The notes below the pieces were generated by a model, which was given only the letters and a program-made list of their open reading frames with translations, ran no database searches and had not been told where the DNA came from. Positions 1-64,000 of a DNA stretch of 64,000 bases are shown here, piece by piece. This DNA comes from Halichondria panicea. Taxonomy: Eukaryota; Porifera; Demospongiae; Suberitida; Halichondriidae. Positions within the stretch are counted from its first letter, which is position 1, and every line of letters starts with the position of its first letter. The stretch is taken from positions 10,154,632 through 10,218,631 of the forward strand of contig NC_087377.1 in assembly GCF_963675165.1 (NCBI RefSeq), written 5' to 3'. Made by a program: the position numbers and the translations under genes.

Positions 1-127
1 CTAGCATCATCTCCAACAATTTACAATTTAGCTTATCTGAGACAGTCGAACAGCAACTGCACACTGTTGCATGCATGCAAAACCCTGCATACACATGGTA
101 CGTGGTTTCCATTATAATCAGTATTAT

Positions 128-168
128 TTTTGGTTGGCTTCTGTTAGGATAACAGAAGCCAACCAAAA
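128..168. repeat. Perfect short hairpin
   Basis: Arms at 128-145 and 151-168 are reverse complements of about 18 bp (core GGTTGGCTTCTGTT) around a five-base loop. It resembles the remnant of a tiny foldback element or a strong RNA hairpin. No neighbouring gene is visible. Confidence 0.6.
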
Positions 169-882
169 TATTGGTTGCTTGCTTCATTTTGGCAAAATGA
201 AATGAACTAAAACTTGATAGGGAGCGAGGGCCTGTGCTTACTATCCATACATTTTATCTGGGTCTAACTATACTGCTGCATATGTAGTGAACCAAATCCA
301 AACAGGAAGGAGTTGTTCAAAATTGGATTTTTCCGGAAGCAGCTTGTTGACCTTGAGCATCAAGTATAAATGAGTATAGGAGGAGTGATAAATGCTAAAC
401 AGGACAGCTGTTTATTCTCTGAAACCACAAATAACACCCAAATCACACTACATCCCACAACATATCTCATGATCCCATTGGAATCCTAGAACCAAACTTG
501 TCACACTTCAAGAGATGGTATAAGGAACAACATACACAAAAAGAAAAAACAGTGCTTTTGAGAAGTCAGAGTTCAAAGTATACTAATTAGATGCAATACC
601 TAAAATGTATTGAGTGAAGCCGTACATGCAACATACCAAATGATGCGGAATTTCTTAGGCAACAAGATGATATACAGTCTTGAATGTTCCTAAAAGTGGG
701 GAATTTCTGCAATCTCAGAAGCCATATTGTTTACAAACCCCAAATTTTCCGGAGATGCTATCATACATTATTATACCAAGTTCCGTGCAATTCTAAAGAG
801 GTCACGTTTTAAATTTCGTACAAATGAGAGTATTATTATAATTTTTGTATGTAAGCCAGAACTTTACAATGTAGACTTTGCC

Positions 883-984
883 ATGCAAATAAGAGAGAGC
901 AGCCTGTCGAATGTCATTTGTAGAACTTCACCATGCAAATAAGAGAAAGTGTGTCATTTAGATGTAGAACTTTACCATGCAAAT
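883..984 (+). promoter_or_regulatory. Three octamer (ATGCAAAT) sites in a degenerate tandem repeat
   Basis: ATGCAAAT occurs at 883-890, 933-940 and 977-984, each within a diverged repeat of the form TAGAACTT-ACC-ATGCAAAT. ATGCAAAT is the known recognition octamer of POU-class homeodomain proteins. The repeats may simply be a short tandem duplication; no gene start is visible nearby, so regulatory function is only a possibility. Confidence 0.25.
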
Positions 985-1679
985 GGTTTGAAAAAGAGCT
1001 GGAGGTTTTGGCACTGATCACCTCCCATAGGAAAACCACTGTACAGCTGTTTGCATAGACTATAGACAGAGTTATGCCAAGGGCGTGTATATGCCCCTTG
1101 GTTATGCATAGAAATACTATCACTGCATTACCACAAATCACCATACAATGTTGCTATGCAAACAACATGGCTTCTAGAACTTGTATATAACGGTACTTTT
1201 TGAGGGGTATATACCGCTACATAGGAATACACATGCGGAGGGAGCTATATATAGTGCTCAAAGAATATGGTGCCAAAACAAATCCATAAATTAAACACAT
1301 AATATTTTCACAAAAATGGCGAGGAAAAATTAGACCCTCGAATATAAGGCAGTATCAATAATAAATGCTCTTTGGAGTCTTGGTGGTAAGGAAACTCATA
1401 TACAAATTATGGTGAGATTTGAAGTAAGTGGAGAATGGGCTGATGGGACTTGCATGCATACCAGCAGATATAGCTTGCAGTGTGAAGAAGTTTCAGGCTG
1501 AAGAACTGTTAGTACTGCAAAGGATCTCAAACACTGACAGATTACAAAAGATTGTTTTGGAGAAGCCTTTTCAGACTTGTTATAGTCATGGTCAAAACTG
1601 CATGGTATAATACCGCATGCAGTGAGCGAGTCAGGCATAAAATTTTTCCTACAGCATGCAAGTCTCAGCATAAGGTGTA

Positions 1680-2090
1680 TAGGGATAAGTGGGGATTAGT
1701 TGGAGATTAGACTTGAAGTTGCTCCCTACCTAGGGGAATTAGACAGATCACCTGATGCATGCATTGGGTCAAAGATCAATTAAAGATCACATGATGTCTG
1801 CCACACTCTTCCTTCCAACACATGCTGAATACAGTGGAGCAAAATTTACAGTTGACTCTTCACTAGCTATATACTGTCAATATTTATATAGTAATTCTGA
1901 TACTTCAAATAATCTGTTTATCTTCTCGCTAGAAACCACGAAGAAATAGCTATAGTGTGATACAGGTCTAATCCCCACATCACCCCCATGTTTTACTAGG
2001 GGCTACCAGGGGATTAGACCAAATAACATGCCCAAAGGTAGGGGTATTAGATCAGGTGATTGGTCTAATCCCCACCTATCCCGGTATGGG
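1680..2090. mobile_element. MITE-like inverted-repeat element
   Basis: The ends carry related inverted sequence: GGGATAAGTGGGGATTAG near 1682 and its complement CTAATCCCCACCTATCCC near 2070. The inner part repeats the theme, with several copies of 'ggggattag' and its complement. No coding content. The exact ends are uncertain because the internal repeats allow several alignments. Confidence 0.4.
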
Positions 2091-2416
2091 GGGGTGGGGC
2101 ATTAGTGCATAACTACTAAGTATAGCAACACTCGGTAAACAAATTTGGCTATGTGCTCTTCCGAAAAGGCTGCAATGGCATTCCAGACATAACTCGAGAA
2201 CAAAGCATTTTATCACAAGTTTTGCAAATCCACGAATTGAAAACATGACTAGAAGCCTATAGAAACTCTTACTTGCACTTCATTGATCCTTGAGCAGCTG
2301 TAGCAGTCTACACACACATGCACACAGACACACACACAAACATAATAATATGTATAATATTTCATCCCTCATTCCAAACACACTCAGCAGCATGCATGCA
2401 TGTATTTGATATCCTT

Positions 2417-2754
2417 GAAGTACAGCCTGTATAGCCTGTGGTTTACATGTTTACTATTTGTGGTTTACAATGTGAGACCAGCTTGTTGCAAAGGTGCATA
2501 AAAGCATTGTATAGCTAGCTAGATCTAATATATCCACATAAAGATCAGGTCTATAGAATCTTCTGTTCCAAAATTTAAACTTTGTCCCTTGTTGAATCTC
2601 TTGTTCTATTGTATTGTGTTATATTGTATTGTGGTTTACTTATGTAAACTGTTACACTTATCTCAAGTGGTTTTTTGTAATTTTACTATTTGCCCCAAAC
2701 TTCCAAGTGAGCTGCAAAGGGCAATTACCAGCGTACCTCAGCTGGTATATATAC
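2417..2754 (+). repeat. Left inverted arm of outer element
   Basis: Starts at GAAGTACAGCCTGTATAGCC and ends in a TATATAC run. It pairs with 15038-15368 with few mismatches and is interrupted immediately after its end by the piggyBac composite. Confidence 0.7.
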
Positions 2755-3698
2755 CCCTTTCCTTGCCATTCGTGAAATCTGGAACAGGAGCGTCTTTAGG
2801 TCGATCAATTAGTGTGGATCCGGCCTCACCACGCCTCCAAGTCATTCTATTAGTCTAGATCCGGCTAGCAATTCTAGCTGGGACTCCCAGTTCTAGCTCC
2901 TTTTGTTTAGCGTGTCAGAGACTGGGAGAAGATGATTGGCACTCCCTGGCTCCTTTGGATGTACAGCTGTCCAGATCCCTAGAACATACCCTCCATTCTG
3001 ACGAGTTATCAGTGCATAGGGTGCTTACTAGATTCTTGCCAGCCAGTACAGTTCAAGCTACACACAGCACCGCTCAACTATTCTCTACCCCATTATCTAG
3101 CTAAATCTGGTCCAACTAGACAGCAGACACAGCTAGTTAATTCAGTAAAGCCAGGGGTAGCCCTACTTCTACGGTTGTTCAGTACCCACGGTAACAATTC
3201 CTCTGGGCTGGGCTAACTAGTTGAGCCACGCCTCCCAATTCTCAAGGCTAGGTACATGTCTCTGTCTAGCTGCTTCTTCAGCTTCTTGCTCAGTTTTGTG
3301 GCTTAGAGAAAGGCCAGCTACTCAGGGGGAAGAGTCCAGATGAAAGTCTGGCAGCCAGGTGACGTCCAAACGGTCAGTTATTCTTTCCACCAACTTTTTA
3401 ATCTAGTCTAGTCCTGCTTGCACTGCTACTACTACTACTGCTGCCTACTGCTGCTACTCTTCCTAGCTAGTCAAAGGTTTCTTTTTTTTTTTTTTTTTTT
3501 TTTATAACTACATATGCACAAAGAGACATCAAAGCTTACATCAAAGGACACAGATTTTTAGCCTACTTGACTGATAAGGCGGTTACCTAGACTACAGTTT
3601 GTTTGTCAGGGAGGAGCTCACATACAACTTCATCTAATTCATCATAACGATTCCTTACCCATTGTTGTAATTTCTACAACAGATTGCCAAGGAAAGAG
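2755..3698. repeat. Unit A, copy 1
   Basis: A 944 bp non-coding unit with imperfect short terminal inverted repeats (CCCTTTCCTTGCCA at the left, TGCCAAGGAAAGAG at the right) and a 20-plus poly-T tract near 3481-3503. It is repeated at 12202-13142. Its right end contains TTACAACA/TGGGT sequence that resembles, in inverted orientation, the left end of unit B, so A and B may be parts of one family. Confidence 0.65.
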
Positions 3699-3864
3699 AT
3701 AATTACAACAGAATTTACAACAGAGTGGGTTAGGGCCTCTCATATACAACTGAATTCTTTATCACAATTTTATTAATCATTGAAATAATACCCCTTTCCT
3801 CCCCTCTCCAAGGCCAATTTAGACCAGGAGAGTACCATCTAACAAAAATCAGTCACACAGCACA

Positions 3865-6800
3865 TTAGCTAGCACATGTGTGTCCGATAACAGAGTGTCC
3901 TTTGCATATTCTTATGCGACAGTGGGGACATGCCATTGCAGTGTGTTGCTGCTCTCTGCTAGGGATCTTCTCCCGAACACACACTTGACAGCGCCCACGA
4001 GACACTCCGACACTATTTGCACTCACACGTGCGCCCTGTGATGGGGGGAAAACGATATTTAGACTGGCCAGACCTGAGGCACTGCTACGAGTACGTGGCA
4101 CACCCAATAGACTATGAATTAGTTCCAATCGAAACCCTTTCAAAGGCATGGCCTTTGAACCCACCCTGACACAGTTGTGCCTGTATAGAATGTATGCATT
4201 ATTCACACTAACGTCAAGGAATTGAAAGAAAATCCTGAACCAATACCGCCGACACTTTCTATCGTACCCATAGGTTTTCCTCATACGCCCTGTATTGTCA
4301 ACTCCTCCCATGTACATGTTATATGCAGGGAGACAGGGGGGGACACTCTGAGAGCGTAGGGTACCGTCTTTGTGCATTCGCATTACAGTGTGGGGCATAT
4401 GGTCAGGGAACACATTTGTTGCAAAGGACACAACTCTACGGTCGTTAAACATAGAGTAAGAAATATCACCAACAGTCATGGACGTATAGTCACCTTTGTC
4501 GAGTACCACATCCTTAAGACTTGCTGGGAAACCAGCAGCATTCTTCAAAATTGTGCCGACAGTAAACACATTTTGCTTAGCCAACTCTTCTATCAATGGA
4601 CCGGACGTGTAAAAGTTGTCCATGTACACAACATGCTGATGACCATAAAAAGGAGTGAGTAAACGATGGACTACATTTTTCACAAGCCCTTTCACAGCTA
4701 TCTTTTTCCCAGAGGAATCGGTGAGCTTACCACTGTATACATCAAACACACAGAGATACCCACAGCATGAACATGAGCAGCACCATACCTTGAACCCCAG
4801 TTTAACAGGCTTCTTGGGCATATGAATTTTCCCGCTTTTACGACCCTTGTACTTTATCATCATCTCATCAACGGAAAGCTCCTGACTGGGATTATACCTC
4901 ATGAAGTAGTTGGCTTTAAGAGTCTCTAAAACAGTTTTTAGCTTGCTAGTTACCTTACGTGCATCAGTGATGGACGTATTGTCCTCACAGTGCAGATACC
5001 GCCATAAACTTTGGAACCTTTTGAGCGACATTACATTGCTCACACATTGTACACCTAAAAGGGGATCCTTGGACCAGTAGTCCGTAATTTCAGGGAGCCT
5101 ATGAATGCCCATCTCTAGTACAATCCCCAAAAACACCCACAATTCGGCACTGTTTGTAGCTGACCAACCCTTAGCACCACACTGCCTAGCGTACAGGTTG
5201 GTCTGTTCGGCTATGTACTCACACAAACTATCGGGCCAAAGTAACTTAACAAAATCTAGGCATGGAGTTACAGACGGATCAAGTTGATCGACAGGACCGA
5301 CCACACCGCCAAAGACGGGGTATCTTCCTGTGGACTTAGCTTTTTGGAGTCCATTGTCCCTCGCCAGCTTCCTCCGTTTGGGAGTCGGAGCCATGCCATC
5401 GACCATTTCGTCATCATCCTCCACTGCAGCATCTGCACGGAAACAAAGCATGAATATCATTAGAGTACCACAAGAGTGCTCGCCAGTGCAGGTGGGGGAC
5501 AGGCTATGAATGTCATTATGTGGGCGTACCACACGCTAGTGGTGCTATGAATATCATTAACTACTGGGGGGGGGTTAGGGCGCATAGGTACAGTACAGCA
5601 GAGGAAAAGGCTCGTCCACATCAAAGGCTCGTGGGAGGAGCCCAACAAACCACAACAACCATGAATGTCATTATGTGGGCGTACCGCACGCTAGTGGTGC
5701 TATGAATATCATTAACTACTGGGGGGGGGGGGGGGGGGTTTAGGGCACATAGGTACAGTACAGCAGAGGAAAAGGCTCGTCCACATCAAAGGCTCGTGGG
5801 AGGAGCCCAACAAACCACAACAACCATGAATGTCATTATGTGGGCGTACCGCACGCTAGTGGTGCTATGAATATCATTAACTACTGGGGGGGGGGTTAGG
5901 GCACATAGGTACAGTACAGCAGAGGAAAAGGCTCGTCCACATCAAAGGCTCGTGGGAGGAGCCCAACAAACCACAACAACCATGAATGTCATTACGTGGG
6001 CGTACCGCACGCTAGTGGTGCTATGAATATCATTAACTACTGGGGGGGTTAGGGCACATAGGTACAGTACAGCAGAGGAAAAGGCTCGTCCCCATCAAAG
6101 GCTCGTGGGAGGAGCCCAACAAACCACAACAACCATGAATGTCATTACGTGGGCGTACCGCACGCTAGTGGTGCTATGAATATCATTAACTACTGGGGGG
6201 GTTAGGGCACATAGGTACAGTACAGCAGAGGAAAAGGCTCGTCCCCATCAAAGGCTCGTGGGAGGAGCCCAACAAACCACAACAACCATGAATGTCATTA
6301 CGTGGGCGTACCGCACGCTAGTGGTGCTATGAATATCATTAACTACTGGGGGGGGGGAGGGGTTAGGGCACATAGGTACAGTACAGCAGAGGAAAAGGCT
6401 CGTCCCCATCAAAGGCTCGTGGGAGGAGCCCAACAAACCACAACAACCATGAATGTCATTACGTGGGCGTACCACATGCTAGTGGTGCTATGAATATCAT
6501 TAACAACTGGGGGGGGGGGGGGTTAGGGCACATAGGTACAGTACAGCAGAGGAAAAGGCTCGTCCACATCAAAGGCTCGTGGGAGGAGCCCAACAAACCA
6601 CAACAACCATGAATGTCATTACGTGGGCGTACCACGCGCTAGTGGTGCTATGAATATCATTAACTACTGGGGGGGGGGGGGGTTAGGGCACATAGGTACA
6701 GTACAGCAGAGGAAAAGGCTCGTCCACATCAAAGGCTCGTGGGAGGAGCCCAACAAACCACAACAACCATGAATGTCATTACGTGGGTGTACCACACGCT

Positions 6801-7925
6801 AGTGGTGCTATGAATATCATTAACTACTGGGGGGGGGGGGTTAGGGCACATAGGTACAGTACAGCAGAGGAAAAGGCTCGTGGGAGGAGCCCAACAAACC
6901 ACAACAACCATGAATGTCATTACGTGGGCGTACCGCACGAGTGTGGTGCTATGAATATAATTAACTACTGGGGGGGGGGTTAGGGCACACAGGTACAGTA
7001 CAGCAGAGGAAAAGGCTCGTGGAAAAGGCTCGTCCCCATCAAAGGCTCGTGGGAGGAGCCCAACAAACCACAACAACCATGAATGTCATTATGTGGGCGT
7101 ACCACACGCTAGTGGTGCTATGAATATCATTAACTACTGGGGGGGGGGGTTAGGGCACATAGGTACAGTACAGCAGAGGAAAAGGCTCGTCCACATCAAA
7201 GGCTCGTGGGAGGAGCCCAACAAACCACAACAACCATGAATGTCATTATGTGGGCGTACCGCACGCTAGTGGTGCTATGAATATCATTAACTACTGGGGG
7301 GGGGGGGGGTTAGGGCACATAGGTACAGTACAGCAGAGGAAAAGGCTCGTCCACATCAAAGGCTCGTGGGAGGAGCCCAACAAACCACAACAACCATGAA
7401 TGTCATTATGTGGGCGTACCGCACGCTAGTGGTGCTATGAATATAATTAACTACTGGGGGGGTTAGGGCACATAGGTACAGTACAGCAGAGGAAAAGGCT
7501 CGTCCACATCAAAGGCTCGTGGGAGGAGCCCAACAAACCACAACAACCATGAATATCAATATGTGGGCGTAATGCACGCGTGTGGTGCTATGAATATCAT
7601 TAACAACTGGGGGTTAGGGTACAGTACAGTACTGCAGTCAAGGCGACGCCAAAAAGAGGCTCACACAATGTAGGAGGAGCCACAAAAGGCATGCACATGA
7701 CGCCTCCGCCAAAAAGAGGCCACATATCGTTAGGGCATCACAATGCTGCCTCCCCAACCACTATTTAATGGTGCAATGACACAAACCTGAATCACTCTCC
7801 AGATCTGTCTCAAAATCGTCATCACTGGGCTCGTCATGGTCATAACAGACTTCCTGGTCCTCCTCAAGCTCTCTGACAGTGTGCTCAAGCTCGCTGACAG
7901 TGTCAAGGAGTCCAATCAGCTCCAT
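3865..7925 (-). CDS. piggyBac-family transposase, two exons (copy 1)
   Basis: Predicted 568-residue DDD transposase that cuts and pastes its own element in the nucleus. Exon 1 is 7925-7787 and exon 2 is 5432-3865. The donor reads TCAG|GTTTGT, the acceptor TTCCGTGCAG|AT, and 139+1568 nt gives 569 codons exactly. Exon 1 encodes an acidic N-terminus (MELIGLLDTV, then DEPSDDDFETDLESDS), as is common in piggyBac proteins. Catalytic aspartates are visible in SVDEMM (about residue 235), YMDNFY (about 318) and GGVDNT (about 425). The C-terminus has a cysteine-rich zinc motif (CQVCV, CPHC, CKGH, HTC), also typical. The longer exon-2 frame that starts inside the minisatellite is an artefact of ignoring the intron. 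The frame is open throughout, so the enzyme looks whole. Confidence 0.88.
5506..7620. repeat. 155 bp minisatellite in the transposase intron (copy 1)
   Basis: About 14 units of 142-169 bp, each beginning ATGAATGTCATTA and containing GTGGGCGTACC, a run of 5-18 G after AACTACTG, and GGCTCGTGGGAGGAGCCC. Units begin near 5506, 5661, 5826, 5982, 6135, 6288 and so on to 7550. Length differences come mostly from the G run. The palindromic GGCTCGTGGGAGGAGCC can form a hairpin. The array fills the single intron of the transposase. Confidence 0.9.
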
Positions 7926-8113
7926 TTGGATTCAAAAGTTTTGAAAAATAATTACAACAGAATTTACAACAGAGTGGGTTAGGGCCTCTCATATACAACT
8001 GAATTCTTTATCACAATTTTATTAATCATTGAAATAATACCCCTTTCCTCCCCTCTCCAAGGCCAATTTAGACCAGGAGAGTACCATCTAACAAAAATCA
8101 GTCACACAGCACA

Positions 8114-11100
8114 TTAGCTAGCACATGTGTGTCCGATAACAGAGTGTCCTTTGCATATTCTTATGCGACAGTGGGGACATGCCATTGCAGTGTGTTGCTG
8201 CTCTCTGCTAGGGATCTTCTCCCGAACACACACTTGACAGCGCCCACGAGACACTCCGACACTATTTGCACTCACACGTGCGCCCTGTGATGGGGGGAAA
8301 ACGATATTTAGACTGGCCAGACCTGAGGCACTGCTACGAGTACGTGGCACACCCAATAGACTATGAATTAGTTCCAATCGAAACCCTTTCAAAGGCATGG
8401 CCTTTGAACCCACCCTGACACAGTTGTGCCTGTATAGAATGTATGCATTATTCACACTAACGTCAAGGAATTGAAAGAAAATCCTGAACCAATACCGCCG
8501 ACACTTTCTATCGTACCCATAGGTTTTCCTCATACGCCCTGTATTGTCAACTCCTCCCATGTACATGTTATATGCAGGGAGACAGGGGGGGACACTCTGA
8601 GAGCGTAGGGTACCGTCTTTGTGCATTCGCATTACAGTGTGGGGCATATGGTCAGGGAACACATTTGTTGCAAAGGACACAACTCTACGGTCGTTAAACA
8701 TAGAGTAAGAAATATCACCAACAGTCATGGACGTATAGTCACCTTTGTCGAGTACCACATCCTTAAGACTTGCTGGGAAACCAGCAGCATTCTTCAAAAT
8801 TGTGCCGACAGTAAACACATTTTGCTTAGCCAACTCTTCTATCAATGGACCGGACGTGTAAAAGTTGTCCATGTACACAACATGCTGATGACCATAAAAA
8901 GGAGTGAGTAAACGATGGACTACATTTTTCACAAGCCCTTTCACAGCTATCTTTTTCCCAGAGGAATCGGTGAGCTTACCACTGTATACATCAAACACAC
9001 AGAGATACCCACAGCATGAACATGAGCAGCACCATACCTTGAACCCCAGTTTAACAGGCTTCTTGGGCATATGAATTTTCCCGCTTTTACGACCCTTGTA
9101 CTTTATCATCATCTCATCAACGGAAAGCTCCTGACTGGGATTATACCTCATGAAGTAGTTGGCTTTAAGAGTCTCTAAAACAGTTTTTAGCTTGCTAGTT
9201 ACCTTACGTGCATCAGTGATGGACGTATTGTCCTCACAGTGCAGATACCGCCATAAACTTTGGAACCTTTTGAGCGACATTACATTGCTCACACATTGTA
9301 CACCTAAAAGGGGATCCTTGGACCAGTAGTCCGTAATTTCAGGGAGCCTATGAATGCCCATCTCTAGTACAATCCCCAAAAACACCCACAATTCGGCACT
9401 GTTTGTAGCTGACCAACCCTTAGCACCACACTGCCTAGCGTACAGGTTGGTCTGTTCGGCTATGTACTCACACAAACTATCGGGCCAAAGTAACTTAACA
9501 AAATCTAGGCATGGAGTTACAGACGGATCAAGTTGATCGACAGGACCGACCACACCGCCAAAGACGGGGTATCTTCCTGTGGACTTAGCTTTTTGGAGTC
9601 CATTGTCCCTCGCCAGCTTCCTCCGTTTGGGAGTCGGAGCCATGCCATCGACCATTTCGTCATCATCCTCCACTGCAGCATCTGCACGGAAACAAAGCAT
9701 GAATATCATTAGAGTACCACAAGAGTGCTCGCCAGTGCAGGTGGGGGACAGGCTATGAATGTCATTATGTGGGCGTACCACACGCTAGTGGTGCTATGAA
9801 TATCATTAACTACTGGGGGGGGGTTAGGGCGCATAGGTACAGTACAGCAGAGGAAAAGGCTCGTCCACATCAAAGGCTCGTGGGAGGAGCCCAACAAACC
9901 ACAACAACCATGAATGTCATTATGTGGGCGTACCGCACGCTAGTGGTGCTATGAATATCATTAACTACTGGGGGGGGGGGGGGGGGGGTTTAGGGCACAT
10001 AGGTACAGTACAGCAGAGGAAAAGGCTCGTCCACATCAAAGGCTCGTGGGAGGAGCCCAACAAACCACAACAACCATGAATGTCATTATGTGGGCGTACC
10101 GCACGCTAGTGGTGCTATGAATATCATTAACTACTGGGGGGGGGGTTAGGGCACATAGGTACAGTACAGCAGAGGAAAAGGCTCGTCCACATCAAAGGCT
10201 CGTGGGAGGAGCCCAACAAACCACAACAACCATGAATGTCATTACGTGGGCGTACCGCACGCTAGTGGTGCTATGAATATCATTAACTACTGGGGGGGTT
10301 AGGGCACATAGGTACAGTACAGCAGAGGAAAAGGCTCGTCCCCATCAAAGGCTCGTGGGAGGAGCCCAACAAACCACAACAACCATGAATGTCATTACGT
10401 GGGCGTACCGCACGCTAGTGGTGCTATGAATATCATTAACTACTGGGGGGGTTAGGGCACATAGGTACAGTACAGCAGAGGAAAAGGCTCGTCCCCATCA
10501 AAGGCTCGTGGGAGGAGCCCAACAAACCACAACAACCATGAATGTCATTACGTGGGCGTACCGCACGCTAGTGGTGCTATGAATATCATTAACTACTGGG
10601 GGGGGGGAGGGGTTAGGGCACATAGGTACAGTACAGCAGAGGAAAAGGCTCGTCCCCATCAAAGGCTCGTGGGAGGAGCCCAACAAACCACAACAACCAT
10701 GAATGTCATTACGTGGGCGTACCACATGCTAGTGGTGCTATGAATATCATTAACAACTGGGGGGGGGGGGGGTTAGGGCACATAGGTACAGTACAGCAGA
10801 GGAAAAGGCTCGTCCACATCAAAGGCTCGTGGGAGGAGCCCAACAAACCACAACAACCATGAATGTCATTACGTGGGCGTACCACGCGCTAGTGGTGCTA
10901 TGAATATCATTAACTACTGGGGGGGGGGGGTTAGGGCACATAGGTACAGTACAGCAGAGGAAAAGGCTCGTCCACATCAAAGGCTCGTGGGAGGAGCCCA
11001 ACAAACCACAACAACCATGAATGTCATTACGTGGGTGTACCACACGCTAGTGGTGCTATGAATATCATTAACTACTGGGGGGGGGGGGTTAGGGCACATA

Positions 11101-12175
11101 GGTACAGTACAGCAGAGGAAAAGGCTCGTGGGAGGAGCCCAACAAACCACAACAACCATGAATGTCATTACGTGGGCGTACCGCACGAGTGTGGTGCTAT
11201 GAATATAATTAACTACTGGGGGGGGGGTTAGGGCACACAGGTACAGTACAGCAGAGGAAAAGGCTCGTGGAAAAGGCTCGTCCCCATCAAAGGCTCGTGG
11301 GAGGAGCCCAACAAACCACAACAACCATGAATGTCATTATGTGGGCGTACCACACGCTAGTGGTGCTATGAATATCATTAACTACTGGGGGGGGGGGTTA
11401 GGGCACATAGGTACAGTACAGCAGAGGAAAAGGCTCGTCCACATCAAAGGCTCGTGGGAGGAGCCCAACAAACCACAACAACCATGAATGTCATTATGTG
11501 GGCGTACCGCACGCTAGTGGTGCTATGAATATCATTAACTACTGGGGGGGGGGGGGGGGTTAGGGCACATAGGTACAGTACAGCAGAGGAAAAGGCTCGT
11601 CCACATCAAAGGCTCGTGGGAGGAGCCCAACAAACCACAACAACCATGAATGTCATTATGTGGGCGTACCGCACGCTAGTGGTGCTATGAATATAATTAA
11701 CTACTGGGGGGGTTAGGGCACATAGGTACAGTACAGCAGAGGAAAAGGCTCGTCCACATCAAAGGCTCGTGGGAGGAGCCCAACAAACCACAACAACCAT
11801 GAATATCAATATGTGGGCGTAATGCACGCGTGTGGTGCTATGAATATCATTAACAACTGGGGGTTAGGGTACAGTACAGTACTGCAGTCAAGGCGACGCC
11901 AAAAAGAGGCTCACACAATGTAGGAGGAGCCACAAAAGGCATGCACATGACGCCTCCGCCAAAAAGAGGCCACATATCGTTAGGGCATCACAATGCTGCC
12001 TCCCCAACCACTATTTAATGGTGCAATGACACAAACCTGAATCACTCTCCAGATCTGTCTCAAAATCGTCATCACTGGGCTCGTCATGGTCATAACAGAC
12101 TTCCTGGTCCTCCTCAAGCTCTCTGACAGTGTGCTCAAGCTCGCTGACAGTGTCAAGGAGTCCAATCAGCTCCAT
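8114..12175 (-). CDS. piggyBac-family transposase, two exons (copy 2)
   Basis: Exon 1 is 12175-12037 and exon 2 is 9681-8114, giving the same 568-residue protein as the gene at 3865-7925, with the same splice sites and DDD triad. It is the copy with a candidate upstream region (unit A2 at 12202-13142), so it is the more likely of the two to be transcribed. It appears whole. Confidence 0.87.
9755..11870. repeat. 155 bp minisatellite in the transposase intron (copy 2)
   Basis: Same array as 5506-7620, with the same order of variant units. Only some G-run lengths differ, for example around 10918-10931 compared with 6669-6682. The shared order of variants shows that the whole unit B was duplicated, not the array independently. 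Confidence 0.9.
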
Positions 12176-12201
12176 TTGGATTCAAAAGTTTTGAAAAATA
12201 A

Positions 12202-13142
12202 CCCTTTCCTTGCCATTCGTGAAATCTGGAACAGGAGCGTCTTTAGGTCGATCAATTAGTGTGGATCCGGCCTCACCACGCCTCCAAGTCATTCTATTAG
12301 TCTAGATCCGGCTAGCAATTCTAGCTGGGACTCCCAGTTCTAGCTCCTTTTGTTTAGCGTGTCAGAGACTGGGAGAAGATGATTGGCACTCCCTGGCTCC
12401 TTTGGATGTACAGCTGTCCAGATCCCTAGAACATACCCTCCATTCTGACGAGTTATCAGTGCATAGGGTGCTTACTAGATTCTTGCCAGCCAGTACAGTT
12501 CAAGCTACACACAGCACCGCTCAACTATTCTCTACCCCATTATCTAGCTAAATCTGGTCCAACTAGACAGCAGACACAGCTAGTTAATTCAGTAAAGCCA
12601 GGGGTAGCCCTACTTCTACGGTTGTTCAGTACCCACGGTAACAATTCCTCTGGGCTGGGCTAACTAGTTGAGCCACGCCTCCCAATTCTCAAGGCTAGGT
12701 ACATGTCTCTGTCTAGCTGCTTCTTCAGCTTCTTGCTCAGTTTTGTGGCTTAGAGAAAGGCCAGCTACTCAGGGGGAAGAGTCCAGATGAAAGTCTGGCA
12801 GCCAGGTGACGTCCAAACGGTCAGTTATTCTTTCCACCAACTTTTTAATCTAGTCTAGTCCTGCTTGCACTGCTACTACTACTGCTGCCTACTGCTGCTA
12901 CTCTTCCTAGCTAGTCAAAGGTTTCTTTTTTTTTTTTTTTTTTTTTTATAACTACATATGCACAAAGAGACATCAAAGCTTACATCAAAGGACACAGATT
13001 TTTAGCCTACTTGACTGATAAGGCGGTTACCTAGACTACAGTTTGTTTGTCAGGGAGGAGCTCACATACAACTTCATCTAATTCATCATAACGATTCCTT
13101 ACCCATTGTTGTAATTTCTACAACAGATTGCCAAGGAAAGAG
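12202..13142. repeat. Unit A, copy 2
   Basis: A 941 bp near-identical copy of 2755-3698; a CTA triplet and the poly-T length differ. It ends in GCCAAGGAAAGAG followed by ATAA, then returns to the outer element (13147 onward). It lies directly upstream of transposase copy 2. Confidence 0.65.
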
Positions 13143-13177
13143 ATAAATTGTACATGCATGCAGACGCTCTTATTTTT

Positions 13178-13218
13178 ATGCCTCGAGGCGTAGCCGCACG
13201 AGGGATACGGTAAAGCTG

Positions 13219-13256
<38 letters not shown>

Positions 13257-14023
13257 TGTGTGTGTGTCTGTTCCAGCTGTAACTGCTCAACGGTTGCAAT
13301 GCGACGAAAGCTAACAGCTTCTATAGGCTTCTAGCCACGTTCTCTTGGATTTTGATTTGTGGATTAGCAAACTAAAGCTTCTTTCTCGAGTTATGGCTAG
13401 TTTGACTCACATTGAAGGCTGTTGCAGTCTCTTCAGAATCTTTCATAGCATCATCTGTCCGCATAAACTTTCTATTCAACATATGAGTTGGCCTTGCACT
13501 AAAGCGCTAGCTTTTTGTTAGCTACAATACTCAGAAAATATCTGTTAAAACAGCTAGCTAGCAGTAGCCATTTGTGAAAATTGATCTCTTTGGACACACC
13601 CTTTAATTATTCCTGTGGATGTAATGCGCATGCGCGCTCATTCCCCATGTGTGAGAAATAATATCCAAGATCCAGATCCAGATCCTCCTGGCAGAATCAT
13701 CTTTGTCTTGAAGGCCTGGTAAGCCACAAAACACTACCATATAACAATATAGATAACAATATGCATGTACACAGGTCTTTTCTTCTTAGATATTATATAC
13801 ACTGAACTACACAGATCCTGGAAGAATCAATTTTCTTCTTTCTTGAGGTCCTGGTAAGCCACAATAGATGCATATAAATAAGTCTTTTCTTCTCAGTGAC
13901 TTTATATAGATAAGCTAACTTTAATATTCATTATAGAAACTAATATAACACTCTAATACTTTTCAGCGAAAGCAAAAACATGGCGAGAGGCATTAGCACA
14001 GCGCCAGCTTGAACACTAGTTTA
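13178..14023. other. Interior of outer element, non-coding
   Basis: Contains a TG microsatellite (about 13221-13270) and two diverged tandem segments, each ending in CCTGGTAAGCCACAA (around 13675-13735 and 13812-13866). No gene was recognised. Confidence 0.5.
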
Positions 14024-15005
14024 GAGTGGTATTGCTAGGCAATTTCCTTGCAGTATGTATTAGTTATTGCCCAGCCAGAGTGCAACATGCCATATATTGC
14101 ACGAGGGCGCCTGCAATAACTAACTTGTTGCCCAATGACGTTAAACTCGTCTGACTGGTCATATAAATCGTAATAAAAGACATGTGTTTGAAGGAATTTA
14201 GTGTATTCATTAGTTTTGCTGAATTCCATAGTAAATTTTTTAGGTTTTCTTCCCACTATATAGTAGTTGTAAAGGTAGTAGCCTATAAAAGGGACCAACT
14301 GAGTATTGGGTGGGATGGTGGGGCATAAGTCCCAAATGGATATCTCTAAAAGAAATCTACTGCATTTACACACAGTGCAAGTGCATATAATCCAGTGCAT
14401 TATGCCATATAATGCAGTGCAATATATGGTAGCCATGGCAGTGATGCAACATGCCATATACTGAGCACTGGATTGCTTTGATCTGCCCACTCACTGGGCA
14501 ACAAAAGGATATAATTATAATAGCTATACCTGGCTAATATTATTAGCCAGGTATAGCTAATGTATGCATGCACTTATAGTATAAATTATTCTATAGTCAT
14601 TACAGACTATTCACCATAATCATATAGACTTCAGAATTATCGATCAACAGAGGCCAGTGGGATACATGCATGCGTGGTGCTGTTTGGAATGAAAGCTTAA
14701 TTACTGTTAATAGCTCAGTTACAATGATCTTAGGGTATCAATTATTAGGTATTAATTGATACCCTAAGATCATTGTAACTGAGCTATTAACAGCTTTCAT
14801 TCCAAACAGCACCACGCATGCATGTATCCCACTGGCCTCTGTTGATCGATAATTCTGAAGGCTATATGATTATGGTGAATAGTCTGTAATGACTATAGAA
14901 TAATTTACACTATTAGCCAGGTATAGCTAATGTATGCATGCACTTATAATATTATAATTATATCCTTATACTGCAATTAAGGAAATTGCCTAGCAATACC
15001 ACTCT
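14024..15005. mobile_element. Nested inverted-repeat element
   Basis: Ends read TAGAGTGGTATTGCTAGGCA at 14025 and, complemented, the same sequence at about 14980-15005, giving terminal inverted repeats of roughly 28-30 bp. The first half has inverted copies of TTGCCCA and ATGCCATATA motifs; the second half is a long perfect foldback. The 151-codon minus-strand frame inside is built of these repeats and is not a gene. Confidence 0.5.
14540..14950. repeat. Long near-perfect palindrome
   Basis: The sequence folds back around about 14750: the left arm from about 14571 and right arm to about 14915 are reverse complements over some 170 bp with almost no loop. A direct repeat (ATTAGCCAGGTATAGCTAAT followed by GTATGCATGCACTTATA) flanks it at about 14540-14578 and 14912-14948. 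Transcripts would form a long hairpin. Confidence 0.75.
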
Positions 15006-15037
15006 AAAAAATAAGAGTGTCTGCATGCATGTACAAT

Positions 15038-15368
15038 GTATATATACCAGCTGAGGTACGCTGGTATTGCCCTTTGCAGCTCACTTGGAAGTTTGGGGCA
15101 AATAGTAAAATTGCAAAAAACCACTTGAGATAAGTTACATATTAAGTAAACCACAATACAATAGAACACAATACAATAAAACAAGAGATTCAACAAGGGA
15201 CAAAGTTTAAATTTTGGAACAGAAGATTCTATAGACCTGATCTTTATGTGAATATATTAGATCTAGCTAGCTATACAGTGCTTTTATGCACCTTTGCAAC
15301 AAGCTGGTCTCACATTGTAAACCACAAATAGTAAACATGTAAACCACAGGCTATACAGGCTGTACTTC
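15038..15368 (-). repeat. Right inverted arm of outer element
   Basis: Reverse complement of 2417-2754, ending in GGCTGTACTTC. It is uninterrupted, and so shows the pre-insertion sequence across the piggyBac insertion site (TATATACATTGTACATGC in complement). Confidence 0.7.
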
Positions 15369-15394
15369 GACCTTATAATAATATTAAAGGTCCT

Positions 15395-15843
15395 GGAGGG
15401 AAATTTGGAATTTGATGTTGTCTTAATTTTGTTGATGAGCTGCTTAAAGGATGTGTTCAATAGAAAATTAAGATCTAAGGCTTACAGTAAGGACATAAGG
15501 TGGAGGATGATACACCAAAGGTGTGACCTTATGTCCTTACTGTAAGTCTTAGATCTTAAGGCGTTTCTAAAACAGCTTCAAGAAGAACAATTTCATCTCT
15601 GGCACTTAGTCTTTTAGTAGTAGTTTTGTGGTACCCTTGAATGTTTTCAACCGTACTAGTTTCCTAAAAAAGCCTCACAGTCCTGCATACAGTATAGGGG
15701 TTCACACATATGATAACCCAAGGTCACACCTCTGGTGTATCATCCTCCACCTTACGTCCTTACTGTAAGCCTTAGATTTTGAATTTTCTATTGAACACAT
15801 CCTTTAAGCAGCTCATCAACAAGACAACATCACAAATTCCTCC
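15395..15843. mobile_element. MITE with ~120 bp inverted arms
   Basis: The segments about 15395-15515 and 15718-15843 are reverse complements: shared GATGTTGTCTT, GAGCTGCTTAAAGGATGTG and TTACAGTAAGGAC motifs, with CACACCT/AGGTGTG near the inner ends. A third inverted copy of the TCCTTACTGTAAG segment lies at about 15530-15560. No coding sequence. Confidence 0.6.
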
Positions 15844-16356
15844 TTGCCTGTAGCAGCCTGTGGTTTGCATGTTTACTATTTGTGGTTTACTATGTGATAT
15901 ATACCAGCTTGTTTTGCAAAGGTGCATAAAAGCACTGTACCTATACAGTAGCCAGCATAAACTACTAGTTGGGTAACCATGCAGGAAAAACTAATCCTTA
16001 TCAAGAGGAGTTAAGTGGCGTACTATGTGGCAGAGAATTGGAGACTGGTTCAGCAGCAGGCTGTTTCTCAGTCAACAATTTTAAAGATAGCTAGATCGTT
16101 TTAAATAAACAGGCAGTTTATAATCAAGCTACCCCTAGAGCCCAAACTTTATACTTATAGATAGAGATCTGGCCAAGTTGTGGTTTAGCTGTAAACTGTT
16201 ACACTTACCTCAAGTGCATTTTACAGTAATACTATTTGCCAAACTTCACGTGAGCTGACGTGTGAGCTACAACAAACAATGTGAAAAAACAACAACAACA
16301 AAACATGGTCTATTCCAAAATTTAAACTTTGCATGTCCCTTGCTCTATATAATAGT

Positions 16357-16490
16357 TAGACACTGTTTAGGAAGTTTCTACATGATTTAGAAGCCCAAAG
16401 GGCTGGTTGTAGTATCCCGAACGCAGTGAGGGTTCTACTAGCCCTGAGGACTTCTAAATCATGTGGAAACTTCCTAAACAGTGTCTAAGC
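16357..16490. mobile_element. MITE, ~35 bp terminal inverted repeats
   Basis: TTAGACACTGTTTAGGAAGT opens the element and its complement closes it, with CATGATTTAGAAG and CTTCTAAATCATG inside. A related fragment in the opposite orientation is at about 17965-18052, just upstream of the FN3 gene. Confidence 0.6.
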
Positions 16491-16556
16491 ATTTTAGATC
16501 ATAGCAACCATGAGTATTTAGCCAATCAGATTTGAATGTTCTTATCTAATCTTTGC

Positions 16557-16634
16557 TACATGATTTTCTAAGTGAAGTACATGATTTTCTATTGAAGTAC
16601 ATGATTTTCTATTGAAGTACATGATTTTCTAAAT
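16557..16634. repeat. Short tandem repeat, ~21 bp unit x4
   Basis: Four consecutive copies of ACATGATTTTCTATTGAAGT, the first and last with small changes. No coding role. Confidence 0.7.
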
Positions 16635-16909
16635 TGGATAGAACATTTCCTCTAACCAATCAGATTGCAGTATATATGGCAAACATGATCTAAATATATA
16701 GTGTTGTGGTTTACTTGTGTAAACTGTTACACTTATCTGAAGTGATTTTGCAATTTACTATTTGCCCTAAACTTCCAAGTGAGCTGCAAAGGGCAGTACT
16801 TATATTATATAGATCTGCAAAATGTAACAGGTTGCATTTAATATTATTATGTCGAATCCGAGATGGTGAAGTTTGCACGGTACTGTCAAACAAGTTGCAA
16901 TCAATAATG

Positions 16910-17122
16910 TACCGTATAGCGGGTAATTTTCGTGGGGCAAAATATTCGTGGTTTTCGTGGTTGGAGGTCTGACCACGAATATTTTACCCACGAATGAAGC
17001 GACCTTGCCTACCTTTACCTACAATCCAAGCAGCAACCACGAAAATATTACCCACGAAATGTCTCAATATTGCTGAACCACGAATATTTTGTCCCCCGAA
17101 AATTACCCGCTATACGGTATCA
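16910..17122. mobile_element. MITE, CCGTATAGCGGGTAATTTTCG termini
   Basis: Terminal inverted repeats of about 25 bp (ACCGTATAGCGGGTAATTTT at the left, AAAATTACCCGCTATACGGT at the right) and internal alternating CCACGAATATTTT / AAAATATTCGTGG segments. A second, more diverged copy lies at about 46383-46598. Confidence 0.7.
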
Positions 17123-17369
17123 GTATATCAAGTTGCAGCTGTCCCCTAATTTATAAGCTGGCAGTTTTATTATATAGGCAGTTGCTTTATTGATTGTTTT
17201 GATCGATGTTACATCATTTCAGTTTGAGTGTTTATGCAGCTCTATACTATATATAGTTCTAACAAAAAATTAAACACAAACGGAACCCTATAACCAATTA
17301 CAACATCTTGTGAACAATGCAGTTGAATGTCTTTATACAAGTAAAAATAACTATAAGCTATATATATAG

Positions 17370-17942
17370 TTAGATAAATTGTTTGATAGTCTCCCCTAGT
17401 ACAAACTTCACCATCTCTGAGAATGGATTCGACATGCTCAGTAATTCATTGGGTGGTCTTAATGTTCTCATAAATCCACGGTTCATATAGTGAGCCACTG
17501 CTTTCTGCCTCCATTCAAGCCCTCCTTCCGTCAACCATGTACAATTTTTACCCTGAACATCATTCCTATTGCTCATGTGATAGTCAACAGTAAAGTTACG
17601 GTAACATTCCGGGCAATCGTATAGCATTCGAGATGGTGCAACTCCTGCATTTTGTAGCCATGATTCAGGTACGTAGTCATTCTCGTAACTGTCCAACCAT
17701 TTCCCCATAAACGGCGAGCCGGGAACACTTGAGAAAAATCCAAGACTAGTTAGAGTACACTCTTGGTTGCTTCTGCCAATCACTATCTCAGATTGTCGCT
17801 GCATCTCACGCAATTTTAAACCATTAAGGATGACAACATCAAAATCTGAATAAATACCACCATCTCTGAAGCCGGATTTAATTTTTAGATAGTCCCCTTC
17901 ATGCATGGGTGATAAATTTGGGTTTCTTTTTACCCTTGCCAA
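17370..17942 (-). pseudogene. Glycosyltransferase fragment with DXD motif (5'-truncated)
   Basis: The frame encodes GGIYSDFDVVILNGLK, a GGxYxDxD block typical of the DXD-containing sugar-binding region of alpha-1,4-glycosyltransferases (the A4GALT/Gb3-synthase-like class, Golgi enzymes). Further on it has a cysteine-containing stretch (CPECYRNF) and ends at a stop near 17370. There is no ATG at the upstream end (the frame opens with TTG), no N-terminal membrane anchor and no clear splice acceptor. A MITE fragment sits just upstream, then the first FN3 exon begins 146 bp away on the other strand. I read it as a truncated copy or fossil rather than a whole gene; a spliced gene with distant 5' exons is possible but crowded out by the FN3 gene. 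Confidence 0.5.
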
Positions 17943-17964
17943 TCGCAGTGATTCGATCCGTGTG

Positions 17965-18052
17965 TATTATTTTAATTGGCTAAAAGCTAGAACTCATGGT
18001 TGCTTTGGGCTTCTAAACCATGTATAAACTTCCTAAACAGTATCTAACTATT
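17965..18052. mobile_element. Fragment of the 16357 MITE family
   Basis: Contains CATGGTTGCT, CTTCTAAACCATG and AACTTCCTAAACAGTATCTAA, matching the 3' flank and end of the 16357-16490 element in inverted orientation. Only one end is present. Confidence 0.45.
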
Positions 18053-18088
18053 ACAGTGTGTAAACCTGTGCATTACTAATCCATGCAG

Positions 18089-21000
18089 GCCCTGATTCTC
18101 CTCCAATGAACATCCTCACATCAGTATTGAGCTCAACAACAGTATCAACAACTTGGGTACCACCATCTCTAGCAGACAGGAATGGACAAATAGTGTTCTT
18201 CATTCTAGTGCTCAAAGATGTGCAGTTCAACACGAGTACTGTAATGGGAAACACTTCTAATTTCAGTTACACGTTCACTGGCCTACATGAGTACACACAG
18301 TATACTTTGGAGATTGCGGCAGCTACTTCAGCTGGACTTGGGCCTTTTGGTTCTCCTACTGCTTTTGTGACACAGGAGGACGGTATGAATTTGTATACTT
18401 TTAGGAACCTATAATTACATATCTTCTCTGTCATAGTTCCAACGGCTCCACCTCAGCTTGTGTCTGGCATATCTCGCAGCTCAACATTGATAACGTTCTC
18501 GTGATCATCACCACCGCCACTTGAGGTTAATGGTTTGCTGCGCTACTCTATTGTTCGAGTGACAGAAAGACATACTCGCCGAAGCTGGACATTCTTTGCT
18601 GTTGATAATGACATTCACATAAGATCTCTTCATCCTTACTATACTACTATGATTGTGTTGTCGCTGCTCACACGATAGACACCGGGCCTTTTAGTCAGTC
18701 AGTTTCTGTACAAACTGATCAGGCTGGTGAGTATAATTGTTGTGATATTGTACCATACTATAATTATAATACTATTAGCTCATGCATGTGAATCTACACA
18801 ATATTTGTCTGTTACACCTAACACACCTCTATATATAATTATTTCGGCATTATGATATGTGGATTATCCCCTAACCTATGATATAATTTACCTGTTGTGA
18901 ACCGACTGCATACATCTCCAGCTCCTACTGCTCCTCCTGAACAGTTGTCCACAATAATATCTTCTAGGTCTCTCACTCTTATGTGGAGTCCTCCACCATT
19001 TGAGGAAACGAACGGTGTCATTCAGTACTATTTTCTTTCCATTACCGAGTTTGAAAGTGGGCAGGTGTTCACTATGACATCACTGTCTGTTGTGGCTGTG
19101 ATAAATGATCTCCATCCATACTACACGTACGAGTGTACTGTTGCTGCTTACACGGTGGGACTTGGACCATATAGTAGTTCTGTTACTATACTACTAAACG
19201 AGGAAGGTACAGTCAACGATATTTTTTTGTTTGTATTATAATTATTGTTGGCATGTTGACACTTCAGCTCCAAGTCAGGCCCCTACCAATGTGATTGGAT
19301 TAGCAAATTCCTCAGAAGTAATTTCTATTTCCTGGAATCCCCCTCCTTTTGAACACCAAAATGGAATGATACACAGCTATAAATTGAATGTCACCGAAGT
19401 TGAAACAGGAATCGTTACAATGCACACTACGTTTACTACGGCAACCACATTGTTCTCTCTTCATCCATACTATACGTACGAAATAAGGGTATCTGCAGTT
19501 ACTGTTGCAACAGGGCCTTATTCTCAATCGATTTCTATTCGAACTAATCCTGATGGTAAGTTTTGTTATCATAAATCATCGTGCTATAGCTATAATCGTT
19601 TCTCTGTGTACATGCAGTTCCTAGCTCTCCTGTTCAAAACCCAATAATATCTGGACACACGTCTAACTCTGTTTCTCTCACATGGAGTGCACCCGCACCC
19701 GAGGACCGTAATGGGCCTATTATTGAATACAAGATTACTGTCACTGTTATTAGCACTGGACAAACTTATGTACTAACTTCATCTACAACGAATCTTGAAG
19801 TCACCTCCTTACGGCCATTTACTGACTACATCTTCAGAATTGCAGCAGTAACTGCAGTGGGAATTGGGCCATACAGCACAACACTTAGCATCACTACTTT
19901 GTCTGCAGGTACGTCATGCATGCAGTGTTGCAAGTTGCCATGTATGTACAAAATATTATGCTTCCTATGCCAAACTTTAGCCCCGGAAAGTCCACCAGAA
20001 GATGTGGTTTTGTCCTCTGTAAGCTCTACATCTATCTTGGTGTCATGGTCTCCTCCACCGGCTGAGTTGCAAAATGGAGTGATTACACAGTACAGAATAT
20101 ACGTGACTGAGGTCGATACAGGCAACCAGTTGATGTATAGCACGATGACAACATCGATAGCAATTCAATTGCTGCATCCTTTCTACACCTATGAGTGTGT
20201 TGTAAGTACCTATACAGTTGCTGAAGGTCCGTACTCGGCAGTGCTCAATATGACAACACCACAAGATGGTATGGCATAATAACTATCATACATTATAGTA
20301 TTGATGACTTCCTTACAGTTCCAGATGGATATCCACAGAACTTTACTGCAGTGGCCACGACATCTAGATCTGCTGTGCTCATTTGGGATCCACCTTCTAA
20401 AGAAGTCCAAAATGGCATTATAGTGAACTACACCATTGACATCAGTGTAGCTGGGAGCTCACAGACCTTTCAAGTGTACTCGACTACAACTGGCATGACA
20501 CTGTCAACTTTGCAGCCATACCGTACGTACTTCTGCATCGTAAGTGCATTGACTGTGGTGGGTCGAGGACCACCAAGCACTGTGCTTACACTGTCTACAC
20601 CAGAAGATGGTAAGATATATCAGTGACACAGTTTAGTGTTTTTAACATGCTCTGTCCTTATAATAGCTCCGAATGGTTCTCCAAATATCGAAAACTTTTA
20701 TGCTCAAGACTCTACTACTATCGTTTTTTCATGGAGTCCGCCAGATGAAGAAGTACAGAATGGTGTCATCAGAGAATACAGAATCCAATTGGAGGAGATA
20801 GACACTGGGAATACCTCTTTGTATATATCTCTGTCCACTTCAATTGAGATTTCATCGCTCCATCCAGACAGCACATATGAACTGAGCGTTGCAGCTTTCA
20901 CTATTGCAATAGGACCATACAGTGTGATAGTGAACGTCACCACTTTGGAAGATGGTAAGTCTCCATATTTTACTTTTTAATGCATTATGTTAATCAATAC

Positions 21001-24000
21001 AGTTCCAAGTGGACCACCACAAAACATTAACTCTGCCTCAATAACGTCTACAAGCATCCTTCTCACTTGGGAACTCCCATTGCAAGAAGATCAGAATGGA
21101 GAAATAACTAGCTACTCTGTTTCCTTTACCTCACTTGATTCCAGTGATACAAGTGTAGTTACTGTATATGATTCGGAAGAATTGGAGCTAACAGAACTTA
21201 GACCATTCACCACCTACACGATTGTGATTGCTGCTGAGACGACTATTGGAATTGGTCCTTACAGTAAAGTATTTCATGTGCAGACGTTGGAAGATGGTGA
21301 GTTTCTTTAATGTGCATACAGATAAATACCTTATAATTATACTTATGCAGCTCCAACTCGCCCAGCAAACTTGAATGGGAGGTCAATAAACGCGACTCAC
21401 ATTTTCCTTCAGTGGGACCCCCCTCCAGAAAATGCAACAAATGGGATTATTCGCGAGTATAGAATTAACATTACGGAGAGATTGACGGGAATTGTAACAC
21501 AGTACACTACTGATCCTGATATTCGAGAGCTCATTGTTGGTTCTTTGCATCCCTTTTACACTTATCAATGCGTCATAGTTGCACACACAATTGAACCTGG
21601 TCCTTTTACTGAAGCTATTGTCGTACAAACCGATGAAGCAGGTGATATTGTGTTCCAATAAACATCTACATAATTTATTGCTAATATATTTATTGTTGCT
21701 TCAGCTCCCTCTGGACCTCCAAGAAACATCAGTCTTAGTGTGCAAAATTCCCAATCTATATACATCTCTTGGGATCCTCCATCTCCTAGTCTACAAAACG
21801 GAATTCTTCGACAATACTCTGTGACTCTGACCTCTAGTTTTAGTGATGATACGCACACTATTTCATCTTCTAGTACATTCTTTGTTATAACAGGCTTGAG
21901 GCCGTACACCAACTACACATGCTCTGTCAGGGCAATTACAATAGACCTTGGTCCAGCAATTACTGCTCAAGTCCAAACGCCTGAAGATGGTAAGTCCTCG
22001 TCGATTAGGTAATGGACAAATGGTACAGTGCTTTACATATTGTTTCATTCAAAATTACACAGTGCCAACTGGAGCCCCACTGTTTGTATCGTCTCAAGCA
22101 CTCAGTCCATCAGTACTGTTTATTCAATGGGAGCCTCCAAATATAGAGCAACAAAACGGTGTAATCAGAAGATATGTCATCAATATAACAGAAATTGAGA
22201 CCACAAGTAGCAAGATGTTCTATTCCAATGAAACGAACATTACGCTGGACTCCCGCCATCCTTTCTATCAGTACAGTTATTCAGTGTCTGCAGTGACCTT
22301 TCGACCTGGTCCGTTCTCATCCATTGATGTTATACAAATGCCAGAAGCAGGTATAGTGACACCCAACATTAAAATGTTTGTTGTTTATAACAATTATTTA
22401 TGTGTGTAACATTGTAGCACCTCTGCAACCTCCCACTGGCATGTCTGTATTCAATGTAACCTCTACCTCCTTTCAAATCGTATGGAATAATCCACCACCT
22501 GAGGCACACAATGGCGTGATAAGAAATTACCAAGTTACTTTAACAAATGAAAACACTGGCATCTTTTCCCTGATTTCAACCCAGAGGACAAGCCTACTAT
22601 TTGATAATTTGAGTCCAAATACAGTGTATTCTTATCAGTTGAGAGCTATTACCGTGAGTCCTGGTCCATTGTCTGCTATTGAGACTGTGAATACTTTAGA
22701 AGATGGTGAGTCTTGTATTCTCAGAGTATAGTGTACTTGTTGATCGCTCTTTTTCCTCAGTACCAAGCGATGTTCCTCAGAATTTCACCGTTCAGATAAT
22801 ATCTTCCACTACAATTCTACTAAGCTGGCTTCCACCTCCACCTGAGAGCAGAAATGGACAGATTTTAGGGTTCATAGTTACTATCACTCAAGATGGAAAT
22901 GGACCCACTATGACTATTCCTGTTGAAAACAACGAGCACGAAGTGCTAGTTAACAATTTGCTTCAGTTTAAAACATACACATGCTCGATATTGGCGTTCA
23001 CAGCTATTGGTAATGGACCTACCAGTCAGACAGTGACGTTAACTACTTTGGAAGATGGTAGGTGGTTTTATTGCATATCAATTAATTGTTTAGTCTTATT
23101 TATTCACTGTAGCACCAAGTGGCGCTCCGAGCTTTCCAACGGTTGTGGGCTTGACTTCTACCAGTGTATCACTTAACTGGTTACCACCAAATGACGCACT
23201 TCACAACGGAGTTATTAGACACTACTTGATTTATCTCCAGGAAACAAACACTGGAGCAAATTTTTCTGTTCAGACATTATCCGACACCAGATTCACTGTT
23301 GGTGATCTTCATCCGTACTATACATACGTGATCTTTGTACAAGCAGTGACTGTATTACCTGGCCCTTTGTCATCACCTACAACTATTTTAACATTACAAG
23401 ATGGTATGTTGAATATCATTTCCATATCCAGTCATGTGATGATATAATTTTACAGTTCCTGCTGGTGCACCGATAAACATTGAAGCAATCCCAATGGACT
23501 CAAGAAACTTGCAGATTCAATGGAATCAACCACCTCCTGAAACGCACAATGGCATTATAGTGGATTATACTGTCAATATTTCAGAAATCGAAACAGGAAC
23601 TATATTACAGTTTTTTTCCGGTGGCATAACAACTGTATCTATTCCAGGATTGCACCCGTTTTATTCATACACGTATGTTGTCGCTGCATTAACAGAAATA
23701 GGACAGGGTCCTCACAGTACTTCCAGCACAATACGAATGCCTGAAGATGGTAGGTCAATATCACAATAGAGATGATTATCTTAATTTGGTACATAATTAT
23801 TTGCAGTTCCTTCCTCTTATCCCCTTGCACTCATTGGAGAGACTGTGAATTCCAGTGCTATACTGCTTAGCTGGCAACATCCAGAGTCACAAGGACGAAA
23901 TGGAATCATCATCTCTTATGCTGTGATGCTCAGAGATTTGTCAACAAGCCAAGTATTGGAGTACTTTCGTGTTGGGACGCATATTGATATCTTAATAACA

Positions 24001-27000
24001 TCCCTTCACCCTTACTATGAGTATGAATGCACAGTTGCAGCTGCTACAGCTCTGGGAAGAGGACCCTTTGCTCCAGTGGTAACAATCCGAACGGAAGAAG
24101 ACGGTAAAGCATTTGAGTGCATGCATGTGCCTTTTGTTTTATATAACCTTCTTCCACACTGACAGCCCCGTCTGGTCCACCCCTCACTGTTGTTGCTACT
24201 GCAATCAGTTCGAATGCCATTTACCTCACATGGCAGCCACCCTCTGAAGAGGACGTGAATGGGATAATCAGGATGTACTTCATTGTGGTAGTGGATACAG
24301 TTACAGGAGAAACATTGACGTTGAACACAACTGCTACATTCATAACAGTCAACAGTTTGCACCCGTTTTATACCTATACCTTGTCGGTAGCAGCGTTTAC
24401 CACTGGCACAGGACCTTTAGCAGAAGTATCTATCACTCTTCCCGAAGATGGTATGCAAAATTAATTATTCAAAGTATCTAGTGTGCATGTATAAATATGC
24501 TTTTGCAGTTCCAACTGGAGTGCCTGTGAATGTGGATGCAGTGTCTGTAAGCTCCACTAGCATAAGAATTTCATGGGAACCTCCACCACTCGATCAGCAA
24601 AATGGAATAATTGTCGCGTACTTCGTATCTGTCACAGAGATAGAAACTGGTGTTGTGCACACCTTCAATACTGATGTTACTGACAATTTACTTATCGTCA
24701 ATTCTCTTCACCCTTTCTATAATTATAACTGCTCAGTGGCCACTTTCACAATTGGTCTTGGACCAGCAATTTTTGTAGCTGTTCAAGCACTGCCAGAAGG
24801 TAAAATTGATTTAGATCTACACTACTATAATAATTCGGTCTAACTGTTTAATTGAACGTTGTTTCTTAAGGTCTAACTGTTTAATTGAGTTGTCTGGTTT
24901 CTTCCAGAACCTAGTGACGTCCCACAAAACGTCACAATTTCTGCTTTGAGTCCTACTAGTGCTCTTGTGTCTTGGTTCCCACCACCAATGGAACATCAAA
25001 ATGGAATCATCATTGGCTTTATTGTCCGTGTGTCTGGTGTGAATACTGAAGAAGTGATAGAACGGACTGTGACCCAGCTTAGCAATGAAGTTTCTGGGCT
25101 ACATCCGTTTTATTCGTACAGATTCTCTGTTGCTGCAGAAACTATTGCTCCTGGGCCATTCAGTAATCCAATTACATTGCAACTACCAGAGTCAGGTATA
25201 TATATTATTAATCTAAGCATGTACGTAGTCTACAATGAAATATTTATTTCCTTCAGCTCCGTCAGCCGCTGTTGAAAATCTCACCCTGACAAATGCACTA
25301 GCTACTTCGGTTACTATAGGATGGTACCCTGCAAGCCCTTACCATTGGAATGGCATACTTGTACAGTATGTTATTGAATACCAACTTATCAGATCTATTG
25401 ATTCGAGCTCAGAAGTTGTCGAGCCAGTTCTAAGCCAGTCTATCCCATCAATTGGGCAGCCATTGGCTAACGAACAAAACCCAATCAGAGTCAATTCTCC
25501 CCTGCTTATGGAGACGGCACAACTTGATGGACTTGAGGAATATTTCGTCTATTCAATATCAATATACTTTGAAACAAGTGCTGGAAGAAGCCTCAGCAGT
25601 TCGTCCATCATGATTGAAACGTTACCATCAGGTACAGAGGCAGCTTCATATTATTGCTATAGAATAGAGTAATAGTTAAGTCTATACTTTGTTGCATTAG
25701 CTCCAAGTGGTCCTCCTACTTTGGTAAAGGCAGTGGCGTCCTCTACATCAGTGAGAATTGAGTGGATGCCTCCTGATGCAAGGAGTAGAAATGGTGTAAT
25801 AGCAGGCTACACTGTCGACTTGACAAATCTTGAAACTATGGAACAGCTAACATACAATGTTGATATGTTGATTTTTCAAGTTGAAGGTATGATGTTACGC
25901 TGCTAATTTGTTTGATGATTAGTAGCTACATTTTTCAGGCCTACCAAGTTTCACGGACTTTAATGTTCGAGTATCAGCCCGAACTGATAGTGGGCAAGGG
26001 CCCCATTCTGACCTAGTGTATGTCAAGACCTCAGAGAATGGTACGTTTTAATCTTTTATAATAATAATAATTATTGCATTTCAATTAGTACCTGGTGCCC
26101 CATCAAGTGTGGAAATAAAAGTTGAGAATAGCACGGCAGTATCGATCACCTGGATGAAACCTGAGAAACCAAATGGATATATTTTGAAGTATCAAGTCGT
26201 TTACTACGGTTTCAAACCGAATGTAAAGTTTTATTTACTGACATAATTATTTTCACACAAAACCTTTACTGCATTTGCACTATACAGGTTAAGGTGTCAT
26301 CTGAAATTAGTGTCATTGATGGTCCACACACAGTTACATTGAAAAATGAAACGAATACATCTGTGGTAATAAGTGGATTGCAGTCAGGACTAACGTACGA
26401 GTTTCTGGTAGGCATATTTTGTACAGACTTAAGCATTGAAATTCGATCAGGAGGCATTGTATGTGTAGTGCATGAATATATAGCTATTATGAGCTGCTTC
26501 AACTTTTAACTCATTTAATCTTTTAGGTACGTGCCCGCACGAGTGTTGGATATGGAGCTTATTCTACTGCAGCTCGTGCAGAAATTTTCCCCGGTAAGAA
26601 TTTACTTTCACAAAGTAGATGTAGGAGTGTTATGAAATATTTATGCTGACACACGCACGAGGGTGAGTTGCCTATTTATATAAAACATGAGGATTCTCAT
26701 ATATCACGACGACCCATTACCAATCATGCCTCGAGGCTACGCGACCGTATAATAGTAACGCAGAAGAAATTGTATAATTATGACTTTTATTACACACTTG
26801 ATAGCGTGATATAAATTCGTTTGAAATTCTCTGTTTTCAAAATTACAGCAGTTACGGCAACCACTTCATCAAACACAACGATTATTGTTGTTGCTGTACT
26901 CGGTTGGGTTTTCCTTGTCATCATTGTGATTGTGATTATTACCGTTTACATTCGTAGTAAGTCTCATTCTGGAAAGTTTAACGTGTGGTAAGTTATTCAC

Positions 27001-28446
27001 TATATAGAATTGTGATTCTAGAGTATAATTATTAATTAATATATAATAATGACTGATTACAGGAGCGATACAAGGCCAAATGGAATGGAATTTTCTAATG
27101 TACAAGCTACTGGTATTGTCGAGTGGACTGGTGATAGGGTACATGTCATAATTATTATGTCAGACATTATTTACTTCATTAATTCATATATAGGTGGATG
27201 ATCCTGAGGAGGTTAAAGAGGATGAACTAGATGATGTCTATCCAGGTAGGGTTGGTAGATTATGCTCAATTAAGCCACTTAGTCTACCAGCCTATTATTC
27301 AAAGACAACAACCTATATAGATTGGCCTATTATTCCCATAATTATTATAGGTGTCCATATATATGTCAACAGCCTAAAATTGTGTCTATTACATAATCTA
27401 CCACCCCAAATAATTCAGGTTTCAGCTTTCAGCTTTCTCAACTTAATGCATGTATAATGAGAATCCGGTTTTTGTCTAGACTATTATATAAACTTTACTT
27501 GACCACTTGTTACTGCTACCACTATAGTTATTTATCTAACAGTTGAATGTGCAGTTTCACTATAAAAATCAATAACAATTGTAACCATTGTGATCATCAT
27601 ACAGAAAAACATGACTGACTGACTGCTGATGCATTCAGCAGCCTATACCGTAACGTTACTGTTTTTGTAGCGATTTAATAGTTAGTAATAGATCTACAGT
27701 TTACTGTGTTACTGTTTTAATTACTTTTTACGTATTTATACTTACCCTCTTGAATATAGCTAGTACTATAGTTTCTATTTGTTGATACTGAAGTTGTTTT
27801 TTATAAAATATTGTAATAATTATCGCGACTTAAATTAATCACACAATCACCCGAGTGCTTAATGCCTTGGGGCTACTTTCGTCAAAAAGCGTTAGAGTGT
27901 TGTCATGGAAGAGGTGATTAGTAAATTGGCGGTGTAGTTTGATTGATCCTTAGATTTATTTCCATACATGCATTGAAACAAAAACTAAGTTGGATATGAA
28001 TCATGACATAATTTTATGGTGGTACCTAACATTCTGTTGACCAATTAAACAATTATGGACCCCTGTCATTGATGGTCAGAGGTTTTCGGCCGTATTGGGC
28101 CTCGTAAGCATTATAGTGTATAATTATTTTAGTCGGTACGTGATGATGTGAAAAAGGATATTAGTTTGTTTAGGTCAACCTAAATCTTGAAAAGAAATAA
28201 GAGAGTGTGTTGGGGTTGGTTTGTAAGGACCAACAAAAATAGGTCAGTATAATTATAAGATAAGTTTTCCAATTACTTAATAATAAGGTGAAATGGTTCC
28301 GACTATAAGTGTTACATTAATACAGGAGCCATAGAAAGCGCAACAAACTCTTACACTGTAAGTTTATAGCTCATTTCTTCAATTATGACTATGCTATTCA
28401 TTTTCTTATGTCACAGGATATAGCTAGGCATTATTTACAGCCATGA
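18089..28446 (+). CDS. FN3-repeat transmembrane receptor (5' end not found)
   Basis: A single-pass cell-surface protein of at least ~2275 residues. FN3 exons (all phase 1-1): 18089-18382, 18922-19206, 19268-19555, 19618-19908, 19981-20268, 20319-20609, 20667-20954, 21003-21296, 21351-21641, 21705-21989, 22063-22350, 22418-22705, 22761-23057, 23113-23403, 23456-23749, 23807-24103, 24166-24450, 24509-24799, 24908-25195, 25257-25631, then split domains 25701-25886+25939-26040 and 26089-26222+26288-26407+26527-26593. Each has the FN3 core: W in 'SWxPP', 'NGxI..Y', 'L.P...Y' and 'GxGP'. Exon 26849-26987 carries the transmembrane helix (VVAVLGWVFLVIIVIVIITV). The tail comes from 27063-27138, 27194-27245, 28326-28357 and 28417-28446 and ends RHYLQP; it is acidic, with tyrosines in DDVYPG, NSYTDI and HYLQP. 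All phases join and the last codon is TGA. No signal peptide exon is visible upstream of 18089. Ligand unknown; an adhesion or recognition role is inferred. Confidence 0.8.
18437..18726 (+). pseudogene. Decayed FN3 exon inside the receptor gene
   Basis: Between the first and next FN3 exons lies a 290 bp segment with intact acceptor (TCATAG) and donor (GTGAGT) and clear FN3 text at both ends (start PTAPPQLVSG; end TGPFSQSVSVQ). The conserved core tryptophan codon is a TGA, and one base is missing near the 'LHPYYT' segment, so it cannot be translated through. All neighbouring FN3 exons are multiples of three with phase 1 at both ends, so skipping it leaves the protein in frame. It therefore looks like a repeat being lost by exon skipping. 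Confidence 0.75.
27244..27410. mobile_element. MITE starting at a splice donor
   Basis: Ends TAGGGTTGGTAGATTATGC (27246 on) and ACATAATCTACCACCCC (27391 on) are inverted repeats of the family also at 39050-39447 and 54330-54620. The left end coincides with the donor of FN3-receptor exon 27194-27245 (CCAG|GTAGGG). Confidence 0.55.
27411..28325 (+). other. Long penultimate intron region of the FN3 receptor
   Basis: About 0.9 kb of AT-rich intron between exon 27194-27245 (with its MITE) and the 32-nt exon at 28326. No gene was recognised. The same sequence, diverged, is repeated at about 45770-46762 as part of the segmental copy. Confidence 0.6.
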
Positions 28447-28538
28447 TGGCATCGATCGTTTTTAACAACAATCATAGTCGATCATTACCCACTCTTTGAG
28501 TTTGCATGCAGCAAAATTGCAAAAATGTTTGTCATGTG

Positions 28539-28546
28539 TATAAAAG
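28539..28546 (+). promoter_or_regulatory. TATA box candidate for the HAD phosphatase
   Basis: TATAAAAG lies 75 bp upstream of the ATG at 28621 and 93 bp downstream of the FN3-receptor stop. It is the only strong TATA match in this 174 bp gap. Confidence 0.45.
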
Positions 28547-28620
28547 CAGTTTTGTAGCTTAAGCCTCTAGAATCTCCACCGAGGTATCAGTACCTGTGGT
28601 GCTTTCATTATTCAAGCATC

Positions 28621-31600
28621 ATGGAGCTAAAGAGTGCAGATCAGTGGAAGGAGCTTCTTGCAAGTGTGGACAACTTTGTTTTCGACTGTGATGGTAAATT
28701 AAGTAGTTACTGAGTGTAGCTGCTGCAATAGTGAGTGCAGTGAACAGTGCTAGTGAAAGTGTGCTGTGAGATAATGATATGCTACAGGAGTGTTGTGGTT
28801 AGGAACAGGAGAAGCTATTCCTGGAGCACAAGAGGTCATCAAACTTCTCAGAAAGAAGGTACAGACAGCTTCAGTAGTAGTGCATGATGTGTGTGTGATG
28901 TCATGTCTTGTCTCTGCAGGGTAAGTCTATCTACTTTGTTAGTAACAACAGTGGCAAATCAAGAAAACAGTATTTAGTGAATTTTGATCGTCTTGGATTT
29001 GAGGCTTACGAGGTATATAATCTATCACACATACGTCTGTATAATCCATACAACCACCAAATTTTAGAATGAGATCTATAGTGTTGGCTATGCAACTGCC
29101 CATTACTTGAAGCATGTGCTTAACTTTAAGAAGAAAGTCTACCTGATGGGACTGTCTGGTCTTGCCCAAGAATTGGACCTGCAGGGCATACCTCACATTG
29201 GTGTTGGTCCTGATCCAATGGTGGGTGGACCTGCTGAATTGGCCAAGATAACTCTGGACCCTGAGGTAAGTATTCCCAGGAGTGTATGAAGAGGAGTATG
29301 CAACTCCCACGCACATTCCATCCCGGACTGAATCCGTCACTAACACTTGTACGTAGTTGTGTAAACTGAGCCATGAATAAAATTAAATGTGGGCTGGAGG
29401 TACAAATCACAGCAGACCATGTGCGTGTATCACTTTTAACTAATTAACCACAACACCTACGCACTCACTTAAGATGCGGTCTGATAGTGACGTGGTATGA
29501 CATACTCATACCATTTACACTACAACTGCTACAGTTGGATACTCTTCTTAATATATGCACTCCTGGTATTCCCCATGCACTCTTTTCCCCTTCATTTCCA
29601 AAGCCGTCTCATTCCCATACCTCAGTCTGATTATATACGAGACTGCAAGTATGTACTGGTATACTAGTGAGACTGCATGTGTGATGACATTTTCATGCTG
29701 TATAGTTTTAAGTTTTGATTGCATGTAAGGCTACTCCAAGTGATACTCTGGTTTCTGGTCCACCGCCCGCATCAGATTTTATTATTGGATTTCTATCTCA
29801 TTATTGGATTTCTATCCCATTATTTCTATTACGCATGTGCATAATGGTCCATGTGGTACAAAATAGTGTGATAATGATATTCATTTGCAAAATAATGAGA
29901 TTCATAAGGTGAAATTGATAATGACATAATGAGAAAAACCGCCCGCCCGAATGCAATTAGAAAAACTTCAGGACCAGAAACCAGAGTGTCACTTGGAGTG
30001 GCCTAATTTAAAGTAAACCATGCATTCTGTGGTTCTGACTATGTACACCTAATCACATGCATGCAAGGTGTGTGATCACTCTTCTTATTGGATTAAACTA
30101 GCCTTATATATAGTCTTTGCATGCTAGTGAAATATATACGGTTTGTGGTCTGTGAAGGTGGGAGCTGTGGTGGTTGGATTTGATAAAGAATTCAACTGGA
30201 TGAAGTTGATTAAGGCGTGCAGTTATCTCCACAAGCCAGACTGTTTGTTCATAGCAACCAACGAGGATGCCAACCTTCCCATCAAATCTGACACCATTGT
30301 TTCTCCAGGTAGGTTTAAGAACAGTGAAACCTATTGTCAACCTGCACAGTAACTGCATGTATACAGCCAGGTTAATGGGCCCCAAAAATCTCCATAACAT
30401 GTGTGGTTCAACTATAGTGTTAGTAAACCACCTCTTCATTACAGCTATATGCTGTTGGTCTGCCCATGCAAGTAGACAGGTTTTTATACTGCATGTATCA
30501 CCAAATATGTTGCAGGCACTGGCTGTATAGTGAAAAGCGTTAAGGTCGGCTCTGGCAGGGAACCGATAGTTGTGGGAAAACCGCACTCACCCATATTTGA
30601 AGTCTTGCAAAAGAGGTATACTTGCATGCAGTGTACAGAGGAGGTACGCATGACCAGCCAAAAGGATTATAAATCTCATTAACTTGTGCATGAATATCAT
30701 TCAAGACTGTGTACTTTGATAGTAGATTTGGTTTTGGCGTGTATCTTTCAAGAAATACACTTCAGGGGCGGATCCAGGGGTATGGCCAGCTGCTACTATA
30801 ATTATATAGCTAGCTATAATTATGAACCATGTAGCTAGCTACTGTCATATTATCATGACCACACCCAGTTTATTACTGAGCATGACTGAGAATTATTGAT
30901 GAGTCAGCAGGAAACACACAAATAGAGATCAGAACTAGAGCATTGAAAAACAGCTGACTTTTTTTTTAGAAAAATGTTGTGATTTCCCCCCCTATCAAAT
31001 TCCTGGATCTGCTCCTGCACACTTGACGTTTCTAAGATCAGGTTGGTTGATTGTTGGGCTTATGCTGATGTGAAATAGCTTTTCAACCAATTTCAACCAC
31101 CACTTATATATTGAGATATTATTGTTAATAAGTATTTTGTGCCTGCATTCAGGATAGGATCACTGTCAACATCTGCATGAGCCTTGGTAATTTTTACAAC
31201 AAATCTAATCTCTACTTGTAAAACTCTAGCTACTAGCCAGCAACAAAATTCACTGAGTTTTATATTCTAAACTTGTCTCTTTATGGCGCTTACTTTCCAC
31301 CAGCTGAATGTTGTCATTGGAATGCATTTTTAACGACTTAATTCTTTGTCTTTCTTACCTTCAATCAAGAAATAGCAGCCATGCATGTGCGCTTAACCAA
31401 GTATCGTGCCTCCTCTGTATAATAATTGTTTTTACGTGCATTCAATAATTAGTTGGCTATGCTTTTCTCAGCGTCAATTTAGATCCGTCAAGAACAGTGA
31501 TGATTGGAGACAGGTATAAAATAGCCTAAATACTCAGCATTCTTTTTATTGATTCCACATACAGGCTGAACACTGACATGGAGCTTGGAATCAGGAACGG

Positions 31601-31733
31601 AATGAAGACATTACTCGTTTTTTCTGGAATCAGTCAGAGGAAAGATCTAGAGGATCAGAGTGAAACTAAACCAGACTTCTTTAGTGAATCCGTAGCTGGT
31701 TTATTAGCATGCAAAGAGACTGTCAGTGAATAG
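28621..31733 (+). CDS. PGP: HAD-type phosphoglycolate/pyridoxal phosphatase family
   Basis: Predicted 298-residue cytosolic HAD phosphatase of the PGP/PDXP (chronophin) family, which removes phosphate from small metabolites such as 2-phosphoglycolate. Eight exons: 28621-28693, 28788-28858, 28920-29012, 29068-29265, 30158-30308, 30516-30615, 31472-31513, 31565-31733; together exactly 299 codons with GT/AG introns. Motif I is FDCDGVLW (nucleophile Asp, residues ~22-29), motif II is VSNNSGKSR, the lysine motif is VVGKPHSP, and motif IV is [14 protein letters not shown]. The length matches the family (about 300). The family is clear; which of PGP or PDXP the substrate preference follows cannot be read from the sequence. 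The gene starts 174 bp after the FN3 receptor and carries MITEs in introns 4 and 6. Confidence 0.9.
29729..30003. mobile_element. MITE in phosphatase intron 4, 33 bp TIRs
   Basis: GGCTACTCCAAGTGATACTC at the left is matched by GAGTGTCACTTGGAGTGGCC at the right; 33 bp of each end pair, including GGTTTCTGGTCC/GGACCAGAAACC. The 275 bp element has no coding content. Confidence 0.75.
30771..31022. mobile_element. hAT-like MITE in phosphatase intron 6
   Basis: Ends CAGGGGCGGATCCAGG and CCTGGATCTGCTCCTG are near-perfect inverted repeats; CAGGGGCGGATCC is a well-known style of hAT terminus. The flanks read TACACTT on the left and CACACTT on the right, which fits a slightly diverged 7-8 bp target duplication. 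Confidence 0.65.
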
Positions 31734-31927
31734 ACTGTCACAATTTCTAAGAAATTCAAAACTAGCTACCCAGACTCTTTAGCAAACCCATAGCTGATAT
31801 AATGTTAGCACACAAACTTGAGTATAATTATAAGTTTTTAGTTACATGTACACACTTGATACAAAAATTACACATAATTAATTGAAACAATTAGTATATT
31901 AGTTAATGTACAGTGTAGAGGGGTTTG

Positions 31928-31986
31928 TGACAGTAAACCTCCCGACCATTAGGGCGTAACCCGAGGGAGGGTGTGGTTTACTGTCA
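31928..31986. repeat. Short foldback upstream of a promoter-like site
   Basis: TGACAGTAAACCTCCC and GGGAGGGTGTGGTTTACTGTCA are inverted around a 25 bp loop. It lies 25 bp upstream of the promoter-like sequence at 32011. Confidence 0.5.
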
Positions 31987-32010
31987 TAAATCCCGAGATA
32001 TGTCCCATCT

Positions 32011-32050
32011 GATTGGCTGATTGGTTGCTATGCATCCAGCCTATATAAGC
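32011..32050 (+). promoter_or_regulatory. Promoter-like block: two inverted CCAAT boxes and TATATAAG
   Basis: GATTGGCTGATTGGTTGC (two ATTGG, complement of CCAAT) is followed about 20 bp later by TATATAAGC at 32043. The same arrangement (ATTGG then CCTATATAAGC) occurs at 58963-59006. The 63-codon frame that starts at 32120 matches nothing I recognise, so the transcript, if any, is unknown. Confidence 0.35.
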
Positions 32051-32099
32051 TTGCATCACATAAGAACACTACTCCATTAAGGCAAGAAGACAACCAGGA

Positions 32100-33475
32100 A
32101 AAGAGAGCTCGCCCACACCATGTACCAGGGCTCCTGTCCACACTCAAAGCCTTGCACAGCCTGGACAGAATGTACGAGCAGCCAGCCACTCTCCCTCTCT
32201 GTTCAATTAGTCAGCCCCTTCCCTCCACTAGGCCTGTGCCAAATATTCAAAATGCTCACCTATTATCCAAAATTAATTAATTATTCTCACTTCATCAGCC
32301 TATTTTTAAATTGATACCTATTATTCAAATTATTCAACATACACAGCAACGAAATAAAACACCTATAAAGTATATAGCACCAAAAAAGGATCAAGTCATT
32401 ACTTTTTAGCAATGAAATAACACTTTAGCACAAAAAATGTGGTTTCAACATTGATTGTAGATTTACTGCCATGTATAATGTGGGCGTGTTCTGAGCTACT
32501 GTGCATGTCCAACTCAATGAAATCATTAAACTATTTTTGCAGTGCCTACTATCGTACGGGTGTAAAATTTCGAGGGTGTAAATTTCGTGCAATTCAATAT
32601 TTTGTCTTATTTAAAAAATTTCGCGGGTAGTAAATTTTGTGGAGTTAGGATGTGGCACTTATCTCGCATGCGCATACGAAGCCTTTCATGGGTTCTAATT
32701 TTCGTGTTCTGCAACCACCCATGAAAAACGTGAAATTAAAAACACCTTGAAATTTTCTTCCCGCACGTACAGTATTCAAATTGTAAAAAAAGACTGCATC
32801 CCTATATATTATTCAAAAAATTATTTGGGAATATTTGACACAGGTTTATACCCTCTACTTACTGCAACCAGCCGAAAAAGCAACACAACTAGCTGCTCTA
32901 TAGAGGTGGACAGTGTCTGTAAGGACTTGGACCAAGGAAGCTCTTGAGCATCTGTAGGAGTCAACGTGTTGCTCAACTAGCTCTTTGACGGCTGCAAATC
33001 CGGCATAGTTTTTTTTTTTGCAGTCTGCTAGTCTCGTGAGCAGACTTGTCCTAGACCTAACCGTTATAAAAGCGAAAACATGGCCTGGGATCGAGGCTCA
33101 TTCTGAGTACACTCATCAATAACAATTATCTTGTTATAGGACTGATATATACCAGTCCAGTATTATACTGTTAACCCCATGCATGCATCGTTTTATCTAT
33201 TAGATCTCCTAGAACTCTCTGTTCAACTTTCTTTGGGGACGCTTGCATGCAGGGCATTGCAGGCACACAGGGACACAGGTCAACACAACTGCTATTTACA
33301 ATGTGTATCATACATGCAAGCTTATTATATGTTTGTTTTACCATAGATAATAGAGCATGGTCAGATTCACAAGATAATTATGCACAATGGCTATAAATAT
33401 GACGTTGTTGTACATGCATATAATCCAACATACATGTGTTTAAATATATGTACAATTAATTCTATAAGTTTATAC
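32100..33475. other. Repeats, no gene recognised
   Basis: Includes an inverted-repeat element at about 32553-32745 (GGTGTAAAATTTCG at the left; CGTGAAATTAAAAACACC at the right) and a GGCCTGGGATCGAGGCT motif at about 33082, which is the same terminal motif seen around the helicase scrap at 47 kb. The open frames are short and unconvincing. Confidence 0.45.
33095..33340. repeat. Dispersed repeat, copy 1
   Basis: Shares TGAGTACACTCATCAATA, ATTATCTTGTTATA and GGGGACGCTTGCATGCAGG with 55505-55740 in the same order and orientation, with small indels. The family is unknown. Confidence 0.55.
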
Positions 33476-34493
33476 TTAGTGTCCGTGACAACGCAGGTCT
33501 AAAAAAATACCCGGTTCAATACAATCATCCACCACTGTACAGTTCAATCCTCTCAACCACACAACTCCTAGCCTGTCAGATAAACAATTAATTGATGACC
33601 TAGCAAAAGAGATGATTCCGAAGAGGACATTTGCAGCATACTGAGGCTTAGCTTCAGACGTTGGGTATACACGTAAGTCATAGTTAATGTTCCAATGGAT
33701 GTGTTTGTACACTCCCTATACACTGTACACAGCCTCATGCAGGCCATCATGATCAACAACAAGACACTATACTTATACAGTGCATGTGCTAGCTGTCATT
33801 ACTGCAATGCTGGACTTTACCTACTATAACACTGATACTTCTGAGAGGTTGTTTTATTTCTAGGTGTGCCTGTCTTGTTGGTAAATGGAGCTATGCGTAA
33901 AGATTGGGACTTATAGCCGATGGGTTCTCAACGGAATATTACAATGTTGAAATTCTCTTGTGACAACACAAAAGGTGATTGAGTACAGTGTACATGTACG
34001 ACACAAAAGGTGCATTTATAATTATCATTACCAACAACAAAGGTCCATGGTCGAAGACTATATATACCATAATTATTATGCTACAGCAATGAATCACTCA
34101 CCTACAGGACAACCAATAGCCATGGTGAAGTTGGTCATACCCACGATCTCCATGTCAACAGGACCTATCCTAAAGTTGCTCACAGAGCCAATGTTCTCGA
34201 TATCAAACACGATAATGCTCTCATCGTTGGTGTACGCAGAGTGTTGATTTATCGTCTCATTACATTGTTACAATGTAACTCCGCCCCCTTCTCCTTCTCA
34301 CATTAAAAAGAATTTTTGTTCGCCAGTCCCATCCGTGTTCGGTGAGAACCAGAACAGGCATCCCAGCTAGAGACTGAGTGACGTCGGTGAGTCTGCAACT
34401 GAGCTGAACGTACGTCTGGTGAAAGATGACCTCAGCTGATTGGACATCCGTGGTTTCTATGGTTACAAAAGAGATATAATTTCTCAGTTGCAT
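33476..34493 (-). other. Possible coding scraps on the minus strand
   Basis: Two frames look more protein-like than their surroundings: 34493-34260 (with TYVQLSCRLTDVTQSLAG and GWDWRTKILFNV) and about 34245-34100 (AYTNDESIIVFDIENIGSVS, ending CPVG at a GTGAGT donor). I could not join them with a clear splice acceptor, and I do not recognise the family. They may be exons of an extracellular protein or an old gene fragment. Confidence 0.3.
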
Positions 34494-34638
34494 AGCAACC
34501 TTTCATTGTAGTACCAAAAAGGTCATCTCTCTATTGAACTACATGCATCAATAGTACTTCTTCTAAACAATTAGGCACCGCTTTTTAGGCTAGTGCATGC
34601 AAAACAAGTACAAAATAGAGAAATCAATGTACAAAGGT

Positions 34639-36019
34639 GTCTTTACAGTGACCACAATAATTATAGCTATCACAAAAGCATGCAGGCACCTACCACCAAC
34701 CCTAACCCTAACCCACTCAAACTGACCCATATGGGCCACATACTAAATATTCCCTGCCTTGAATAATTGTGTAAGCTTACCGTAAAACCTTGATTTAAGG
34801 CGACACTTTTATAAATAATTTTTTTTATTTATTTATTTTTATTAAACAAATTTATGCATACAGCAAAGGTAACAGAAAATAGCAGAATAGTAGCTAATCC
34901 AAATCAGTTACCTACACAAAGACAATACACAACAACCTACAACAGAACATGTAAATTACACTTAATTAATCTACAGTAACTGATTTTTAAAGAATGCAAG
35001 TGATATACCATCTGTGTCAAAACCTAATTTATTCCAGGCTGTTATAGTATCTGCGAAGAAAGAAAATTTGAAATTATTAGATGTCGCGAAATAAAATAGG
35101 CAATATTCCCACACACACCTTCTTATTACGCAATGGTACATGTTGTTTCTCGGGTAATTATAAGCTCAACCAGCGTTATTTCAAGTACAACATATTGTTG
35201 CAGTATGGCTAAGCCTACTAATCAAGCAAGCACTTTCATAAACAAAAGTCGATAGCCTCTAACAGAATAATTAATAACAGGAAAGAGTGCCACACATAAT
35301 TCTTTATCAACCAAATAAACCTTGTAATTTGCACACAGACTCTCTCTCTTCACTAACAAGGGAAGTGTTTGGCTAGTTGATCTCATAATGTACGTGACTC
35401 CCCTAGGAATTGAACTGAGCATGCTGGTCAGAATTGAGACACACCAGATTGGGCATGGAATCAAGTGAGAGTAAAGAAACCTATTCTACAATGCATATAC
35501 TATTATACTATAGCAGTCACTCTTTTGACTGACAAACAGTGGCTTTAATAAAGGCATGTTGAAACACGTGCTATGGACACTTGGAGGCTATTTAACCTGT
35601 CTGCATGTATTGCAGACTGAGAGGGTGACCTCTTTACAGTGACCACAATATAGCTATCACAAAAGCATGCAGGCACCTACCACCAACCCTAACCCTAACC
35701 CACTCAAACTGACCCATATGGGCCACATGCTAATTATTCCCTACCCTTGATTTAAGGTGACACTTTCACAAATAATATTTTTTTATTTTATTTTTTTATT
35801 AAACAAATTTATGCATACAGCAAAGGTAACAGAAAATAGCAGAATAGTAGCTAATCCAAATCAGTTACCTACACAAAGACAATACACAACAACCTACAAC
35901 AGAACATGTAAATTACACTTAATTAATCTACAGTAACTGATTTTTGCTCTCTTCACTAACAAGGGAAGTGTTTGGCTAGTTGATCTCATAATGTACGTGA
36001 CTCCCCTAGGAATTGAACT
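34639..36019. repeat. Direct duplication with internal deletion
   Basis: 34639-34985 and 35344-35418 are repeated, joined directly to each other, at 35631-36019. The repeated part holds ACCCTAACCCTAACCC (two to three telomere-type TTAGGG units in complement) and an AT-rich run. The second copy lacks the roughly 360 bp in between. No gene. Confidence 0.7.
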
Positions 36020-36099
36020 TACGTTTAGAGTTCAAAAAAATGTGAATTTGCTATAATTATGGGCGAAATGTCTAAGTGTCTTCGAGGCTAGCTTGGTTC

Positions 36100-36371
36100 C
36101 CGTCCTCCTTCCGTACAACGGTCGAGGGCGGCGACACCCGTCTAACCTTTACCTAGCACAATGGCACACTACAGGTAAAGGATCATGAAAATTGAAAGCC
36201 AAAAATGTGTTGAGCTCCCTTGCGATGGGTGTAGCCCAGAGGAGGTCTGACATGTGTGCACGAATCACTACAAGTTCAGAGCATTGTGATCAGGATGTTA
36301 TCTTCTTTGTGTTTCTTGCCTCCACTGAAAGGAGAGTATCCATTATTTGGCCATGTGGTACATATAAAGTT
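36100..36371. repeat. Copy of the 5' flank of the DEATH-SAM-DEATH gene
   Basis: GGTAAAGGATCATGAAAATTG at 36175 and ATGGGTGTAGCC further on match 59080-59145 in order. With 38338-38920 it shows that the 5' region of the adaptor gene was duplicated here and later split by the LINE. Confidence 0.5.
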
Positions 36372-38320
36372 ATTGCACAGTTAGGTCTGCACGTGCTTTT
36401 CTGAGCCCGTGCATGAAATTCACTATGTTTTTTGGGTGGGAAGGTCGTCCAGCCATGATGTGCCAAGCAGGTAGCTTATTAGTAGGTTCGGAGAGGAGAC
36501 GTAGGCAGCCAGAGTGGAGGGAGCCTGAGAGAGCAACATTTCCCTGGTACTCTGAAGAGCCGGGCAGACCAGTAGGAAATGCATGCACAGTATTTTCATC
36601 CGCTGAGTTGCACAGCTTGCAGGTTGCCAATCTTACACCTCCCCTGAATCCGACTCTAGCCCCTTGCAGCCCACTAGTAAGCAGACTTTGAAGTTTGAGT
36701 GCTGGAGCATTTGGCGGTCTCCTATGCTAATTAGCCACTGAGGGCAAATTCGTCCTTGAATGAGCTGCACTTTGCAGCCAGCTGCATTCGGACAATAGTT
36801 TTGTGTTCTTAGCATGATTTTGATAGACTTTTTCCATGTGAGCTTGGTACAGGAGAGGGAGGTTGAGAAGGTCGATAGAGATGGAAGGGCCAAATCCTGC
36901 AGCAAACTCGACCAAGAGTGCATTACGCTAGAGGGAGAGTGGTCTGCTAGTCTCTCTAGGAGCACTATGCAGCTAGGGAGGCTGAATCTAGGTTTAATGT
37001 AGAGAAGATGAAGCTTCCTGCTAGCAAGGCACATGCTAATTGGAAGTGTGCCAAGCAAGCTGCAACTGAAGGGCATTGTGTGGAGTGCCCTTGGATGGTT
37101 CTTAATGTGTGCTATTAGTAGTTCAGTTTTGCAAATAGTACCCATAATTCTGATCCAAACAGCAGGATGGGGAGGCAGATTGTTACGTAAAGCTTGAGGG
37201 TTGTTGCTGGGTGGAGGCAGCCAAAACGAGGACCCACTGCATTCAGTGCGAATAATGAGCTTCTACCTCTCGAGATAATCTGGATGTTGATACAGATCTT
37301 AGAATTCCTAGGTGGTGTGTTTCGTTCTCTTCTTTGATTATCTGATTGCCTAGGGTCCATTTACAAGCTAATTTATTCTTGCCCTTGATTTGGTGAACTC
37401 CCCAAATACTAACACTGCAGACTTGAGGGGATTGATTTTGTATCTCCAGGTGTACGAGTAGTGGTAGACAACGTCAATCATTTGCTGGAAGGAGATTGGG
37501 TTGTCGGCTATTAGTGCTAGATCATTTGCACGCATGGGGGAACCTATGTAGACTTCATTGATTCGGGACCCCTCTCTGCAAAAAGAGAGTTTGACTAAAG
37601 ATCGTCTACAATAGTATACATAGATAGAGTAAAGGAGTGGTGGGGATAGTAGTATGGCACCCTGACGCACACCTTGAGAGATGCATATCGGGGTGGAGAT
37701 TTTTCCCTCCCATAGCCGATTACCAGTGCTTGATAAGATCCCTCTAATTCCCTTGTTGTGGAGTTTAGTAAGGAGGCCCGCAGCTACACTGCCTTTTGGG
37801 CATCTAGGAAAGCAACAAAAAATGCCTTGTTCTTGCTTTCACAAATCAAGCTTATTGCTTCCTGCAAGATAAATGCTGTGTGGGAGGAACTTAAGCCCGG
37901 CCTAAAGCCACCTTAATTGCAGAGGGTGAAGTTGCACTGCTGGAATAACTTCTCAAACAGCTTTGCAAAGTTTGAGAGAAGTGAGATGCCGCGGTAGCTG
38001 CCTGGGTCTTGCGGATCTTTGTTGGGATCTTTCAGGATTGGAAATCCGAATAAGGAGACCTTCCCGGAATGATATTGGGATATATAGCCAACAAGTGCGA
38101 TGGAGTTAAACAGGTGGGTAAAGGGTGGTATTAACGATTCTCCTGTGTGGATGATATGTTCCGTTTCAATACTGTCCAAGCCAGGGGCCTTTCGCTTGTT
38201 GAGAGAGTTGATTGCTGATTCCACCTCTGAGGTGCTAAATTGGACTGTTTCATTCTTACGGGTTGAGATGGACTTGATGGTTTCCAAAAGAGCAGTAACC
38301 TCCCTCAATCATGGTACTTG
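36372..38320 (-). mobile_element. Decayed LINE (non-LTR retrotransposon) reverse transcriptase
   Basis: Minus-strand text of a LINE reverse transcriptase in several frames: INSLNKRKAPGLDSIETEHI and ILKDPNKDPQDPGSYRGISL (fingers/palm, 38300-37920); then VRQGAILLSP- and MRANDLALIADNP-like text (37670-37368), where the usual catalytic FADD appears as RANDLALIADN; then FGSELW (37200-37115); and a C-terminal cysteine segment KLCNSADENTVHAF (36625-36590). Frames are broken by several indels or stops, and the 5' ORF and a poly-A tail were not identified. The element splits the duplicated 5' flank from the duplicated DEATH exon. Clade not assigned. Confidence 0.8.
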
Positions 38321-38337
38321 AGCAGAAGGATGACACG

Positions 38338-38920
38338 TTGGAAATAAGCATCGATTAAAACCACAGATGGTATCACAAGGGTGCTTCGTTTCCAATCCCT
38401 CTCTCTAACTATCTATGCATGTGAAAATGTGTTGGTTACTGGAATTTATTTACAGCTCTGTAAAATAATACATCACACACACATGCACACATACACATAG
38501 AATGTCGCGTGTCACACTACAAAACCTCAAACAAACACTGGAGTTACAGACAGACAACTCAATCTCTAATGCCTCGACCAACATTTTGACAAGCTAGCCC
38601 AGAAAATACCCAACTGGTTGTCATTAGCGATGACTCTCGACTTGGAGGAGTACCAACAACAAGCCATCAGAGTTTACCCTCTTTTAGAATATCTGCACAA
38701 GACTGTGGAGGTACTAAAGGTGTGGAAGAAGAATAGCGTACAAGAGGCCACATATTTGAGGCTGGTGGAAGCTTGCCTGGAGATGAGTAATGCGCTATTG
38801 GCTGGAGAGGTCTGCACTTTGGCAAAATGTGAGTGTTGTAGCTATAGTCACAATGGCAAAAATTATAAGATTGGTAAGATCAGCTGCAATCAAATTTTTA
38901 TTCACAGGGTTTAGTGAGCA
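38338..38920 (+). pseudogene. Broken copy of the DEATH exon of the 59.9 kb adaptor
   Basis: Matches 59725-60370, starting at GGAAATAAGCATCGATTAAA. The exon copy starts ATG at 38503 but two bases are lost after 'LQNLK', so the frame ends within about 32 codons. Downstream the original frame continues ([17 protein letters not shown] to [12 protein letters not shown]). Upstream and intron flanks are also copied, so this is a genomic duplication, not a retrocopy. Confidence 0.8.
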
Positions 38921-39049
38921 ATATCTAGCTCAGTGTTGCTCTCTTACATATGGTTAGCCGTTTGTTTCAAAATTGTTGATCATTAATCCAACTGCAAGGG
39001 GTATTTTATCAAGCGATGTATTGCCTGATGGGGGCACTGTGACTAGGGG

Positions 39050-39447
39050 TTGGTAGATTATGCTAGCATAATTTTGAGCACAAGTGATAGATTTTTTGTT
39101 GAGAATTATGCTGGCATAATAGGCACCTTTATAACAAGTATGAGAATAATAGGCAAGTTTTACAGAAATACAGGACTGGTCAGTATGAGTCATATAGTAT
39201 AATACTATATGACTCGTGTAATATAAACATTTGGAAAAATAAATATTATGAAAGTACTGGTGCATGTTTAATTATCTCCTTGGCATAGTGTATAATTATT
39301 AATGTGACGATATGGGGTCTATATGTTGTGCTTTAGAGAATAATGTGGGAATAATAGGTGATTTGAAAAGAATAATAGGTTGTTTACTTGAGCATAAAAG
39401 AATAGCACAATAGGAAATATCTCGGGCATCTACCAACCCCTAACTGT
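39050..39447. mobile_element. MITE, GGGGTTGGTAGATTATGC family
   Basis: Left end GGGGTTGGTAGATTATGCT, right end GCATCTACCAACCCCTAAC. Internally AT-rich with repeated AATAATAGG. Family members: 27244-27410 and 54330-54620. Confidence 0.6.
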
Positions 39448-41011
39448 GAGGCTGGTTCCGCTTGGCCTGACGCCCAGAGGTTACTCAAATTGTCCTTCTT
39501 GTTTTGCCCAAAAATCTTACATTAGGTATACATATATATGAGTATGAATGCACAGTTGCAGCTGCTACAACTCTGGGAAGAGGACCCTTTGCTCCAGTGG
39601 TAACAATCCGAACGGAAGAATACGGTAAAGTATTTGAGTGCACGTGTCTTTTGTTTTATACAACTTTCTTCCTCACTGACAGCCCCGTCTGGCCCACCCC
39701 TCACTGTTGTTGCTACTGCAATCAGCCATTTACCTCACATGGCAGCCACCCTCTGAAGAGAACGTGAATGGAATAATCAGGATGTACTTCATTGTGGTAG
39801 TGGATACAGTTACAGGAGAAAAATTAATGTTGAACACAACTGCTACATTCATAACAATTGGCAGTTTGCACCCATTTTATACCTATACCTTGTCGGTAGC
39901 AGCATTTACCACTGACACAGGACCTTTAGCAGAAGTATCTATCACTCTTCCCGAAGACGGTATGCAAAATTAAGTATCCAGTGTATATGTATGAGTACAC
40001 TTTGTTTAATTGAACGTTGTTTCTTAAGGTCTAACTGTTTAATTGAGTTGTCTGGTTTCTTCCAGAACCTAGTGACGTCCCACAAAACGTCACAATTTCT
40101 GCTTTGAGTCCTACTAGTGCTCTTATGTCTTGGTTCCCACCACCAATGGAACATCAAAATGGAATCATCATTGGCTTTATTGTCCATGTGTCTGGTGTGA
40201 ATACTGAAGAAGTGATAGAACGGACTGTGACCCAGTTTAGCAATGAAGTTTTTGAGCTACATCCGTTTTATTCGTACAGATTCTCTGTTGCTGCAGAAAC
40301 TATTGCTCCTGGGCCATTCAGTAATCCAATCACATTGCAACTACCAGAGTCAGGTATATATATATATATAATCTAAGCATGTAGTCTACAAAATATTTAT
40401 TTCCTTCAGCTCCGTCAGCCGCTGTTGAAAATCTCACCCTGGCAAATGCACTGGCTACTTCAGTTACTATAGGATGGTACCCTGCAAGCCCTTACCATTG
40501 GAATGGCACTCGCACAGTATGTTATTGAATACCAACTTATCAGATCTATTGATGAGCATTCGAGCTCAAAAGTTGTCGAGCCAGTTCTAAGCCAGTCTAT
40601 CCCATCAATTGGGCAGCCATTGGCTAACGAACAAAACCCAATCAGAGTCAATTCTCCCCTGCTTATGGAGACGGCACAACTTGATGGACTTGAGGAATAT
40701 TTCGTCTATTCAGTATCAATATACTTTGAAACAAGTGCTGGAAGAAGCCTCAGCAGTTCGTTCATCATGATTGAAACGTTACCATCAGGTACAGAGGCAG
40801 CTTCATATTATTGCTATAGAATAGAGTAATAGTTAAGTCTATACTTTGTTGCATTAGCTCCAAGTGGTCCTCCTACTTTGGTAAAGGCAGTGGCGTCCTC
40901 TATATCAGTGAGAATTGAGTGGATGCCTCCTTATGCAAGGAGTAGAAATGGTGTAATAGCAGGCTACACTGTCGACTTGACAAATCTTGAAACTATGGAA
41001 CAGCTAACATA

Positions 41012-42672
41012 TACACTGTAAAAACAAACGTGTTATTTTAACCCGTGGTAGCGTGTCGTTCGAATGTCTCCTAAAATAGCACACTATACATACGTGTTAC
41101 TTGATATCAATGTTAAAACAGCACCCGTGTCATTGATTTTTGTGTTAAACCAGCACGTATGTAGCATGCAATAAATTATTAATAGTGACGTTGTTGGCAT
41201 GTGACTGTGAAAAGATAAATGGAGGTGCAATTAAATTATACGTACACTCGATGAAACAGCAGAAAAAGTGATTGAAAATGTACAGGAACATAAAGTATGT
41301 CCTGCATGAGTACAGAGTATTGTTGCAGCAAATTAATAGTACCATTGTCTGCTTCTTCGTTATAAAGTGTTAGAAGCTACAACAGAGGCAGGTACGGCCT
41401 TTTTGGCAATCGTCTTCGGTGATGAAATTTCAGGATGGAGCCATGCCTACAAAGGATCGAAATGAAGACAAATGAAGACCATGCACCATACGTATAATTA
41501 TTGATGTGATGACCATGCCACTCCAATTGTTGTTTATGTCATAATTATGGGCTATCAAAACATACGCACCACCTTTTGTTTAAATAAAAGGCACACGATA
41601 ATTACACACAGTGTCTCCCTACTACCTACAATAAAGGGGCAAGTCCCAATTTTTGCTTTGCTCAATTTGAGCACCGAGTACCGCACATGTATAGCGAGAA
41701 CATTTCGCGAGTGCTATTTGGCTCTAGAGCCCTCAGAATAGATGCTCGCAGTTGTAATGTTTCAATGACAGGAAACCACATACCAAGAATGAAATACCAG
41801 TGGGTGCAGTTTTTACTTGGCCTCGAAAAACACAAAATTTTGCACCTCACACGGTACATATTTTCTGGCACTTAGGTTAGAATTACAACGCGCGGCATGA
41901 AATCGAGGCTATACAATTGTTAGAATATTCTAAAAGAGTGTTTATAGTTCTTAGAATAGGGTGGAGCTAACAACGCTACAGTGACCTGGTTGCCTCGAAT
42001 ATTACTGTTAGAGCCAAGACTAATTGTGATCTATCTATTATATATCTGTACCCAATGTGTATCAGCAGCAGCAGCATACATTTTAGCTTGTTGGTTGGTT
42101 ATGGTCGCTCACACACACATGCTAACTAATCAGCTAAGCAAACGTATTCAAAAGGGAATGCTGGCAAGTATAATATAGTTCTACCATTGGAGCTGTACAA
42201 TTAATTTTATTATAGCCACGTGGAACGGATATATGCACTGCTATGGAATGGGTTGCTAATTTTATAGTACAAATAGAATGATTTACCATATCAAGTTGAG
42301 TGCCGAAGTACAGTTGGGTGTGAACATGAACAAGGTGCTGAAGCCTGTCCACTGGGTTGGAACTATATACAGCTCGTCAAAGTCATACCATAGCCTTTTT
42401 CCGTCAATGCCTGCCATTAATACAAACAGGTAGGTATTATCATTTTCAGTCAACAGCTATAGCCAGAACAACTGCCTGGAGAAACTCACCTAGAAAAACA
42501 CTTGCTTTACTCCAGTCGAGTCTGGTCATGAAACAATCCTCTTTCAGCTTTTAAATAACTCCTGGTCCCTCCTTATTTTAGACACTCTATAGTGTAGTCT
42601 CCTAGTAGTATCTTAGTAGTATAGGCTACAAGCTGCAGCTGCGAAGTATAAATATAGGTATTATTATTGTAT
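41012..42672. mobile_element. 1.66 kb insertion in the FN3 pseudogene (first)
   Basis: Comparison with the parent exon at 25701-25886 shows inserted sequence starting CACTGTAAAAACAAACGTG and ending in a TATTATTATTGTATA run, with a short TA/ATA repeat at both junctions. The start resembles that of the insertion at 42927 (CACTGTTAAAAACGG). It includes an inner segment at 41685-41880 related to the 60450-60640 element. No coding sequence recognised. Confidence 0.6.
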
Positions 42673-42926
42673 ACAATGTTGATATGTTGATTTTTCAAGT
42701 TGAAGGTATGATGTTAGGCTGCTAATTTGTTTGATGATTAGTAGCTACATTTTTCAGGCCTACCAAGTTTCACGGACTTTAATGTTCGAGTATCAGCCCG
42801 AACTGATAGTGGGCAAGGGCCCCATTCTGACCTAGTGTATGTCAAGACCTCAGAGAATGGTACATTTTAATCTTTTATGATAATAATTATTATTGCATTT
42901 CAATTAGTACCTGGTGCCCCATCAAT

Positions 42927-44632
42927 TAACACTGTTAAAAACGGTGTGTTAATTGAATAGCACACTACTTTTCACAGGTAATTTTTAGTGTGTGTTAATG
43001 TGCACACCTGTGCATATCTGTGTTCACTGACACTCAATTGTGTGTAATAGAACACTCAACTGCACATGTACAGTGTGTAACTGAACACTCCTGACATTCA
43101 TCTATGGACAAAATTAGTTTAAGTACAAGGTGCTAATGTTAAAGAATTTTACTCAATGACATCGCTCTAAAATCTCATTGGTTAGTTTGTAGTTTTCTCA
43201 CTTCACTGCCACATGTTTCTGTTTGAAACTCAAGAGAACCAGCTTGGAGAAGTTGGAGCTAGCTGAAGCAACAACTTGATCTATAGTCTAGATATAATTA
43301 TAATGATATAATAGTATCTACCAGTTCTCCAAGGTCTTTTGGTCAAAGAGAGATCAATCCAGCACCCAAGGATGCGAGGACACGAGTGTATCAAAGCAAG
43401 ACAGCTGTACATATAGTCAGGAGTACTCAGTCCTGATAATAGCAGCCATGTAAGTCATTTGTTATACACTATAGCTTAATAAAGGTTTATCTTAATCTTT
43501 TTACACAGGGAGCTCGTCTACATGTCTATGCCAGTGAATAAGAACCAAGAACAATGTCAATTCTTGATGTGAGTATATATACATGTACCGTATTCACCCG
43601 AATTACCGGGACACAATTTTAAAAATAATTATGGCTTGCAGTGTCCCTTGAAGAAAAATTACGTTAAAGTCGAAGTGTCCCTTGTATTAGGGTGTCCCGT
43701 AGTAATATTTCCACATTTAAGGTACGTACGCGGCCTCGATTCTAGTAGAATCCAGGAGTTTCTAAGAGTTTTGAGTCTCTACCGAGCTACCGAGCTGACG
43801 TTAGGGGCAAACTGTGTTGAGAATGACTAGACTATCTAGATCCATTCCTTTGCCTACCCCCTCTTGCTGATTATTGTGTCTAGGAGCTTTCTCCACTAAG
43901 CAACGAGCAGCCCCTCCCCTTCTAGTCACGCTCCCGCATTGCGCGTGCTCTTTTTCGTTCTAATTAGATTGGGACGTCTAAAAATATTTACATTTCCTGT
44001 TGTTCCTTAATATAGAGTGAAAAAAATTACCTAAGTCCGAAGTGTCCCTTAGAATAGAGTGTCCCGGTAATTCGGGTGAATACGATATATACACGTACTG
44101 AATATTTCTCTGTCTAATTATTATCTATAAATGTATTCATCCAGGCTGAAGAATGCAGACAAACATGAAGAGCCCATGACAAGCATGGTATCCGTCAGAC
44201 TGCTTCAGCAAAGAAAGTTATTCAATTATGTGACTTTGTACAAAACTTGGTATAATTATACTGCTTAGGTTTCACTATAATATATGTACGTTACATTGTT
44301 TTTTTCTTGTGTTTTATCAACCATTATACATACGTGTACTCTAATGTTTCATCACTGCTAATATTTTTATTGATCAGATGATAGTGTAATTGTGAAATGC
44401 ATGCCATGCATATAGGCACGCTTTGGCATGTAAGGCTAGCACACTAAGGGTGTTGCTTTACATTCATTACGTGCAGTAGAGCACACCACAGCAGTGTCCC
44501 TGAACACTCTTGAAATGTGTTAAACAGCACTCTTCATAGGTGTGTTGTGTAGCACCCTAAAGTAGGTAAAACTTAAACAGTCATCCCAACGCCCCAAAAG
44601 TGTGTTAATCAACACATCATTTTTAACAGTGA
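42927..44632. mobile_element. 1.7 kb insertion in the FN3 pseudogene (second)
   Basis: The parent reads CATCAAGTGTGG at 26101-26112; here the sequence is split after CATCAA. The ends CACTGTTAAAAACGGTGTGTT and, complemented, CACTGTTAAAAATGATGTGTT are terminal inverted repeats. Both sub-terminal regions are rich in TGTGTTAA and GAACACTC repeats. A separate MITE (43586-44087) is nested inside. No transposase was recognised, so it is probably non-autonomous. Confidence 0.7.
43586..44087. mobile_element. MITE nested in the 42927 element
   Basis: Terminal inverted repeats of about 29 bp: TACCGTATTCACCCGAATTA at the left and TAATTCGGGTGAATACGATA at the right. Inside the ends, GTGTCCC segments alternate in both orientations. 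The central part is unrelated and non-coding. Confidence 0.75.
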
Positions 44633-46382
44633 AGTGTGGAAATAAAAGTTGAGAATAGCACGGCAGTATCGATCACCTGGATGAAACCTGAGAAACCAAA
44701 TGGATATATTTTTGGAGTATCAAGTCGTTTACTACGGTTTCAAACCGAATGTAAAGTTTTATTTACTGACATATTTTCACACAAAACCTTTATTGCATTT
44801 GCACTATACAGGTTAAGGTGTCATCTGAAATTAGTGTCATTGATGGTCCACACACAGTTACATTGAAAAATGAAACGAATACATTTGTGGTAATAAGTGG
44901 ATTGCAGTCAGGACTAACGTACGAGTTTCTGGTACGCATATTTTGTACAGACTTAAACATTGAAATTCGATCAGGAGGCATTGTATGTGTAGTGAATATA
45001 TAGCTATTATGAGCTGCTTCAACTTTTAACCCATTTAATCTTTTAGGTACGTGCCGGCACGAGTGTTGGATATGGAGCTAATTCTACTGCAGCTCGTGCA
45101 GAAATTTTCCCCGGTAAGAATTTACTTTCACAAAGTAGATGTAGGAGTGATATGAAATAATTATGCTGCTGACACACGCACGAGGGTGAGTTGCCTATTT
45201 ATATAAAACATGAGGATTCTCATATATCACGACGACCCATTACCAATCATGCCTCGAGGCTACGCGACCGTATAATAGTAACGCAGAAGAAACTGTATAA
45301 TTATGACTTTTATTACACACTTGATAGCGTGATATAAATTCGTTTGAAATTCTCTGTTTTCAAAATTACAGCAGTTACGGCAACCATGCACTTCATCAAA
45401 CACAACGGTTATTGTTGTTGCTGTACTCGGTTGGGTTTTCCTTGTCATCATTTGATTGTGATTGTTACCGTTTACATTCGTCGTAAGTCTCGTTCTGGAA
45501 TATATATGATATGGGGTAAGCTATTATAATAGAATCGTGATTTTAGAGTATGTATGATTGATTACAGGAACGGTACGAAGGGAAATGGAATGGAAATTTC
45601 TAATATGCAAGCTACTGGTTATACTGAGTGGACTGGTGATAGGGTACATATTCTATGTACTAGTAATAATGCGATTTTATTGTTGCGAATTGATCATCCA
45701 TCGTAAAGTTCGCAAATGTTTGATGCTCGCAAAACATTCTAGTAATACGGTATTATATAAACTTTACTCAACCACTTGTTATCGCTTACCACTACATTGT
45801 AGTTATTACTTTGTCTAACAGTTGAGTGTACTTTCACTATAAAAAATCAATAACTGTTACAATTAACAACCATTCTGATCATCATACAGAAAAACATGAC
45901 TGCTGACAGCCTACCGTAACGTTACTGTTTTTGTAGCTAGGCGCTATTAGTTAGTATAGATCTACAGTTTACTGTGTTATACTGTTTTAACTTTTACGTA
46001 TTTATATTTGAATAATTATAGTACTATATAGTTTCTATTGTTGATACTGAAGTTTTTCAATTTTTTGTAATAATTAAGTTTTTATCACGACTTTAATCAA
46101 TCACACAAGCACCCGAGTGCTTAATACCTTAGGGCTACTTTCGTCAAAAAGTGTTAGAGTGTTGTCATGGAAGAGGTAATTAGTTGGCAGTGTAGTCTGA
46201 TCGACCCTTATAGATTTATTTCCATACATGCATTGAAATGAATAGCAAAAACAAATTTAAGTTTAAGTTGGATGGGAATTAAAACATAATTTATGGTGGT
46301 ACCTAACATGTACCGGTAATGTAGGGGGTTCTGTTGACTATAAACCCGGCCCCTGCCATATTGATGGTCAGAGGATTTCGGC

Positions 46383-46598
46383 CGTACTGTATAGAGGGTA
46401 ATTTTTGTGGGGTAAAATATTCGTCGTTTTCGTGATTGAAGGTCTGACTACGAACATTTTACCCACGAATGAAGTGACCTTGCCTACCTTTACCTGCAGT
46501 GCAAGCTCCACCCACGAAAATATTACTCACAAAATGTCTCAATATTGCTGAACCACGAATATTTTGTCCCCCGAAAATTACCCGCTATACGATATAGG
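46383..46598. mobile_element. Second copy of the 16910 MITE family
   Basis: CTGTATAGAGGGTAATTTTT at the left and AAAATTACCCGCTATACGAT at the right, with the same CCACGAATATTTTG core. It lies inside the segmental FN3 copy but is absent from the corresponding parent sequence near 28100, so it inserted after the duplication. Confidence 0.7.
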
Positions 46599-46989
46599 GC
46601 CTCGTCAACATTATAGTGTGTATGTATAGTTGGTCGCGATGATGTGAAAAAGGAATATAGTTTGTTTAGCTCAACCTGAATCTTGAAAAGAAATATGTCA
46701 TGTAAGAGAGTGTGTGTGTGTATGTGTGCATGCATGCATGAGTGTGTGTTGGGGTTGGTTTAATGACCTTCTTTTTTGACCGAGTATTGGGCACAACCCA
46801 TACCCGTATGTGAGGACTTGCTTTTCTGACCGGAGCATTGGGCAACCATGCCCCTCATAATACTATTCCATTGATTAGAGTAAAAACCGAACCGCCAAGC
46901 ATCAAAGTGTCAGCTAACGTCTGTATAATGCACATACAAGATTACACACATGACCATGGTACTGGACTAACTACTACGACCACATCTGT

Positions 46990-47810
46990 GAAGGCATTAG
47001 CCTCGGTCCCAGGCCGATTTTTCTTTAATAGAACGAAGTTGAAAAATACGGCCTGGTATTGATTGTATCTGGGCGTGGCAGGAACCGGAAACAAAAGCAG
47101 AGATTCTTCACATTTTGTTTCCTGCTTTTTTTCTGTAATACTAAAGGTGTACGTAGAGGCATTTTACTCCTGTAAAAGTTACAGTAATGTAACTCCATGT
47201 TATGTTCTCAATTTATAGCTAGCTAGCTAGCTATGGCCGGCATGCAACGCGTTGTCTTGTTTGAAGCAAGATGGCCTCACTCTCATGGCAGAACAGGCCC
47301 AGGCTCTCAACCTCCTGTTTGAGGGAAGGGACGTGTTTATCTGGTTCCCAACGGGGTATGGCAAGTCTCTCTGCTATATCAGTTGCTACCCTTTTTAATG
47401 GACTACAAGCTAGGTAGGACCAAGGCTCCTCCTGTTGACAAAAGTGTTGTTCTTGTTAATTGTCTCTCCCCTTGTATCTCTCATCATGAGACTCATGATT
47501 GACCAGGTCAGGAGTCTAAACAATAGCGGTGTTTCTGCTGCCATCCTCAGTAGCAATAAAGGAATCGACAAAGATTTGGTTGCCACTGCCAAAGAAGTGT
47601 CTTCTGGGAAGTATTTCCTGCTGTATACTGCCCCAGAGGCTGTTGTTGAAGACCACTGTTGGAGGATTCATTTTTTGTTGTACCACAGAGTCAATTTGTT
47701 TTATGTATTAAAAAACCACGCCCAGATCACGCCCAAGTACAATCATACCAGGCCTAGTAGGTGACCTAGCGTTCAATTGGAGACGGATCGGCCTGGGGTC
47801 GAGGCTATGA
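46990..47810. mobile_element. Inverted-repeat-bounded segment with helicase scrap
   Basis: TAGCCTCGGTCCCAGGCCGAT near 46999 is inverted at about 47783-47808 (ATCGGCCTGGGGTCGAGGCTA). A related motif is at 33082. The segment contains the RecQ-like fragment below. Whether the two motifs are true termini or two solo copies of a short repeat is not certain. Confidence 0.4.
47261..47680 (+). pseudogene. RecQ-like helicase N-terminal fragment
   Basis: Encodes the start of a superfamily 2 RecQ-type helicase: a Q-motif-like stretch (AEQAQALNLLFEGRDVF), Walker A PTGYGKSLCY, then SPLVSLIMRLMIDQVRSLNN (motif Ia region) and LLYTAPEAV (Ib region). Frames shift and stop between them and nothing C-terminal is present, so it is a fragment. 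A much fuller relative is at 57440-58889. Confidence 0.65.
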
Positions 47811-48560
47811 AGGCATACACATCGGTTTTATTTCGGCGAACTAGGTATATCCACCAAACTGAAGCTGTATTTGTCATTGGTTCTGACTTATAATTGCTCT
47901 CAGCTATAATCAATGGAGGCCAATTGATATACTTTGGACGTTGTAATGTTAAAATTGAGTAAACATCAGTTGCTTGCCTATATACATAGAGCTGTTTTTC
48001 AATTGAATTGTGTGCCTCTTCACATGGCAACTCTCTCTACACATTGTTGAACGTAGTCGTTCTCTCAGAGCTTATGAGATAATAATTATATAGGTTGATA
48101 TTAGCCAACTCTTGTAAGACTACAACCTGAATTATAACGTAAAAACTCTTGAGTTTAAAAAGTTTGAGAGCATCTATATAACGGTGCTAGAAAGACTGTA
48201 AGGTGCTGCTTGTTTGTAAACAGGGACACGTATACCTTGTAGAAGTCTGTATGTGAGTAATGTGAGAGGCATGGAAACAAGTTTATTAGTCATAAGTAAC
48301 ATCGGCTCTTCAATCATAAAAAGCAAATGTGTACGAAACTACATAATAGGTACAATAGAAAGCAAAATGGAAATTTGAGCAAAAAAAGCAAAGTAAACAG
48401 TTTGGTAAAGGCCTAGTAATCGATATTATCTGAATTTCATTGGCATTATGTGCAATATTAACATGAACTTGATCGAAGTGTCAAAACAAGGTAAATTGCT
48501 TATGATAACTTAGTACTGATTGTCCGGTAGTTTTCCATTATTTTGATATCAGTTTTAGCA
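47811..48560. other. Non-coding stretch downstream of the NLR
   Basis: No gene was recognised between the helicase scrap and the NLR stop codon. The first ~500 bp have no clear repeats; the last part is presumably the NLR 3' untranslated region (minus strand). Confidence 0.5.
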
Positions 48561-51500
48561 TTAAATATAATTATAAAGTACAATACGATCCAAAACTTGT
48601 TGCTGGGTTTCTTGACGGAGTATCAATATGTAGGACATTACTTTCAGCATCGAAGTAAACACAATATCTTTAAAAGTGTCCACTTTTCTTTGAAAATTGT
48701 TTATAGCATGGTCATTTTCACACATATTAGTGTTTAAGAAGCAATCAAATTCAGTTCGGCGTCCATTAAAGACGAGACAGGGTACCATCGATTTTATCTC
48801 ACTGAGAGTAAATTCTATATCAACTTTTGATATTGTTGAGTTGTATAACAGGAGTCTTGAAACTGGCTTGATAACAGTCACCGTGGAACCATTCAAAATT
48901 AGTGTTTTTAATTCAGGGTGACGGTGAAGGCTATGCAACAATTGATACACTAGCACTTCTGAGTCTTCAAAACACAAGGTTATTTTGAGTATTTCTAATC
49001 CTACGTTCTGCTTCAGGCCTTCAGTCAACTGTTTTAGTGATTCAGACGATGCAATGTTCATGTTGAGTATCTTCAGGGATTGGTTATTTGCTAACAATAA
49101 CAGCAATCCATCTTGGTTAGAGTTAAGCAGGAAGTATGAATCTAGTTTTAAGTATCTCAGTGTTTTTGAAGATACTAATTGAAGAAGAAAACAATTGGTA
49201 AAACAGGCTCTTTTCTTTAAAATTTGTTTGAATTCAAAATAATAATGTGATGATCCGAAACACAAACTCAATGACCTTAGTTGTTTGAGCATGCACAAAT
49301 ATCCAGCAGTATGGCAGATGCATTCCAATGATTCTAATGCTTGTTCAATCGGAATTGGGCCGATCTCTAGGTGTAATAGTTCTATCGATGGTGAATCTTT
49401 GATAGCAAATGTGAAATCCTTAAATAATTGGATGGTCAATGGGGGCCCATTCATTTGATCCTCTATTGAGCTACCATTTAAATATACCATCCGGAGTGTT
49501 TTCTTACAATGTTTTATTAAGGGTATCAGCGACTTCTCTGTTACTTCGCTGTTCAAACCAACACCTTCTAAGTATATGTATTCGAGCTTATCCAAATTTT
49601 TGAGTATTAACTTGTTCTCATTCTCTGACGGTCCCCTGTAGAATACCGGCTCTTCCCATACATTGCCTTCCTTACAACCACAAAGGTATCTCAGATCTTT
49701 GAAAATGGATGTTTTAAACAAGGTCCACAGTACCTCCGGTAGATGATAAGGATAAGAACCATTGTGCTCATTTAAGTAATATAGTATGAATCTTCTGATT
49801 GAAGTTTTACCAAATGATCTCTCAAGATTGTTTACAAATATATCGAAACGAACAAGATCCTGTTGACTTTCTGTAATTATCAAAGAAACAAGTTCCCACA
49901 AGCAATCACTTTGTGAAATGAAATAGGTAACTATGTTTATTTTGAAGTTCCCACGACATCTGTACTCCAGCACTTGGTCTTGTATAGATTTAGCCAGTGC
50001 AGAACAAGCTAGCTGACTTTGAGCTTCGTGGACAAGATGAATACACAATTCAAATCGTTTTTTGTGCTGTTTTGTTGTTTCATGTATGTTGTGCATTCGT
50101 ATGTTTTGAGTTGAAAGAAATTCTATTATATTTTGACTTTCCATTTTTATGATTCCAGCAAAGAAGATCAACACCATCCTGAAGCGATCATTCAAAACAT
50201 TTTCTCTCAAAAATTCTGCTTGTTCTCTTTCTGTAAAGTTTTGTGCAACCCATGTTGCAGCTAGATACTCATGAATTGTTAGGTGAATGAACTGGAAAGT
50301 GATCTCTAATCCACTTTTGGTGAAGTTCTTTGTAGCTGTCAAAAGTCCCAACCTTGCTTCTTTCTCCGAAGGTACTTCCTCTTCCTGAAATGCTAGTTTA
50401 TCCTCCAGCAAGCTTTGATAAGCAATTTGCGATAATTCGTTCTTGTATCTTTCTATATCGGACTTTCGTGTGCAGTGAATATCCTTTAGTCTTTTGAATG
50501 TGTTCTTTAGAAACAATGTGAACAGTTCCGTAATCGTAGCTGGTATTGTACAGTTTTCAACTTTATAAATGTAAATTAGAATAGAACAATTGAGAGGTAT
50601 GTAACAAAATGAAAGAAGATCTTCTCTGTTTTTCAATTCCCCAATCAAATGCAATGCCTTAACTTCATCTTGTATACCAGCTCTAATACATTCTTCCATT
50701 TGTTGCTTGTTGAAACCAAGCACTTCGATGTGCCTAGTGAGAGTGCTCATTCTTTGCAGCTTTTCAGAAGCGTAAGGTCGTGAGCAAACAATAGCTGAAC
50801 ATTCTTGGAGGATTATACCTTTATATATGTCGAGAAAAAGCGATTCTTTCTCTCTTTCATGACGGCTTAGCTCATCATAGCCATCAAATAAGAAAATTAC
50901 ATCTGCCCCTCTTGTTTTCTGAACGTGCTTAACTACTGAAGATTCTATATCTGGATCGTCATGATAGAAAAGTTCTTCAATTTTCAAGGCTCTAGCTAAC
51001 TTTGTCACTCTAAGAGGAACGTACACAAGTAATGGGCAGTCTTTCAGGAGTTCTCCTTTTGCCCAATCATGGCATATCTTTCGACAAAGTGTAGTTTTGC
51101 CAACTCCAGGAGCTCCATCGATTAGAATCTTTAATGCTTGTTGACACTTATAACCTTTTTCAAGAGCTTTGTTAATTTCAACTGGTTCCTTTCTCCCTTG
51201 TATTTTATCTATCCTTCCTCTTAAAAGATCTCCAGAAATCAAAAACGGATCCCCAGCTCGTTCCGAACGCTCAATCAAGGCCAGATTGATGTAATGCTGC
51301 CCCATAGAGGGTGGCCACGGATCGTCTTGCAAAATCGGTTGCTTCAAGTAATGTTCTTTCAAGTGACAAGCATAAACACTAATAGGGCTTGATGGATCAA
51401 ACAGGTTTTCACCTGCATGTGAGTAAAACGTGGTCAACAAGCATACCACTTCCTATTGGGGCATGCATAGCTGTGGTTGATTACGTAACAAAAAGGTGAC

Positions 51501-53351
51501 GTGTAAAGTGTATGCATGCTTGCAGTCTAATATTTTATGGACGGCCATTTTTGACAGAAATAAATTGATAAATGCGCCATGCCGTTAATTAAAACCCGAT
51601 TGAAAAAATCTGAACACGTATAGAAAACGAGTTGAGAAAGCCCATTTAGTAAAAATGTATAGGAAACGTGTCTAGTTTATAATAATTATAATATAACTTT
51701 ATAGTAAACAGTCATGCACATTGAGTTTAGTAAACACGTCTATATTTGTTGATTAACCTTATACACATTGCATTTGAGGCCAGGTAGGTTAAAAGGCAAG
51801 GGTAAAATCAGAGGTCAAAATGACAGCTGGCACTGATTGGACTGAAGGGTCCAAAACGGACCAAAATTTAAGGCAAAAATTACAGAGATTACAACAAGAT
51901 TCTGAGACTCTACAAGATTCTAGCAAATATTTGGCCAGGCTCATAAGCTATGCACGTACTGCCAGCTGGCACTGATTTAATCCTTGTCCCGGCTTTAATT
52001 GCACCTGGTATTCTAATTATCGACTACACGTGCTTCCTATAAGCTCATTTGCTAGGCTAAATGCGCTTTGCCTATACATGTGTTCTCGTAAGTGCTCTCC
52101 CATTTGTCTTATACCTGTTCTCTATACGTATCTTTTTATTCTTAATCTGTACTACCAAGAGTAGATAAGAGTAAGAGTGTTGAACTGCTGTAGTAATCGT
52201 GGAGCCGCATTTGCCTTGACATGTGTCATCACTGTCGTCACTATATACATATTCAATTAATGAGTGCTGTTAAGTAAACTGTGGTCTGTGGTTTGTAGCA
52301 CTGAACTGTACAATCACAGCATGTGCAGTTTCTGGGAAGTGTTGCTAACATAACAAATTAGTACTGATTTACTATCCGGTGATGCCGCAGGAGCAGTACT
52401 ACATAATTATCTACCCATTTTTTTCACATAATGGCCCCATGCATATATTGTATAGATTGTTTCACCCTAAATTACAACAACAGTTTCATAGCTTCAAGAA
52501 TGTGTAAGTACTTCTTCGCTAATTGAAATACTCACCGTTGGATAGTTTTGTGTATGTCTCATCCATAGTCTGTAATAAATCACTGTACAGTACTTCATTC
52601 TGTTGAAGTATGTCCTTGAATTCTTTATATCGATAAGGATACTGCTTAACAACTCCCAGGATACTTTGGTAGAGACTTTTACCTTTAAGTTGATTGGTGT
52701 TCTTTACTTCGTTTATTTCTACAAGTGTTTCGTCAGAGATGAATCCTTTCGCCAGGAGAGCAGTAGCCATCGCTCGAGGGTCTTGTGATAAGCCGTGTAC
52801 TATCTTCTCAGAACAGCACACCATTGTTTGATGGGCATATACACACTCTGCAAGAAAGAGATTCATTTAAGTTAAAGTATGCACATAAGTATTATTAGTA
52901 ACATTTACTTACCCTCTGTTTCAGGTCCTGGGTTAGTTTCAACATCTCCAGCAAGAAGCAGAAGCATGGGCAAAACTATTATTGCTATAGAAACTATACC
53001 AAGATGCCATGTTATTGTTTCGTTGTGATCATGAATCAATACAGGGACACAAACATGCTTTACATCACTACATTTACGTGTAGTATCAGTGATTGAAATA
53101 TCCAATGCCACCAATACAGAAATGATTGTCATATAAAGCGTGTTTAGAAGTGAAAGCTCAGACCATACATTCATCAACAACAAACTAATCAAAAATGAAA
53201 TCACCATGATGATTATAGTAGTCAGAAATACCCGATCGCTCTGGGGCCAATCGCACTTGTACATTCGTTTGCCAGGACAAGTTTCAACTTTTCCGGCTCG
53301 TACATTGTTGAGTCCAGTTCGTACCCTCCACTCTTCAGCACTAATGGGCAT
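48561..53351 (-). CDS. NLR immune receptor with N-terminal membrane segment and 2A site
   Basis: Predicted 1200-codon reading frame (three exons: 53351-52913, 52847-52536, 51412-48561; 439+312+2852 nt is exactly 1201 codons, introns GT/AG). Exon 1: three hydrophobic helices (around residues 41-63, 68-87, 116-135), then GDVETNPGP (135-143), a canonical 2A ribosome-skipping motif. Exon 2 (147-250): an alpha-helical death-fold/CARD-like domain (GLSQDPRAMATALLAKGFIS, YPYRYKEFKDILQQN). Exon 3: NACHT with Walker A GAPGVGKTT (about 350-358) and Walker B VIFLFDGYDEL (about 422-432), winged-helix region, then leucine-rich repeats (e.g. LKILNMNIASSESLKQLTEG, LKTLILNG). NLRs sense danger signals in the cytosol. 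Skipping would release a 142-residue membrane peptide and a 1058-residue soluble NLR starting with Pro. No lesion seen. Confidence 0.9.
52923..52949 (-). other. 2A (StopGo/CHYSEL) peptide site GDVETNPGP
   Basis: Codons GGA GAT GTT GAA, then ACT AAC CCA GGA CCT, encode GDVETNPGP; the consensus is D(V/I)ExNPGP. The ribosome is known to skip the bond between the last Gly and Pro. It is preceded by a hydrophobic helix ending LLLLAG, as in the signal-like 2A sequences described in sea urchin NLR-type genes. The splice donor follows three complete codons after the Pro. Confidence 0.9.
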
Positions 53352-54056
53352 TGCGTGACAGACAAATGCTATCTTTATAGCCTTGTATCTATTGTTTATC
53401 TGACCTACATGAAGTAGCCTAATGGGTGTGGTAACAGTTATAAGGTTTTGTCAGCTCATGTCTGCATGTGGCTAGTGCATGATGTGGTTGAGTGCAACAT
53501 CTGTTTCCCTAAATACTTAGTCCGGTCTCGCAGCCTGTCCCTTGGTCTCAAGTAGAAATGTGTGTGTGCACAATAAGCAATAATTATGTAGATCACTAGC
53601 CTAGTAAACAACATGTTGAAATATTCTTCGATATTGTACCATGGAAATTGCACAACAGCAAATCAGAAAATTGTTGCGTGATCGATTTTTTAGTTGGCGA
53701 GATGTCATATGTATACGTACCATGCACCGCCTGATTTATTTTTGTTCAGTGATGCATTAAGTAGCTATAGGAGGACCATGCAGTACATACAAGTAATGAT
53801 TTATTTTTTAAGTGATTGTTTAAATACTTCATACTACTAGCTATCATGACTACGAAGCCCCCCCCCACAATTTACCATACCGTAATTATTGGTTATGTAA
53901 TAAAAGTCAGCTTACCTTGCCAACCTCAGAGCCGCCCCTATATACTTTTCTAAAGTTGTCTACACCCTTGAGGACTCCATTTCCCCCTACCATTATGCAT
54001 GACTGCGGCTCCGTCTATATAGTATTACTATAATTATACTACACAGCCATTTCACT
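53352..54056. other. Upstream region of the NLR, no gene recognised
   Basis: Probably contains the NLR promoter (minus strand). I saw no convincing TATA box or conserved element. A short run of C lies at 53860-53868. Open frames are short and unremarkable. Confidence 0.45.
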
Positions 54057-54250
54057 TACCGAGCATCAAACATTTGCGAACTTTGCGAGGGTTGATCAAT
54101 TCGCAACAATTAAATCTGCAAAACCTAAATTATTACTAGTAAATACACATGATCCTTTCCAACGCAATAGTTAGATCCCAAAGGGTCAAATTTTCTGCTG
54201 ATTTGGCTCATTCACAACCGCAAAATATTCTAGTAATACGGTATTAACTA
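54057..54250. mobile_element. MITE-like element, CTAGTAATACGG ends
   Basis: 54065-54138 is the inverted form of 45654-45722 (GCATCAAACATTTGCGAACTT, GTTGATCAATTCGCAACAAT, ATTACTAGTAA), and 54225-54245 (AAATATTCTAGTAATACGGT) matches 45735-45757 in direct orientation. Both copies therefore belong to one inverted-repeat family. Confidence 0.5.
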
Positions 54251-54329
54251 CTTATACCTATAATGGAATCATTGGGGTATTCTACATTTTGGCAAAACTA
54301 ATGGTAAATAGATTGCATGCCTGCACCAA

Positions 54330-54620
54330 GAGTTGGTAGATTTTATGCAGCCTATTATTCTTTTTAGCTATTATTTCCACATTATTCCATTATTCCTCCA
54401 AAGCACAACATAGATCACATTCACATCCCATGTTCTTGCACAAGTAATCAATAAATAAATTAATGGCCACATGACTCAGTATACTTCCATGCCTATACAG
54501 ATGTATACTCAGTCTGACTCAACTGACCCGTATTTCAAAAACCTGCCGTAATTTTTATAAACCATTATGCCAGCATACTGAATCTCACCAAAATTATGCC
54601 AGCATAATCTACCAACACCT
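54330..54620. mobile_element. MITE, GGTTGGTAGATTATGC family (third copy)
   Basis: GAGTTGGTAGATTTTATGC at 54334 and GCATAATCTACCAACACC at about 54602 are the inverted ends. The interior shares CCTATTATT and AATTATGCCAGCATA with 39050-39447. Confidence 0.6.
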
Positions 54621-54715
54621 ATCACGGGCTATCAGGTGGCTATTATAGTTATGAGTGAACCTAAAGCAGCATTGCTTGGATTAGATTGTATAAGGTATAG
54701 ATACCTGTATTATGA

Positions 54716-55260
54716 GACAGGGGGTATTATGGGTCACTTTGATAAAATGCTTCCAAAGTTTCAATATATTCTTTAAATTTTTAACAAATAACCTGATTTT
54801 TATAATCACCATACATTGTATCTTAATTGTATTATAGCGTAAATTTTACATTTTTCCAACAATTATCTCCAGAGAATTTATAATTAAGCTTAGGTGACTC
54901 ATTATACCAACATTTACCTTAAACTGTTGAGAATGCATGGTTGTGGTCAATTAGTGCTTAATTTGATTAATTGATTATTAATAATTTATACTTTCTACGG
55001 TAGTTCATGCTTGTAGTTACAAGCCTCTACACCTCTTTTTTTAGTGACCCATAATACCATCATTCCCCAAAATTTGCATTTAGTACATCGTTACAATTAA
55101 ATTACGATTTAAGTGACATAATTTAAAGATAACCTGATTTTCATAATCACCATATCTTAATTGTATTATAGCGAAAATTTTACATTTTTTCAACGATTAT
55201 CTCCAGAGAAATTTATAATTAAGCTTAGGTGACTCATTATACCAACATTTACCTTATACA
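54716..55260. repeat. Direct repeat plus inverted ends
   Basis: About 130 bp at 54790-54925 is repeated at 55129-55255 (CCTGATTTTTATAATCACCA; TCTCCAGAGA; TTAAGCTTAGGTGACTCATT). GGTATTATGGGTCAC (54724) is inverted as GTGACCCATAATACC (55044), so a foldback element overlaps the first copy. Non-coding. Confidence 0.6.
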
Positions 55261-55504
55261 CGTACATTGTTTATTACAATCCTAATACCAGTGCGTGCAA
55301 CTTGTTTTGTAGGCAGATTTACAAATGTCTGCATGCATGAGACTGGAAACATTTCAATTATTGGAGATGCATGCCCTTCCTCTAACAAAAAATCCATGTG
55401 AGTCGCCACATTATTTTGTATGAGACAATTAACCTAATTTGTAATTTGCAACCTCCTATGACGGTTAGACCTGCAATACAACAGAACACAAAATTTAATT
55501 AGGA

Positions 55505-55740
55505 TCATGTCATTCTGAGTACACTCATCAATATAATTATCTTGTTATAATTTATAAGAAACTGGGACATGTGCAGATCGAGTTTCCATATAATTATCAG
55601 TATAATGTTATAACCCATAAAACTCTGCGTTGGGTATATATAATTATAGTTCAACTTCCTTCATTGGGGACGCTTGCATGCAGGCACAAAGGGACAAAGG
55701 TCAACACAACTGCTGTCATGCAAGCTTATTCTTTACTTTG
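55505..55740. repeat. Dispersed repeat, copy 2
   Basis: Same blocks as 33095-33340 (TGAGTACACTCATCAATA; GGGGACGCTTGCATGCAGGC; GGTCAACACAACTGCT), diverged and with different spacing. Confidence 0.55.
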
Positions 55741-56084
55741 TTTTACTGACCCTCCTCTTAGCTACTATGCAGATTGGAAGATATACATAATCCCATTTAT
55801 TGTAAGTGCATGTCCTTAAACGTCAACTGGTTCAGTCTATCAGTTACCTACGGTGGTGGCAATATTGATCTTATATGTACACATCTAGGTAGGGAGATCA
55901 TTTCAAGTCTAATCCTCATGTACCTATATTCCCAGATCCCAGCAGGGAGGGGGGAATTATAGAAACAGGTTTTGCATGGCACTTTTAGATTCTATTGAGG
56001 CTATTTAAAGTTATGGTTAAAGATTAGAGGCAGTGCAAAGATCTATATACAACATTTGCTAACTGCAAAGTTTAAAGGTCACGA

Positions 56085-56245
56085 ACTACCAACTGCCAAC
56101 TCCCAACTGCGAACTACCAACTACCAACTACCAACTGCCAACTGCCAACTCCCAACTGCGAACTACCAAATACCAACTCCCAACTGCCAACTCCCAACTG
56201 CATGCGAACTACCAACTGCCAACTGCCAACTGCCAACTACCAACT
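56085..56245. repeat. Heptamer minisatellite (CCAACTN)
   Basis: About 22 units of CCAACTG, CCAACTA, CCAACTC and GCGAACTA follow each other. The three forms alternate in a higher-order pattern. The plus-strand frame with many LPTANCQ blocks is only the translation of this array. Confidence 0.8.
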
Positions 56246-56278
56246 GGAGTAGCACTCAGGGCCACCGTAGTTACCTCA

Positions 56279-56857
56279 CTTAGGCCACAACAAGAGGTAG
56301 TTCTGTTTCTGGTCAGGTTGCTTGCCTGATTACGTGAGGCCAAGAGGGACAACAGCAACTGAGCCACGCATATTTGCAGTGTCATCACTTTTTATTTTTC
56401 ACAGTTTGTCTTTAAAAACAGTTTACAACACAATAATAACATCTAAATAACATACAGGAAGAGGTATTTTAGGCTTTGGCAACCAGAACATTGAACTGAG
56501 AATTGTCTCTATATCAAACACCTATATAATTATGTCATTGCACTAGCTTGAGCCATTGTACGTGCTCGCTCTGTATCAAAGCAAAAAAGCAAAATGAGAC
56601 CACATAATTATTGTGTTAGCATAATAACATCTTTCATTGCAAAATACAAGATAGTATATATATTAATACAAGATACAAGCACTAGCTTACTGAATATTGA
56701 AGTGCTGTACATGTAATTATTGCAACACCCACTCAACCTAAAGTGAGTGGGTGTGGTTTGCGCATGCGCATTAGGTGTGTTGCTGAAAAAACAGCCCAGT
56801 GAAATATTGAGCGGCGGATGGACCAGAAACAGAACTACCTCTTGTTGTGGCCTTAAG
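56279..56857. mobile_element. Inverted-repeat element, 35 bp TIRs
   Basis: Ends GGCCACAACAAGAGGTAGTT plus CTGTTTCTGGTC, and their complement at 56821-56854, are nearly identical. Inside is another hairpin at 56729-56755 (CACCCACTCA / TGAGTGGGTG). No gene. It directly abuts the helicase element at 56961. Confidence 0.7.
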
Positions 56858-56976
56858 TCAATTTTTTACACTCTGTTCATTCATAGATACACTCTCATGG
56901 TCACTGTAAAGCAAATATTATACTATTATTATAACGACATTTACCTAGTACAACAGCACAGGTTAGTTGGGCGGAG

Positions 56977-57003
56977 CCCGACCGTCCCTGACGGGAGGTC
57001 GGG
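56977..57003. ncRNA. Left terminal GC hairpin
   Basis: CCCGACC (56977-56983) pairs with GGTCGGG (56997-57003) around an inner TCCC/GGGA stem. It faces outward next to a TATATA motif (57013-57018). It is counterpart to the hairpin at 59014-59043 with compensating base changes. Listed as a structured element; transcription is not shown. Confidence 0.35.
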
Positions 57004-57166
57004 GGATACGCTTATATACGATTTGTACTTGTATTATGTAATACTGCTTGGAGCATCATGAATATAATCATTTTAAGTGGGTGTTAAACGCAATATGCAC
57101 CGCACTGCAACACACTGGCTGGCACTGAAAACAACATGACTTTGCTACTAAATTAAAAGAGCAAGA

Positions 57167-57412
57167 ATGGCCCAAGTGCTACAATGTTTTGGATGTGGGG
57201 ATGAGCTATCAAGGCCTGGTAACAGGAGAGCTCTTGATGGTCCAGCTGGAAAGGAAGTGTTGGACCTGTGGACAATGCTACTGGAGAATGAGGAAGAACA
57301 GATGTGTGCTGATGTCGACATTAACAGTATTGTAAATGGCAGTGATAAAAACAGATTGCCCAAAATGTGCAGGAAATGTTTCGGTAGATATAGCAGCTTT
57401 CTTGAAGCACAG
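57167..57412 (+). CDS. Cysteine-rich (zinc-finger-like) protein, first exon
   Basis: ATG at 57167 opens an 82-codon exon encoding a CFGCGDEL cysteine pair near the start (residues ~8-11), an acidic middle (LLENEEEQM) and MCRKCFGRYSSF with a second CxxC near the end, so a zinc-binding fold is likely. It ends at GAAGCACAG|GTAATA, a plausible donor. No continuation exon was found; downstream sequence is the 3' end of the helicase on the other strand. Its closeness to one terminus of the inverted-repeat element, opposite the helicase start, suggests that the two belong to one unit. Function unknown; DNA binding is a guess. Confidence 0.5.
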
Positions 57413-57439
57413 GTAATAATGAAAATAAAATGTGTAATT

Positions 57440-58889
57440 AGCTGAAAGAAGTAACTAAGTCTTAGGTCACACTGTCCACATAAACATGACTTAGAACAAA
57501 TATCACAGCACAAGCAATTGAAACCGAGATCAACATGTTTGTAATTGTCAATATTTCGGAAAAGACTATCCCTTCTACAATCTGTAGTGTTGAAGTTTGA
57601 AGCATATTCTTTAATCTCATTATTAACTTGATGGTAAATTCTTGCCTTTAAAAGGGTTACACGTGATGGTTTACCATCTCGACCTGCTCTACCAGTCTCT
57701 TGTACATAGCTACTGATATCGTCTGACAGGCCAACATGAATGATTTACCGAATGTTGGGACAATCAACACCCATACCAAATGCCATAGTAGCTACAACAA
57801 TGCGAAGATTGCCATCACCCTTAAATAAACGAATGATTTCAGATTTATGGGCTGGATCAGTGACACTTGTAAACATGTCCACGAGGTGAAATTCAGGAAG
57901 ATCAGGTGCATCATCAGGATTTGTGAATGCAGCTCCAAGGTAATCCTTAAAGAAGAGGTACATGTCACCACACACTCCAAAAGAACGTCCATATATGATT
58001 GTTTTGGGAAACTTGTTTCTCTCGATTACCAATTTCTGGGCCAAGTTTTGGAATGTCTCTGGTATACTTTTGAACAATCCAACAGCATAAATCAAATTTG
58101 GGATTACTGGGACTCTCGTAATGACAAATGGGTTTCTTAGGCCAACAATACGAGAAATGAATGAAATGTCACTTCGGGTAGCTGTTGCTGTTAGCGCCAT
58201 CACATGAACTGATGTTGAAATGAGGCTGCGCACTTCTCTAATTCTCAACAGCATTTGCCTGAAAGTCTCACCCCTGCAATAATATTATTGGTACACATGT
58301 TAATAAAAAACAATGAGTCAAATACATACCATTTCTTCACACAATGAACTTCATCGATTATCAAAGCCTTGAGTCTATTAGCATACACATCTCCCCCCAG
58401 AAGTCTTCTCCAATGCTTCTTGCTGATGATCATTTCAGGTGTAAAGAATACTAGCTGATACTTTCCATGGAAGATCGCATCCATTGTAGCTGCATCAGAC
58501 ATCTCGCCCGAGACATATGTGCTAGATGCCTTTAGAACAATAGATGGCTACCTATATATAGAATAAAAGCATCCAGCTTAGAATGATGTAGTTACGTGTA
58601 AACAGCTCATATTCCCATGTACGTATAATTATATGTATGTTCTATCTAGCCTTACATACCTGATCATGAATGATGGCCAGCAGAGGAGTGACTACTTACT
58701 ACAATAGAATAACCTTTCTCCTTCTCCAATATTTTGTCAAATGCTGCAGGCAAACAAGCATAGCAAAGGCTCTTTCCAAATCCAGTAGGCAATACAGCAA
58801 GACATCTCTGCCTCTCAGAAAAGAAGTGACTACTTCCAAGCTCGTTAGCAGCTTCTGTGACAGCTTGTGTAACTTTCTCCATTTTGCTC
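57440..58889 (-). pseudogene. RecQ-like DNA helicase, nearly complete but interrupted
   Basis: Superfamily 2 helicase in at least three exons. Exon A (58889-58665): Walker A LPTGFGKSLCYACLP and motif Ia (TPLLAIIHDQ) after a frame break. Exon B (about 58549-58331): YVSGEMSDAAT, FFTPEM and the DEVH box LIIDEVHCVKKW. Exon C (58263 to about 57440), after a GCAG acceptor: LTATATR (motif III), TIIYGRS (IV), IVVATMAFGMGVDCPNIR (V), QETGRAGRDG (VI), then a zinc-binding CCDICSKSCLCGQC. A stop codon sits just after CPNIR where relatives have Gln. With one frame break and one stop it is probably a recently dead copy, unless the stop is a sequencing error. The N-terminal Q motif is replaced by unrelated sequence. 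A fragment of a relative is at 47261. Confidence 0.75.
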
Positions 58890-58962
58890 ATGGCAGCTCC
58901 GCCCAGCTGCACACCCACCTAGCTAAGTGGGTGTTAACCAACCACTTGCAATACTGCAATCT

Positions 58963-59006
58963 GATTGGGCTGCACTCCTCAGTGCAGCAGTACAAATCCT
59001 ATATAA
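58963..59006 (+). promoter_or_regulatory. Outward-facing promoter-like block in the right TIR
   Basis: ATTGG (58963-58967) precedes TATATAAG (58999-59006), pointing out of the element towards the DEATH-SAM-DEATH gene. The same layout is at 32011-32050. The hairpin at 59014 would lie at the start of such a transcript. Confidence 0.35.
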
Positions 59007-59013
59007 GCGTGTC

Positions 59014-59043
59014 ACCCGGCCACCCGTTGGGAACGGGTGCCGG
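59014..59043. ncRNA. Right terminal GC hairpin
   Basis: CCCGGC pairs with GCCGGG and ACCCGTT with AACGGGT around a GGG loop; a near-perfect stem of 13 pairs. Compared with the left copy, paired positions have changed together. Transcription is not shown. Confidence 0.35.
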
Positions 59044-59056
59044 GCTCCGCCCAGCT

Positions 59057-59898
59057 AAGCACAGGTAGAGTGTAGGCAGCAGGTAAAGGATCATGAAAAT
59101 TGAAAACGAAATAATATATGTTTAGTTCATGGGTGTAGCCTCACAGCAAATGCCCCAAATGGGAGTGGTCAGAAGACAGTTGAAAAATAAAACAAGACAA
59201 CTCAACTGCCAAGGTACTAGGTCTGCAGTACGTGTATTAAATTACTTGTAGGTAAAACTAAGATATCATTATAATTGTTCCAATGATCCAGTCTGTGTTT
59301 AATATAGTCACGTCTCAACTAATTGGCATTTGATAAGATACTGATTTGAGGGCCAGGGGCGTGAGCGTGGCAGTGGAGGGTCTAGTCTACGTCTGTGTCC
59401 ACCTCCATATTCGGTGTGACACATGCCAGTTGATCCCGACCATTGATCTACTTTGGTCAGATACTACGTACATAGTCCATAATTATTCTAAGGCAAATTA
59501 CTTGGTGAAAGCATAATAGATAGAAAAGAGAGGGATTGGCAATAGAAGTGGTTCACGTAATGTTTTACATTGAAGTCTACGTAACTGTAGTGCCGGGACC
59601 ATCCGTATTTCGCTCTAAAACTCCCACGAAACATTTTGACTTTAACAGCAGAACTTCTCACGGACGCGACTTTTTACAGACAGAACTTATTATTCACGAA
59701 TCATTCATGTATTAGCTTCCACGTAGGAAATAAGCATCGATTAAAACCGCGGGGGAACACGGATGGTGCCACAAGGGTGCTTTGTTTCCAATCCCTCTCT
59801 CTTAACTATCTACGCATGTGAACACTTATTGGTTACTATATAGGATGGAATTTATTGTAAATACATCGATCACCCACGCATGCACACATACACACAGA
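59057..59898. other. Upstream region of the adaptor gene
   Basis: No gene. Parts of it (59078-59145 and 59725-59898) are repeated at 36172-36240 and 38338-38502, flanking the LINE there. Confidence 0.55.
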
Positions 59899-60990
59899 AT
59901 GGCGCGTGTCACAATACAAAACCTCAAAGAACACACTGGAGTTACAGACAGACAGCTCAATCTCCAATGTCTCGACCAACATTTTGACAAGCTAGCCCAA
60001 AAAATACCCAACTGGTTGTCATTAGCGATGACTCTCGACTTGGAGGAGTACCAACAACAAGCCATCAGGGTTGACCCTCTTTTAGATTATCTGCACAAAA
60101 CCGTGGAGGTACTAAAGGTATGGAAGAAGAATAGCGTACGAGAGGCCACGTATTTGAGGCTGGTGGAAGCTTGCCTGGAGATGAGTAATGCACTGTTGGC
60201 TGGAGAGGTCTGCACTTTGGCAAAATGTGAGTGACATAGATATAATTATAGTCACAATGGCAAAATTCATACCCTCAGGTGCCAGGTTTAATATATGCAA
60301 AGCGAGGCCCAAATAACTTTTCGGCATTGGTTAAGATCAGCTGCAATCATATTTTTCTTCACTTACTGAGCATTACATGTCAGTCAGTGTAGGGTGAAGC
60401 ACCCCATGACGATTATCCTGTTCACATGACTCAAAATGTTTCTCAAAATACTGTATAGCGGGAAAGTATCGCCATTGGCTCCAGAGCTCTCAGCAAAAAT
60501 TTACTTGGGTTCTAATAATTATTCGCGTTTCAATGCCAGGAACACCCCACCAATAGCTTTTCATGTGAAATACCAGTTTTAATTTTTGCGTTAACTGTCT
60601 GCCCACGGAAATTGTGCACTTCACGAAAATTTCCCGCTGTGCTGGTCATACTTGTAATCATAATCAGATTTTCAGACAATAAATATTCTCTGTGAATCAG
60701 TTACTTTATATAGATCCTCGATCTTTGCAAAAGGTGAAGTTACCCTCCAAGCTGGTCTCAAAATGTGTTCAACCGGCCACATTTTAATATTATTGTTGAT
60801 GAAATTGGCGAACGCCGCCAAACGTACGTGTTTGTTCTCAGTCGCTAGTCCTAATGGATTATTGAAGCATTACGTTTGAGTGATTGTATGATTGGATTTT
60901 ACGTTTGACTACAGACAACCCATCGATGTAATTCTTACTTCCACATTGCAAACTTGTATTTATTTAATATCCTCTACAACTCCCCCCCCC

Positions 60991-61029
<39 letters not shown>

Positions 61030-61038
61030 GCACGCACG

Positions 61039-61119
<81 letters not shown>

Positions 61120-62957
61120 CTGCCACTGCTGGTCCCCACAGTATAGAGGGATGGTTCAGAGAGATAGGCCTCATGGACGGAGACATTGACCGTCTTACTC
61201 GTGAGTCAAGTGTCTGCACTATGGTTTATTGTAATTACAATTTCTGAAGACTTTATATATAGTGCTGCTTAGTATTTTACATATTATGTGCAACAATAGG
61301 ACTTCACTGTTAGCAGTAATTCCGGGTTCTCGGTAAAAGGGCATAAAGGATCGTGGCACGTACACGTACCTTGCTTCAATTATTGGGCGTCCTCTTCTGC
61401 CCCCTTTCTTTGACCATAATAATTAGTGAGCCAGCTAAGAATACTTTTAGTGCTAGCTTTCTAGTTGTACACGTCAAGCTGATACTGAACATACTGCTTT
61501 GTACTAAAGATACTTCTAGATCTGATACTGTGCTGAGGCTAGGTCTCTCGGTCTGCTCATGATTGTGCCACGGCTTTGTCAGTCCATTAAATACCCTTAA
61601 TTTCTTTTTGTTTCTGCTAGCTAGAAAGTATAGCGTACATTTGTAAGTGGTTTAATGAATAATTATGTAGGATGGTATATTTCTCATGTGATTGCAGGAG
61701 TGGGACATTGGCCAAATTTGTTTATCATTGAATTGGCATTATAATAGTGCCCGAAAAAATTGTACACTGTTACTTTTAGCTACAATATCGAGAAAAGAGC
61801 TGCAATACTGTTTACTGCCAGAAGCAGAAGCCATTGTGAACTTAAACCTCTCTGCAGATTCTTTCTCATGATAAAGTTACTAACACAACGTAACAAAATT
61901 CTGTCATCATACAGCTACCGTAAACATTGAAATTTTCAACGCATCAAAATTTCGCACTTTCTGCACTAGGCCCACAATTCTTAAATTTCGTGCGCATAAA
62001 TTTTCGTCCGTTATATTAACGTAGGTGTGGCTAATTATATTAATTTCGTGCGTTGAGTCCAAGGACGAAAAAAACGAAATTAAACACCCGTCGAAAATTT
62101 CAACGTTTACGGTATACAGCCGTCACAGTTTTGTTTCATTAACTGAAGCTCCTATCCTTCCATATCACTGTAGCTTTAACACTCTACACCAAAGCTACAC
62201 ATTCCTCCAACCATTAAGCACTCGACGTGTGCTTGTCGTATCTTGCATCTCATTGCTGGCACTGTAATTCATTGTATTTGTGTGATCAGCTATTAAAGTG
62301 CATGCAGCTATACTTAATATACCAGTAATTACCACAGCTCCATGCATGGTCTCTAAAATGCTTGGATCATGTCTGTGTTGTTTGTAAAAAGGGAATATCG
62401 GTGCCATAATAATCTAATTGCCTGAAGCAAACCGATGCCCTAGTATTATGTGAAGCTATATAATATTTTTTACAGAGGCTGGATTTGCAACCAAACAAGC
62501 TTTCAATCTGCTGACAATACCCGAACTCAACAACCTTGGCCTGACCCGTGGAGGTGTGAAGCTGTTACAGCGACACGTCAGCGCTAATGAAGACAGAGTG
62601 TCCTCTTCCAACAACATCGAATCCCAGGCAGTGCCGGATATTTCAGCTCAAAGTCCGCCTACAACTACCGAGTATCTGAGTGCTAATGACAATTTGAGAC
62701 ATGTGTTCTCACTCACTTACGAAGCGAGAACAAAATGGTTCAATATTGGACTTCAACTAGGACTTGCCAAAGACGTATTGGACAGTATTGGCAGGAACAG
62801 AAGCTTGCACGAGGACGGAGATTATTTCAGAGAAGTATTGACGAGTTGGATGCACGGAGGAAATGCTAAAATAAAGGATTTATTGGAAGCTTTGAAAGGA
62901 CCTTCTGTAGATATGGCGGGTGTGGCAAGAAATGTTGGAGAGAAATTTGGACAATAA
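59899..62957 (+). CDS. DEATH-SAM-DEATH adaptor protein
   Basis: Predicted 296-residue cytosolic adaptor. Exons 59899-60226, 61120-61200 and 62476-62957 sum to 297 codons (donors GTGAGT, GTGAGT; acceptors ACACAG, TTTACAG). Residues ~15-105 form a death domain ([20 protein letters not shown], then [20 protein letters not shown]). Residues ~118-170 form a SAM domain split over exons 2 and 3 ([40 protein letters not shown]). After a Ser/Asn linker comes a second death domain (~205-290: [39 protein letters not shown]). Death and SAM domains are protein-protein modules, so it likely bridges receptors and effectors; which NLR it pairs with is unknown. The ATG chosen follows ACACAGA and is the first before the domain; a longer frame from 59818 adds non-conserved residues. 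A broken copy of exon 1 is at 38503. Confidence 0.88.
60450..60640. mobile_element. MITE-like element in adaptor intron 1
   Basis: CTGTATAGCGGGAAAGTATC at the left and GAAAATTTCCCGCTGTGC at the right are inverted. The interior (CCAGAGCTCTCAGC, TTTCAATGCCAGGAA, GTGAAATACCAGT) is related to 41685-41880 (TAGAGCCCTCAGA, TTTCAATGACAGGAA, GAAATACCAGT). Confidence 0.55.
60983..61118. repeat. (CA)n microsatellite abutting a splice acceptor
   Basis: A C run (60983-60993) is followed by about 60 CA units with small CGCACGCA interruptions, and the last ACACAG is the acceptor of adaptor exon 2. The open frames of repeated His-Thr across it are artefacts. Confidence 0.95.
61201..62475 (+). other. Intron 2 of the adaptor gene
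   Basis: About 1.28 kb, without another recognisable gene. It contains a MITE at 61916-62114. Confidence 0.6.
61916..62114. mobile_element. MITE in adaptor intron 2
   Basis: TACCGTAAACATTGAAATTTT at the left and AAAATTTCAACGTTTACGGTA at the right are inverted repeats of about 21 bp; inside, CATCAAAATTTCG and CGAAATTAAACACC continue the symmetry. The element at 32553-32745 shares the style (TTTCG / CGAAATTAAACACC). Confidence 0.7.
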
Positions 62958-64000
62958 TAGCAATTGGACTGTTAGTTTTTTCACACTGTTCATTTTATGT
63001 GTTTTGTATTATATGTAGTGAGCAATTGCGATCGGCAAGCAATTGTGCATGTGTGTGGGAAGTGCAAATTGTTGGTAAAGTGTACATCACAAAGAAAACT
63101 CTTATTACATTCCGTGGTATAACCATTGATTCAATGAATATGATTTGTATTAAGAAAGTGCATGTGTGCATGTGAACGACGCTGTGACGGATAGACGTGT
63201 AATATGGCTATCTTGTTTTCACGCTTTTTGGTGCTTCCAATCCTAGAGCTGGACGGGCCTTAGCTAATTAAGTAATTAAGGCCATCTATGAGAGGAAATA
63301 CAGCCTGTAGTCAGCTAGCGCTCTGTACACACACCATACACCACACACTGGCTGCAGTAGTGGCACATGTAACTAATGTCAATTCACAATGTAGAACCAA
63401 CAGGTTAGGTCACGAGTGCTGGTTGTAATTATAGGTCCTTGTTCAACTACATGATTGTAGCTATTACAAGCCACAAAACACCTACATGTACATATGTAAA
63501 TGTAGATGGATATCCAGATATGGGAATCACATGAGTCTGAGCTGAAGAACCAAAGCACATGCATGGTAAACTGAAGAAAATCAAGTTTATAGTTAGTTCA
63601 ATCTGGATACAAAAGTCTAGAGAAAATTATGTCATCACTGTGGGTTCATTTTTGTACCATTATTTTCGTGGTGCTATATTATACCATAACAGAAATGAGC
63701 TCTATCGCACGCCCCTGGCAAACACCCCCTGTCCCCGGCCCCGGTCAAGAGAGTCTCAAGTTTTATGAGGTAATTTTAACTTGACTTTTTATTGCATATC
63801 TCCAGCTCCTTCAGCTTCGAGATCGCAATGATTTCTTCTATTAAAATAATTAGGTGTTACTTTTTAATAATTACCGTTTGATATATAATTACAGCGCCAA
63901 AAAATTTCATTTCATTTCTGAGTGGCGCATCTTTTAGAACACAAAAAACTGCGTTCAGCCCAGCTGTATGGCGCCTAAATTATGGTGGCGCTTATGTTTT
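62958..64000. other. Downstream region, no gene recognised
   Basis: Contains the adaptor 3' untranslated region and about 1 kb with only short unconvincing frames. GGCGC motifs near 63893, 63923 and 63970 hint at the end of a repeat that runs out of the window. Confidence 0.45.

What the first reader, a model, noticed from the sequence alone, without database searches (positions are those of the whole stretch)
52900..53351. Canonical 2A ribosome-skipping motif in the first exon of an NLR
The exon encodes GDVETNPGP, an exact match to the 2A consensus D(V/I)ExNPGP, directly after a hydrophobic helix. The downstream 1058 residues form an otherwise complete NLR (death-fold, NACHT, LRR). 2A-like sequences have been described in NLR-type genes of sea urchin and in sponge data, so the family of the trick is known; this gene, and its pairing with a three-helix membrane peptide, may not be. 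The consequence would be one mRNA giving two proteins, possibly sent to different places.
Basis: partly seen in the sequence, partly recalled or inferred. Interest (0 to 1): 0.9.

Follow-up and report, generated by a model that had tools for sequence, protein, structure and literature searches.

The report
Self-splitting first exon of immune receptors
The first exon of this immune-receptor gene carries a signal that should make the ribosome release a small membrane peptide and then make the receptor as a second protein, and exons of the same kind stand in front of many other death-fold genes in this genome.

Summary
On the minus strand exon 1 (53351-52913) ends in LLLLAGDVETNPGP, an exact StopGo/2A core; a phase-1 donor follows 10 bases later. 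Exon 2 is CARD-like (AlphaFold pLDDT 93.7); exon 3 is NACHT with an LRR-type tail. Chance is excluded: 116 D(V/I)ExNPGP sites in this genome, 0 for the reversed pattern.

It is not a one-off. Of 114 placed sites, 36 lie within 5 kb upstream of a listed same-strand NACHT; none lies within 5 kb on the wrong side or opposite strand. Of 69 sites read, 54 precede a DEATH- or CARD-like exon, before NACHT, ankyrin or other parts. In eight homologues of this exon that reach the site, the last 17 residues are 97% identical (132/136), against 73% (595/816) upstream.

Most likely, StopGo between Gly142 and Pro143 yields a membrane peptide plus a separate CARD-NACHT-LRR receptor, with some uncleaved fusion. 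N-terminal 2As on NLRs are known from sea urchin (26 residues, dual targeting). Different here: a longer exon (about 75-150 residues) with its own conserved WRxRxG start in one large family, and use across death-fold genes besides NLRs. Splicing, StopGo activity and localisation are inferred, not shown.

The parts
52913..53351 (-). Exon 1 (first coding exon): membrane-peptide + StopGo exon, residues 1-146 plus one base of the next codon
   Evidence: Open frame from ATG 53351, donor GTAAGT at 52912; 8 homologues that reach the site, 70-79% identical
53313..53330 (-). N-terminal motif WRVRTG (family form WRARIG), residues 8-13
   Evidence: WRxRxG in the first 80 residues of 77 of 120 listed homologues; alignments A1-A3
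53175..53231 (-). Hydrophobic segment 1, residues 41-59
   Evidence: Kyte-Doolittle; low-confidence helix 37-60
53091..53147 (-). Hydrophobic segment 2, residues 69-87
   Evidence: Kyte-Doolittle; low-confidence helix 63-91
52947..53003 (-). Hydrophobic segment 3, residues 117-135, ending in the StopGo upstream hexapeptide LLLLAG
   Evidence: Kyte-Doolittle; LLLLAG precedes the core in 63 of 114 StopGo-bearing homologues
52923..52946 (-). StopGo/2A core DVETNPGP, residues 136-143; predicted peptide-bond skip Gly142|Pro143
   Evidence: 62 of 64 core residues identical in 8 homologues, the 2 differences being Asp to Asn in first place
52848..52912 (-). Intron 1, phase 1 (GTAAGT ... TTGCAG)
   Evidence: splice-site consensus and phase only, no transcript
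52536..52847 (-). Exon 2: CARD-like domain
51413..52535 (-). Intron 2, phase 1
48561..51412 (-). Exon 3: NACHT and LRR-type C-terminal part, including the stop codon
   Evidence: PF05729 E 7.9e-22 in ORF 48561-51452; profile A7 hits NLRP3 over the NACHT and LRRC34/DRC5 at the C-terminus
50673..51128 (-). NACHT domain (Pfam match, residues 109-260 of the ORF)
48710..49310 (-). LRR-type region (approximate place, read off profile positions 738-942)
   Evidence: no Pfam LRR hit; motif count not above shuffles (9 against 5.6, reached by 10% of shuffles)

Best explanation
Exon 1 is a membrane-peptide/StopGo exon. The mRNA joins it in frame (phase 1) to a CARD exon and a NACHT-LRR exon. While the ribosome makes the last hydrophobic helix and DVETNPG, the nascent chain in the exit tunnel blocks the Gly142-Pro143 bond: the 142-residue peptide is released and the ribosome goes on from Pro143, making a 1058-residue CARD-NACHT-LRR receptor without a membrane anchor. 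Hydrophobic segments 1 and 2 should have left the ribosome before the skip, so the peptide probably goes to the ER membrane whether or not the skip happens; the receptor is then cytosolic, apart from a fraction left fused and membrane-anchored where the skip fails. Shown: motif, gene anatomy, conservation, recurrence before death-fold exons. Inferred: splicing, StopGo activity, topology, destinations, function of the peptide.
For: Exact core plus leucine-rich hexapeptide LLLLAG. L-rich motifs ending in (A/S/C)G go with D in first place, and the L-rich motif tested supported StopGo in vitro (PMC12846837, section 10). 116 core matches in the genome, 0 reversed. 36 of 114 placed sites have a listed NACHT within 5 kb downstream on the same strand, 0 upstream, 0 opposite; at 4 kb 35 against a mean of 0.66 (maximum 4) for random placement. 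54 of 69 sites read precede DEATH- (40) or CARD-like (14) exons, none on the opposite strand. In 56 of 65 non-retrotransposon sites a donor-like GT stands within 12 codons, all in phase 1. Last 17 residues of exon 1 97% identical against 73% upstream in 8 homologues. The nearest NACHT relatives other than the damaged local copy (C15 cluster, 41-43%) have a 2A exon upstream in 3 of 4 cases. Sea urchin precedent measured (PMC4981915).
Against: No transcript, peptide or translation assay. The search for proteins with exons 1+2 joined found none (0 of 1132 candidates), and in the 120 listed hits none covered more than 79% of the query, i.e. exon 3 alone. The search profile for exon-1 homologues contained the 2A itself; 6 of 120 listed lack it. 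Many sites are recent tandem copies and not independent. 15 of 69 sites read show no death-fold exon. P15 is Thr, whereas the viral L-rich motifs associate with Ser.
Confidence: 0.7

Rival explanations
1. Sea-urchin-type dual targeting alone: the upstream stretch has no function of its own after release and serves only as a signal that sends the unskipped fraction to the secretory pathway; the point of the system is the ratio of membrane to cytosolic receptor.
For: SpNLR2A6 gave about 80% recoding in vitro, with the unskipped form secreted (PMC4981915). Signal-like helix directly before the core here too.
Against: The sea urchin sequences are 26 residues, so the whole signal is still inside the ribosome at the skip; here two further hydrophobic segments precede it, and the upstream part, WRxRxG included, is conserved (73% in the 8 homologues; 77 of 120 with WRxRxG), which a bare signal would not need.
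Confidence: 0.2
2. The StopGo motif is weak or inactive here and the gene makes a membrane-anchored NLR, as proposed for sponges and sea anemones on domain predictions.
For: Transmembrane domains reported in NLR architectures of Dysidea avara and, per that paper, Amphimedon (PMC12909245), in a MAMP-induced D. avara NLR (PMC6208332) and in Actiniaria (PMC5094078). StopGo depends on more than 14 residues of context (PMC12846837).
Against: The core is the most conserved stretch of the exon; all 17 open full-length copies of the C5-type exon keep it, against 2 of 5 broken ones (the copies are not independent). A plain anchor needs no NPGP.
Confidence: 0.08
3. Exon 1 is a retrotransposon remnant or an unrelated upstream ORF that is not part of the NLR mRNA.
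For: 2A cores also occur before PHD plus endonuclease frames of non-LTR type in this genome (L007, L023 by Pfam; L009 and L011 begin alike). No spliced transcript seen.
Against: The WRxRxG exon is a different sequence family from those elements; its position, strand and splice phase before death-fold exons repeat across clusters.
Confidence: 0.02

Closest known systems
Strongylocentrotus purpuratus NLR N-terminal 2A signal sequences (SpNLR2A; Roulston et al. 2016, PMC4981915)
   Same: 2A core at the N-terminus of DEATH-NACHT-LRR genes, directly after a hydrophobic signal-like helix; many genes of the genome (85 of 241 by their count).
   Different: 26 residues at the N-terminus against 143 to the core's end here (about 75-150 in the WRxRxG family); no WRxRxG start or extra hydrophobic segments described in the passages read; here also before CARD NLRs, ankyrin and other death-fold genes. 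The sea urchin activity is measured, this one is not.
Viral StopGo with L-rich upstream motif (motifs 2/6 of Li et al. 2026, PMC12846837)
   Same: Hexapeptide of the LLLL(A/S)G kind and D(V/I)ExNPGP core.
   Different: Cellular gene, end of a first exon, phase-1 donor right after; position 15 is Thr.
Non-LTR retrotransposon 2A
   Same: Same core; present in the same genome before PHD/endonuclease frames (L007, L023).
   Different: No RT or endonuclease after the window's exon; different upstream sequence; spliced gene with introns.
Sponge and sea anemone 'membrane-bound NLRs' (PMC12909245, PMC5094078)
   Same: Predicted transmembrane segments attached to NACHT receptors.
   Different: Those reports, in the passages read, take the segments as anchors; here a StopGo core separates them from the receptor.

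Membership tests
StopGo/2A element | Core (D/G/C/N)(V/I)ExNPGP | tested here: met
   DVETNPGP at 52946-52923
StopGo/2A element | Suitable upstream context (L-rich ending in (A/S/C)G for D cores) | tested here: met
   LLLLAG against the motifs described in PMC12846837 section 10
StopGo/2A element | Two separate products from one frame, dependent on the final proline | not testable with these tools
   Needs in vitro translation
NLR (NACHT-LRR), CARD type | NACHT domain | tested here: met
   PF05729 E 7.9e-22, 78.3 bits against cut-off 26.7
NLR (NACHT-LRR), CARD type | C-terminal LRRs | tested here: inconclusive
   Family profile hits LRRC34 and DRC5; no Pfam LRR; motif count not above shuffles
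NLR (NACHT-LRR), CARD type | N-terminal CARD | tested here: met
Sea-urchin-type 2A signal sequence | Short (26-residue) N-terminal signal that is also the 2A | tested here: not met
   The core ends at residue 143; two more hydrophobic segments upstream
Sea-urchin-type 2A signal sequence | Partition of one product between cytosol and secretory pathway | not testable with these tools
   Needs localisation experiments
Non-LTR retrotransposon 2A | Endonuclease or reverse transcriptase in the downstream frame | tested here: not met
   Downstream exons are CARD-like and NACHT

The most novel reading that the evidence does not exclude
A genome-wide StopGo exon: an animal uses a transferable, phase-1 first exon that makes its own membrane protein (conserved WRxRxG start, multi-pass) and releases it by StopGo ahead of death-fold immune proteins of several kinds. 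The upstream peptide is a functional partner or sensor made in fixed ratio with each receptor, and at least some 'membrane-bound NLRs' of early animals are really such pairs.
Probability: 0.35. Interest if true: 0.87.

Novelty: new variant of a known kind. Interest (0 to 1): 0.74.

Why it matters
StopGo is described as used only rarely in cellular genes (PMC12846837); one genome with dozens of immune genes led by such an exon would be a large natural cellular use. It would mean that gene models and domain predictions which show a 'membrane NLR' may join two proteins that are never joined in the cell, which a single in vitro translation could test. It also gives a natural series of StopGo variants before receptors, useful for asking whether the ratio of fused to free receptor is tuned.

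Tried and rejected
Full-length spliced relatives: a search with the whole 1200-residue protein gave 522 hits, 120 listed, covering at most 79%; a search on residues 1-250 gave none of 1132. So no spliced homologue was seen; most hits have the length and coverage of a single exon.

The weak SecE hit of exon 1 (E 0.042, below cut-off) and the PTEN2_C2 and HincII hits were set aside as below cut-off. Pfam finds nothing in the post-2A exons of eight tested loci; only the C15 exon reaches the Death cut-off. The profile of 11 such exons hits PIDD, FADD and CRADD chains (all 15 hits at E <= 1).

The C10/C12/C6:716597-type exons ('LGIP...L', L067, L072, L094, L095) look death-like to me but gave no profile hit and no PDB hit: left unassigned. 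Other sites without a death-fold hit: L090 and L092 (only 250 bases fetched after the motif), L010, L096, L098, L099, L101. L099 has a sub-threshold bZIP match.

In one search my donor positions were mis-offset by a script error and its phase counts must be ignored; one search replaces them. In one search the first GT in L039 and L048 (position 1) may not be the real donor (another at position 25 is also phase 1), and that in L098 lies in a long open frame. The Fisher test counted 4 broken copies; recounted it is 2 of 5 broken copies with the core, and the copies are not independent. Nine further rows are partial matches and were left out; one of them (C4:4050687) has no listed 2A near it.

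Conservation test: 3 of 11 homologues were dropped before the count (P0164 and P0177 change frame before the site, P0206 ends before it). P0150 is the damaged local copy (C1:10.3 Mb) itself.

Literature: no paper on 2A in sponge NLRs was found; the library holds open-licence papers only. Rao et al. 2025 (Cell Rep, survey of eukaryotic 2As; seen only as a reference line) and Yuen et al. 2014 (sponge NLRs) are not held, so either may already report part of this. PMC5890393 holds '2A-like' only in gene names.

Full report
What is there. The minus strand holds a three-exon gene. Exon 1 (53351-52913, 439 bases) starts at an ATG and ends 10 bases after the codons for DVETNPGP, at a GTAAGT donor; exon 2 is 52847-52536 (312 bases); exon 3 is 51412-48561 (2852 bases). 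Both introns are phase 1. The product would be 1200 residues, with Gly142|Pro143 as the expected break and 1058 residues after it. The motif is the only one in the six frames of the window. Three hydrophobic segments precede it; the last, HLGIVSIAIIVLPMLLLLAG, runs straight into the core.

More than chance. The whole genome (131 Mb, 39 contigs) has 116 matches to D(V/I/M)ExNPGP and none to the pattern read backwards; a variant with Glu changed to Gln and a wider first residue has 4. I could place 114 of the 116 (lists are capped at 100).

A genome-wide association. From three searches (only best candidates are scored, so lower bounds) I listed 165 distinct NACHT places. Of the 114 sites, 36 have one starting within 5 kb downstream on the same strand, 0 within 5 kb upstream, 0 on the opposite strand; at 4 kb the count is 35 against a mean of 0.66 and a maximum of 4 in 1000 random placements; at 10 kb it is 37, 9 and 0. 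Seen from the receptors, 36 of 165 listed NACHT places have a 2A upstream; in the C14 cluster (0.48-1.65 Mb) it was 26 of the 27 listed. The nearest NACHT relatives of the window gene, other than its damaged local copy, are in a C15 cluster (41-43%); three of those four have a 2A exon upstream, beginning (M..)TWRARIGLY in the two read.

Not only NLRs. I read DNA around 69 distinct sites (64 of the other 113 were chosen by listing order, cluster or interest, so this is not a random sample). Profiles of 11 DEATH-like and 5 CARD-like post-2A exons hit ORFs downstream of 54 of the 69 (40 DEATH, 14 CARD), on the opposite strand at none, and upstream at 3, all inside the tight C2 cluster; 14 of the 54 sites had contributed sequences to the profiles, 40 had not, though many of those are close copies. 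The DEATH profile finds PIDD, FADD and CRADD chains in the PDB (all 15 hits at E <= 1, best 1.2e-4). Further downstream are NACHT (C1, C14, C15), ankyrin repeats (L069, L073) and, at L070, an astacin/matrixin-like metallopeptidase ORF; that these belong to the same genes is inferred from order and strand. The 15 sites without a hit include four non-LTR-like elements (PHD plus endonuclease by Pfam in L007 and L023; L009 and L011 begin alike), four of an unassigned type, two with only 250 bases read, and five others.

Common splice design. In 65 sites (69 less the four elements) a donor-like GTRNK stands within 12 codons after NPGP in 56, and the first is in phase 1 in all 56. The copies are not independent, but the C1, C2, C5/C6/C10, C3/C4/C11, C14, C15 and C13 types all agree. 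So the break point sits at the end of an exon that can be joined to other phase-1 exons: in the window it precedes a CARD, in C15 and C5 relatives of the same WRxRxG family a DEATH-like exon.

Conservation. A profile of eight exon-1 sequences found 122 proteins, 120 listed; 114 of them carry a StopGo-like core, 77 a WRxRxG near the start, 72 both. Fifteen read DVERNPGP, which none of the 114 placed sites of this genome does, so at least one other genome has the family. Of 11 close homologues of the window exon, eight reach the site: the last 17 residues (LLLLAGDVETNPGPETE) are identical in 132 of 136 places, the core in 62 of 64 (two Asp to Asn, a form listed as functional in PMC12846837), the upstream part in 595 of 816. 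Of the other three, two change frame before the site and one ends before it. Among full-length copies of the C5-type exon, 17 of 17 open ones keep an exact core, against 2 of 5 with stops or frame breaks. The profile and the query both contained the core, which favours copies that have it.

How it most likely works. Li et al. 2026 (PMC12846837; I read the outline, sections 10 and 14 and passages) show that leucine-rich upstream motifs ending in (A/S/C)G go with a D core and that a tested L-rich motif supports StopGo in vitro. Roulston et al. 2016 (PMC4981915; section 2 part 1 and passages) found N-terminal 2As in 85 of 241 sea urchin NLRs, tested a 26-residue one (about 80% recoding in vitro) and showed that the uncleaved product is secreted and the cleaved one cytosolic. 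By the same logic the window gene should give a membrane peptide of 142 residues and a CARD-NACHT-LRR receptor starting PETEEC. One difference follows from length: a ribosome hides roughly 35-40 residues (recalled), so a 26-residue signal is hidden when the skip happens, while here segments 1 and 2 are already outside. The peptide should therefore be membrane-targeted even when the skip succeeds. This step is inference. The conserved WRxRxG start, far from the core, suggests that the peptide has its own job.

What it may explain. Transmembrane segments in sponge NLR architectures have been read as membrane-bound NLRs (PMC12909245, section 24, which credits Amphimedon work I could not read), including one among D. 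avara NLRs raised by microbial cues (PMC6208332, passages), and proposed in Actiniaria (PMC5094078, passages). None of these passages mentions 2A. Whether those genes have NPGP was not tested here.

Limits. No transcript or protein evidence; no spliced homologue was found. A 2025 survey of eukaryotic 2As (Rao et al.) was not readable and may already list such genes.

Noticed in passing
G000 C1:10306483-10308332 (minus), L002/L035: Damaged local copy of the window gene about 100 kb away: 2A exon 77% identical with the core intact, NACHT exon 64% with 1 TAG and 3 TAA.
   Followed up: partly
window 59806-60231 (+): Open frame with a Pfam Death domain (E 7.8e-7, above cut-off), so another death-fold gene stands close upstream on the other strand.
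   Followed up: no
window 57748-58547 (-): Helicase pieces (DEAD E 6.4e-5, Helicase_C E 3.4e-4, both below their cut-offs), RecQ-like by eye, in two adjoining frames.
   Followed up: no
window 40047-40373 (+): Fibronectin type III domain (E 4.8e-11).
   Followed up: no
window about 56085-56245: Array of CCAACTG/CCAACTA-type short repeats (seen).
   Followed up: no
L070 (G000 C7:4930667): 2A followed in the same frame by a CARD-like domain, with an astacin/matrixin-type metallopeptidase ORF downstream: an unusual possible architecture.
   Followed up: partly
P0224 (unnamed source): A 219-residue protein with two StopGo cores 24 residues apart before a zinc-finger-like stretch.
   Followed up: no
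G000 C1:4741111, C1:4781053, C1:8762162, C13:2878457: Four copies of DIQSNPGP (Glu to Gln), a form reported as partly active in earlier work cited in PMC12846837; context not read.
   Followed up: no
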